Positions 1 through 39,678 of a stretch of 39,678 bases of DNA are shown in pieces. Numbering within the stretch: the first letter of the stretch is position 1; every line of letters starts with the position of its first letter. Source of the DNA: a bacterium (lineage in GTDB: Bacteria > Latescibacterota > Latescibacteria > Latescibacterales > Latescibacteraceae). The stretch covers positions 1-39,678 of the forward strand of contig JAJFUH010000013.1 in assembly GCA_021372535.1 (NCBI GenBank), in the 5' to 3' direction. The translations under genes were made by a program, and so were the position numbers. The notes under the pieces are model-generated. The model was not told the origin of the DNA and made no database searches. It saw nothing but the letters and a program-made list of their open reading frames with translations.

Positions 1-92
1 GCCTCCGACTGACTTATCCTCCCAGACTCAACCTCTCCCACCACATGCAGCTTCAATACCTCCGTAAACCGCACTCCCATTCCCTCTTTCAT
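1..92 (-). CDS. IS3-like transposase OrfA, N-terminal fragment cut by the window edge
   Basis: Reading the minus strand from an ATG at 92 gives 30 open codons to the edge of the window. The peptide contains FTEVLKLHVVGEVESG followed by ISQSEA. This matches the usual start of IS3-type OrfA/HTH_Tnp_1 proteins, a pattern like 'F..EFKL.VV.EIESG...SEA' that forms the first helices of the DNA-binding helix-turn-helix. An AAGGAG ribosome site lies 6 nt upstream. The sequence at 115-135 (minus strand beginning TGTCCTGAAATAAG) could be the end of the element because it starts with TG, as many IS3 ends do. Only the N-terminus is visible, so the family call rests on about 25 residues and completeness cannot be judged. 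Confidence 0.5.
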   Translation of the reverse strand, partial: MKEGMGVRFTEVLKLHVVGEVESGRISQSE

Positions 93-144
93 CCTTGACT
101 CCTTGTCCCTTCTTCTGTAAACTTATTTCAGGACAAGACACTAT

Positions 145-193
145 CATCCCCCTTTCTTTTTATAAGGGGGACACGGCGAAGCCGAGGGGGATC
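145..193. repeat. GGGGGATC-type palindromic repeat with GAA-triloop hairpin
   Basis: ATCCCCC at 146-152 can pair with AAGGGGG at 164-170 or with GGGGGAT at 186-192. Between the two G-runs sits a small hairpin, CGGC-GAA-GCCG, at 174-184. The arrangement (G-run, hairpin with GAA loop, G-run then ATC) recurs at 3395-3491. It lies between the transposase fragment and the 3' end of the DUF362 gene and could act as a transcript end or be a non-autonomous repeat. Confidence 0.6.
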
Positions 194-237
194 AATCATG
201 TTAGCTGATTTAACTGGATAACCGGATATTTTCATGA

Positions 238-1872
238 CTAGTCCCTGATAACCGTCTGCTTGTCAGCGTCCCACTTCATACCCCTGAAATAAACGTTGTG
301 AAGCCCCGGCGAGGCGAAACCATCCCAAACGACCCGGTGCGTGCCGGGTCCGAGCTCGCCGTCCGCAAGAAGACGCCCGATAATCCTGCCCTCACGGTCG
401 AGTATGTCCATATAAACGTGCTCACGTCCCGGCAGCGACGCTTCCCTGGCCATGCCGCCGTAATCATGGCTGTACGGTTCGCGTACAGGGAGAATGCGTT
501 CGCCGGTGCGTTTTCCCGCCTTCCACGCCGCATAATCGAACGGCTCGTCGCAGAGGTGATAGGTGGGCTCATCCTGGCCTTTGTAATCGCGCTGCAGGTA
601 GAGCGTTCTGAGCGGCGTGCGCGGGAGATCATCGAGTTTTGTCGGGACAGCCTTGCCGTTTTCCCAGAAATAGACCGGTATGTCGCGCGGGTCGAGGACA
701 TCGGATACGCCGCGTTCGATACCGATGTGAAACAGCCCGAAATTGCCCGGCTCGTGGCCTGCCATCCAGTGCGTGATGATATCTATCCTGAAAGGATCGA
801 GGCCGAAAATCAGCACGTTGCTCATGAAATCCCTCGAGGTGTATCCTTTGGGGCTTTTTTCGTGGGGTCCCGCGCCGAAACCGTTGCCATCCATGCCGTA
901 AATGCCCTCGACGATATGGAGCCCTTTCGGTGAGACGCTGAACGAGTCGATCATGCGCTCGACCCACTGCTCCTGCCAGATACCGTCGCTGTATCCGCTG
1001 CCTGAACGCCATCCGGGTGCGGACTTGTCCCAGCGTGGTATGCCTGCGCGGACATGGCGGTCGTAAAGCTCCTCGATATGTTTTTCGAAATCCTTTTTGA
1101 GAAAATTCCCGTATTTATCGCCCGCATTTCTGCGGAGCTGGTCGTACGGCGTACAGAACTGCCTGAACATACCGGGACACAGGCCCTGGAGATTCTTGAC
1201 CGTGGCGGTGATTCCCATCGAGTGAGCCTTTAACTTGGCAAGGTTCACGAGGAATGTTTCCGGCTCGCCGTACGGAGTGGTATGCCCCATCGTATCGAAC
1301 ACGACGCCATCGGGGATTTTCTTGAAGCGGATCGCGCCATCCGGAACCTGCCAGTAGTGTTTGTTGTAATCCTCGATGTTCACTCCGTTTTTTTGAGCCA
1401 GAGCCTTGAAATCCAGCGTTTTGAATACGCTGACGAGGTCATCGGCGGCATTGGCGTAGTATTTCTGCGGTCCCGCATCCATCATGCCGAGTATCCATCC
1501 CTCGATGAAATTGGGATCGGTGTTTTCGCCGAGGAGGTCGTCGACATGCTGGATACCGTGCCAGTTGTGCTTTACCGTAACGAGTGTCGAGAGGGGAAAT
1601 CCGCCGTTTCCGGTTTTCACGATGAGTTCACGGGCGAGTTTCTGCCCTTCGGCGCGGATGCCGTTCTCGTCTTTTTTTGATTCAATCTTCGTCCGGACGA
1701 TAAAGACTGCTTCGGGATGAGACCTGACAAACGGATGGATATCGAACCCCTGCTGCGCCGGAGAAGTGCTGTTCTGTACGGCATGAGACACACCACTGCC
1801 GAGCAGACCTATCACGCCGGCTGAATTTCGGATAAAATCTCTTCTTCTCACACAGTTCCTCTTTTCATGCAT
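238..1872 (-). CDS. Tat-exported DUF362-domain protein with FlgD-like C-terminal tail
   Basis: A 544-residue protein if translation starts at the ATG at 1872; a GTG at 1887 would add five residues and neither has a clear ribosome site. The N-terminus carries a twin-arginine motif RRRDFIRN (about residues 9-16) followed by a hydrophobic stretch, so export by Tat is likely. The body has DUF362 hallmarks, including VTVKHNWHG and FLVNLAKLKAHSMGITATVK with the downstream NLQG. DUF362 proteins are often linked to iron-sulfur domains, but no CxxCxxC ferredoxin cluster is visible. The last roughly 50 residues (GRIIGRLLADGELGPGTH, then VWDG, then VYF) resemble the FlgD Ig-like tail found at the ends of exported proteins in FCB-group bacteria. 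Biochemical function is unknown. Confidence 0.85.
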   Translation of the reverse strand: MHEKRNCVRRRDFIRNSAGVIGLLGSGVSHAVQNSTSPAQQGFDIHPFVRSHPEAVFIVRTKIESKKDENGIRAEGQKLARELIVKTGNGGFPLSTLVTVKHNWHGIQHVDDLLGENTDPNFIEGWILGMMDAGPQKYYANAADDLVSVFKTLDFKALAQKNGVNIEDYNKHYWQVPDGAIRFKKIPDGVVFDTMGHTTPYGEPETFLVNLAKLKAHSMGITATVKNLQGLCPGMFRQFCTPYDQLRRNAGDKYGNFLKKDFEKHIEELYDRHVRAGIPRWDKSAPGWRSGSGYSDGIWQEQWVERMIDSFSVSPKGLHIVEGIYGMDGNGFGAGPHEKSPKGYTSRDFMSNVLIFGLDPFRIDIITHWMAGHEPGNFGLFHIGIERGVSDVLDPRDIPVYFWENGKAVPTKLDDLPRTPLRTLYLQRDYKGQDEPTYHLCDEPFDYAAWKAGKRTGERILPVREPYSHDYGGMAREASLPGREHVYMDILDREGRIIGRLLADGELGPGTHRVVWDGFASPGLHNVYFRGMKWDADKQTVIRD

Positions 1873-1932
1873 ATCTTTTCGACGCACCGGTATTCGAAAA
1901 GTTCTTGTACATTTCCCGGATAGTTCCTGATA

Positions 1933-1961
1933 AGTTTACGAATTCCCCGCTTTATTGTCAA
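1933..1961 (-). promoter_or_regulatory. sigma70-like promoter for the DUF362 gene
   Basis: On the minus strand TTGACA (1961-1956) is followed after exactly 17 nt by TAAACT (1938-1933). Transcription would start near 1926, about 40-55 nt before the candidate start codons. It is divergent from the promoter at 2032-2060. Confidence 0.6.
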
Positions 1962-2031
1962 AAAAAATATGTCCTGTGCGATTATCTTGTCAAATTCAGA
2001 CGCTGTCGTTCTAAAAAAGAATCGCTTTATA

Positions 2032-2060
2032 TTGACTCTGGTTCACACGCATGGTACATT
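2032..2060 (+). promoter_or_regulatory. sigma70-like promoter for the acetyltransferase gene
   Basis: TTGACT (2032-2037), a 17-nt spacer and TACATT (2055-2060). The implied leader to the TTG start at 2199 is about 130 nt. The 1888-2198 gap otherwise holds only the divergent promoter; no other element was recognised in it. Confidence 0.5.
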
Positions 2061-2198
2061 TAATCGAAAGACTTCCTCTCAGCTTGATGTGGGTAGTATT
2101 TTACGTAGATTTTTGGTAAACCCGGTTTGTTATCAATCGAGAAGACTGTTTGTATCAAACCGGCAGCCATTGCTCTTTCAACGTACAGGATAACGTAA

Positions 2199-3308
2199 TT
2201 GCAGAAGCCTTTTTCGGGAATTCCCGGGGGGCGAATCGTTTCGATCGATGCTCTCCGCGGTTTCGACATGTTCTTGATAATCGGCGGGGGAACGGTGATC
2301 AGCGGTTTCCTGTCATTGTCCGGCTCCCCTGCTGCACAGGCGATTCAGCATCAGATGCACCACCCCGAATGGTCAGGCTTTACCGCGTGGGACCTCATTT
2401 TCCCGCTTTTTCTGTTCATCGTCGGCGCGGCTCTTCCGTTTTCCCTGTCGAAGCGGATTGAGCGGGGCGAATCACGGAAAACGCTCTTTTTCCATGTCCT
2501 GAAGCGGGCGCTCGTACTGTACTTCTTCGGGATGCTCATCGAAGCCGGACGTATCGATGAACTCGGTGGACTGCGTTATACCGGCGTTCTTCACCGCATT
2601 GCAGTCTGCTACCTTTTTGCCTCGGTCATAGTCATGAACACGGGCATTCGTGGTCAGGCGGCCTGGGCCGGATCGCTCATTGTCGGATACTGGATCGCCA
2701 TGACATGGATACCCGTTCCCGGTCACGGCGCAGGGATTTTCACCCCGGAAGGCAACCTTGCGAGCTATATCGACCGTCACTTTCTCCCCGGCGCGCTCCG
2801 TCAGGAGCTGATTGACAATGAGGGCATCCTGAGCACGTTCCCGGCGGTGGGGACAACCCTGCTCGGTGTGCTGAGCGGGCACTGGCTCAGATCGCCGCTC
2901 ACCGGAAACCGAAAGGTCGCCGGGCTCTGCATCGCCGGAATTGCAGGCATTGTTCTGGGACTCCTGTGGAACATGGTTTTCCCCATCAACAAGCTTATCT
3001 GGACGAGCTCCTTTGTTGCCCTCACCGGGGGGATGAGCATGATTCTTCTCGCGGTCTTTTACTGGCTGATCGATGTCCGGGGATACCGTACATGGGCCTT
3101 CCCGTTCGTGGTCATCGGGATGAACGCCCTGACCATCTATGTGGCGGGAGCGCTCTTCGATTTCGGGAGGATCGTCACCGTATTCACCTACGAATTCGCC
3201 GACAATCTCGGAAATCTGAAGCCTCTGTTCGAGGAATGCAGTGTCCTTGCCGTAAAATGGCTGTTTCTCTATTACCTCTACAGGAAAAAGATATTTCTGA
3301 AGGCATGA
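2199..3308 (+). CDS. DUF5009 / heparan-alpha-glucosaminide N-acetyltransferase-like membrane protein (NagX-type)
   Basis: A 369-residue polytopic membrane protein. Family signatures are IVSIDALRGFDMFLIIGGG near the N-terminus and WDLIFPLFLFIVGAALPFSL about 50 residues later. These are typical of the COG4299/DUF5009 group related to human HGSNAT and bacterial NagX, which are proposed to acetylate glucosamine-type sugars across the membrane. About ten hydrophobic segments are visible, and SVLAVKWLFLYYLYRKK is a typical C-terminal end. The start is a TTG at 2199, preceded by AGGA 8 nt upstream; no ATG precedes the conserved SIDALRG motif. The sugar-related role fits the polysaccharide genes elsewhere in the window, but the substrate is inference. 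Confidence 0.87.
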   Translation: MQKPFSGIPGGRIVSIDALRGFDMFLIIGGGTVISGFLSLSGSPAAQAIQHQMHHPEWSGFTAWDLIFPLFLFIVGAALPFSLSKRIERGESRKTLFFHVLKRALVLYFFGMLIEAGRIDELGGLRYTGVLHRIAVCYLFASVIVMNTGIRGQAAWAGSLIVGYWIAMTWIPVPGHGAGIFTPEGNLASYIDRHFLPGALRQELIDNEGILSTFPAVGTTLLGVLSGHWLRSPLTGNRKVAGLCIAGIAGIVLGLLWNMVFPINKLIWTSSFVALTGGMSMILLAVFYWLIDVRGYRTWAFPFVVIGMNALTIYVAGALFDFGRIVTVFTYEFADNLGNLKPLFEECSVLAVKWLFLYYLYRKKIFLKA

Positions 3309-3394
3309 CATTCGGTTATTGCATCGGTGGTTAAATGTAAAAACGACTTATACATGACCTTTTAAAATCACAGACATGTTCAATTCTGCAGAAA

Positions 3395-3491
3395 ATCCCT
3401 CTTAATAAGGGGGATGTCCGAAGGACAGGGGGATCAAATATCTCAACTGGTTATGAAGATCCCCCTTTAATCCCCCCTTATCGAAGGGGGG
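3395..3491. repeat. double GGGGGATC-type repeat with GAA-triloop and CCCCCCTT/AAGGGGGG hairpins
   Basis: GTCC-GAA-GGAC (3416-3426) is framed by G-runs, then a linker leads to a second block in the opposite sense (GATCCCCC) ending in a perfect 8-bp hairpin CCCCCCTT-ATCG-AAGGGGGG at 3472-3491. It is built like the repeat at 145-193. Neither strand has a T-run directly after the stem, so this is not a classical intrinsic terminator. It fills most of the 3309-3593 gap. Confidence 0.65.
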
Positions 3492-3593
3492 ACAAAAAAA
3501 GTGCATATATTCGAAGCAAGCTTAATCAGAAATGTCACTGTTTAATCACCGGAGCAATATAACAGCTGTCCCAGCCTCAACAAGGAAAAATTC

Positions 3594-6389
3594 ATGCGAA
3601 CATACACAATCTCCGGCGCTCTCTGTCTGGTTACCGCGCTCCTTGTGATCTCGTGCGGACGTGAGCGCCCGGGCGGACAGATCGTTATTATGCGGGCTCC
3701 CGCCGGAAACGCCCGCACGAACCGTGATACGACCGGAACAACCGTACTCCCGAACGGACGGCTGATAAAACCCGCCGGACGGACGATTGTGGTCGCGCCC
3801 CATCCTTTCGGGCTTGCGCTTTCCCCGGACGGACACACCGCGGTAACCGCGAACAGTTCGTTCAGCCCCCACGCCATCACGCTCATACACGACATCGACA
3901 GCGAATCACCCTCGATCGTTGGCAAAGAAAACAGCGAGGACTCCGATATACTGTCCGCTTCCTTCATGGGGCTCGTTTTCTCCCCGGACGGGAGAAAGCT
4001 GTACGTTTCCGGCGGTGACAAGGGCATCATCGCGGATGTCGATCCCGCAACGGGCAAGGTTGTGCGAACGGTTTCGGTCAATACGAAATTTCGGGGGGCC
4101 GAATACCATGATTCGTACCTCGGTGACATGGCGCTGTCCCCGGATGGTTCGGTGCTGTATGTGGTCGATCAGGCAAATTTCAGGCTTGTATCCCTCGATA
4201 CCGGAACCCTCACCGTCATCGACAGCGTCCCTGTCGGCCGTTATCCGTTCGGTCTTGCGGTCACTCCCGACGGTTTACGGGCATATGTTGCCAATGTGGG
4301 CATGTTCGAGTATTCGATGATTCCCGGATTCAAGGCTGATAAACCGGAAAGCACCGGTATCAGTTTCCCCGCGTTCGGCTACAACACGCCCGAAATGATT
4401 ACCGGAACAACCGTCGAGGGTAAAAATGTCCCCGGTCTTGGCGATCCGAACGATCCGGCGGCGATGTCAGTCTGGGCCGTCGACCTTTCGGATAAAGGGA
4501 AGGGCAAGGTTACGGCGCGCATCAAAACGGGATTCCTCGTGGGTGAAGAAATCGAAGGCATCCCCGCAGTCGGCGGCGCAAGCCCCAACTCGCTTGTGAC
4601 GGACGGCAGGTTTGTTTATGTCTCGAACGGGACGAACGACACCGTGACCGTAATCGATGCATCCGCGGATACGCTGATTACGGATATAGCGTTTACACCC
4701 GACAGACGGCTTGAAAATCTGAAGGGAGCTATCCCATTCGGTCTGGCCCTTAAGCATGACGGATCGAGGCTTTATGTCGCGCTCGCTGGCATCAATGCGG
4801 TCGGCGTCGTCGATACCCGTACCCGCACGATCATCGGCTGTATACCGGCCTGCTGGTTTCCCTCGAAGCTCTGCCTTTCGCCGGATGACGCCACGCTCTA
4901 TATCGCCTGCGCCAAGGGATTCGGCTCCGGACCGAACGGCGGCCCCGAATTTCCCACGGGAAGGCCGTCATACATCGGGCGCAACATGTTCGGCACGGTT
5001 TCGGCGGTGAATGTGGCGGACGAACATACACTCGACTCGTCGACACAAACGGTTATCGACAATAATTTTGTTTTCGAAACCACATCGCGCAAAGATATTC
5101 CCGGCCCGAAAAACCGTAATCCTGTCCCGCCCGCCCGCGGACTCTATGCAAGCCCCATCAGGCATGTCGTATTCATCACCAAGGAAAACCGTACATTCGA
5201 TGAGGTATTCGGCGCCCTCGACACGGTAAACGGTCTTCCCGAACTCGCCCGTTTCGGACGGCCGCGAACGGTTATCAGCAATGACAGCACAAGAGTCGCC
5301 GACAATGTCACGGTCATGCCGAACCACCTCAGGCTTGCACGGGCATTCGGGCTTTCGGACAACTTCTATTGCGACTCCGATGTCTCCGCGGACGGTCACC
5401 GTTGGATGGTGGGAACGTATCCCAACGAATGGGTCGAAACATCGACCGCCAATTCCTATTCGGGAACACGGCGGTTTATCCCCGAATCGACCGCACCCGG
5501 ACGACGCGCCATGGTCGGATCATCCGGCGCCATATACCCCGAGGATTACAACGAAGAAGGCGCAATCTGGGATCATTTTGTCAGAAACGGCCGCGAGTTT
5601 TATAATTTCGGCCTCGGGTACGAATTCGCCGGGAGCGATTATATGACATCGAAGTATACCGGGGTGATGATTTCGATCAATTACCCGGTGCCCGAGCCGC
5701 TCATGACACGGACGAGCAGGAAATTCGCAACCTATAATACCAATGTCCCCGACCAGTTCCGCGTGGACAATTTCATCAGAGAATTCGACGAACGGTGGTT
5801 AACGGGGAATGAAACGCTCCCTCCCGTGCTGACCATGATGCTTCCCAACGACCACGGCGCCGGGGAACGGCCAAAGGACGGCTACCCGTTCATGGAAAGC
5901 TACATGGCCGATAACGATCTTGCCCTTGGCCGGGTAATCGAGTTTCTGAGCCATACACGGTACTGGAAGGAGATGGCGGTGTTCGTGACCGAAGACGATC
6001 CCCAGGGCGGTGTCGATCATGTCGATGCGCACCGGAGCATTCTCCTTGTCATCAGTCCCTATGCAAAACGGGGTCATGTATCGGCAGTCCACGCCTCGTT
6101 CGCAAGCATCATCAAAACCATGGAACTGATTCTCGACATCCCGTTTCTCAACCAGTATGACGCCGGGGCGAACGACCTTTCGGACTTCTTCACTCCTGTG
6201 CCTGATTTTACGGCGTATACAGCCGTTCCGGTGGACAGGCGTATCTTCGACCCTGAAAAGGCGCTCGATCCACTCGATGCGGAATTCGACTGGAAAGGAT
6301 TCGGCGACTATCCGACGATCGACGATCCGGCGGTCATGGAAAAATGGTCACGGCAGGAAGACAGAAAACGCGATTCGGACAGAAAGTAA
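3594..6389 (+). CDS. lipoprotein: YVTN beta-propeller fused to phosphoesterase domain
   Basis: A 931-residue protein with a lipoprotein signal (LLVISC, Cys21). Residues about 55-470 contain repeated beta-propeller blades with the pattern 'LSPDG..LYV' (for example LALSPDGHTAVTANSS, LVFSPDGRKLYVSGGDKG, MALSPDGSVLYVVDQ), typical of the YVTN/YncE family. From about residue 524 (HVVFITKENRTFDEVFG) to about 870 is a phosphoesterase domain of the PF04185 type, related to phospholipase C and acid phosphatases of the alkaline-phosphatase superfamily. MLPNDHGAG and FVTEDDPQGGVDHVDAHRS are likely metal-site segments. Start: ATG at 3594 after AAGGAAAAA. The same two-domain architecture is known in environmental bacteria, but the physiological substrate is unknown. 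It stands alone between repeat-rich gaps. Confidence 0.88.
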   Translation: MRTYTISGALCLVTALLVISCGRERPGGQIVIMRAPAGNARTNRDTTGTTVLPNGRLIKPAGRTIVVAPHPFGLALSPDGHTAVTANSSFSPHAITLIHDIDSESPSIVGKENSEDSDILSASFMGLVFSPDGRKLYVSGGDKGIIADVDPATGKVVRTVSVNTKFRGAEYHDSYLGDMALSPDGSVLYVVDQANFRLVSLDTGTLTVIDSVPVGRYPFGLAVTPDGLRAYVANVGMFEYSMIPGFKADKPESTGISFPAFGYNTPEMITGTTVEGKNVPGLGDPNDPAAMSVWAVDLSDKGKGKVTARIKTGFLVGEEIEGIPAVGGASPNSLVTDGRFVYVSNGTNDTVTVIDASADTLITDIAFTPDRRLENLKGAIPFGLALKHDGSRLYVALAGINAVGVVDTRTRTIIGCIPACWFPSKLCLSPDDATLYIACAKGFGSGPNGGPEFPTGRPSYIGRNMFGTVSAVNVADEHTLDSSTQTVIDNNFVFETTSRKDIPGPKNRNPVPPARGLYASPIRHVVFITKENRTFDEVFGALDTVNGLPELARFGRPRTVISNDSTRVADNVTVMPNHLRLARAFGLSDNFYCDSDVSADGHRWMVGTYPNEWVETSTANSYSGTRRFIPESTAPGRRAMVGSSGAIYPEDYNEEGAIWDHFVRNGREFYNFGLGYEFAGSDYMTSKYTGVMISINYPVPEPLMTRTSRKFATYNTNVPDQFRVDNFIREFDERWLTGNETLPPVLTMMLPNDHGAGERPKDGYPFMESYMADNDLALGRVIEFLSHTRYWKEMAVFVTEDDPQGGVDHVDAHRSILLVISPYAKRGHVSAVHASFASIIKTMELILDIPFLNQYDAGANDLSDFFTPVPDFTAYTAVPVDRRIFDPEKALDPLDAEFDWKGFGDYPTIDDPAVMEKWSRQEDRKRDSDRK

Positions 6390-6412
6390 GGGCATGATCT
6401 GTCATTCGATCC

Positions 6413-6430
6413 GATTCATTCACATGAATC
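6413..6430. other. 7-bp hairpin after the phosphoesterase gene
   Basis: GATTCAT-TCAC-ATGAATC forms a perfect 7-bp stem with a 4-nt loop, 24 nt after the stop codon. No T-run follows, so terminator function is uncertain. The rest of the 6390-6640 gap shows no recognised element except an ATAATCCGAGAGG segment next to the following ribosome site, similar to the tails of the intergenic repeats. Confidence 0.35.
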
Positions 6431-6640
6431 ACACCGGAGCATAGATACACAGTTTTCCCTGAAGATGTCCTGGTGCAATGGAACTTTAAAGCTATTGTCC
6501 GGCAATTACGAGATCATTTCTCTCGATCACCCGGTAACCATGTCGCGAATGATCGGCTTATCAGTCTGTCTTATAGTCTGCATCGTTTCTTTATCGATAT
6601 ATACAATATTATTCCACCCTAATAATCCGAGAGGGACGCC

Positions 6641-8404
6641 ATGAAAGCTCGTATCGGCTTTACATCGCTTCTCATTGTATCGCTGCTGTTTGTTTCGTTT
6701 ATACCGGTCCCCTTTGCCGCTGAACTCTCCCAGCCGACGTACAAGGTCATCGAGGAACTGGATGTCAAGGTGACAATGCGGGATGGCATACGTCTTTCGA
6801 CAAACATCTATCGGCCGGATGCCGAAGGAAAATTCCCTGTTCTATTGACTCGCACACCCTATGGAAACGGCGGTGCGGGCAATGGAGGCGGCCATTACTG
6901 GGCTGAGCGGGGATATGTGACAATTATCCAGGATACCCGGGGAAGGTTCGAGTCCGAGGGGCTGTTCTATCCGGTTGTTTTCGAAGCGGACGACGGGCTC
7001 GACACACAGAGGTGGGTCTCGGAGCAACCGTGGTGCAACGGTAAAATCGGCACGTTTGGAGGGTCATATGTCGGTATGACACAGTGGATGCCGGCGCTCA
7101 AAGGGTCGCAGTACGTTACGGCGATGTTCACTACGGTCCCCTATACCGAGAACTATACGGTCGCTTTCCAGAACGGGGCTTTAAGACAACGGCTGTTTAC
7201 CGAGTGGTATACGATGATGACCGCGCCGTATAACATCGATTCCAAAGACTTCATGAATACTGCAAGCGACAGGGTCGACCGGTTTCTTCCGCGTATAGAC
7301 CAGGATACGCAGACCGGATGGCGTCTGCCGTATACCCGTGATGTCCTCGGCCATCCCGAGGATGATTCCTACTGGGAGCCGATCAGGTTCGAAGGACATT
7401 ACCGGAATATCCGCTCTGCAATTTATATTGTAGCCGGATGGTATGATCTGTTCACCGGCCAGAACCTGAAAAACTATAGGGAGATGACAGCACCCGCAAT
7501 CCCCGGGGATATCCGCTCGAAGCAAAGAATTATTGTCGGCCCGTGGGGACATGGGACATGGAGCGGCAGCAAAATCGGCGATCTGGATTTCGGCAGCGAC
7601 GCTGTCCCCGATATGAACGGGCTGATGCTGCGATGGTTCGATTATCACCTCAAGGGGATCAATACAGGGATTATGGACGATCCGCCGGTCCGGATTTTTG
7701 TCATGGGCGACAACATCTGGCGCTTCGAGAAGGAGTGGCCGCTCGCCCGGACAAAGTTCACACGCTATTACTTTCACGGCAATGGAAGCGCCAACACGAA
7801 GGACGGCGACGGTGTGCTGGCCCTCAAGGTCCCCGGCAACGAACCCCCGGATCGTTTCCTGTACGATCCCGACGATCCCGTTCCCTCGGCGCCGGACAGC
7901 GGCACATTCAGCGATTTCAGATATTATCCGACCGATCACGGCGCGCTCGAAGAACGTAACGACATCCTGGTGTATACCACCCCCCCGCTGCAAAAAGATA
8001 CCGAAGTCACCGGCCCCGTCGAGGTCATTCTCAATGCGGCCAGCTCTGCGGTCAATACCGATTTCACGGGGAAGCTCCTCGATGTCTATCCTGACGGGAA
8101 GGCGATCTATCTCTGCGACGGCATCATCCGCGCCAGTTTCCGTGATGGGCCGACGAATACCTCCGCAATCGAGCCCGGCAGGGTTTACGAATATCATTTG
8201 GATCTCTGGGCAACGAGCAATGTCTTCAAAAAAGGGCACCGTATTCGTGTGGAAATTTCGAGCAGCAATTTCCCCCGTTTCGACCGGAACCTGAATACCG
8301 GCAAAAACTTCGCCACCGAAACGGAATGGGTGAAAGCGGAGCAGACAGTCTATCACGATGCACACAATCCGTCGTGTATCGTGCTGCCGATAATACCCCG
8401 GTAA
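6641..8404 (+). CDS. CocE/NonD (X-Pro dipeptidyl-peptidase S15 type) hydrolase, secreted
   Basis: A 587-residue alpha/beta hydrolase with an N-terminal signal peptide (hydrophobic residues about 8-27). The nucleophile elbow is GGSYVG with Ser142, and the preceding KIGTFGGSYVG is typical of the CocE/X-Pro dipeptidase family. Asp269 (GWYDLFTGQN) and His304 (GPWGHGTWSG) fit the acid and histidine of the triad. The C-terminal third is a jelly-roll PepX_C domain (VTGPVEVILNAASSAVNTDF, then GHRIRVEISSSNFPRFDRN). Members hydrolyse peptides with proline, acyl esters or beta-lactams, so 'hydrolase' is the safe call. ATG at 6641 follows GAGGGA by 4 nt. The gene is monocistronic: a strong promoter for the next genes follows. 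Confidence 0.92.
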   Translation: MKARIGFTSLLIVSLLFVSFIPVPFAAELSQPTYKVIEELDVKVTMRDGIRLSTNIYRPDAEGKFPVLLTRTPYGNGGAGNGGGHYWAERGYVTIIQDTRGRFESEGLFYPVVFEADDGLDTQRWVSEQPWCNGKIGTFGGSYVGMTQWMPALKGSQYVTAMFTTVPYTENYTVAFQNGALRQRLFTEWYTMMTAPYNIDSKDFMNTASDRVDRFLPRIDQDTQTGWRLPYTRDVLGHPEDDSYWEPIRFEGHYRNIRSAIYIVAGWYDLFTGQNLKNYREMTAPAIPGDIRSKQRIIVGPWGHGTWSGSKIGDLDFGSDAVPDMNGLMLRWFDYHLKGINTGIMDDPPVRIFVMGDNIWRFEKEWPLARTKFTRYYFHGNGSANTKDGDGVLALKVPGNEPPDRFLYDPDDPVPSAPDSGTFSDFRYYPTDHGALEERNDILVYTTPPLQKDTEVTGPVEVILNAASSAVNTDFTGKLLDVYPDGKAIYLCDGIIRASFRDGPTNTSAIEPGRVYEYHLDLWATSNVFKKGHRIRVEISSSNFPRFDRNLNTGKNFATETEWVKAEQTVYHDAHNPSCIVLPIIPR

Positions 8405-8447
8405 ATGACAGGAAAATCGGGGCGAGCGCCAGAGAAGGAATTCAGGC

Positions 8448-8476
8448 TTGACATCACTGCATCGAAACGCTAATAT
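8448..8476 (+). promoter_or_regulatory. near-consensus sigma70-like promoter of the sugar-modification cluster
   Basis: TTGACA (8448-8453), a 17-nt spacer, then TAATAT (8471-8476). Predicted start of transcription is about 8483, only about 25 nt before the first codon. It sits 44 nt after the hydrolase stop and is one of the best promoters in the window. Because it is so close, translation of the first gene must begin downstream of about 8483. Confidence 0.72.
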
Positions 8477-8496
8477 GATCAATAAAAATAAACGAT

Positions 8497-8503
8497 AGGA
8501 GGT
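8497..8503 (+). promoter_or_regulatory. consensus Shine-Dalgarno AGGAGGT that fixes a non-ATG start
   Basis: AGGAGGT at 8497-8503 is followed by ATT (8506) and ATC (8509), both in frame with the Rossmann motif of the epimerase. No ATG, GTG or TTG occurs in that frame between the upstream in-frame stop (TGA at 8476) and the conserved glycine motif. ATC has the more usual spacing (6 nt from AGGAGG). Confidence 0.6.
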
Positions 8504-8508
8504 GTATT

Positions 8509-9495
8509 ATCGCTACCGTACTGATTACCGGTGGTGCCGGTTTTCTCGGTTCTCATCTTGCCGAAGCCCATCTCAAGCGCGGCGACAAGGTCATCATCGT
8601 TGACCTGATTTCAAAGGAGAACGACTATAAAATTGCGCACCTCCTCAATAACAAAAATCTGAAGATGTACCGCGGCAGCATCACCGACAAGGACCTCATC
8701 GACAAGGTCGTATGGGAGTGCGATCTGTGCTATCACTTTGCCGCGCTTGTGGGGGTTCAGCATTATGTCGCCAATCCCCATGATGTTATCGATGTCAATG
8801 TGAACGGCACGATGCTGGTGATGAACCTCGCGTACAAGTATGAAAAAAAGATGGTTTTTGCCTCCACGAGCGAAGTATACGGACGGTCGCTCGATATACC
8901 GTTCAGCGAGGACGGCGATCGTGTTCTCGGCCCTACCAAGATTGACCGCTGGTGTTATTCCACATCGAAGGCCATCGGAGAACACTATGCATTCGCCCTT
9001 GCCCAGAAGGGACTCCGCATGGTTATCCTCAGATTCTTCAATGTGTACGGGCCGAGGCTCGATTCCATCGAATCGGGGAGAGTCGCATCGATTTTCATCG
9101 GGCAGCTTCTCAGAAACAAACCGCTCACGGTTATCGGGGATGGCGCGCAGACACGGTGTTATACCTACATCGACGATGCGATTCGCGGAATAATCATGGC
9201 GGCTGAAAATCCCGCCGCCGAGGGGGAAGTCCTGAATCTGGGCACCGATGTCGAGACATCGGTAATGGAGCTTGCCCGGCTCCTTGTCGGGCTGTACGGC
9301 AAGGGCGAGATCGTTTCCATCACTCATGAAGAAATGTACGGGCTGAGTTACGAAGACATTCCCCGCAGAGTGCCCGATGTCAGCAAAGCAAAAAAATTAC
9401 TGGGATTCGAGGCCACCACGCCAATCCATGAAGGCATGAAAAAAACCCTGGACTGGTTTATCCGTTATTTTGAATCGCATGAAAAACACGTTTAA
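8509..9495 (+). CDS. NAD-dependent sugar-nucleotide epimerase/dehydratase (extended SDR)
   Basis: About 328 residues if initiated at ATC 8509. The N-terminus reads ATVLITGGAGFLGSHLAEA, a complete NAD-binding GGxGFxGS loop, so the protein must start here and not at the first ATG (8665), which would delete the cofactor site. The catalytic YxxxK is in CYSTSKAIGEHYA and RFFNVYGPR is the usual substrate-side motif. Sequence style is close to UDP-glucuronate decarboxylases, 4,6-dehydratases and 4-epimerases; the exact reaction is not decidable. It heads an operon: its 3' end overlaps the aminotransferase start by 17 nt. The non-canonical start codon could be real low-efficiency initiation or a one-base error from ATG. 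Confidence 0.87.
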   Translation: MATVLITGGAGFLGSHLAEAHLKRGDKVIIVDLISKENDYKIAHLLNNKNLKMYRGSITDKDLIDKVVWECDLCYHFAALVGVQHYVANPHDVIDVNVNGTMLVMNLAYKYEKKMVFASTSEVYGRSLDIPFSEDGDRVLGPTKIDRWCYSTSKAIGEHYAFALAQKGLRMVILRFFNVYGPRLDSIESGRVASIFIGQLLRNKPLTVIGDGAQTRCYTYIDDAIRGIIMAAENPAAEGEVLNLGTDVETSVMELARLLVGLYGKGEIVSITHEEMYGLSYEDIPRRVPDVSKAKKLLGFEATTPIHEGMKKTLDWFIRYFESHEKHV

Positions 9496-10645
9496 CGTAC
9501 GTTCCGACATCCTGCCGTTCAGCAGACCTTTCTTCGATCATCGGGAAGAGGAAGCTGTTCTCAGGGTTTTACGATCCGGCTGGATTACTACCGGCCCCGA
9601 AACCGCCGCGTTCGAAGAAGAATTCAGGTCGATGGTCGGGGCCCGTTATGCAGCCGCTGTAACATCGGGTACCGCCGGCTTATATATCACGCTGAAAAGT
9701 CTGGGCATCGGTCCCGGGGACGAAGTGATCGTTCCGTCTCTCACCTGGCCCGCAACGGCGAATGTGGTCGAGACAGCCGGGGCAACAACGGTCTTCTGTG
9801 ATGTCGATTATGATACGGTCTGCGCGACCGCCGAAACCATCGCGCCTAAAATCACCGGCAGAACCCGGGCGGTGATCGTCGTCCACTTCGGTGGGCTTGC
9901 CTGCGATCTCGATCCGATTCTCGATCTCGCGGGGAACAGGAATATCACGGTTATCGAGGACGCGGCTCATGCGGCAGGAGCACAGTACAAGGGCGTTCCC
10001 ATTGGCCGTCCTCACGGCGCCGTTGCCTGTTTCAGCATGCACCCCATCAAAAACATAACCTCGGCCGAAGGCGGGATGCTTACCTGTCATGACGGAGAAT
10101 TGTACAGGCGGATAGGCCTTCATAAATTCCACGGCATTTCCCGCGACGCATGGAAACGGTACGGCGGGGACGACCTGCCGCTGTACGACCTTGAATTTCC
10201 GGCGCTCAAGTTCAATCTCCCCGATATCCTCAGCGCCATAGGACGTGTCCAGCTTTCCAAACTCGAAACATCCAACCGGCGGAGGCGGGAGCTTGCCGAG
10301 ATGTATCTCGAGCAGTTCTCCGGAGTGTCAGAACTCGATCTTCCCGCCACCGGCTCTTGTCCTGATGAACATGCATGGCATCTTTTTCCGGTCAAGGTCA
10401 ACGAAAGCTCCGGTCTGAGCAGAAATGAATTCATGAGACGTCTGCTGGAAAGAAATGTACGGACCGGCCTCCATTTCCTTGCCGTACACACCCTGAAGTA
10501 TTATCTTGAAAAATATCATGTGCCGGATTGTAAAAACGCCGAAAAGATCGGCGACCGTATTCTCTCGTTGCCGCTGTTTCCGGGAATGAGCGACAGTGAT
10601 GTACGGTACGTGTGCGCGGCGGTCATGGATTGTTTCGGGAAATGA
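9479..10645 (+). CDS. DegT/DnrJ/EryC1/StrS-family PLP sugar aminotransferase
   Basis: A 388-residue protein from ATG 9479 (an in-frame TTG at 9470 adds three residues). Family motifs: PFSRPFFDHREEEAVLRVL at the start, SGTAGLYITLKSLGIGPGDEV, VIEDAAHAAGAQYKG (Asp binding the PLP ring nitrogen) and SMHPIKNITSAEGGM with the Schiff-base lysine at K191. The family transfers an amino group from glutamate to keto-sugar nucleotides, mostly at C3 or C4. Placed directly after an epimerase/dehydratase and two genes before a GNAT acetyltransferase, it probably makes an amino sugar that is then N-acylated. It overlaps the upstream gene by 17 nt, indicating translational coupling. Confidence 0.93.
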   Translation: MKNTFNVRSDILPFSRPFFDHREEEAVLRVLRSGWITTGPETAAFEEEFRSMVGARYAAAVTSGTAGLYITLKSLGIGPGDEVIVPSLTWPATANVVETAGATTVFCDVDYDTVCATAETIAPKITGRTRAVIVVHFGGLACDLDPILDLAGNRNITVIEDAAHAAGAQYKGVPIGRPHGAVACFSMHPIKNITSAEGGMLTCHDGELYRRIGLHKFHGISRDAWKRYGGDDLPLYDLEFPALKFNLPDILSAIGRVQLSKLETSNRRRRELAEMYLEQFSGVSELDLPATGSCPDEHAWHLFPVKVNESSGLSRNEFMRRLLERNVRTGLHFLAVHTLKYYLEKYHVPDCKNAEKIGDRILSLPLFPGMSDSDVRYVCAAVMDCFGK

Positions 10646-10649
10646 GAGC

Positions 10650-11603
10650 ATGAACAGATCAGGACTTGAAAAAGCCCGCCAGACACTGCCCGATGAAGAT
10701 TACCCTTTTCCACGGTATGTCATCGTCGAGCCGACGAATATCTGTAACCTGAACTGCATTATGTGTCCCTCATCCTCACAGACACGGCCCCGTGGAATCA
10801 TGGAGCTCGCCCTCTTCAAAAAAATTATCGACGAGATCGTGGAAAAAAGTCCCGGGACATATATCTGGCCCGCCATCATGGGCGAGGCGCTCATGGCCGG
10901 GGATCGGTTCTTTGAAATGATGGAATATGCGGCGGCAAAGGGAGCACGGATCGTGCTGAATACCAATGCCGTGTTATTCACGGAACAGACCATCGACCGC
11001 ATCGGTAAACTGAACCTTACGGAAATAATAGTCGGGATCGATGCATTTACCCGTGAGACCTACGACAAAATCCGGTGCGGGGGTGATTTCGACCGTGTCG
11101 TATCGAACGTGCGGAAGATGCTTGCGCAGCGGTGGGAACATACGAGAGTAACCGTACAGTTCATCGTGCAGGAACTCAACGAGCATGAGGAAAAAGCATT
11201 CAGGTCCTTCTGGCTTGACCGGGGCGCGGCGGTGAAAATCCGTCAGAAACTCGGCTGGGGCAGGGGTGTCGAAGCCGCAAACCTGATCATTCCCCAGGAA
11301 GCCCGCGATATGCCGTGCCCCTGGCTCCTGCGAACGCTCAGTATCCACTGGGACGGCACCATCGTGCAGTGTGACGGCGACTGGAACGCCGAGCATCCGG
11401 CGGGAACTATCCGTAACGAGTCGATAGAATCTGTCTGGAAAAACGAGCTTGCCAGACGCCGCGCCCGTCACCGCGCCCTCGATTTTGACTTCGAACCCTG
11501 CTCGAAGTGCGACGACTGGCAGGCGGGATTGTCCGATTTTTATTTCCCGGACGATCCCGGACTCCCCGCCGTGCAGCGTGAACCCATAGGAGCCCGCGCA
11601 TGA
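10650..11603 (+). CDS. radical SAM protein with SPASM-type C-terminus (first of two)
   Basis: A 317-residue protein from ATG 10650, 4 nt after the aminotransferase stop. An in-frame upstream start would run back into that gene. VEPTNICNLNCIMCPSS carries the CxxxCxxC cluster (C32, C36, C39) that binds the SAM-cleaving 4Fe-4S centre. The C-terminal half has a SPASM-like set of cysteines: CPWLLRTLSIHWDGTIVQC followed by DGDW, and CSKCDDW near the end. SPASM proteins include peptide-modifying enzymes and others found in polysaccharide loci. Here the neighbours point to sugar or lipid-linked glycan modification; the reaction is unknown. The stop overlaps the next start as ATGA. Confidence 0.9.
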   Translation: MNRSGLEKARQTLPDEDYPFPRYVIVEPTNICNLNCIMCPSSSQTRPRGIMELALFKKIIDEIVEKSPGTYIWPAIMGEALMAGDRFFEMMEYAAAKGARIVLNTNAVLFTEQTIDRIGKLNLTEIIVGIDAFTRETYDKIRCGGDFDRVVSNVRKMLAQRWEHTRVTVQFIVQELNEHEEKAFRSFWLDRGAAVKIRQKLGWGRGVEAANLIIPQEARDMPCPWLLRTLSIHWDGTIVQCDGDWNAEHPAGTIRNESIESVWKNELARRRARHRALDFDFEPCSKCDDWQAGLSDFYFPDDPGLPAVQREPIGARA

Positions 11604-12175
11604 ACGATAACAAAACACCGGAAAACACCCCCCATGATTCGGCCATCATGCAGGGCGGCATAGTCCGTCTCCGGGCCATCGGCCACCATGACCTCGACAT
11701 GCTGAGGATATGGGTCAACAGCGAAAGTGTCCGTAAGGGGCTTAACAAGATAATGCCGGTCACCCCCGAAGGGCACGAGATGTGGTTCGAAAACCTGAAA
11801 ACGGACAAAAACAAGGTGGGTTTCGCCATCGAAGCCGTCGAAAACAACCGTCTGGCGGGCGCGGTTTTCATCAATGAAATCGATCCGTACAACAGGCGGG
11901 CTATGATCACGATTTTTATCGGCGATGAGAGCGAGCGAGGCAGAGGGTACGGCGGCGAGGCGGTGAAACTTGCAGTCCGGTACGGATTCAACTTCCTGAA
12001 TCTCAACAGGATAGGCCTGCTTGTCGCTGTTGACAATATCGCTGCTGTCCGCTGTTATGAGGGATGCGGATTCAAGCAGGAAGGAATAGCGAGGAGTTAT
12101 TTCTACTTCGACGGCGTCTACCGCGATGTGGTGAGCATGGCGGTTCTCCGCGACGAATTTGGAGAGCCGACATAG
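11600..12175 (+). CDS. GNAT-family N-acetyltransferase (RimJ/PseH-like)
   Basis: A 191-residue GNAT protein. The acetyl-CoA pyrophosphate loop is ERGRGYGGEAVKLAVRYGF (motif A), followed by NLNRIGLLVAVDNIAAVRCY and YEGCGFKQEGIARSYFYFDG, the usual motif B end. This layout is shared by ribosomal-protein acetyltransferases and by sugar N-acetyltransferases such as PseH and WbbJ-neighbour enzymes. The four-base overlap (ATGA) with a radical SAM gene and the nearby aminotransferase favour acetylation of an amino-sugar nucleotide. The N-terminal ~18 residues are polar and probably disordered. This is the last gene before the first intergenic repeat in the cluster. Confidence 0.9.
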   Translation: MNDNKTPENTPHDSAIMQGGIVRLRAIGHHDLDMLRIWVNSESVRKGLNKIMPVTPEGHEMWFENLKTDKNKVGFAIEAVENNRLAGAVFINEIDPYNRRAMITIFIGDESERGRGYGGEAVKLAVRYGFNFLNLNRIGLLVAVDNIAAVRCYEGCGFKQEGIARSYFYFDGVYRDVVSMAVLRDEFGEPT

Positions 12176-12182
12176 CCCGATC

Positions 12183-12310
12183 TGATAGAACGCGGATTGA
12201 ATTTTCGTACCTGACCGATGTGACAATGTAGGGGTAATTCGTGAATTACCCCTTCTCCGTGTCTCCGTGGATTATTTTTTTTATATATATTCTCAGATAA
12301 ATCCGGATTA
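12183..12310. repeat. composite intergenic element, copy 1
   Basis: The segment begins with GATAGAACGCGGATTGA and continues with CTGACCGATGTGACA. It then has a perfect 10-bp palindrome, GGGGTAATTC-GT-GAATTACCCC (12231-12252), a CCGTGTCTCCGTGG block, an AT run and a GATAAATCCGGATTA tail. The tail ends 14 nt before the ATG at 12324. Copies or parts occur at 19247-19398, 20884-21032, 27005-27170, 33781-33920 (inverted) and 39332-39470. It occupies nearly the whole gap between the GNAT and second radical SAM genes. Confidence 0.7.
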
Positions 12311-12323
12311 AAAAACAAAGATA

Positions 12324-13313
12324 ATGAATCATTCCGAAAACGAAAGATACCGCCGACATTTGCCTGAAACGTTCGGCATGAAAACGGGCTCGGAGACATT
12401 CCCGCTCATGGTTCTTCCGCAGGTATCCAATGTCTGCAATTCGAACTGTGTCCACTGCTGGTTCGCCGAGAATCCGAAGCTCAGGCAGCGTGACGGGGTC
12501 AGATTCATGCGCGGGCAGCTGCTGCGGAAGATCATCGATGAAATCGCCGCGCACACCGATCCGAAACCGCTGATGCGGATTACCGGGGCCGGGGAACCGT
12601 TCCTCATGCCCGGGCTGACCGATATCCTCGTCTATGCCGCGGGAGAGAAAAACGTAAGGGTCGGCGTCATTACGAATGGTTCGCTCCTGACACCGGACAT
12701 TTCCCACCGGCTGATCGATGCCGGTGTCGAAGCGCTGGAAATTTCGGCTGATGCATCCGACCGGGAATCGTACGAACGTATCCGGCGGGGTCTCAGCTTC
12801 GATGTTCTTCTCGGAAATATCGGCTCCATGCTCGACTATCGCGATAAAACCGGCGGCAAAACGAAAATAATCGTCAGTTTTGTCGAGAATCCCGATGAGA
12901 TAGACCCGGATGCCGTCGAGGATTACTGGCGAAAGAAAGTCGACAACGTTATCCGTCGGAAATATCTGACATACGGGCAGATTTCGGAAGACAAGTATTC
13001 GGCGGAAACCTACCTTCCCCCGGAAAACCGGGTGCCCTGCCCTTATCCTTTTGAAAGGATGGTCATACTCGCGAGCGGATACGTCACGTTCTGTAATTTC
13101 GATGTAGCCGACAGCCTCTATATGGGGAATGTCAACAGTCGGACTATCGGGGAAATCTGGCGCAGCGAGAAATTCGAAGCCCTGCGCGCTTTAATCCTCG
13201 GGGGCAGGTATGAAGAAATGCCCCTCTGCGCAAAGTGCAACGACTGGAAGTACAAGTCATGGAAATACAATTACTTTAAAGTTCTCAACGATACGGAAAC
13301 CAATGAACAGTAG
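12324..13313 (+). CDS. radical SAM protein with SPASM-type C-terminus (second of two)
   Basis: A 329-residue protein. The 4Fe-4S motif is LPQVSNVCNSNCVHCWF (C38, C42, C45). The C-terminal SPASM-like part contains CPYPFERMVILASGYVTFC, NFDVAD, and CAKCNDWKYKSWKYNYF at the end. It shares the ending CxKCxDW with the radical SAM at 10650-11603, so the two are probably paralogues working in one pathway. It follows a repeat-filled gap and is 62 nt ahead of the FAD enzyme gene. The reaction cannot be predicted; known relatives in surface-polysaccharide loci are mostly uncharacterised. Confidence 0.9.
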   Translation: MNHSENERYRRHLPETFGMKTGSETFPLMVLPQVSNVCNSNCVHCWFAENPKLRQRDGVRFMRGQLLRKIIDEIAAHTDPKPLMRITGAGEPFLMPGLTDILVYAAGEKNVRVGVITNGSLLTPDISHRLIDAGVEALEISADASDRESYERIRRGLSFDVLLGNIGSMLDYRDKTGGKTKIIVSFVENPDEIDPDAVEDYWRKKVDNVIRRKYLTYGQISEDKYSAETYLPPENRVPCPYPFERMVILASGYVTFCNFDVADSLYMGNVNSRTIGEIWRSEKFEALRALILGGRYEEMPLCAKCNDWKYKSWKYNYFKVLNDTETNEQ

Positions 13314-13375
13314 CACTTTCATTTCTATCCTGATGAGTGTAAACCATCAGCGCCCGCACCGGGAAATGGAGCACC

Positions 13376-14794
13376 ATGCCGGACGGTAACGTTGCAGTCA
13401 TCGGAGGCGGGCCGTGCGGCTGTTCCGCAGCATGGGAACTGGCTCGTGCCGGTTACGGGGTAACCCTCGTGGAGGAACGCGAATGTCCGGGCGGGATGGC
13501 GTCTTATCTGAAGTACGGCGATAACATTTACGAATTCGGCACCCATGTTTTTCACACCGACCGGCAGGACCTTCTCGCACGCATAAAGGACCTCATGGGA
13601 GCGGAACTCCTCGAATTCGAGCGGGGCAGCAAAATCCACATTAAATTCCGCGGACGGTATTTCGTATATCCGCTTCAGGGGGCGAATCTTCTTGCAAATC
13701 TTTCCCCCTTTCTGACACTGAAGGCCATACTGAGCTTCCTCGGCTCGTTTATCAGGTATGATTGCCTTCGTCTCGGCGCGCCCCGGAATACGGAAGACTA
13801 TCTCATTCAGAAATTCGGCAGGGTTCTCTATGAAATCTTTTTCCGGGATTACTCGCATAAAACGTGGGGGGTTCCGTGCAGCGAGCTCGATGCCTCGTTC
13901 GGCGCACAGAGGATTCCGCGATCGGACATTTTCAGTCTTGTCAAAAGCGTTCTTTCCTCCCTGGGACTTTCACGGCTTGTCGATTCCCACCCGCTCAGCG
14001 AATCGGTGATCGGGAAGATATATTATGCCGAATCGGGCATATGCAGGATTTTCGAAAAAATGGCCGGAGAAACGGAGTCCCTCGGCGGCACGATGCTGAC
14101 CGGCGCATCCCTCGAAAAAATCGTCGTCGAGAACAACCGCGTCCGCTCGGTCATTCTCAGGCAGGGCGAGGATAAACGGGAACTCGATACCGACTTTGTC
14201 GTAACGACGATTCCTCTTCCCGTGCTCGTACGGTGCCTGCCGGACGATACTCCCCGCGAGGTGCTCGCTGCGGGCGAAAATCTCCGCTACCGGTCGATTG
14301 CCCTCACCGGGATGCTGGTCTCGAAACCGCAGGTGCGGCCGGGGTATTTCACCTATTATCAGAACCTGACATTCAATCGCCTGTCCGAGCCAAAGAACCA
14401 CGGCCTCAGGGTTGCACCGGACAACCATTCCCTCATTATCGCCGAGACGGTCTGCGATTATGACGATCAGGCGTATCGCGGCGACGCGGAATTCCGCAGG
14501 GCGGTCACCGATGATCTTGTCGGCGAGGACCTCGTGAAAAAACACGAGATAGCCGAATCGCATCACTATGCATGGAGGTATGCTTACCCGATTTATCTTA
14601 CCGGATACCGGAAACATCTCGATGTCATTCTGAGCTATCTCGATACCATCCCGAACATTCACACCACAGGCAGGAATGGTACATTCAACTATGTCAACAT
14701 GCATGTTGCCATGCAGATGGGACTGAACAGCGTGGAACCTGTCCGATCGTACATGGGAGACGCCGCTCACAGCGCAGCTCCGGGAGAATCATGA
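13376..14794 (+). CDS. FAD-dependent oxidoreductase, UDP-galactopyranose-mutase / amine-oxidase-like
   Basis: A 472-residue flavoprotein. VAVIGGGPCGCSAAWELARAG is the dinucleotide-binding fold, then VEERECPGGMASYL (ribose-binding acid and GG), and YEFGTHVFHTD, which resembles the substrate-side segment of UDP-galactopyranose mutases and related protoporphyrinogen-oxidase-like enzymes. A second conserved stretch, DYSHKTWGVPCSELDA (about residues 160-175), is typical of UGM-like proteins in glycan clusters. It is longer than classical Glf (about 380). It probably acts on a sugar nucleotide or lipid-linked sugar of this pathway. ATG at 13376 follows TGGAG by 5 nt; its stop is 6 nt before the next start. 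Confidence 0.85.
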   Translation: MPDGNVAVIGGGPCGCSAAWELARAGYGVTLVEERECPGGMASYLKYGDNIYEFGTHVFHTDRQDLLARIKDLMGAELLEFERGSKIHIKFRGRYFVYPLQGANLLANLSPFLTLKAILSFLGSFIRYDCLRLGAPRNTEDYLIQKFGRVLYEIFFRDYSHKTWGVPCSELDASFGAQRIPRSDIFSLVKSVLSSLGLSRLVDSHPLSESVIGKIYYAESGICRIFEKMAGETESLGGTMLTGASLEKIVVENNRVRSVILRQGEDKRELDTDFVVTTIPLPVLVRCLPDDTPREVLAAGENLRYRSIALTGMLVSKPQVRPGYFTYYQNLTFNRLSEPKNHGLRVAPDNHSLIIAETVCDYDDQAYRGDAEFRRAVTDDLVGEDLVKKHEIAESHHYAWRYAYPIYLTGYRKHLDVILSYLDTIPNIHTTGRNGTFNYVNMHVAMQMGLNSVEPVRSYMGDAAHSAAPGES

Positions 14795-14800
14795 GAAGCC

Positions 14801-15574
14801 ATGACAGGAATCGGCCCCGAAACACATCCGGCAAATCCGCCGAAAAGAATATTATCCATACTCCAGCCCGGATATATGCCGTATATCGGTTTTTTCGAGC
14901 TCATGGCGCGCTGCGATGTTTTTGTTCTCTACGATGACGTCCAGTATGACAAGAATTCATGGCGGAACCGCAACCGGATACGGGTTCCGGAAGGCGCGGC
15001 ATGGCTGACAGTCCCGGTGATCACCAGAAACCTCGCGGGGCAGCCGATTCTCGATGTCGCTGTCGACAATACGAAAAAATGGGCTGTCAAACACCTGAGA
15101 ACCCTCGTTCAGTATTATTCAGGAACGCCGTTTTTCAAGGTTTACATCCCCTTTTTTGAATCCCTCTATTCAAGGACATGGGAACAGTTGTTCGAGCTCG
15201 ATTCCGAAATCATTACCTTCATCAAAAACGAGCTGGGGCTCACCACCGACATCGTGCGGTCATCGTCTTTGAGTTTAAAAGGACACAAAACCGGAAGGAT
15301 AATAAAAATATGTGAGGAACTCGGCAGTGATGCTTATATTTCCACGAACGGTGCGCAAAACTATCTTCAGGATGACCTGTTCGGACAGGCCGGTATCGCG
15401 CTCTGTTACCAGAATTACGAATGCCCCCGATATCCACAGGCATTCGAGGGTTTTGTAAGCCATCTTTCGGCGGTCGACCTCCTGTTCAACTGCGGCCCCG
15501 GTTCCCGCGAGGTCATGCTCTCAACGAGCAGGTGCCCCTTTAACGAACCGGGAAAATATCGCGGTGTCGGATAA
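14801..15574 (+). CDS. WbqC-family protein
   Basis: A 257-residue protein with clear WbqC family marks: LSILQPGYMPYIGFFELMA near the start, DVFVLYDDVQYDKNSWRNRN, then WLTVPV and the KHLRTLVQYY segment. WbqC proteins occur in O-antigen and other surface-glycan clusters and are associated with amino-sugar side groups; the catalytic role is not well established. It is co-transcribed with the FAD enzyme (6-nt gap). Its presence, with DegT and GNAT enzymes, is the strongest family-based reason to read this block as surface-glycan modification. Confidence 0.92.
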   Translation: MTGIGPETHPANPPKRILSILQPGYMPYIGFFELMARCDVFVLYDDVQYDKNSWRNRNRIRVPEGAAWLTVPVITRNLAGQPILDVAVDNTKKWAVKHLRTLVQYYSGTPFFKVYIPFFESLYSRTWEQLFELDSEIITFIKNELGLTTDIVRSSSLSLKGHKTGRIIKICEELGSDAYISTNGAQNYLQDDLFGQAGIALCYQNYECPRYPQAFEGFVSHLSAVDLLFNCGPGSREVMLSTSRCPFNEPGKYRGVG

Positions 15575-15619
15575 CAAAGCGCCGTGAAGCGTTCGGGAGA
15601 TGTATAATCGAACAGATAC

Positions 15620-15648
15620 ATGACACGATTGATCCTCTAACATATATA
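15620..15648 (+). promoter_or_regulatory. putative promoter of the CBM9-type lipoprotein gene
   Basis: ATGACA (15620-15625), 17 nt, TATATA (15643-15648), about 30 nt before the ATG at 15678. It suggests that the lipoprotein gene can be transcribed separately from the glycan operon before it. Confidence 0.4.
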
Positions 15649-15677
15649 TCTTAAACACCCTTTAACCAGGAAAAACT

Positions 15678-18431
15678 ATGACGCTCTCAACTGTGCATAA
15701 AACGAACCCGATTCTGTTGACGGCGCTTGTGCTGACAGTCCCGCTCCTCTTTTTCGCATGCGCGCCGTCCAAAATGACCGATGAACCGGATAAACGTGTT
15801 TTCTCCATGAAATCTGTCCGGGACAGCTGCACTATCGACGGCAGGCTCGATGAGGCTGTCTGGAAAGAAGCTGACAGACTGGGCGCATTCCGTGTCGATG
15901 CCGATCCTGCAAAAATACCCATGGCGCAGACACATGTCAGCCTGGCATACGATTCCACCCGCCTGTTTGTCGCGTTTGTGTGCGAAGAACCCATGATGAA
16001 ACAACTGAAGGCCGATTCCGCATCCGGAAACACAGGCGCGTGGGACAAGGATTATTGCGAAATCTGCCTTTTCTCACGGCCCGAGACTCCCTATTATTCG
16101 CCCTTCATGCAGCGTCTCGATTATATGAACGCGCGGGAGGAAACCCGCACGATGCGTCATTTCCTCGTTTCCCCGACGAACAACCGTCATGAAGGCAACG
16201 TTTACAAGGTCGGCTCCCATACGCCGTACATTGTGGACGATGCCTGGGATTGTAACTGGCAGAGCTCCGTGGGAATGCAGGGCGACAGGTATGTCATCGA
16301 GATTGCCATACCCTGGGATTCAATCGGCGGGCATCCAAAGCCGGGTCACACCTTCATGCTCAACTTCATCCGTAACCGTCAGTCCTCCGGCAATGAAATC
16401 TCGTGTTTCAACTGGTATTCGGACGAAAACATACGGGTCAGGCCTTTTTCTTCGGCGGGTTTCATTCAGGAATACCCGACAATCTTCGCTTCGACGTCTT
16501 TCATGGACGATCATGCCGTTATCACCCGGTTTGTCGAAACGAAAGACCCATGGGCAGTGGATCGCCCGGTCGAGGAATACGAACGCGTTCTGACCGGTCG
16601 GCCTGTTCCCCTGAGGGCGGCGCACTTTTATCTCGGGCTGAGGAGTTTCCTCATTCCCGACAGAATTCTGAATCTGTACGACAAGGGAACATGGGCCGCC
16701 GAGGAACAGAATCTTCTCACCGAAACAGGCCGCGCCGGGATGAACGGACCCTTTCTGCCCGGTTTCATGAACACTGTCGGAGTATCGGGTCTGGACAGTC
16801 TCTACCGTTCATATGGGATGAAATTCTCGCTTCATCCATATATCAACAGCAATGAGGCTAAAAAAGCGGGCGCTACCATAATAACACCCGGGGGCACCGC
16901 GGCTTTCTTCGATCCGGTTCACATGAGCATGAAGGAAAAAATGCTCAAAAACTGGCTCTCTAAATATGGGAAGGAGCCCTGGCTGTTCGACATCAGGGGC
17001 CAGGATGAACCCTTCAACCAGATCGCTTCCATTCTGCAGCCGGGAACGATCGACCGGGTGAAAAAAGAGCTCCGCGATGAATTCGGCGTCGAGCTCGATG
17101 TTCCCGCGGGAATACCGGATGTTCCCTATCAGAATCAGCAGGTGCATAAAGTCAGTCTCGGCGTGCCCGACCAGAAGACGGCGCTGTCGAGAATCGCGGT
17201 GTTCCGCTGGCTGAACCGGGCGTTTGCCGGGGTTGCGCGCGGCGAATATGCAATCGTAAGGACATACGCTCCCGGCAAGCTCTATCAGGCCTACAACCGT
17301 AACTCGGTCGCAGACCTGGATTTTCTCGATCAGTCGATGGTCTATGATTATACCGATTATTATTCCGCCGACCCGTATCCGTCGTTCTGCATGCTGGTGT
17401 ACGGCGGCGCGCGGACACGGTATCATGTGGGATTCACAAGCAAATTCGTCACCGATATGGCGGCAGGAAAACCCACCCAGATGATTGTCCAGGGCTGTGA
17501 AATGATCCAGCGCCTGTCCACGGTTGAAAATGTCCGCGAATGGGCAAGCCAGGCGGCAAAAGCGGGCGTAACCATGATCGACTGGTGGGGAACGCCCCGT
17601 CTGAACTATCCCGATGTCTACAGGGAGATGCTCAGGCTGTCACGGCTCTGGAAGGAGCTGCCGGCTCTCGATATACCGTCTTCATCCGACATTGCGGTGC
17701 TTTTCAGCGATGATTCCCGCGCCGCCGCCGGTGACGAGGCTCTCCACGGTCATTACACGCTCCATGTGATTCTCGGGGAAAAGTTAGGCGCATGGTTCAC
17801 ATATGTCAGCGAAAATCATGTCCGGAAAGGTCTTCATACGCTCAATGGCAAAAAGCTCATAATCGCCCCCCAGCTTGGGTATGTGTCGCGGTCATTTGCC
17901 GAAAACCTCATCGGGCATGTGGAACAAGGGGCCACGCTTGTGGTCCTCGATCCCGACGCCCTGACCTGGGACATCATGAGCGGTCCCCTGACAGACCAGC
18001 GGATGAAGCTGCTCGGCATCCCTGACTGCAGTAAACGTGAAGCCGCCGAGATGCTGCCGGGCAGCGAAGCCCGTACGCGTTTCAAAATCGATGCGCCGCT
18101 GCCGTGCCGTCCCCTGCGGATTGTCGGAGATACGATGAATGCCCGTGTGCTCGATGTTCCCGGGGATGCGAAGATTCTTTTCACCTATTCCGATGGCAGT
18201 CCCGCCGCATACACCCGTCCGCTTGGTAAAGGGGAGGTTATTGTATTCGGCGCGATGCCGTTTCAGGATAGCGAATGCGCGATTGCCTCGACCCCGTGGG
18301 AGAAATTTTTCGCAACGCTGATCGATGAACAAAACATAAAGCGCGATCTTCCCATCTGGAAATTCATGTTCCCGAAAACGGGCGGCGAGGTGGAGACGAT
18401 AGACCTTCTGGTTAAAATACCGCCAGAATGA
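15678..18431 (+). CDS. lipoprotein with CBM9-like domain and glycosidase-like barrel
   Basis: A 917-residue protein. The signal ends in LLFFAC (Cys28), a plausible lipobox. Residues about 45-270 match the CBM9-like sugar-binding fold: CTIDGRLDEAVWKEAD, VSLAYDSTRLFVAFVCEEP, and later YVIEIAIPWDSIGGHPKPG. The central part (about 330-660) looks like a TIM-barrel glycosidase (LFDIRGQDEPFNQ, MVYDYTDYYSADPYP, GVTMIDWWGTPRLNYPDVY). Residues about 670-800 resemble the Rossmann-like 'trimerisation' domain of GH42-type enzymes (IAVLFSDDSRAA through IIAPQLGYVS and ATLVVLDPDAL). A glycoside hydrolase is likely, but I cannot assign a family or firmly name the acid/base pair. ATG 15678 follows AGGAAAA. Confidence 0.75.
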   Translation: MTLSTVHKTNPILLTALVLTVPLLFFACAPSKMTDEPDKRVFSMKSVRDSCTIDGRLDEAVWKEADRLGAFRVDADPAKIPMAQTHVSLAYDSTRLFVAFVCEEPMMKQLKADSASGNTGAWDKDYCEICLFSRPETPYYSPFMQRLDYMNAREETRTMRHFLVSPTNNRHEGNVYKVGSHTPYIVDDAWDCNWQSSVGMQGDRYVIEIAIPWDSIGGHPKPGHTFMLNFIRNRQSSGNEISCFNWYSDENIRVRPFSSAGFIQEYPTIFASTSFMDDHAVITRFVETKDPWAVDRPVEEYERVLTGRPVPLRAAHFYLGLRSFLIPDRILNLYDKGTWAAEEQNLLTETGRAGMNGPFLPGFMNTVGVSGLDSLYRSYGMKFSLHPYINSNEAKKAGATIITPGGTAAFFDPVHMSMKEKMLKNWLSKYGKEPWLFDIRGQDEPFNQIASILQPGTIDRVKKELRDEFGVELDVPAGIPDVPYQNQQVHKVSLGVPDQKTALSRIAVFRWLNRAFAGVARGEYAIVRTYAPGKLYQAYNRNSVADLDFLDQSMVYDYTDYYSADPYPSFCMLVYGGARTRYHVGFTSKFVTDMAAGKPTQMIVQGCEMIQRLSTVENVREWASQAAKAGVTMIDWWGTPRLNYPDVYREMLRLSRLWKELPALDIPSSSDIAVLFSDDSRAAAGDEALHGHYTLHVILGEKLGAWFTYVSENHVRKGLHTLNGKKLIIAPQLGYVSRSFAENLIGHVEQGATLVVLDPDALTWDIMSGPLTDQRMKLLGIPDCSKREAAEMLPGSEARTRFKIDAPLPCRPLRIVGDTMNARVLDVPGDAKILFTYSDGSPAAYTRPLGKGEVIVFGAMPFQDSECAIASTPWEKFFATLIDEQNIKRDLPIWKFMFPKTGGEVETIDLLVKIPPE

Positions 18432-18455
18432 TACTACTCATTGTGAAAGCATTAC

Positions 18456-19217
18456 ATGGAGCCTGAGCATAAAACAACTGATGCGGTCTGGGAAGGGCAG
18501 GTAATACAGGCGCGGGAAGCCTGTTTCTATAACGGGTTTCTTGCCTCCCTTCTCAAGCCTCATACCGGGAGCCGTATTCTTGAAATCGGTATGGGTATCG
18601 GTAATCTCACGGAGCTCCTGATCGGGCATACGGTCTCGTATATCGGCATCGATAATGTCAATGAGCACATACGATGGGCTCATGAAAGGTTTACCGGCAG
18701 AGCTTTCGAGGGGCTTGTTCTCGACATCGAGGATTCTGAAGCGCTTCAGGCATTGAAGGAAAAAGAGTTCGATACCATCGTTTCGGCGAATTGTTTCGAA
18801 CACCTGAAAGACGATGCCGCCGTACTGAAAAATCTCTGCCTCATGTCGCCGCCGGGTACGAAATTTGCCTTTCTTGTTCCCGCGCACGGCATGCTTTTTG
18901 GCGCGATGGATGTTCAGGCCGAGCATTACCGGCGGTATTCGAGAACGGGATTCATACGTACGCTCGAACAATCCGGCTTTACGGTGGAAGGATCGCGGTA
19001 CTTCAATATGACCGGGGCGCTCGCGTGGTTTCTCATGGGAAAGTTTCCCATCGGAAAGAAGCCCGAGGGACAGAGCGAGAAGGCCGGCAGCCATTTCCGG
19101 CTGCTCTATGCGGGATTGACATTACTCAGGCTCCCGCTTAATGTAATCCTGAAACTGGAAACACAGATACCGGAGCCATTCGGGCTCTCTTTGATTGTAT
19201 GGGGCAAAAAAACGTAG
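18456..19217 (+). CDS. class I SAM-dependent methyltransferase
   Basis: A 253-residue protein. SRILEIGMGIGNLTELLIG is the SAM-binding motif I, YIGIDNVNEHIRWAHERF gives the acidic residue that contacts ribose, and FDTIVSANCFEHLKDDAAVL is motif IV of the Methyltransf_11/23 type. Such enzymes commonly methylate sugars, lipids or small molecules in glycan clusters. It lies 24 nt after the lipoprotein gene with no clear ribosome site and upstream of the glycosyltransferase. The C-terminal hydrophobic stretch (LRLPLNVILKLETQI) may contact the membrane. Substrate unknown. Confidence 0.9.
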   Translation: MEPEHKTTDAVWEGQVIQAREACFYNGFLASLLKPHTGSRILEIGMGIGNLTELLIGHTVSYIGIDNVNEHIRWAHERFTGRAFEGLVLDIEDSEALQALKEKEFDTIVSANCFEHLKDDAAVLKNLCLMSPPGTKFAFLVPAHGMLFGAMDVQAEHYRRYSRTGFIRTLEQSGFTVEGSRYFNMTGALAWFLMGKFPIGKKPEGQSEKAGSHFRLLYAGLTLLRLPLNVILKLETQIPEPFGLSLIVWGKKT

Positions 19218-19246
19218 TACCTGACTGACCCAAATTGTTCACAAGA

Positions 19247-19398
19247 TTCAATAGAACACGGATTGAAACGGATCGGGCGGATTTTCGCGGATTTGAATTT
19301 TGTACCTGACTGATGGACATTGTAGAGGTAATTCATGAATTACCCCTACTTCAGGTTTCCGTGGTTATATTTTATTGATATTTTTCATGAATAATCCG
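19247..19398. repeat. composite intergenic element, copy 2
   Basis: Starts with AATAGAACACGGATTGAAAC, then GGATCGGGCGGATTTTCGCG and ACCTGACTGATGGACATT. The palindrome GTAGAGGTAATTC-AT-GAATTACCCCTAC (19322-19349) has a 14-bp arm with one mismatch. The element continues with TTTCCGTGGTTATATTTT and ends in CATGAATAATCCGGG. A partial TACCTGACTGACCCA copy precedes it at 19216. It lies just upstream of the glycosyltransferase gene. Confidence 0.7.
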
Positions 19399-19443
19399 GG
19401 CTCACAAAGCTTTTATCCATTAACGATATGACGGGGTATTTCC

Positions 19444-20847
19444 ATGTCCAGACACCGTGACAGGCGCAAAACCGAAAACATCACCCCCACACCGGGCAAA
19501 CAGAAACGTTTTCGCACGGTTCACATAGCCCTCGGGATTATCTTCGTTATTGCGCTGACACTCAGGATAGCCTATATCCGGCAGACCGACATCGATACCC
19601 CGATCAGGGCGGACGCCAGAAATTATGTCATATATGCCAACAACCTCGTGAAATTCGGTACCTTTTCACAGGAATTCCCCTCGGAGAATCCTCAGCCGGA
19701 CAGCTACCGTTCACCCGGTTATCCGCTGTTTATCGCGCTGAGTTTCCTTACGGACGGCGAAAAGGGATTCTATCCCATTGTGATCTATACGCAGACCGTT
19801 CTGAGCGCCCTGTGCGTTGTGCTGACATTCTATCTCGGCATGCAGTTTCTGCCGGTCTGGTATGCCTTCGCCGCATCCGTGCTCGTGGCGTTCAGCCCGC
19901 ATCTCGTGTCGATGACGAGCTATGTGCTGACCGAGACCCTTTTCAGCTTCGTCCTGCTCGCCGCCCTCACTTTTTTTCACCTGGCATTCAGAAAACACCC
20001 GTACGTGTTTTTTACTCTCTCCGGTCTGCTGTTCGGATACGGATACCTGATAAACCCGACTATCGTTTTCTTCCCGTTTGTCCTGATGTTCATAATCCTT
20101 GCGGAAAACGGATTCAATCCGGGAAAGATTCTGCACGGAACTGTATCGCGGGCCTCTCTCCTGTTTCTTGTCGTATACCTCCTTTTTCCTGCGGGATGGC
20201 AGGTTCGCAACATCATTTCGCTGCCGGAAAATGCGCCGAAGGGAAGCTCGCGGGCAATGACCGGGCTTGTCGCGGGAACCGTGTACCCCGATTTTACCTA
20301 CAAAGATCCCCGCTATAAAATGTATCCGTACAAGGAGGACGATGAATTCTGGAAAATGACCGAATCCTTCAGTCATTACCGCACGGTGTTGTTCGAGCGG
20401 TTCAAACAGAATCCGAAACGGTATCTCTGGTGGTTTCTTATCGGAAAGGCTTATTATCAGCTGAGCTGGAATCTGCTGGAAGGCGGACAGGGAGATGTGT
20501 ATGTATACCCGGTTGTCATGTCCCTGTACCAAAAATCGGAGGTTGCCGACGCAACCCGGCTGATCATGAAGTTTCTCCATCCGATCATCGTTCTTATAAT
20601 CATTGCCGGACTGCTCTTTTTCATAAAATACCGCCACGCTGTTTTTCAGGGGTCCTTCGCGGAAACGCCCCTCTATGTTCTTTCCTGTTTCGTATATTTT
20701 TTCCTGATCTATTTCCCTTTCACCAACCTGCCCCGATATGAAATTCCGCTCCGTCCCGAAATGTATCTGTGTTCTCTCGCTGTGGCGTGGTCTTTCATGT
20801 ATTTCAGGATGAATTCACAGAGGCACGCAGCCGTCAGAAAAAAATGA
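19444..20847 (+). CDS. GT39-type (PMT/ArnT-like) membrane glycosyltransferase
   Basis: A 467-residue polytopic protein with a basic N-terminal tail (about 23 residues) and about nine to eleven membrane segments. The first loop contains DTPIRADARNYVIYANNL and SYRSPGYPLFIALSF, the Asp-rich and RxPGYP region typical of PMT_2/GT39 enzymes that take sugar from a polyprenyl-phosphate donor at the periplasmic face. The large periplasmic loop usual for ArnT is represented by about residues 265-330. It is the only clear glycosyltransferase in the block and could attach the modified sugar made by the upstream genes. ATG 19444 is preceded by GGGGTATTTCC, a weak ribosome site. Confidence 0.85.
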   Translation: MSRHRDRRKTENITPTPGKQKRFRTVHIALGIIFVIALTLRIAYIRQTDIDTPIRADARNYVIYANNLVKFGTFSQEFPSENPQPDSYRSPGYPLFIALSFLTDGEKGFYPIVIYTQTVLSALCVVLTFYLGMQFLPVWYAFAASVLVAFSPHLVSMTSYVLTETLFSFVLLAALTFFHLAFRKHPYVFFTLSGLLFGYGYLINPTIVFFPFVLMFIILAENGFNPGKILHGTVSRASLLFLVVYLLFPAGWQVRNIISLPENAPKGSSRAMTGLVAGTVYPDFTYKDPRYKMYPYKEDDEFWKMTESFSHYRTVLFERFKQNPKRYLWWFLIGKAYYQLSWNLLEGGQGDVYVYPVVMSLYQKSEVADATRLIMKFLHPIIVLIIIAGLLFFIKYRHAVFQGSFAETPLYVLSCFVYFFLIYFPFTNLPRYEIPLRPEMYLCSLAVAWSFMYFRMNSQRHAAVRKK

Positions 20848-20883
20848 ACTGATCCCGGAATACAATTAACACGATCTATTCAC

Positions 20884-21032
20884 AAATAAAACACGGATTT
20901 TCGTGGTTTTGAATTATATGGCATTGGCAGTAATGTCGCTTTTTTAATTGCATCTAAAGATAGTATTAATAATATATTATGACTCCTTGTGCCCTGGTGC
21001 CTTTGTGGTTAAATATATTTCATGAATAATCA
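20884..21032. repeat. composite intergenic element, degenerate copy 3
   Basis: ATAAAACACGGATTTTCGTGG at the left, an AT-rich middle without the GGTAATTC palindrome, then CCTTGTGCCCTGGTGCCTTT, GTGGTTAAATATATTTCATG and AATAATCAGGA. Order and ends match copies 2 and 4. Confidence 0.55.
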
Positions 21033-21062
21033 GGACTGAATACGGAGAACTGTCAGGTATGG

Positions 21063-21167
21063 ATGAAAGAACGTAAAAAATATTGTTGCTATGTAAAAAT
21101 ATTACTTGCGTACTGTTTATTAATCAGCTATATTTCAGCCATGATTGACAGAGGTGCGCACATTTGA
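21063..21167 (+). CDS. possible 34-residue membrane peptide
   Basis: ATG at 21063 opens 34 codons ending at TGA 21165-21167. The peptide starts with a basic, cysteine-containing MKERKKYCCYVK, followed by ILLAYCLLISYISAM, a hydrophobic helix, and a short polar end. The ribosome site is weak (CAGGT). The shape (basic head plus one membrane helix) is that of small membrane peptides or type I toxins, but chance is likely in AT-rich DNA. Confidence 0.2.
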   Translation: MKERKKYCCYVKILLAYCLLISYISAMIDRGAHI

Positions 21168-21502
21168 TTCATACATTAACATTGCCGGTATTTAATATTA
21201 TGCCGTAAACATGAGCGATCCATTCATGTGGCATAACACGATTACCGGACCTGCAGACTCTTTGGGAGGTGTGCCGTACCGCTCCGCTTCATTGGGGCAA
21301 CAGCGCAACGAGTGCGAAGCAGCGACGCACGGCAGGTGTTGAAGCCATTTTTATGAAAAAATGAATACCGGTAATTTTGTTGATGAAAAAATGACATTTT
21401 AACCATATATTTCGTGTATTACCGATTCGGATTATATATACGGGATGTAAAAAAGCAATCGCGTGATTATCACATACCACCCATTTCACCGGAGAAAGAT
21501 GA

Positions 21503-22153
21503 ATGGAAAATCTCTTGAAGTATATTCATGACGGCGGTCCTGCGATCATGTGGACACTGGTCGTGATGTTCGTGCTGGGGTTGGCGATTACCCTGTGGAG
21601 ACTCATCGTCATCATGCTTGCGATGATGAATACGAAATCGCTCTATAAGAAGGTCTATGAAGCGCTCCAGGACAAGGAAAAGGGACTGGAGAAAGCATCG
21701 GAAATATGCACGAGGACTCCCGGTCCGGTGGCGACGATAATTCATGCCGGGCTTTCACGGGTTCACAGGGGAATCGAGCATGTCGAAAAGGCTGTCGAGA
21801 GCGCCGGAGCGGTTGAAATGGCGTTTCTCGAAAACGGTCTCGTGTGGCTTGCGACTATCGCGAATATCGCCCCCATGATCGGATTTTTCGGGACTGTCGC
21901 CGGAATGATCAGGGCATTCAAGGATATTGCCGCAGCAGGCGATGTCGAGCCCTCGATTGTTGCTACCGGTATTTCCATCGCCCTTATCACGACCGCCGGG
22001 GGTCTTCTCGTGGCGATTCCCATCCAGATGGCGTACAACCTCTGCGTATACCTCATCGACAGGATTGTCGTGAGCATGGAGGAGAACGCAAGCAGGTTCA
22101 TCGATACGCTCGTCGATCTGGAATACGACAAACCGACTACCGAGGCAAGCTGA
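21503..22153 (+). CDS. exbB: ExbB/TolQ/MotA-family proton channel subunit
   Basis: A 216-residue inner-membrane protein. Three hydrophobic segments fit the family: residues about 13-38 (AIMWTLVVMFVLGLAITLWR), about 113-133 and about 150-180. The conserved core LATIANIAPMIGFFGTVAGM and TGISIALITTAGGLLVAIP define the MotA_ExbB domain that forms the proton channel with ExbD. ATG 21503 follows GGAG by 8 nt; another ATG at 21499 is out of frame. First gene of a five-gene operon: the next start is only 3 nt after its stop. It energises TonB-dependent outer-membrane uptake. Confidence 0.94.
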   Translation: MENLLKYIHDGGPAIMWTLVVMFVLGLAITLWRLIVIMLAMMNTKSLYKKVYEALQDKEKGLEKASEICTRTPGPVATIIHAGLSRVHRGIEHVEKAVESAGAVEMAFLENGLVWLATIANIAPMIGFFGTVAGMIRAFKDIAAAGDVEPSIVATGISIALITTAGGLLVAIPIQMAYNLCVYLIDRIVVSMEENASRFIDTLVDLEYDKPTTEAS

Positions 22154-22155
22154 TC

Positions 22156-22560
22156 ATGAGGGGATTGAAACGGGCGCGCGCTTCGGCGGCGATACCGACA
22201 TCGACAATGGCGGATATAGCGTTTCTGCTCATCGTGTTCTTTCTTGTCACCACATCGATGTCCCAGGACAAGGGGCTGGGGTTGACGCTTCCCCCGCTCG
22301 GTTCATCCACGAGGGTCCCGAGCCGTAATATCACCAAGGTGTGGATAAACACCGCCGGTGAAATCATGCATGACCAGGACCTGGTTACGCTCGAACAGAT
22401 GGGCCAGAGAATCGCCGTGATGACAAAAGAAAATCCCAATCTCATCGTGTCGATTAAAACGGCTCCCGAGGCGCGGTATACATTTTTCGTGGATGTCGTC
22501 GATGAGATAAAAAAGGCGGGCAACGATAAGATATCGATTGCCGAACCGGATAACCAGTGA
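22156..22560 (+). CDS. exbD: ExbD/TolR biopolymer transport protein 1
   Basis: A 134-residue protein starting at ATG 22156, 3 nt after exbB; the frame stays open upstream inside exbB but the earlier part is not conserved. IPTSTMADIAFLLIVFFLVT is the single membrane helix with the essential Asp (MADIAF). A periplasmic domain of about 90 residues follows (VWINTAGEIMHDQ, then VSIKTAPEARYTFFVDVVDE). One of two adjacent ExbD-type subunits. Confidence 0.93.
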   Translation: MRGLKRARASAAIPTSTMADIAFLLIVFFLVTTSMSQDKGLGLTLPPLGSSTRVPSRNITKVWINTAGEIMHDQDLVTLEQMGQRIAVMTKENPNLIVSIKTAPEARYTFFVDVVDEIKKAGNDKISIAEPDNQ

Positions 22561-22564
22561 GGAA

Positions 22565-22978
22565 ATGATGCATTCGAGGTTCAGAAAACGAAAAAAGATT
22601 GAATCGGGTATCCCGACCGGACCCATGGCCGATATATCGTTTCTCCTCATCATCTTTTTCATGGTATCGACCGTGTTTGTCATATACCGGGGATTCCCGG
22701 TCGACCTGCCCCGGGCGGAGAAAATCGATGCCCTCAAAAGCCGGAGGAATGTGGTCAATGTATGGATCGGCCCACAGGGAAGAATCATGGTCGATGAATA
22801 TGAAACGGAATTGACGGATGTCGCCGGTATAGTCCACAAAAAGCTTCAGGAAAATCCCCGTGTCGTGGTACTCGTGAAGTCGGACAGCAATACACCGTAC
22901 CGCATGGTATCGGGGGTTATCGAAGAGTTGAAGATGGCACAGGCGCTCAGGGTATCATTTGTCACGAAGAAGGAATAA
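22565..22978 (+). CDS. exbD: ExbD/TolR biopolymer transport protein 2
   Basis: About 137 residues, starting at tandem ATG codons 22565/22568 after GTGAGGAA, which overlaps the stop of the first exbD. IPTGPMADISFLLIIFFMVS repeats the membrane helix with the functional Asp. The periplasmic domain (VWIGPQGRIMVDEYETELTD, then VVVLVKSDSNTPYRMVSGVI) is parallel to that of the first copy but differs throughout, so the two are old paralogues. Paired ExbD genes are known in several diderm phyla; the second may form a heteromer or serve another ring position. TAATG overlap with tonB. Confidence 0.92.
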   Translation: MMHSRFRKRKKIESGIPTGPMADISFLLIIFFMVSTVFVIYRGFPVDLPRAEKIDALKSRRNVVNVWIGPQGRIMVDEYETELTDVAGIVHKKLQENPRVVVLVKSDSNTPYRMVSGVIEELKMAQALRVSFVTKKE

Positions 22979-23643
22979 TGACTGCCTCAATTGTTGGATT
23001 CAAGACACCGCAGGCCGACCTGCACCGTAAATCGCCGAAGATTTTCATTTCCTGTATGATGATTTCGCTTCTTCTGGTTATTGTCGGGATTCAGGTGCCG
23101 ATTCTCCGCGAACGGAATCTTGACAAAAAGATCGTGCCGCCTCCGGTGATCATTCAGCTCGAGAACATACCGGAAACCCGTCACCAGGTGACGGTACCGG
23201 CGCCGAAGCTCGCGATACCCATCGAAGTGGAAAACGATGTCATGCCGGATGATGTGACTATCGAGAGCACGAATCTCAATCTCAATGCTCCCGCAAAAGA
23301 GGTGGCGCCCATGGTGGAGCTTCCGAAGCCCGAATCCGGCGCGGAAGCGGTCGAGGAAGAAGTGTACGAGCTGCACCTCGTCCAGGAACCTCCCGTTCAG
23401 ACGGAGGTGGTTAAACCGGAGTATCCCAAAGCGGCGCTCGAAGCGAAGATTCACGGCACCGTATTCGTCCGGGCGCTTATCGGCACCGACGGCACGGTGG
23501 AAAAAGCCGAGATTGTCAAGGGACCGGACGCGCTTCAGGACGCGGCTCTCAAAGCGGTGCTCCAGTGGAAGTTTAAACCGGCGAAAATGAACGATAAAGC
23601 GGTAAGGTGCTGGGTTTCCATACCGGTCAGATTCGAGAATTAG
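22978..23643 (+). CDS. tonB: TonB-family energy transducer
   Basis: A 221-residue protein. Residues about 18-42 (FISCMMISLLLVIVGIQVPI) form the N-terminal membrane anchor. A Pro/Val/Glu-rich stretch (about 50-135) spans the periplasm. The C-terminal TonB domain has PEYPKAALEAKIHGTVFVRA, IGTDGTVEKAEIVKGPD and ALKAVLQWKFKPAKMNDKAV. The start overlaps the exbD2 stop by one base. It carries proton-motive energy from ExbBD to TonB-dependent receptors; no receptor gene lies in the window. Confidence 0.94.
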   Translation: MTASIVGFKTPQADLHRKSPKIFISCMMISLLLVIVGIQVPILRERNLDKKIVPPPVIIQLENIPETRHQVTVPAPKLAIPIEVENDVMPDDVTIESTNLNLNAPAKEVAPMVELPKPESGAEAVEEEVYELHLVQEPPVQTEVVKPEYPKAALEAKIHGTVFVRALIGTDGTVEKAEIVKGPDALQDAALKAVLQWKFKPAKMNDKAVRCWVSIPVRFEN

Positions 23644-23734
23644 AAAGTGGCAGAAAAGTTTTTTCATGCCCGATAATGAAATGTATTTTATATTCGCTAT
23701 GAGGGGTATGTAAATCGACACGTCGTATCGTCCC

Positions 23735-23761
23735 TTGACAGCATGCATTTTCGCATACGAT
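23735..23761 (+). promoter_or_regulatory. possible promoter before the TPR gene
   Basis: TTGACA (23735-23740) and TACGAT (23756-23761) are 15 nt apart, shorter than ideal. Start of transcription would be near 23768, 35 nt before the TPR start at 23803. The TPR gene could therefore be expressed apart from the ExbBD-TonB operon. Confidence 0.3.
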
Positions 23762-23802
23762 TTCATTTTACCGGGCTTTTCATGAAAATTGGAGTTTGTT
23801 CG

Positions 23803-24798
23803 ATGAAAATTGTTCACGCTTTCATAGTATGTATGGTATTGTGCGTATTCATGGTGCAGGCCCAGGAATCCGATGTTGTGAACAAGGAGTCCGGAACCGA
23901 ATACAAGTCAGGGCTCAAGCTCTATAACGAGGGGAAATACTCCCAGGCGATACCGTACTTTCAGAAAGCGTACAGCCTCGACAACCGTAACACGGCGGCG
24001 CTCTTCGCTCATGGACTTGCGCTCAACAAGATAGGAAAATACCGTGAAGCCGCGGCGCAGTTCGAGAAAGTGCTCGAAAAAGAACCCGCCCACGAAAAGG
24101 CGCTGAAGTCTCTTGCCGCCGCCTATATCAATGCGGGGGATAATGAAAAAGCCCTTTCTGCATATGACCGGGGAATTTCGTCCGCGCCGAAGGACTCATA
24201 CTACTATCTTGGCAAGGCAAAAATCCTCATAAATCTCAAAAAGTTCGGCGATGCACTGCCTCTCATACAGAAAGCCCGCGAGCTCAATCCCCAGAGTATG
24301 GAGATTTCCGAAGCGCTGGCTCAAACCTATGTTGAGCTGGGACGGATGGATGACGCCTATGAAATTGCCTCCGATATCCTCGGAAAGGACAGGAATCATG
24401 CCCGAGCCCGTGTCATTGTTGCCGATTATAAGCGGCTGAAGGGCAAGCTCGGTGAAGCTCTCGAGGATTACAGGCTTGCGGCGAAAAACATCGAAACAAA
24501 AGCCTATGCCGAGCATTTTATCGAGGTTATAAACCAGAAACTCGAAGAGACGGAGATCGAAAAGGAATACGAGGCGCGGCTCGCGGCCGATTCAACAGCT
24601 AAGGCCACTGTGGATTCGGCTTCCGCGACGGAGCCGGTTACCGTGAGCACAGAGCAACCGTCTTCCGGCGAACAACCGCCTATCCCTGAATCCACGGATA
24701 AGAAAAGCGGCGGCGGGCTCTGGCTCCTGCTCATCATCGTCATATTTGTTATCGGGCTTGTTATTGTGCTCGCTGTGAGAAGCTATCGTAAGCATTGA
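23803..24798 (+). CDS. TPR-repeat protein, secreted N-terminus and C-terminal membrane anchor
   Basis: A 331-residue protein from ATG 23803, which has GGAG 8 nt upstream; two earlier in-frame ATGs add residues without signal character. Residues 1-20 are a signal peptide ending VQA. At least five TPR units follow (about 30-245), for example YKSGLKLYNEGKYSQAIPYF, ALFAHGLALNKIGKYREAAA and KSLAAAYINAGDNEKALSAY. A charged, Ser/Thr/Pro-rich linker leads to one membrane helix (WLLLIIVIFVIGLVIVLAV) and a basic end. It probably scaffolds envelope proteins; its position after tonB suggests a link to the uptake machinery. Confidence 0.88.
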   Translation: MKIVHAFIVCMVLCVFMVQAQESDVVNKESGTEYKSGLKLYNEGKYSQAIPYFQKAYSLDNRNTAALFAHGLALNKIGKYREAAAQFEKVLEKEPAHEKALKSLAAAYINAGDNEKALSAYDRGISSAPKDSYYYLGKAKILINLKKFGDALPLIQKARELNPQSMEISEALAQTYVELGRMDDAYEIASDILGKDRNHARARVIVADYKRLKGKLGEALEDYRLAAKNIETKAYAEHFIEVINQKLEETEIEKEYEARLAADSTAKATVDSASATEPVTVSTEQPSSGEQPPIPESTDKKSGGGLWLLLIIVIFVIGLVIVLAVRSYRKH

Positions 24799-24835
24799 TA
24801 TTACACAACATTGAAATGCCGGTCTATTATCGAGA

Positions 24836-24850
24836 AGTCCCTTCGGGACT
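24836..24850. repeat. GAA-triloop hairpin (minus-strand orientation)
   Basis: AGTCCC-TTC-GGGACT: a perfect 6-bp stem whose loop reads GAA on the minus strand. Member of the hairpin set at 174-184, 3416-3426, 25155-25171 and 30341-30355. It starts 37 nt after the TPR stop. Confidence 0.55.
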
Positions 24851-25143
24851 CCATGAGCCACCGGGGTGTCCGGGTGAGTGCCGGAAGTGCTTTTCGAAAA
24901 TAACCATAGAATTCATCCCCGGTTTGAAATCCTGATTTAATTCTGCATGAACACTCGCCACTGTCTATCCTCATATCTCGCTTCATCGATGATTCCCTTT
25001 TTATAGCACGATCACCGTATGACACATAAATTAATCCTTGATTTTATCCACGCTCTTCATTAATGTGATTCGTGATTGTACGCCTGTCCTTGAAAATATT
25101 TTCATTTAAAAGCAGGTGAAAAACACTTGATGGGTAAATCAAA

Positions 25144-25216
25144 GCTGTCAAGAGTCGGCACGAAGTGCCGATCCCCGATTAATAACTCGGGGACATGTTT
25201 ATATGCCCTTGACAGC
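25144..25216. repeat. three-stem palindromic element
   Basis: Outer arms GCTGTCAAG (25144-25152) and CTTGACAGC (25208-25216) are perfectly complementary. Inside are two hairpins back to back: TCGGCAC-GAA-GTGCCGA (25155-25171) and TCCCCGA-TTAATAAC-TCGGGGA (25172-25193). The inner units also occur separately elsewhere. As RNA or extruded DNA this would fold as a three-way junction. It lies 80 bp before the amidohydrolase start. Confidence 0.65.
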
Positions 25217-25295
25217 AAACAATCAACATATTTCATAATCGGGCGCGTGGAAAGGTCACTTTTTCACCGCTCGCTTAATCGGGGGGAGTAACCAG

Positions 25296-26978
25296 ATGAA
25301 ACGGCGACAGTTTATCCGGGCGGCTGCGGGAAGCGCGGTGTTCGCAACCGGCTTTGTTGTAACAGGGTGTTCCACGAAAAAGGAATACGATCTGCTCATA
25401 AGCGGCGGGACTGTCTATGACGGCCTCGGCGGCGAGGGAATCAAAGCCGATGTCGCCGTGCTGGGCGACAAAATCGTGAAAATCGCGCCCGCCATCAGGA
25501 AAACGAAAGCGCAGGTCGTCATCGAGGCGGACGGCATGGCTGTCGCGCCCGGATTCATCGATCCCCACACGCATACCGATGTCCAGCTCCTGGTCAACCC
25601 GAAGGCTGAAAGCAAAATCAGGCAGGGCGTCACCACCGAGATCGGCGGCAACTGCGGCGGTTCGTACTTCCCCATTTCCGACCAGTCGTTCGAGGAAATC
25701 AGTGACAACCTCCGGAAAGAATTCGAGCTCGAACTGACCTGGCGCGATATGGACGGTTTTATAAAGCGGCTTGCCGAGAGCGGATCGGCGCTCAATTACG
25801 GAACGCTCCTCGGGCAGGGATCGCTCCGTGAGGCGGTCATGGGACCGTACGACCGTCCCCCCACTGCCGAGGAACTCGAACACATGAAACAGCTTGTCCG
25901 CGAGCATATGAAGGCCGGTGTCGTGGGATTGTCGTCGGGTCTCGAATACACGCCGGGCAGTTTTGCCACAACGGAGGAACTCATCGAGCTGTGCCGTGAA
26001 GTCTCGGCGGCGGGCGGCGTTTATGCCACGCACATGAGAGACGAGGGGGATAAACTTCTCGAAGCGATAGACGAGGCGGTCACCATCGCCCGTCAGACCG
26101 GGGTGAGCCTCGAAATCGCCCATTTCAAGGCAGCATACCCGCAGAACTGGCCGAAAATAGACGCCATGCTGTCGGCGGTCGAACAGGCGAAAAAGGAGGG
26201 CATCGCCGTACAGGCCGACCGCTACCCGTACCATGCATGGTCGACCGGGCTGAACTCCTATTTCCCCATGTGGTCGCGTGAGGGGACGACCGAGGATTTC
26301 ATCAAACGCCTCAAGGACAAATCCCTTCAGCCGAAGCTCAAACAATATGTCAACGAACGTGAAACGAAGATCGGCTCGTGGGAGAAGGTGATCATCTGCT
26401 CGGTGCTCCTCGACAAGAACAAGCACCTCGAAGGCACGAATGTCCAACAGGCGGCAACCGAAGCCAAGAAGCCGTGCTACGATTTCATGCGCGACCTCCT
26501 CATCGAGGAAGAGGGCCATGTCAGCATGGTCACATTCGGCATGAGCGAGGATAATCTCAAGCGTGTGCTCGCCCATCCGCTCGTGACCGTCGGGTCGGAC
26601 GGCAACTCTGTCGCGCCGTACGGTGTGCTCGGCAAGGACAAGCCCCATCCGCGTTTCTACGGCACATTCCCGCGTGTGCTCGGAAAGTTCGCCCGCGAGG
26701 AGAAGATATTCCCCCTTGCCACGGCAATCAAAAAGATGACCTCGCTCTCAGCCGCAAAATTCGGCCTGACCGGGCGCGGAAGCATCGCCGCGGGGAATTT
26801 CGCCGACCTCGTCGTGTTCAACCCCGACACGGTCATCGACAAGGCGACATTCGAGAATCCGCACCAGTATCCCGAGGGTATCCCGTATGTGATCGTCAAC
26901 GGTCAGGTGGTTATCAGCGGCGGCGAACACACGGGAGCGCTTCCGGGGCGGATACTGCTGAAAACGGGGAATGTGTGA
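25296..26978 (+). CDS. N-acyl-D-amino-acid deacylase-type amidohydrolase, Tat/lipoprotein
   Basis: A 560-residue amidohydrolase. The N-terminus has a twin-arginine motif (KRRQFIRAAAG) followed by a lipobox-like VVTGC (Cys25), so it may be a Tat-exported lipoprotein. ISGGTVYDGLGGEGIKADVA is the usual small beta domain. Metal ligands fit the D-aminoacylase family: H91 and H93 in FIDPHTHTD, C120 in GGNCGG (the bridging Cys of D-aminoacylases), H246 in ATHMRDEG, H276 in EIAHFKA and D435 in VGSDGNS. The family releases D-amino acids from N-acyl derivatives; dihydroorotase- or prolidase-like substrates are possible alternatives. ATG 25296 follows GGGGGGAGT. A single gene between repeat-rich gaps. 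Confidence 0.9.
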   Translation: MKRRQFIRAAAGSAVFATGFVVTGCSTKKEYDLLISGGTVYDGLGGEGIKADVAVLGDKIVKIAPAIRKTKAQVVIEADGMAVAPGFIDPHTHTDVQLLVNPKAESKIRQGVTTEIGGNCGGSYFPISDQSFEEISDNLRKEFELELTWRDMDGFIKRLAESGSALNYGTLLGQGSLREAVMGPYDRPPTAEELEHMKQLVREHMKAGVVGLSSGLEYTPGSFATTEELIELCREVSAAGGVYATHMRDEGDKLLEAIDEAVTIARQTGVSLEIAHFKAAYPQNWPKIDAMLSAVEQAKKEGIAVQADRYPYHAWSTGLNSYFPMWSREGTTEDFIKRLKDKSLQPKLKQYVNERETKIGSWEKVIICSVLLDKNKHLEGTNVQQAATEAKKPCYDFMRDLLIEEEGHVSMVTFGMSEDNLKRVLAHPLVTVGSDGNSVAPYGVLGKDKPHPRFYGTFPRVLGKFAREEKIFPLATAIKKMTSLSAAKFGLTGRGSIAAGNFADLVVFNPDTVIDKATFENPHQYPEGIPYVIVNGQVVISGGEHTGALPGRILLKTGNV

Positions 26979-27004
26979 AAAGTTATCGATCCATTCATAA
27001 GATG

Positions 27005-27170
27005 TGATAGAACGCGGATTGACGCGGATCGTGCGGATTTTCGCGGATTTGCTTTATATCTTCATCCGGATGTGACTTCTGATAATCACTTATAAAAGTA
27101 TAAACAATATGTTATAAATCTTTGTGCCTTTGTGTCTTTGTGGTTGAATATTTTCAGATTAATCCTGAAC
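27005..27170. repeat. composite intergenic element, copy 4
   Basis: GATAGAACGCGGATTGACGC starts the element. Four GCGGAT units lie at 27014, 27024, 27033 and 27044, spaced 9-11 bp. After an AT-rich middle come three perfect 8-bp units CTTTGTGC/T/G (27120-27143), then GTTGAATATTTTCAGATTAA and TCCTGAAC. The ribosome site of the next gene (27171) begins immediately after it. The element fills nearly all of the 26979-27181 gap. Confidence 0.7.
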
Positions 27171-27181
27171 AGGAGATTTCC

Positions 27182-30157
27182 GTGAAGAAAATCCTTATCG
27201 TGTTCTGTATTGTAATTGCCGCAGCGCTGGCGGTTTCCGCTCATGCCGCGCCTTCATCCTCAGACCGGCTTCCCATACCGACGGGGCCCGGTGCAAAGTG
27301 CGAGCGGCTGGACGGCAACCTCGAAAAGCTCGCATGGGACAGCGAAGGCGTTCTTGTCTGGGAAGCCCCGATCGGCGACCGTGTGATGTTCTCGTTCCCG
27401 CTGCCGCAGGGAGCGAAGTTTGCTGACTACGGTCTCGGAAAGTTCGACCTCAAAATCGAGGGAGGACCCGCCGATGTAATGGTTTTCATCGAGCAGCCCG
27501 GCCAGAAACGGCGCGTCTACCGCCCTGTCGACATCATCGCTCCCCATGAGGGATGGGAAACGATCCATCTCGATCTCAGCCAGCCGGAAATCGTCCGCGA
27601 AACCTTCTACGAGGCCGATGCGCCCCGGATAACGTTCAATCTCTGGGCAGTCAAGTCCGGATATTCCGAGGAGGCTCCGACCCGTCAGATATCCATACGG
27701 AATGTGCGCCTCGTAAAGCGGTATCTCGATGTCCGATGGAACGGTCGCGATTATGAGTCGAAAACCGGCCCCGACGGCGAGCTTGTCTTCACCTATCCCA
27801 TCGTGGTGGCGAACAGGGACTCGAAAAGCCGCACAGTGGCTTCGCGCCTCGATCACTGGAAAGGAAGGCTCTGTTCGGGCACGATCTCTCCCGCCACGGC
27901 GACCATAGCGCCCGGCGATTCCGCATTATTCACCGCAACGCTCCGTCTCCCCGCCGACCGTGCGCGGACGCTGCCCGCACTCTACTGCGAGTGGTTCCTG
28001 CCGGTCTTTTCGGTGAACGGCGCATCCGATTCGGAGGAGGGGATTCTCCGTTCGAGCGACCGTATCACCCTGCCGCTCATCATCATGCCGAAACAAATGC
28101 GGAATCCGGTCATTCTCTTCGGCCCGGAAGATATCCGCGGCATAATGGAGCGGTACCGGACGACCGACTGGGGCAAACGCGAGGGCGACGGCTACATCGC
28201 CCAGGCGGATAAAATGCTCCAGGGCGGCCTGACCATCCCTGATGGCCCCGGCTGGACGGCGGCGTACTATTTCTGTGTCGAGCACCGCACACCGCTCGTC
28301 CACGAGGGCCCGGGCAGACACCGCTGTCCCATCGGCGGAGAGTACCTCACGACGGACTTCATGGGCGTCGACCTCGATCTCGATTATCGCACCAACGAGC
28401 ACGCCGCGATGTTCACGGGGGCGAAAAACCTCGCGCTCGCCTACCTGCTCACCGGCGACAAACGCTACAGCGAAGGGGCGCTCACCATCATCCGCCAGTA
28501 CCGCGACAAGTACTTCACCTGGCCGTGGCTCGACCTGGACGCGTCGAATGAAACAATCGACAAGGGCCGTGTCCAGTTCTCCAAGTACATGGAAGCCATG
28601 TACATGATCAACCTCACCGAGGCATACGATATCCTCAAGGGAACCGGCGGCGTTTCTCCCGAAGAAGGGCGCGACCTCGAATGGAATTTCCTCATTCCCA
28701 TATCGGTCGAGATGACCGATTACCGCATGAACATGCAGCACCGTCAGCAGGCCATCACGGCAAACGCGATTGCGACCGGCCTGTGCTGCGGACATGCGCC
28801 GCTCGTTGCCTTTGCGGTCGCGGGGGACAAGAATTACCTTAACCTGCGTCGGTACCTGTCGACCGGGGACGGCATCCCGAACGAGCACGGGTACAACAAC
28901 GACATGGGGCGGCAGTTTTTCATAACTGCCATGCTTTTCCGCGACGGCATCGACACGTACGACGATATGCTCCGGCGGCTCCTCTGGGGAGGCCTGTGGT
29001 GGAGCGTTCCGTTCAACCCCAGACAGTACGGGGATGTCTATCTCGACGCTTCGAAGCACTTTCCCGATCCGCTCTACCGCATGCTCGCCTCCCGTGACCT
29101 TCTCGACGGCGAGGCGCCTCCGCTCAACGGCGCACGGGTTGATTTCGGCACTCCTCCCTCGGTGAACTTTCCCAACTCCGGGCTGAGTATACTCAGACGT
29201 CCCTTTGAGAACGGCACCATGGACGCCGAGTTCAAGTGGGGCATACCCGACAACCGCGGATCGTTCTCGGTGCTCTCGCTCGGCCTCTTTTTCGGAGGAT
29301 ACAACTGCCAGAGTTATCCCGGTCATTTCCCCTGGGGATCGACCGATCTCCACCACGAGTGGCAGATACAGTCGGCCTCGCATTCCACCATCGTGGTCGA
29401 CCGTCGCAATCAGTCCGGCATGAAGGATTACTTCAAGGATCACTACATGCCCCACGCTTCGCGGCAGCTTTCGTTCGAGGATGGTTCCGACGCGGCATCG
29501 ACCGTGGTCTTCAACGACCGTATCTATCCCGGTGTGAAGATATGGCGGGCGGTCTGCGTGCTGGATGGCGCATACCTGGTGCTCGACCTGCTCCGATCCG
29601 ACAGCGAGCATGTCTACGACCGGTGGTTCCACGGCGTTCCCGACAAATCGAACGGGCTCGCGGGCATTCATCTCGACATGAAGCCGCATCCGGAACCCCT
29701 CGGGAGCGCCGACGGCTACGAGATGGTGCAGAACCTCTCCTCGGCGGTTACCGGCGGGGACTTCGGCTGCGACTGGCTCCTTTCCGGGAAAGGGACGAAG
29801 GACGAGCTTCACCTCGCCATGCGGGTGCTCAACACCGCGCCGGTCGAGGCAATTCACGGCTTCGAATTTTCGCGTCAGTACCGCGGGCCGGAAAAGGAGT
29901 TCCTCCTTTTGAGCCGTAAAGCCCGTAACGCCGATTTTATCGTTCTGTTCGAGCCGAACCGCGGCGAATCGAAGCTTTCACGGTACGAGCGGTTCGATGT
30001 CCCCGATGAAAAAGGCGCGAAAGTCGCGGGTGCGACAGGCGTGCGGCTGACTCTGGCGGGGAAAACCTACGAGGTTATTCTCAATCCCGATGAAGCGGCG
30101 GTCAAAACTGTCGGCGGCGTGACCCGGAAGGTGCTTTCTGTCGGTGTCGAGCGGTGA
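27182..30157 (+). CDS. heparinase II/III-like polysaccharide lyase, secreted
   Basis: A 991-residue protein from GTG 27182, with AGGAG 6 nt upstream; an earlier in-frame ATG lies inside the preceding repeat. The signal peptide is MKKILIVFCIVIAAALAVSA. An N-terminal beta domain (about 30-190: VMVFIEQPGQKRRVYRPVD, then TFNLWAV) precedes an alpha/alpha-toroid lyase domain (about 330-640), with NLALAYLLTGDKRYSEGALT and MNMQHRQQAITANAIATGLC. The C-terminal beta-sandwich typical of Heparinase_II_III begins near residue 700 and includes HSTIVVDRRNQSG. The family cleaves uronic-acid-containing polysaccharides (heparin, alginate, oligo-alginate) by beta-elimination. Which one cannot be decided. It is the key gene for a polysaccharide-degradation role of this region. 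Confidence 0.87.
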   Translation: MKKILIVFCIVIAAALAVSAHAAPSSSDRLPIPTGPGAKCERLDGNLEKLAWDSEGVLVWEAPIGDRVMFSFPLPQGAKFADYGLGKFDLKIEGGPADVMVFIEQPGQKRRVYRPVDIIAPHEGWETIHLDLSQPEIVRETFYEADAPRITFNLWAVKSGYSEEAPTRQISIRNVRLVKRYLDVRWNGRDYESKTGPDGELVFTYPIVVANRDSKSRTVASRLDHWKGRLCSGTISPATATIAPGDSALFTATLRLPADRARTLPALYCEWFLPVFSVNGASDSEEGILRSSDRITLPLIIMPKQMRNPVILFGPEDIRGIMERYRTTDWGKREGDGYIAQADKMLQGGLTIPDGPGWTAAYYFCVEHRTPLVHEGPGRHRCPIGGEYLTTDFMGVDLDLDYRTNEHAAMFTGAKNLALAYLLTGDKRYSEGALTIIRQYRDKYFTWPWLDLDASNETIDKGRVQFSKYMEAMYMINLTEAYDILKGTGGVSPEEGRDLEWNFLIPISVEMTDYRMNMQHRQQAITANAIATGLCCGHAPLVAFAVAGDKNYLNLRRYLSTGDGIPNEHGYNNDMGRQFFITAMLFRDGIDTYDDMLRRLLWGGLWWSVPFNPRQYGDVYLDASKHFPDPLYRMLASRDLLDGEAPPLNGARVDFGTPPSVNFPNSGLSILRRPFENGTMDAEFKWGIPDNRGSFSVLSLGLFFGGYNCQSYPGHFPWGSTDLHHEWQIQSASHSTIVVDRRNQSGMKDYFKDHYMPHASRQLSFEDGSDAASTVVFNDRIYPGVKIWRAVCVLDGAYLVLDLLRSDSEHVYDRWFHGVPDKSNGLAGIHLDMKPHPEPLGSADGYEMVQNLSSAVTGGDFGCDWLLSGKGTKDELHLAMRVLNTAPVEAIHGFEFSRQYRGPEKEFLLLSRKARNADFIVLFEPNRGESKLSRYERFDVPDEKGAKVAGATGVRLTLAGKTYEVILNPDEAAVKTVGGVTRKVLSVGVER

Positions 30158-30439
30158 ATTGCTGTTTATACGGGAAATCATTGATTACAGCCCCCCAAAC
30201 TCTCGGCCCTGTGCGCTTTGTGGCTCTACGCTTCGCCTCGTGTCCTCCGGAGGGGGGTAAGGGAAGTCGCTGCGACTCCGGTAGTTACCTGCCCCCGGTG
30301 CGCTCGCTGCGCTGTCGCTCTGATGCAGCTGAGGGGAAGGTGTCACGAAGTGACAGAAGGGGGCTTTTACCCTGCCACACGCTGCGAGGAATTCTTTTGA
30401 TTAACCGGACAATAATACCCGTTATAATGGGAGGGGCGG
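30158..30439. repeat. GC-rich gap with several small palindromes
   Basis: Contains AGTCG-CTG-CGACT (about 30268-30280) and the GAA-triloop hairpin TGTCAC-GAA-GTGACA (30341-30355), inside G-run blocks as in the repeats at 145 and 3395. TATAAT at 30423-30428 lies only 11 nt before the next start; with no -35 at normal distance (TTGATT is 20 nt away) I do not call it a promoter. No gene is visible in this gap. Confidence 0.55.
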
Positions 30440-32611
30440 ATGTCAACCGGTAAAGAAAAACCTGTATTCGTGCTTGTATGTAACATTTTGTTAACGCTCT
30501 TCTGCATAGTTAATTGTACGCAAGAACATTCCACTTCCATAAGTAAACAAAATGTACTCCCTCCTGCAGCACAGATAATCCCTAAAGCCGATACCCTCTT
30601 TGGAGATGTACGTGTCGACAACTACTACTGGTTAAGAGATAAATCCAATCGGGAAGTTATCGCCTATCTTGAATCCGAAAACAAATACACCGAATCCGAG
30701 ATGAAGCATACAAAGGATTTTCAGGACAGTCTCTACAGGGAACTTTTAGGGAGAATCAAAGAAACGGATGTTACCGTCCCTGAAAAAATCGACGATTACT
30801 ACTATTATTCCCGTACCGAAGAAGGTAAACAGTATCCGATAAATTGCAGAAAAAAGGGTAGTCTTGACGCTCAGGAAGAAATTCTTCTCGATCGGAATGT
30901 TCTTGCTGAAGGTCACGATTATTTCAGAATCGGCATCTTTAAGATAAGCCCTGATCATCAGCTTTTAGCATATTCTGCCGATACAGCCGGATCGGAAACC
31001 TATACGATATATATAAAGGATTTACGTACGGGCAGACTGCTCGATGATGTTATTCCGAATACATATTATTCAGTGGAATGGGCAAATGACAATAAAACCA
31101 TTTTTTATAATGTACTGGATGATGCCAAACGTCCTTACAAGCTCTACAGGCATGTTCTGGGAACCCCATCGAACGATGATATCATGGTGTTTCATGAAAA
31201 AGATGACATGTATTATCTGAATCTTTCAAAATCAAAAAGCAAGAAATATCTGATACTGTCGCTTGAAAGCAACACGACGACTGAAGTGCATTACCTGAAA
31301 GCCGATTTTCCGTCTGATACTTTTAAAATACTACACCCCCGGCAGCATAACATGGAGTATTATGTTGACCATCATGGTGAAATGTTTTTCATCACAACCA
31401 ATGAAAATGCAAAAAACTTCAAGTTAATGGAAACACCAGTCCGGAATCCTTCAAAGAAAAACTGGAAAGAGGTAATTCCCCACCGTGATTCGGTAAAAAT
31501 CGATGGAATAGAAGTTTTTAAAAACCATCTCGTTGTATATGAGAGGGAAAACGGGCTTAACAAAATACACATAAGGAATCTGTCCAATCGCGAGGATTTT
31601 TCAGTCGATTTTCCCGAACCTGTCTATTCAGTTCGTCAGGGAAATAATCCTGATTATAATACCACACTTCTCCGGTTTCATTACACATCACTCATTACAC
31701 CGGCATCTGTTTACGATTTTAACATGGACACCCGGACCCGCGAGCTGAAAAAACAGGATGAGGTTCTTGGCGGATATGACCCATCTCTTTACCAGTCTGA
31801 GAGAATTTATGCAAAAGTACCGGACAGTACAATGATTCCGGTTTCGCTTGTTTACAAAAAGGGGATGGTTAAAAACGGGATGAATCCCCTTCTGCTCTAT
31901 GGCTACGGATCATACGGAAACAGCATTGACCCGGCATTTTCATCAAACAGGCTGAGTTTACTCGATCGGGGCTTTATATTCGCGATAGCACATGTTCGGG
32001 GCGGCGGAGAAATGGGCAGATACTGGTATGATAACGGGAAATTACTGAAGAAAAAAAATACATTTACCGACTTTATCGCATGTGCGGAACATCTGATTGA
32101 AGAAAATTATACATCGAGCGAAAAACTGGTTATCGAGGGCGGCAGCGCCGGCGGGCTTCTTATGGGGGCTGTAACCAATATGCGGCCGGATTTATTCAGG
32201 GCTGTTGTCGCTCATGTTCCCTTTGTGGATGTTGTCAATACCATGCTTGATCCTTCCATACCACTGACTGTCACAGAATATGAGGAATGGGGAAATCCTG
32301 GAAATAAGGATTATTATTTTTACATGAAGTCCTATGCTCCCTATGATAATGTCGAAGCTAAAGCCTATCCTGCCATACTGATAACCGCTGGTCTGAACGA
32401 TCCGCGTGTTCCGTACTGGGAACCGGCAAAATTGACAGCAAAACTGCGCGCTCTGAAAACTGATACGAACCTTCTCCTGCTCAAAACAAACATGGGCGCG
32501 GGACATGGCGGAGCGTCCGGCCGGTATGATTACCTTAAGGATATTGCTTTCGAATATGCATTTGTTTTTAATGCTTTGGGGATAAAGAATCAGGTTAAAT
32601 CATACCAATAA
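30440..32611 (+). CDS. prolyl oligopeptidase family serine peptidase (S9A)
   Basis: A 723-residue peptidase. The catalytic domain (about 450-715) has GYGSYG, then EGGSAGGLLMGA with nucleophile Ser569, GLNDPRVPYWEPAK with Asp654 and GAGHGGASGRYDY with His689. The N-terminal two thirds, starting DNYYWLRDKSNREVIAYLE, is the seven-blade propeller that limits substrates to short peptides, cut after proline. The N-terminal hydrophobic segment (10-26) suggests export; the Cys26 context IVNC is a poor lipobox. ATG 30440 follows GGGAGGGG. The gene is clearly AT-richer than its neighbours (about 30-40% GC in two 60-base rows I counted, against about 55% in a neighbouring row), which may mean acquisition from another lineage. 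Confidence 0.94.
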   Translation: MSTGKEKPVFVLVCNILLTLFCIVNCTQEHSTSISKQNVLPPAAQIIPKADTLFGDVRVDNYYWLRDKSNREVIAYLESENKYTESEMKHTKDFQDSLYRELLGRIKETDVTVPEKIDDYYYYSRTEEGKQYPINCRKKGSLDAQEEILLDRNVLAEGHDYFRIGIFKISPDHQLLAYSADTAGSETYTIYIKDLRTGRLLDDVIPNTYYSVEWANDNKTIFYNVLDDAKRPYKLYRHVLGTPSNDDIMVFHEKDDMYYLNLSKSKSKKYLILSLESNTTTEVHYLKADFPSDTFKILHPRQHNMEYYVDHHGEMFFITTNENAKNFKLMETPVRNPSKKNWKEVIPHRDSVKIDGIEVFKNHLVVYERENGLNKIHIRNLSNREDFSVDFPEPVYSVRQGNNPDYNTTLLRFHYTSLITPASVYDFNMDTRTRELKKQDEVLGGYDPSLYQSERIYAKVPDSTMIPVSLVYKKGMVKNGMNPLLLYGYGSYGNSIDPAFSSNRLSLLDRGFIFAIAHVRGGGEMGRYWYDNGKLLKKKNTFTDFIACAEHLIEENYTSSEKLVIEGGSAGGLLMGAVTNMRPDLFRAVVAHVPFVDVVNTMLDPSIPLTVTEYEEWGNPGNKDYYFYMKSYAPYDNVEAKAYPAILITAGLNDPRVPYWEPAKLTAKLRALKTDTNLLLLKTNMGAGHGGASGRYDYLKDIAFEYAFVFNALGIKNQVKSYQ

Positions 32612-32635
32612 TGATGTATTCAACTCTCTAAGAAC

Positions 32636-32680
32636 AATAAACTTAGTGCCTTTGTGGTTTCTTCTCTTGAATAATCTGAA
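32636..32680. repeat. partial composite element (right end only)
   Basis: AATAAACTTAGTGCCTTTG and TGGTTTCTTCTCTTGAATAA followed by TCTGAA correspond to the right end of copies 2-4. The ribosome site AGGAG (32681) of the next gene follows directly. Confidence 0.55.
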
Positions 32681-32690
32681 AGGAGCATAC

Positions 32691-33728
32691 ATGGAATACC
32701 CGTGGGGGTTCAGCAGCGAAAAGGAGCTTGAGGATTTCATGAGCACCCCCCGGCCGGAAACGGTGGATCTCATGAAACGGCTCGATGGCGATATCATGAT
32801 TCTCGGAATCGGGGGCAAGATGGGACCGACGCTCGGTTCCATGACGGTGAAAGCCGTTCGTGAGGCAGGAGTCTCCAGAACGGTATACGGCGTCTCGCGG
32901 TTTTCCGACAAAAATTTGATTTCCGCACTTGAAGACAGGGGGATTTCCTGCATACCGTGCGATCTGCTCAATCCCGACGATGTGAACAAGCTGCCCCGGA
33001 TCAAAAACATCATTTATATGGCGGGACGGAAATTCGGGCTCAAGGGAACCGATTACCTGTACTGGGCGATGAATACCATCGCCCCGGCATATACCGCCCG
33101 TCATTTCTCCGACTCCGCTATCGTGGTGTTTTCGACCGGAAGCATCTATGACCTCCGGCCGGTGGAATCGAACGGTCCCGCCGAGACCGATACGTTCCTG
33201 TCCATCGGGGAATATGCCAATTCCTGTCTCGGGCGCGAGCGGATTTTCGAATACTACTCCCGTGAGAACGGGACGAAGATTCTCCAGCTTCGGCTCAATT
33301 ACGCAATCGATCTCCGCTACGGCGTCCTCTATGAAATCGGCAGGCAGGTTCACGAGGGCATACCGGTCGACCTCGGGATGGGATATGCCAATGTCATCTG
33401 GCAGGGGGACGCGAACAATTATGCCGTGCGGTGCCTGGAGCTTGCCGACAGCCCGCCGCGTATCCTCAATGTCACCGGCGACAAGATACGAATCCGTGAT
33501 GTGGCCTCTCGGTTCGGGAAACACATGAACCGTGAGCCCGTCTTCACGGGAACCGAGGCTCCGACAGCCTTTCTATCCGATAATTCCGCCATGAAGAAAC
33601 TCCTGGGCGAACCGCCGACATCGCTCGACCTCATGATCGGGTGGATAGCGGACTGGATCATGAAAGGCGGGCAATCCCTCGGCAAACCGACACATTTCCA
33701 GACGAGGGACGGGCAGTTTCTCGATTGA
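32691..33728 (+). CDS. NAD-dependent epimerase/dehydratase-like SDR with altered active site
   Basis: A 345-residue protein from ATG 32691, 5 nt after AGGAG; the longer open frame begins inside the repeat. The cofactor loop reads MILGIGGKMGPTLG, a GxGGxxG variant of the SDR motif. VFSTGSIYDL is the usual Ser-containing strand. Where extended SDRs have YxxxK this protein has Y175-ANS-C179 (EYANSCLGRERIFEYYS), so the catalytic lysine is absent from the standard place. RLNYAIDLRYGVLYEI is the substrate side. Close relatives in environmental genomes are, to my knowledge, also annotated only as 'NAD-dependent epimerase'. It may bind rather than convert a sugar, or use a different mechanism. It stands upstream of the Gfo/Idh genes. 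Confidence 0.82.
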   Translation: MEYPWGFSSEKELEDFMSTPRPETVDLMKRLDGDIMILGIGGKMGPTLGSMTVKAVREAGVSRTVYGVSRFSDKNLISALEDRGISCIPCDLLNPDDVNKLPRIKNIIYMAGRKFGLKGTDYLYWAMNTIAPAYTARHFSDSAIVVFSTGSIYDLRPVESNGPAETDTFLSIGEYANSCLGRERIFEYYSRENGTKILQLRLNYAIDLRYGVLYEIGRQVHEGIPVDLGMGYANVIWQGDANNYAVRCLELADSPPRILNVTGDKIRIRDVASRFGKHMNREPVFTGTEAPTAFLSDNSAMKKLLGEPPTSLDLMIGWIADWIMKGGQSLGKPTHFQTRDGQFLD

Positions 33729-33735
33729 TAAAAAA

Positions 33736-33777
33736 ATGGTTCATGGTTTATGGTACATGGTCTCTGGTTTATGGTTG
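33736..33777. repeat. heptanucleotide tandem array, six units
   Basis: Six consecutive 7-bp units start at 33736, 33743, 33750, 33757, 33764 and 33771. Each reads (A/C)TGGT followed by two variable bases. It begins 7 bp after the epimerase stop. The 33729-34138 gap holds this array, the inverted composite copy, a hairpin and a direct repeat; there is no gene. Confidence 0.65.
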
Positions 33778-33780
33778 AAA

Positions 33781-33920
33781 ATATTTCACCACAAAGACAC
33801 GAAGGCACAAAGAAATATAATAGGTTATTAATACTAACTTTAATAATAATTAACCGTCGACATCAAAAAAGATAAATAAAAACAAATCCGCTTAAATCCG
33901 CCCGATCCGCATTCTATTAT
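33781..33920. repeat. composite intergenic element, inverted copy
   Basis: Read on the minus strand, this has AATGCGGATCGGGCGGATTT, AAGCGGATTTG, an AT-rich middle, then CTTTGTGCCTTCGTGTCTTT and GTGGTGAAATATTTTC. It is the composite element in the opposite direction to the other copies and lacks the GGTAATTC palindrome. Confidence 0.6.
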
Positions 33921-33947
33921 AATTCGAATTGATCGGTTTAAAGCTGG

Positions 33948-33971
33948 ATTCCCGATTAAAGACTCGGGAAT
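33948..33971. repeat. hairpin ATTCCCGA-8-TCGGGAAT
   Basis: A perfect 8-bp stem with loop TTAAAGAC. Related hairpins: TCCCCGA-TTAATAAC-TCGGGGA (25172-25193) and a weaker CCGA-TTAAAGAT-TCGG (35786-35801). The loop is nearly constant while the stem changes in pairs. Confidence 0.55.
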
Positions 33972-34089
33972 GACGGCGTTATGGGGACTTCCGACACAAG
34001 GAGGGGGCTTCAGCACCGGGGACCGTTAATGCATTTTAAGATAATTTCCAGATAGATCGGATTAACATCGAACTTCATGAATGAAGAAT

Positions 34090-34121
34090 ACGATTGACGA
34101 TTTTAGATTTACGATTGACGA
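34090..34121. repeat. 11-bp direct repeat ACGATTGACGA, 21 bp apart
   Basis: Two identical 11-mers at 34090-34100 and 34111-34121, exactly two DNA turns apart, 17 bp before the Gfo/Idh start. They could be operator half-sites or part of a low-complexity repeat family. Confidence 0.45.
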
Positions 34122-34138
34122 ATAAGAAAGGGATAACC

Positions 34139-35206
34139 ATGAAACCTCTCGGACTCGGAATAATCGGTCTCCATCACCAGCATCCCCGTTGGTACTATCC
34201 CCTGTGGGGCAGTCTTCCGGAATACCGGCCGGTTGCGGTAGCCGAGGAGGATAAAGCGTTCCTCCGGAGCGAGAACGAATTCTTCGGGCTCGAAACCCAC
34301 ACCGATTACCATGATCTGCTCGAACGCCGTGATGTGGATGCCGTGATCGTTTTTCTCCCGCACAGCCGTATGCCTCAGGCGGTCGCAGACGCAGCCGCCG
34401 CCGGAAAACATGTCATCGTGGAGAAACCCTGCGCCGCCGATGTCGCGGGCATCGAGAAGATTGCCGCAACCGCCCGTGAATTCCCGCACATAAAGATCAG
34501 CGCCCCCTACTGCTGGCGGACTCATCCGGTCAGCGGGCAGATTCGCTCCGCCATTAAGGACGGTCTGCTCGGCAGTATCGTTGCAATGGAGGGCAGGCTC
34601 AATGCCGGCGGCGCGCACCGTTATATCCGCGACAACACCGCCTGGGTGCTCGAATCGTCCGAGGGCGGCGGCCCCATGTGGAATCTCGGAGTGCACTGGA
34701 TCGATTATTTCCGGTGGATGACCGGGCAGGAAATCGTCGCGGTTTCGGGAATCGCCAACGGCCCCTTCGGCGAGCCGGAACGAACCATCGAGGACAATGC
34801 CCAGGCGCTCCTCAGGTTCGGGGATGGCGCTGTGGGAATCCTCGATGTCAGCTACAGCCTGCCGGATTCCTATCCGGGCAAGCGCGATATCTATGTGGCG
34901 TTTCGCGGAACGGAGGGCGATGCGGTCTGGGCGCCTGCATGGCAGGGTCATATGGACGAACTGCTCCTCGTGAGCAGGCATGAATCGGCGTCGGATGCGC
35001 AATGCCGCCGTCTGAAGATCGAGAGCAGGGACATTCCCGGTTACGGCGGTCAGATGGCATGGGAATGGCTCAGTGATTTTGCCGCCGCTGTCCGTGAAGA
35101 CCGTGCACCGCTCGTGAGCATCGATGACATGCGCGCCGCGGTATATGTCGCCGATGCGTTCTACCGTTCGCTTTCGAGCGGGAGGATGGAGAGGGTACAG
35201 GCATAA
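34139..35206 (+). CDS. Gfo/Idh/MocA-family oxidoreductase, cytoplasmic
   Basis: A 355-residue protein from ATG 34139 after AAGGGAT. The N-terminal Rossmann part starts LGLGIIGLHHQHPRWYY; the classical GxGxxG is altered to GIIGLHHQH. E95-K96-P97 (HVIVEKPCAAD) is the family's cofactor and substrate motif, and the C-terminal domain contains MWNLGVHWIDYFRWMTG. There is no signal peptide, unlike the Tat-exported relative at 37085. The family oxidises or reduces sugars and inositols with NAD(P); substrate unknown. The stop codon lies inside the start of the low-complexity repeat at 35197. Confidence 0.88.
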   Translation: MKPLGLGIIGLHHQHPRWYYPLWGSLPEYRPVAVAEEDKAFLRSENEFFGLETHTDYHDLLERRDVDAVIVFLPHSRMPQAVADAAAAGKHVIVEKPCAADVAGIEKIAATAREFPHIKISAPYCWRTHPVSGQIRSAIKDGLLGSIVAMEGRLNAGGAHRYIRDNTAWVLESSEGGGPMWNLGVHWIDYFRWMTGQEIVAVSGIANGPFGEPERTIEDNAQALLRFGDGAVGILDVSYSLPDSYPGKRDIYVAFRGTEGDAVWAPAWQGHMDELLLVSRHESASDAQCRRLKIESRDIPGYGGQMAWEWLSDFAAAVREDRAPLVSIDDMRAAVYVADAFYRSLSSGRMERVQA

Positions 35207-35310
35207 GGCATGAAAGACAGGCAGAAGGCAAAAAAGATAGGCACAAGGCACAAGGCATAAGGGAAAAGAGAAAGACAGTGGCAGAGGGACAGAGAGACTG
35301 AGGGGAAAAG
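35197..35310. repeat. low-complexity GGCATAAGGCACAAGG repeat, forward sense
   Basis: Units such as ACAGGCATAAGGCATGAAAG, AGGCAGAAGGC and AGGCACAAGGCACAAGGCAT recur with small changes, trailing off into purine-rich AGAGGGACAGAGAGAC. It begins within the last codons of the Gfo/Idh gene. The same family occurs at 35717-35755 (same sense) and at 35873-35940 and 36903-36999 (opposite sense). It opens the 752-bp gap 35207-35958, whose other contents are listed separately. Confidence 0.65.
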
Positions 35311-35367
35311 GATAAATATGATCGGCCTGATCCCTCGCATTAAACAGACTTATGATATGAAAAACTT

Positions 35368-35471
35368 TCTGAACCGCTGATTGACATGATTCAATGATTT
35401 TATGATTGAAATATGGAACATTCGCCATGTAATCATGGTAATCAGGTAATCAGCGTAATCAGCGGTTCAGA
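35368..35471. repeat. 104-bp element with perfect 15-bp terminal inverted repeats
   Basis: TCTGAACCGCTGATT (35368-35382) and AATCAGCGGTTCAGA (35457-35471) are exact reverse complements. The right half is a tandem of GTAATCA units starting at 35429, 35438, 35446 and 35455; the left half has related TGATT units. No reading frame is inside. Form and size suit a MITE-like or hairpin-forming repeat. Confidence 0.65.
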
Positions 35472-35594
35472 CATTTTAAGAAAGCTTCTGTTACACAAAG
35501 GAAATTCAGCGAATATTTAATCTCTTTTTTTCATTATAAACCTAACCCTCGCGCCCATTCATTCAAATGTTTCATAACCATCGACATTTTTCTC

Positions 35595-35623
35595 TTGACT
35601 TTTTATGTGTAATTGATTATATT
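35595..35623 (+). promoter_or_regulatory. sigma70-like promoter
   Basis: TTGACT (35595-35600), 17-nt spacer, TATATT (35618-35623). Start expected near 35630. It is followed almost at once by the hairpin plus T-run at 35641-35661, so its product may be a very short RNA unless the terminator is read through towards the helicase gene. Confidence 0.5.
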
Positions 35624-35640
35624 ACCTCTCGGTAATAAGT

Positions 35641-35661
35641 GAGCGACCACGCTCTTTTTTT
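35641..35661 (+). terminator. small intrinsic terminator
   Basis: GAGCG-ACCA-CGCTC stem-loop (5 bp) directly followed by seven T. The stem is short, so efficiency is uncertain. Confidence 0.45.
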
Positions 35662-35716
35662 ACTCTGATTAATAACGTTAGTTAGTTATCAGAATGTTTA
35701 ATACAAACACTTGTTG

Positions 35717-35755
35717 CAGGCATAAGGCACAAGGCATAAGGAAGAAGGGGGAAAA
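35717..35755. repeat. low-complexity GGCATAAGGCACAAGG repeat, short copy
   Basis: CAGGCATAAGGCACAAGGCA followed by TAAGGAAGAAGGGGG, same sense as 35197-35310. A weak CCGA/TCGG hairpin with an 8-nt loop (35786-35801) follows. Confidence 0.55.
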
Positions 35756-35872
35756 AGAGACAAATAGAGGCTTTGAGATGGTTTACCGATTAAAGATTCG
35801 GGGAAGACGGGTGGTGATGTGAAGGTCTTATCGCTCAGTATCTCAGTGCCTTCGTCCCTGTAATTACATTCA

Positions 35873-35940
35873 CTTATGCCTTATGCCTTGTGCCTGTCTT
35901 CATGCCTTTTGCCTGTCCTCATGCCTTGTGCCTGTTTTTA
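35873..35940. repeat. low-complexity GCCTTGTGCCTGTC repeat, opposite sense
   Basis: CTTATGCCTTATGCCTTGTG, CCTGTCTTCATGCCTTTTGC and CCTGTCCTCATGCCTTGTG run up to 18 bp before the helicase start. Together with 36903-36999 (same sense) it flanks the helicase gene as a direct repeat. Confidence 0.65.
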
Positions 35941-35958
35941 ACCAGAAAGGAGTTTCCC

Positions 35959-37002
35959 ATGAACACCGCTGTCCCTTCAACTCCGCTCACCTTCGCGCCG
36001 GATGCCGAGCGCGCGGTCATCGGCTGCATGCTCATCGAGCCCGAAACGGTCATCCGCCCGGTCATGGAAGCAGGCGGCGCCGAGCTGTTCTACAATCCCG
36101 TCTACAAGGTCATGTGCAGTGCGCTCGATCATCTCCACGAGCACGGAGAAGGAGTCGATCAGCTCACCGTGGCCGACCGTCTCAGGCGGAGCGGGAATCT
36201 GGACAATGTGGGCGGCGAGGCGTCCATAATCGGCATCATGAACGAGACCGGGAGCGCCGCCAATGTGGACTATCACATCGGGATTCTCCGTGAGAAGCTG
36301 CTGCTCCGGAAGCTCCTCACCGCGCTCAAGAAAGCAACGTACCGCTGCAACGAGGCTGCGGCCGCTCCCGAGGAGATTCTCGACAGCCTCAAATCCGAGC
36401 TCCACGAGCTCCGGGAGTTCGAGGACCGGAAGTGTCTGTCCCTCGCCGATCAGATAAGGGAATGGATTGATGTGACAAAAGGCGAATTTATTGTGACAGA
36501 TTGTTACAAAGACCTCCATTTGGTGACAAAACGTGACAAGGACAACTGCCGCAAGATTCTCAGCCGTCTCTGTGACGAGGGCATGATCGAACCGTGCGGA
36601 ATCCGTCGGGGCCACTTCCGCCGCATAGAGGGAGAGTGCGAGCGCATCGACTGGAAGAGCGCCGATGAGGATGTGCTCGATTTCCGCTGGCCCGGAGGAG
36701 TCGAGCGCTATGTGGAGGTCATGCCCGGCAATGTCGTGGTCATCGCCGGAGAGCCGAACGCCGGAAAGACCGCCTACCTCCTCAATGTAGTCCGCATGAA
36801 CATGGCCCGTCACGACATCCACTATTTCACCTCGGAAATGGGCGCCGCCGAATTCCGTAAACGGCTCTCGAACTTCAGCGATGTCGCCCTCGATGCCTCA
36901 GTCACTTGGCCACTGTCTTTATCTTTTCACTTCTGCCTTCTGCCTTGTGCCTTGTCCCTGTCTTTATGCCTTGTGCCTGTCTTTCATCTCTTTGTCCCTT
37001 GA
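35959..37002 (+). CDS. truncated chimeric DnaB-like helicase (DnaB-N + winged helix + Walker A)
   Basis: A 347-residue frame from ATG 35959, with AAAGGAG 6 nt upstream. Residues about 12-150 are a DnaB N-terminal domain (PDAERAVIGCMLIEPETVI; DQLTVADRLRRSGNLDNVGG). Residues about 162-225 (ADQIREWI through ILSRLCDEGMIEPCGIRRGH) look like a winged helix, not a normal DnaB part. A RecA-like ATPase then begins: NVVVIAGEPNAGKTAYLLN (Walker A, G264-T271) and HYFTSEMG. After about residue 313 the frame enters the low-complexity repeat and the last ~34 residues are repeat-encoded. Walker B, the arginine finger and the DNA loops are missing, so it cannot be a working replicative helicase. Probably a phage- or plasmid-derived remnant. 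Confidence 0.75.
   Translation: MNTAVPSTPLTFAPDAERAVIGCMLIEPETVIRPVMEAGGAELFYNPVYKVMCSALDHLHEHGEGVDQLTVADRLRRSGNLDNVGGEASIIGIMNETGSAANVDYHIGILREKLLLRKLLTALKKATYRCNEAAAAPEEILDSLKSELHELREFEDRKCLSLADQIREWIDVTKGEFIVTDCYKDLHLVTKRDKDNCRKILSRLCDEGMIEPCGIRRGHFRRIEGECERIDWKSADEDVLDFRWPGGVERYVEVMPGNVVVIAGEPNAGKTAYLLNVVRMNMARHDIHYFTSEMGAAEFRKRLSNFSDVALDASVTWPLSLSFHFCLLPCALSLSLCLVPVFHLFVP
36472..36538 (+). repeat. phased GTGACA array inside the helicase gene
   Basis: GTGACA at 36472, 36493, 36523 and 36533 plus GTTACA at 36503: spacings 21, 10, 20 and 10, all near whole turns of DNA. The 70-nt segment 36471-36540 has 27 G+C (39%), clearly below its flanks. It codes for the first part of the winged helix. 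Possibly iterons; two of five units are out of codon phase with the others. Confidence 0.4.
36903..36999. repeat. low-complexity GCCTTGTGCCTGTC repeat that ends the helicase frame
   Basis: CTTCTGCCTTCTGCCTTGTG, CCTTGTCCCTGTCTTTATGC and CTTGTGCCTGTCTTTCATC. Same sense as 35873-35940. It replaces the missing C-terminal coding part of the helicase and supplies its stop codon shortly after. Confidence 0.65.
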
Positions 37003-37027
37003 AAAAAGTATGCTATATTGTTACGAT
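36999..37027 (+). promoter_or_regulatory. promoter of the exported Gfo/Idh gene
   Basis: TTGAAA (36999-37004), 17 nt, TACGAT (37022-37027). The leader to the ATG at 37085 would be about 50 nt. It begins at the very end of the low-complexity repeat. Confidence 0.45.
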
Positions 37028-37084
37028 ATGACGCGGACACATACAATCCGACAGGAACAGGCATACTTTAACGGGGAGGATTCA

Positions 37085-38377
37085 ATGAATACACCGGTTA
37101 ACAGACGGTCGTTTCTCAAGGGCGCGGCTGCGGCATCGGCGACCATCGGCATACTCAAGCCGCAGACCGTGTTCGGCGCTGCGGCGAATTCCGCAATCCG
37201 TCTCGGAATCATCGGATGCGGCGGCAGGGGAACGGCGGACGCGACCTCGATGACGAACAACACCGACATCCGTGTCGCGGCAATCGCCGACCTGCTCGAT
37301 GACAAGCTCCAGAAGGGAAAAGCGGTATTCAACAAGCTCAACAGCGATAAAGGGTATCCTCCGATCGACGATTCCCATCTCTTTGTCGGCCCGAAGGCAT
37401 ATCTGAGGCTCCTCGAACAGAAGGATATCGATGCGGTCCTCGTCTCCTCGCCGGCATTTTTCCACCCGGAACATCTCGAAGCCGCTGTCGATGCCGGAAA
37501 GCACGTGTACTGCGAAAAGCCGGTCGCGATCGACACCGCCGGAATCAAGCAGGTTCAGCGCGCCGGGATCAAAGCAGAGGGCCGTTCGACCCTCGCGGTC
37601 GGCTTCCAGATCCGTCACGCCACACCCTATGTGGAGATGGTGAAGCGTATCCAGCGCGGAGATATCGGCGACATCGTCAACGTCCAGGCATACTACTTCG
37701 CCGGGTCGATTCCGGTCACATGGTATCCCAATGCACCGTACGACGAGGCGCGCATACGGGCATGGTTCTGGTTCACCGCTCTTTCGGGCGACATCCTTGT
37801 CGAGCAGGGCATTCATGTCATCGACATCTGCAACTGGACGCTCAAGGGTCATCCCCTCAAGGCGGTCGGTTCCGGCGGCAGAAAGGGCCGCACCGATAAC
37901 GGCGATGTGTGGAGCCACTACCAGGTGCTTCTCGAATACCCGGGCGGAATCCATGTGAACTTCGAGTCCACCCAGTACGATCCGGGGTATGGCGATGTAT
38001 GCGTCCGGTTCTTCGGGACAAAGGGCATTGCCGAGGCTCACTACACCGGCGGGGTGTTCATCAAGGGCCAGAACGAGTGGGATTCGGGAGTCGCCCGCGG
38101 AACAGCCGACACTATCAGCAAGGAACAGTGGGCCGCCGGAACGTTTAAATCATCTCTCGAGGATGCCGACCCGAACAAGCAGAAAGCGTTCGCCGAGAGC
38201 ATCAGGACCGGCAAGCTCATCAACGAAGCCACGGCCGGAGCGGAATCGGCGCTCACCGCCATTCTTGCCCGGACAGCCTCGTACTCCGGGAGAGAGACCC
38301 TGTGGGACGAGGTCGCCAATTCGTACGACCGTCTGGACCCCCAGATCGACCTCGCTCAGTTCGACCGTAAAAAGTGA
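37085..38377 (+). CDS. Tat-exported Gfo/Idh/MocA-family oxidoreductase
   Basis: A 430-residue protein from ATG 37085, 4 nt after GGGGAGGA; the longer open frame comes from the upstream repeat. NRRSFLKGAAAASATIGIL is a twin-arginine signal. IRLGIIGCGGRGTADA is the GxGxxG NAD(P) fold and E144-K145-P146 (YCEKPVAID) the family motif. EQGIHVIDICNWTLKGHP is the C-terminal substrate-site segment. Tat export of a folded, cofactor-loaded dehydrogenase is common for this family in Planctomycetota, Verrucomicrobiota and FCB-type genomes. It is in an operon with the TIM-barrel isomerase 12 nt downstream, suggesting a periplasmic sugar oxidation/isomerisation pair. Confidence 0.92.
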   Translation: MNTPVNRRSFLKGAAAASATIGILKPQTVFGAAANSAIRLGIIGCGGRGTADATSMTNNTDIRVAAIADLLDDKLQKGKAVFNKLNSDKGYPPIDDSHLFVGPKAYLRLLEQKDIDAVLVSSPAFFHPEHLEAAVDAGKHVYCEKPVAIDTAGIKQVQRAGIKAEGRSTLAVGFQIRHATPYVEMVKRIQRGDIGDIVNVQAYYFAGSIPVTWYPNAPYDEARIRAWFWFTALSGDILVEQGIHVIDICNWTLKGHPLKAVGSGGRKGRTDNGDVWSHYQVLLEYPGGIHVNFESTQYDPGYGDVCVRFFGTKGIAEAHYTGGVFIKGQNEWDSGVARGTADTISKEQWAAGTFKSSLEDADPNKQKAFAESIRTGKLINEATAGAESALTAILARTASYSGRETLWDEVANSYDRLDPQIDLAQFDRKK

Positions 38378-38389
38378 GAGGAACCGGGA

Positions 38390-39334
38390 TTGACTATGAA
38401 GAAAACCATCAATCGCAGAACATTCGTCAGCGCGACAGCGGGGGTAGCCATTATGACAAACGGCGCGGGAGCGCAGAACGCTCCATCGGTCAAGACCGGC
38501 GAGGGAAAAGATGCGTCGGGCGATATGCCGCTCGGTATCATCATACCGGTGAAGGACCCCGATAAAGACCTCGCCCGTGTCCGTGAGCTCGGATTCTCCA
38601 CCTGCCAGATGACAGTCGCCGACTATTCGCCGGATTTCGCGCGCGCTGTGCGGTCGGGCCTCGGGAAATACGCGCTGAAGCCCACCTGTCTTATATGCAT
38701 GGGGCCGGGGAAATATGTGTGGAATTTCTACGAGGGTCCCCTGACCATCGGCCTCGTACCCCGTGAACAGCGGGCGGAACGGACAGCACGGCTCCGTGAG
38801 GGAACCGATTTCTGCAGGGAAGCGGGCATTCCCGCGGTTCTGGCGCATTTCGGGTTCATTCCCGAAAATCCCAACGACGAGCTCTACAGCGAGTTCGTCG
38901 CGGCCATGAAACAGGTCGCCGGTTATGCGCAGGAACGCGGGATCGGAGTCCGGTTCGAGACGGGACAGGAAACGCCGGTTACCATGCTCCGCGCCATCGA
39001 GGACATCGGGGCGGATAACCTCGAAATCAATTACGACACCGCGAACCTTATCCTCTACGGCAAGGCGAATCCGGTGGACGGGCTCGATGTTGTCGGGAAA
39101 TATGTGCGGTCGCTCCATGCGAAGGACGGGTTCTATCCGACCGATCCGCGCGAGCTCGGCCGTGAGGTTCCCATCGGCGAGGGAAAGGTCGATTTCCCCC
39201 GGGTCATCCGCAGGCTCAAGGATATCGGCTTCAGGGGACACATCACCATCGAACGTGAAATCTCCGGCCCGCAGCAGGCCGAGGATATCCGGAAAGCGAA
39301 ACGGTATCTCGAGGAGCTGATCAGGACGGCCTGA
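38390..39334 (+). CDS. xylose-isomerase-like TIM-barrel sugar isomerase/epimerase, exported
   Basis: A 314-residue protein. Start TTG 38390 has AGAGGAA 6 nt upstream; ATG 38396 (two codons later) is 12 nt away and also possible. INRRTFVSATAGVAIMTNGA is a Tat-like signal. The barrel follows: LGIIIPVKDPDKDLARVREL, AGIPAVLAHFGFIPENP, GVRFETGQETPVTMLRAIED, NLEINYDTANLILYGKANPV and SLHAKDGFYPTDPRELGREV, ending GHITIEREISGPQQ. The Glu, Asp and His residues at strand ends are placed as in AP_endonuc_2 sugar isomerases, which bind a divalent metal. Paired with the preceding oxidoreductase, probably acting on the same exported sugar. Confidence 0.9.
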   Translation: MTMKKTINRRTFVSATAGVAIMTNGAGAQNAPSVKTGEGKDASGDMPLGIIIPVKDPDKDLARVRELGFSTCQMTVADYSPDFARAVRSGLGKYALKPTCLICMGPGKYVWNFYEGPLTIGLVPREQRAERTARLREGTDFCREAGIPAVLAHFGFIPENPNDELYSEFVAAMKQVAGYAQERGIGVRFETGQETPVTMLRAIEDIGADNLEINYDTANLILYGKANPVDGLDVVGKYVRSLHAKDGFYPTDPRELGREVPIGEGKVDFPRVIRRLKDIGFRGHITIEREISGPQQAEDIRKAKRYLEELIRTA

Positions 39335-39470
39335 TAGAACGGGGATGTACGCGGATCACGCGGATTTGCGCGGATTTGTTTTTATATGTCTGACCGATGT
39401 GACATTGCAGGGGTAATTCACGAATTATCCCTGTACCGTGCTTTCGTGGTTAAATATGTTCATGAAGAGT
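39332..39470. repeat. composite intergenic element, last copy
   Basis: Starts CTGATAGAACGGGGATGTAC, overlapping the isomerase stop. Three GCGGAT units about 10 bp apart follow, then CTGACCGATGTGACATTG. The palindrome CAGGGGTAATTC-AC-GAATTATCCCTG (39408-39433) has a 12-bp arm with one G-T pair. GTGCTTTCGTGGTTAAATAT and TTCATGAAGAGTATCC complete it. Best preserved with copies 1 and 2. Confidence 0.7.
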
Positions 39471-39678
39471 ATCCATAACCATGAACAGACACAACGAAAG
39501 ATGAAAATGTTTGCAGACTGATTTTATGGATTCCCGAATAACTGTCCGGTTAAATACTGAGCACCTTTTGTTTGCAGTAGGACATGATAGTGCTCCTACT
39601 AATTACGGGAACTCACCCCGCGTATAACACTTTGATAATACAGATGTTGGTGGCGCCTCCCCTCTCTTGAGGCAAGAG
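39471..39678. other. intergenic end of window with an operator-like inverted repeat
   Basis: AGTAGGA (39576-39582) and TCCTACT (39594-39600) are perfect 7-bp arms 11 bp apart. CTCTTG-AGG-CAAGAG forms a small hairpin at the very edge of the window. No reading frame of convincing quality was seen in 39335-39678; the next gene is outside. Confidence 0.35.

Follow-up and report, generated by a model that had tools for sequence, protein, structure and literature searches.

A truncated DnaB-N, winged-helix and RecA gene in a Latescibacterota genome and its family of probable initiator-helicases with iterons in the winged-helix coding DNA

The window, the whole stretch of 39,678 nucleotides that was analysed (contig C13 of a Latescibacterota genome), contained near its end an open reading frame whose ATG at position 35959 was preceded by AGAAAGGAG (Table 1). 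The encoded protein started with a DnaB-N domain that scored above the Pfam cut-off, and its helical N-domain (residues 14–156) was modelled by AlphaFold2 with a pLDDT mostly >85. A preliminary description had called this a chromosomal-type DnaB N-domain. The domain assignment held, while "chromosomal-type" was only partly apt, since the nearest relative was the fused DnaB-N of G002 (47%) and the host's own DnaB came next (44%). A canonical winged helix (WH) was predicted further downstream (H162–172, E176–178, H179–185, H191–206, E210–212, E219–222; AlphaFold2). The WH was followed by a P-G element, GE(P/S)NAGKT and YF(T/S)SEMG, the signature of the WH-RecA family to which MetMV and IMG/VR phage proteins belong. 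The second family that had been noticed before is real. Only the start of the RecA fold was modelled, with a low-confidence tail from residue 312. The Pfam DnaB_C profile matched residues 255–303 with 6e-5 and 23 bits, below its cut-off of 27, and the NCBIfam DnaB models scored far under their cut-offs.

The DNA match of the window to the sister copies on contigs C38 and C235 ended abruptly after base 36895. The approximately 100 bases beyond were of another kind and ran into the GGCATAAGG/GCCTTGTGCC repeat family of this genome, and the last ~34 residues are therefore foreign to the family. This agrees with the earlier proposal of an ATPase cut by a repeat soon after Walker A. The complete RecA half, which extends to a C-terminal W, was lost in the window copy and present in C38 and C235; the intact C-terminal half that the preliminary description had suggested looking for thus exists in the same genome. 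Comparison of the window with C38 across the 54 codons leading up to the junction showed 10 synonymous and 0 amino-acid changes, indicating that selection acted on the motor until recently, when it was truncated ahead of Walker B. The window copy therefore cannot be an active helicase. It has neither the complete motifs nor the score above a curated cut-off expected of a DnaB motor.

Table 1. Features of the truncated gene and its upstream region (positions in the window).
Feature	Position	Strand	Basis
Leader common to five places in the genome (C13 = window, C209, C220, C201, C85)	35541..35958	+	alignment
Promoter-like TTGACT-17-TATATT in the leader, kept in other copies	35595..35623	+	consensus match only
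Intrinsic-terminator-like hairpin GAGCGACCACGCTC with T run, kept in aligned copies	35641..35661	+	alignment, fold
Upstream copies of the GGCATAAGG/GCCTTGTGCC intergenic repeat found genome-wide	35719..35939	.	repeat search
Truncated DnaB-N/winged helix/RecA gene, probable initiator-helicase	35959..37002	+	347 aa ORF; Pfam; AlphaFold2
DnaB-N domain, residues 14–112	35998..36294	+	PF00772, 4e-19; AlphaFold2
Winged helix, residues 162–222	36442..36624	+	AlphaFold2 of window protein; homologous WH in L053 model
Iteron 1, GTGACA	36472..36477	+	WH-coding DNA
Iteron 2, GTGACA, 21 bp after iteron 1	36493..36498	+	
Iteron 3, variant GTTACA, 10 bp on, other reading frame	36503..36508	+	
Iteron 4, GTGACA, 20 bp on	36523..36528	+	
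Iteron 5, GTGACA, 10 bp on, other reading frame	36533..36538	+	
Arg198 codon, for the recognition-helix-3 residue that tracks the iteron word in the family	36550..36552	+	column association; AlphaFold2
Walker A GEPNAGKT, residues 264–271	36748..36771	+	sequence
Non-homologous end: junction after 36895, repeat-derived tail	36896..37002	+	sister-copy alignment; tail pLDDT <50

The window copy was one among several broken copies in its genome. Contig C220 ended inside a copy without DnaB-N, in which the leader was joined straight to residue 144. C209 showed the same N-terminal loss; its WH contained a stop and was fused by an internal deletion to the final residues EWVRN. This copy (L133, 1–700), made up of the leader, the WH to about residue 217, the gene's final residues and the repeat, resembled a non-autonomous derivative of a larger element. 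C85 held a decayed piece and C201 the leader alone. C38 and C235 (L131 and L132) started within the motor and continued to its natural end. Their starts shared exactly 141 bp, which were identical, pointing to an assembler word-length (de Bruijn) break in a two-copy sequence and not to a biological end. The copies were surrounded by ordinary metabolic genes, and no obvious phage genes were seen beside them when the neighbours were inspected by eye.

The leader was 76–88% identical over most of its length to those of C209, C220 and part of C201, and the match to C85 was shorter. A search of six related genomes recovered none of it apart from the short repeat. The region of the terminator-like hairpin (35622–35665) folded with z = −3.3, and a scan against Rfam gave sub-threshold chance matches only. 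The intergenic repeat was heptad-like (GGCATAA/GGCACAA and complement) and occurred in the window at 35200–35262, 35719–35745, 35869–35939 and 36926–36985. It was present at dozens of sites in the genome, bordered most of the helicase fragments and had a few short matches in G002 too. Upstream of the leader, a long imperfect, REP-like hairpin (CTGAACCGCTGATT ... AATCAGCGGTTCAG, 35358–35480) was common to the window and the C209 copy.

Relatives were collected with an alignment of the WH-RecA half. Two scans yielded 39 viral and 18 genome loci, and a third yielded 80 viral loci on contigs that were partly the same as before; the viral scan with the single window protein as the query gave no match, whereas the alignment queries did. 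After removal of near-duplicates, and with the fragments of this genome included, the family had 106 members, of which 53 carried a Prim-Pol, 14 a DnaB-N domain (called by a local profile, weak or partial in four) and 39 neither. Several stand-alone members started a few dozen residues upstream of the IREW segment, near which the preliminary description had expected such proteins to begin. The same fusion, which it had proposed to search for elsewhere, was found as DnaB-N-WH-RecA in about a dozen further loci, of which several were intact and lay in phage contigs. Complete DnaB-N members of 414–451 aa were L053, L095, L141, L142, L157, L175 and L177, and L089 ran off the end of its contig. The AlphaFold2 model of L053 (mean pLDDT 82.6, first 40 residues poor) reproduced this order of WH and RecA, and DnaB gave its best matches in the PDB. 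A one-off chimera was ruled out by these intact homologues: full-length relatives have the WH between DnaB-N and RecA as a standard part, so the fusion is a standing architecture, of which the window holds a broken member, and not the odd join it had first been taken for.

The DnaB-N member L095 was preceded by an O-like initiator and followed by a large terminase, and that of G002 had an O-like gene upstream. In a DnaB-N tree, whose long branches meet and on which we did not rely, the domains of the window, G002, L089 and L053 grouped with the DnaB of this genome and G003 (100), and those of L141, L142, L175, L177 and L095 were placed elsewhere, which suggests that DnaB-N was captured more than once. 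In one phage member (L078:2429–4585) the Walker A loop was interrupted by an intein containing a homing endonuclease of the LAGLIDADG type (Pfam Hom_end, LAGLIDADG_3 and Hint_2).

In many members, one word of 6–8 bp per gene recurred 4–6 times within the WH-coding DNA, a feature absent from the preliminary description. The words included TGTCTACA, TGTCGTCA, TGTCCACA, TGTCATCA, CGACCACA, ACCTTACA, GCGTTACA, GGGGACA and others. In many Prim-Pol members the word of the gene also formed a further array in the linker, 70–100 codons upstream, and vir555, L086, L088, L090, L091, L067 and L049 had the linker array only. In L169 the two arrays face each other, the one in the linker (TGACGACA) being the reverse complement of the one in the WH (TGTCGTCA). 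Clear WH iterons were not seen in some members, including the DnaB-N members L141, L157, L175 and L089. A 6-mer present at least four times within 110 bp was found in 31 of 52 family ORFs (mean length 1474 bp) versus 5 of 98 flanking ORFs (mean length 1034 bp; p = 2e-13), one of the five being the O-like gene of L095. This gene (L095:569–1369) and a DnaD-like gene (L175:4519–5301, CGACCA six times), both initiator genes adjoining DnaB-N members, held in-gene repeats that by their sequence would be lambda-like embedded origins. As these repeats sit in the neighbouring initiator gene, the arrangement with iterons in the WH is not universal.

Successive copies were spaced 9–12, 20–22 or 30 bp apart without exception in the WH arrays with at least four exact copies, which places them near one face of the helix. 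Clusters of iterons in coding sequence with such helical phasing are what is expected of a lambda-O-type origin. In 35 of 38 genes the copies did not all share one reading frame, and TGTCTACA was read in three different frames in L054. At three aligned sites, base agreement within a gene was 4.9 of 9 compared with 3.0 between genes (z = 23.5). Third codon positions alone gave z = 19.3, and triples of columns with matching spacing elsewhere in the protein gave at most 3.3. The word thus changes in concert at all three sites. For the window gene by itself, synonymous shuffling reached four copies of GTGACA in 2 of 20,000 trials; the signal was modest when four copies of any 6-mer were counted (48 of 20,000).

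Among 274 alignment columns, the residue at the middle of recognition helix 3 (the helix-3 residue) tracked the iteron word best (z = 23, both sets), outranking even the columns encoded by the iterons themselves. In set 1, whose words were sorted into classes by eye while the protein was visible, S was found in 20 of 21 genes with a GTC word, R in all nine of the GTNAC type, N in three of four with GAC, and H or Y in both with CTTA. For set 2, the words were listed before the residues were printed, and 15 of 21 predictions were right, a result equalled in 0 of 200,000 permutations. By class, the predictions were correct for GTC in 6/6 (without L182, whose ATC word was predicted wrongly), for GTN in 5 or 6 of 7 depending on word strength, for CTT in 3/3 and for GAC in 1/5. 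The rule linking GAC to N was ruled out by the residues in set 2 (V, V, V, T, N). Independent pairs on a tree of the motor alone supported the association of the GTC word with S (7:0, p = 0.016) and of GTN with R (5:0, p = 0.06). L051 and L181 shared 91% of the amino acids in their motors and only 40% in the iteron parts of the WH, with TGTCTACA and S in the former versus TGACCACA and V in the latter. The window had R with GTGACA and C209, in the same genome, S with TCYAC; the words of C220 were mixed (GCAACA, GTAACA) and were assigned to the GTN class. Helix 3 and the iterons are only ~25 codons apart, and linkage within an exchanged block may inflate the association. The tracking of the word by the helix-3 residue is consistent with a DNA-binding domain that reads iterons, as in an initiator-helicase.

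We therefore hypothesize, on the basis of sequence comparison, that the family probably consists of initiator-helicases whose genes carry the putative origin read by their own WH. Intact relatives have DnaB-N (in most members Prim-Pol), then the WH, then the RecA-type motor, and the putative replication origin would be the 4–6 iterons inside the gene, in the WH-coding DNA. The WH would bind these iterons via helix 3 and set the hexameric motor at the origin, which would open and be unwound by the motor, with DnaB-N serving in hexamer assembly and in contact with a primase or loader. Because the reader and the sites it reads share the same stretch, an exchange of ~150 bp would change origin and specificity together and would thereby allow compatibility between related replicons. 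In the window only a remnant is left, a broken gene that probably encoded an initiator-helicase of a phage or mobile element, and the case for this rests mainly on its relatives. The preliminary description's suggestion of a decayed mobile-element helicase is supported. Its other suggestion, that the short protein might interfere with the host helicase or load it, was neither backed nor contradicted by the data.

The iterons might instead be a lambda-O-like origin bound by a separate initiator, such as a neighbouring O-like protein, the WH of the helicase merely aiding contact with DNA or protein. O-like or DnaD-like genes do adjoin the DnaB-N members G002, L095, L175 and L141, and in L095 and L175 it is the neighbouring genes that hold the repeats. 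We nevertheless consider this unlikely, since it is the helicase's own helix-3 residue that follows the word better than any other column, also in set 2, and since L095 and L175, which lack WH iterons, have T and not S or R at this residue. That the repeats reflect a protein motif (V/S/T-T at three turns), kept for structure and without a function in DNA, is hardly credible. The three sites do sit at equivalent turns of the WH, but the spacing of 10 bp, the multiple reading frames (35/38 genes, three frames for TGTCTACA in L054), the agreement of third positions (z = 19) and the concerted change of the residue pair itself all argue against it. The results on reading frames and third positions ruled out a motif purely at the protein level.

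Two further alternatives concern the window copy and not the family. An assembly mis-join at the genome-wide repeat might account for the missing C-terminal part, given that the assembler struggled with this gene, as the identical 141-bp prefix of C38 and C235 (de Bruijn break) indicates, and that the repeat was found at dozens of sites. This is improbable, as 10 or 11 sites in the 162 bp before the junction distinguished the window from both tails, no other contig continued the sequence of the window copy, and the junction lay ~30 bp ahead of the repeat array. Another explanation is that the copy has been kept, as a functional short protein (DnaB-N and WH, no motor) or as an origin decoy against an incoming element. 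In its favour are 313 codons without a stop, the intact iterons of the window, the retention of some iteron region in four of five leader copies while other parts were lost, and a study whose subject is the interference of ectopic origin copies with lambda (PMC4488673). We regard it as rather improbable, because the damage differs from copy to copy, the WH of C209 contains a stop and only the leader is left in C201. It is also quite doubtful that the broken copies as a group, with their shared leader and three different words (GTGACA, GCAACA/GTAACA, TCYAC), are kept as origin decoys or as motorless dominant-negative initiators that block related incoming elements.

The proposed initiator-helicases share features with several known replication systems. 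In lambda and Stx phages the origin lies inside the O initiator gene (PMC7466680), and here too a replication gene contains iterons in its open reading frame, where they contribute residues to its product. O has no motor, however, whereas the gene here encodes a helicase or a Prim-Pol-helicase and the iterons encode part of the WH by which they are apparently read. The initiator helicases SaPI Rep and SCCmec Cch2 recognise origin iterons (PMC7581432) and likewise combine a helicase with a DNA-binding domain for the iterons of its origin (putative in our case). Their binding domain is C-terminal, with the (putative) origin just downstream of the gene; by contrast, the present family has an internal WH, a DnaB/RecA-type motor and iterons within the gene. 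With DnaB (PF00772 and PF03796; TIGR00665, TIGR03600) the family has in common the DnaB-N domain and a RecA motor with Walker A, and solved DnaB structures matched the fold of intact L053 best, but it differs in the inserted WH and in a divergent, shorter RecA part that scores below curated cut-offs. The Prim-Pol-helicases of archaeal and bacterial viruses (MetMV AZF89917.1, vir555 DBA35047.1) have a WH-RecA half that is 30–39% identical to that of the window, with iterons, and a Prim-Pol where the window has DnaB-N. We found no description in the open-licence literature of a DnaB-like motor with iterons in the coding DNA of its own reader, which is weak evidence of novelty.

If the proposed reading is correct, a large and so far unnamed family of phage replication proteins holds its origin in the segment encoding the origin-reading domain, and a single short exchange would alter lock and key together. 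The helix-3 residue and the iteron word would then form a readable specificity rule, and origins could be placed in many uncultured phages from sequence alone. The contribution of the window is a case of several words within one genome. The family would also make it possible to test directly how replicons diversify so that several can share a cell.
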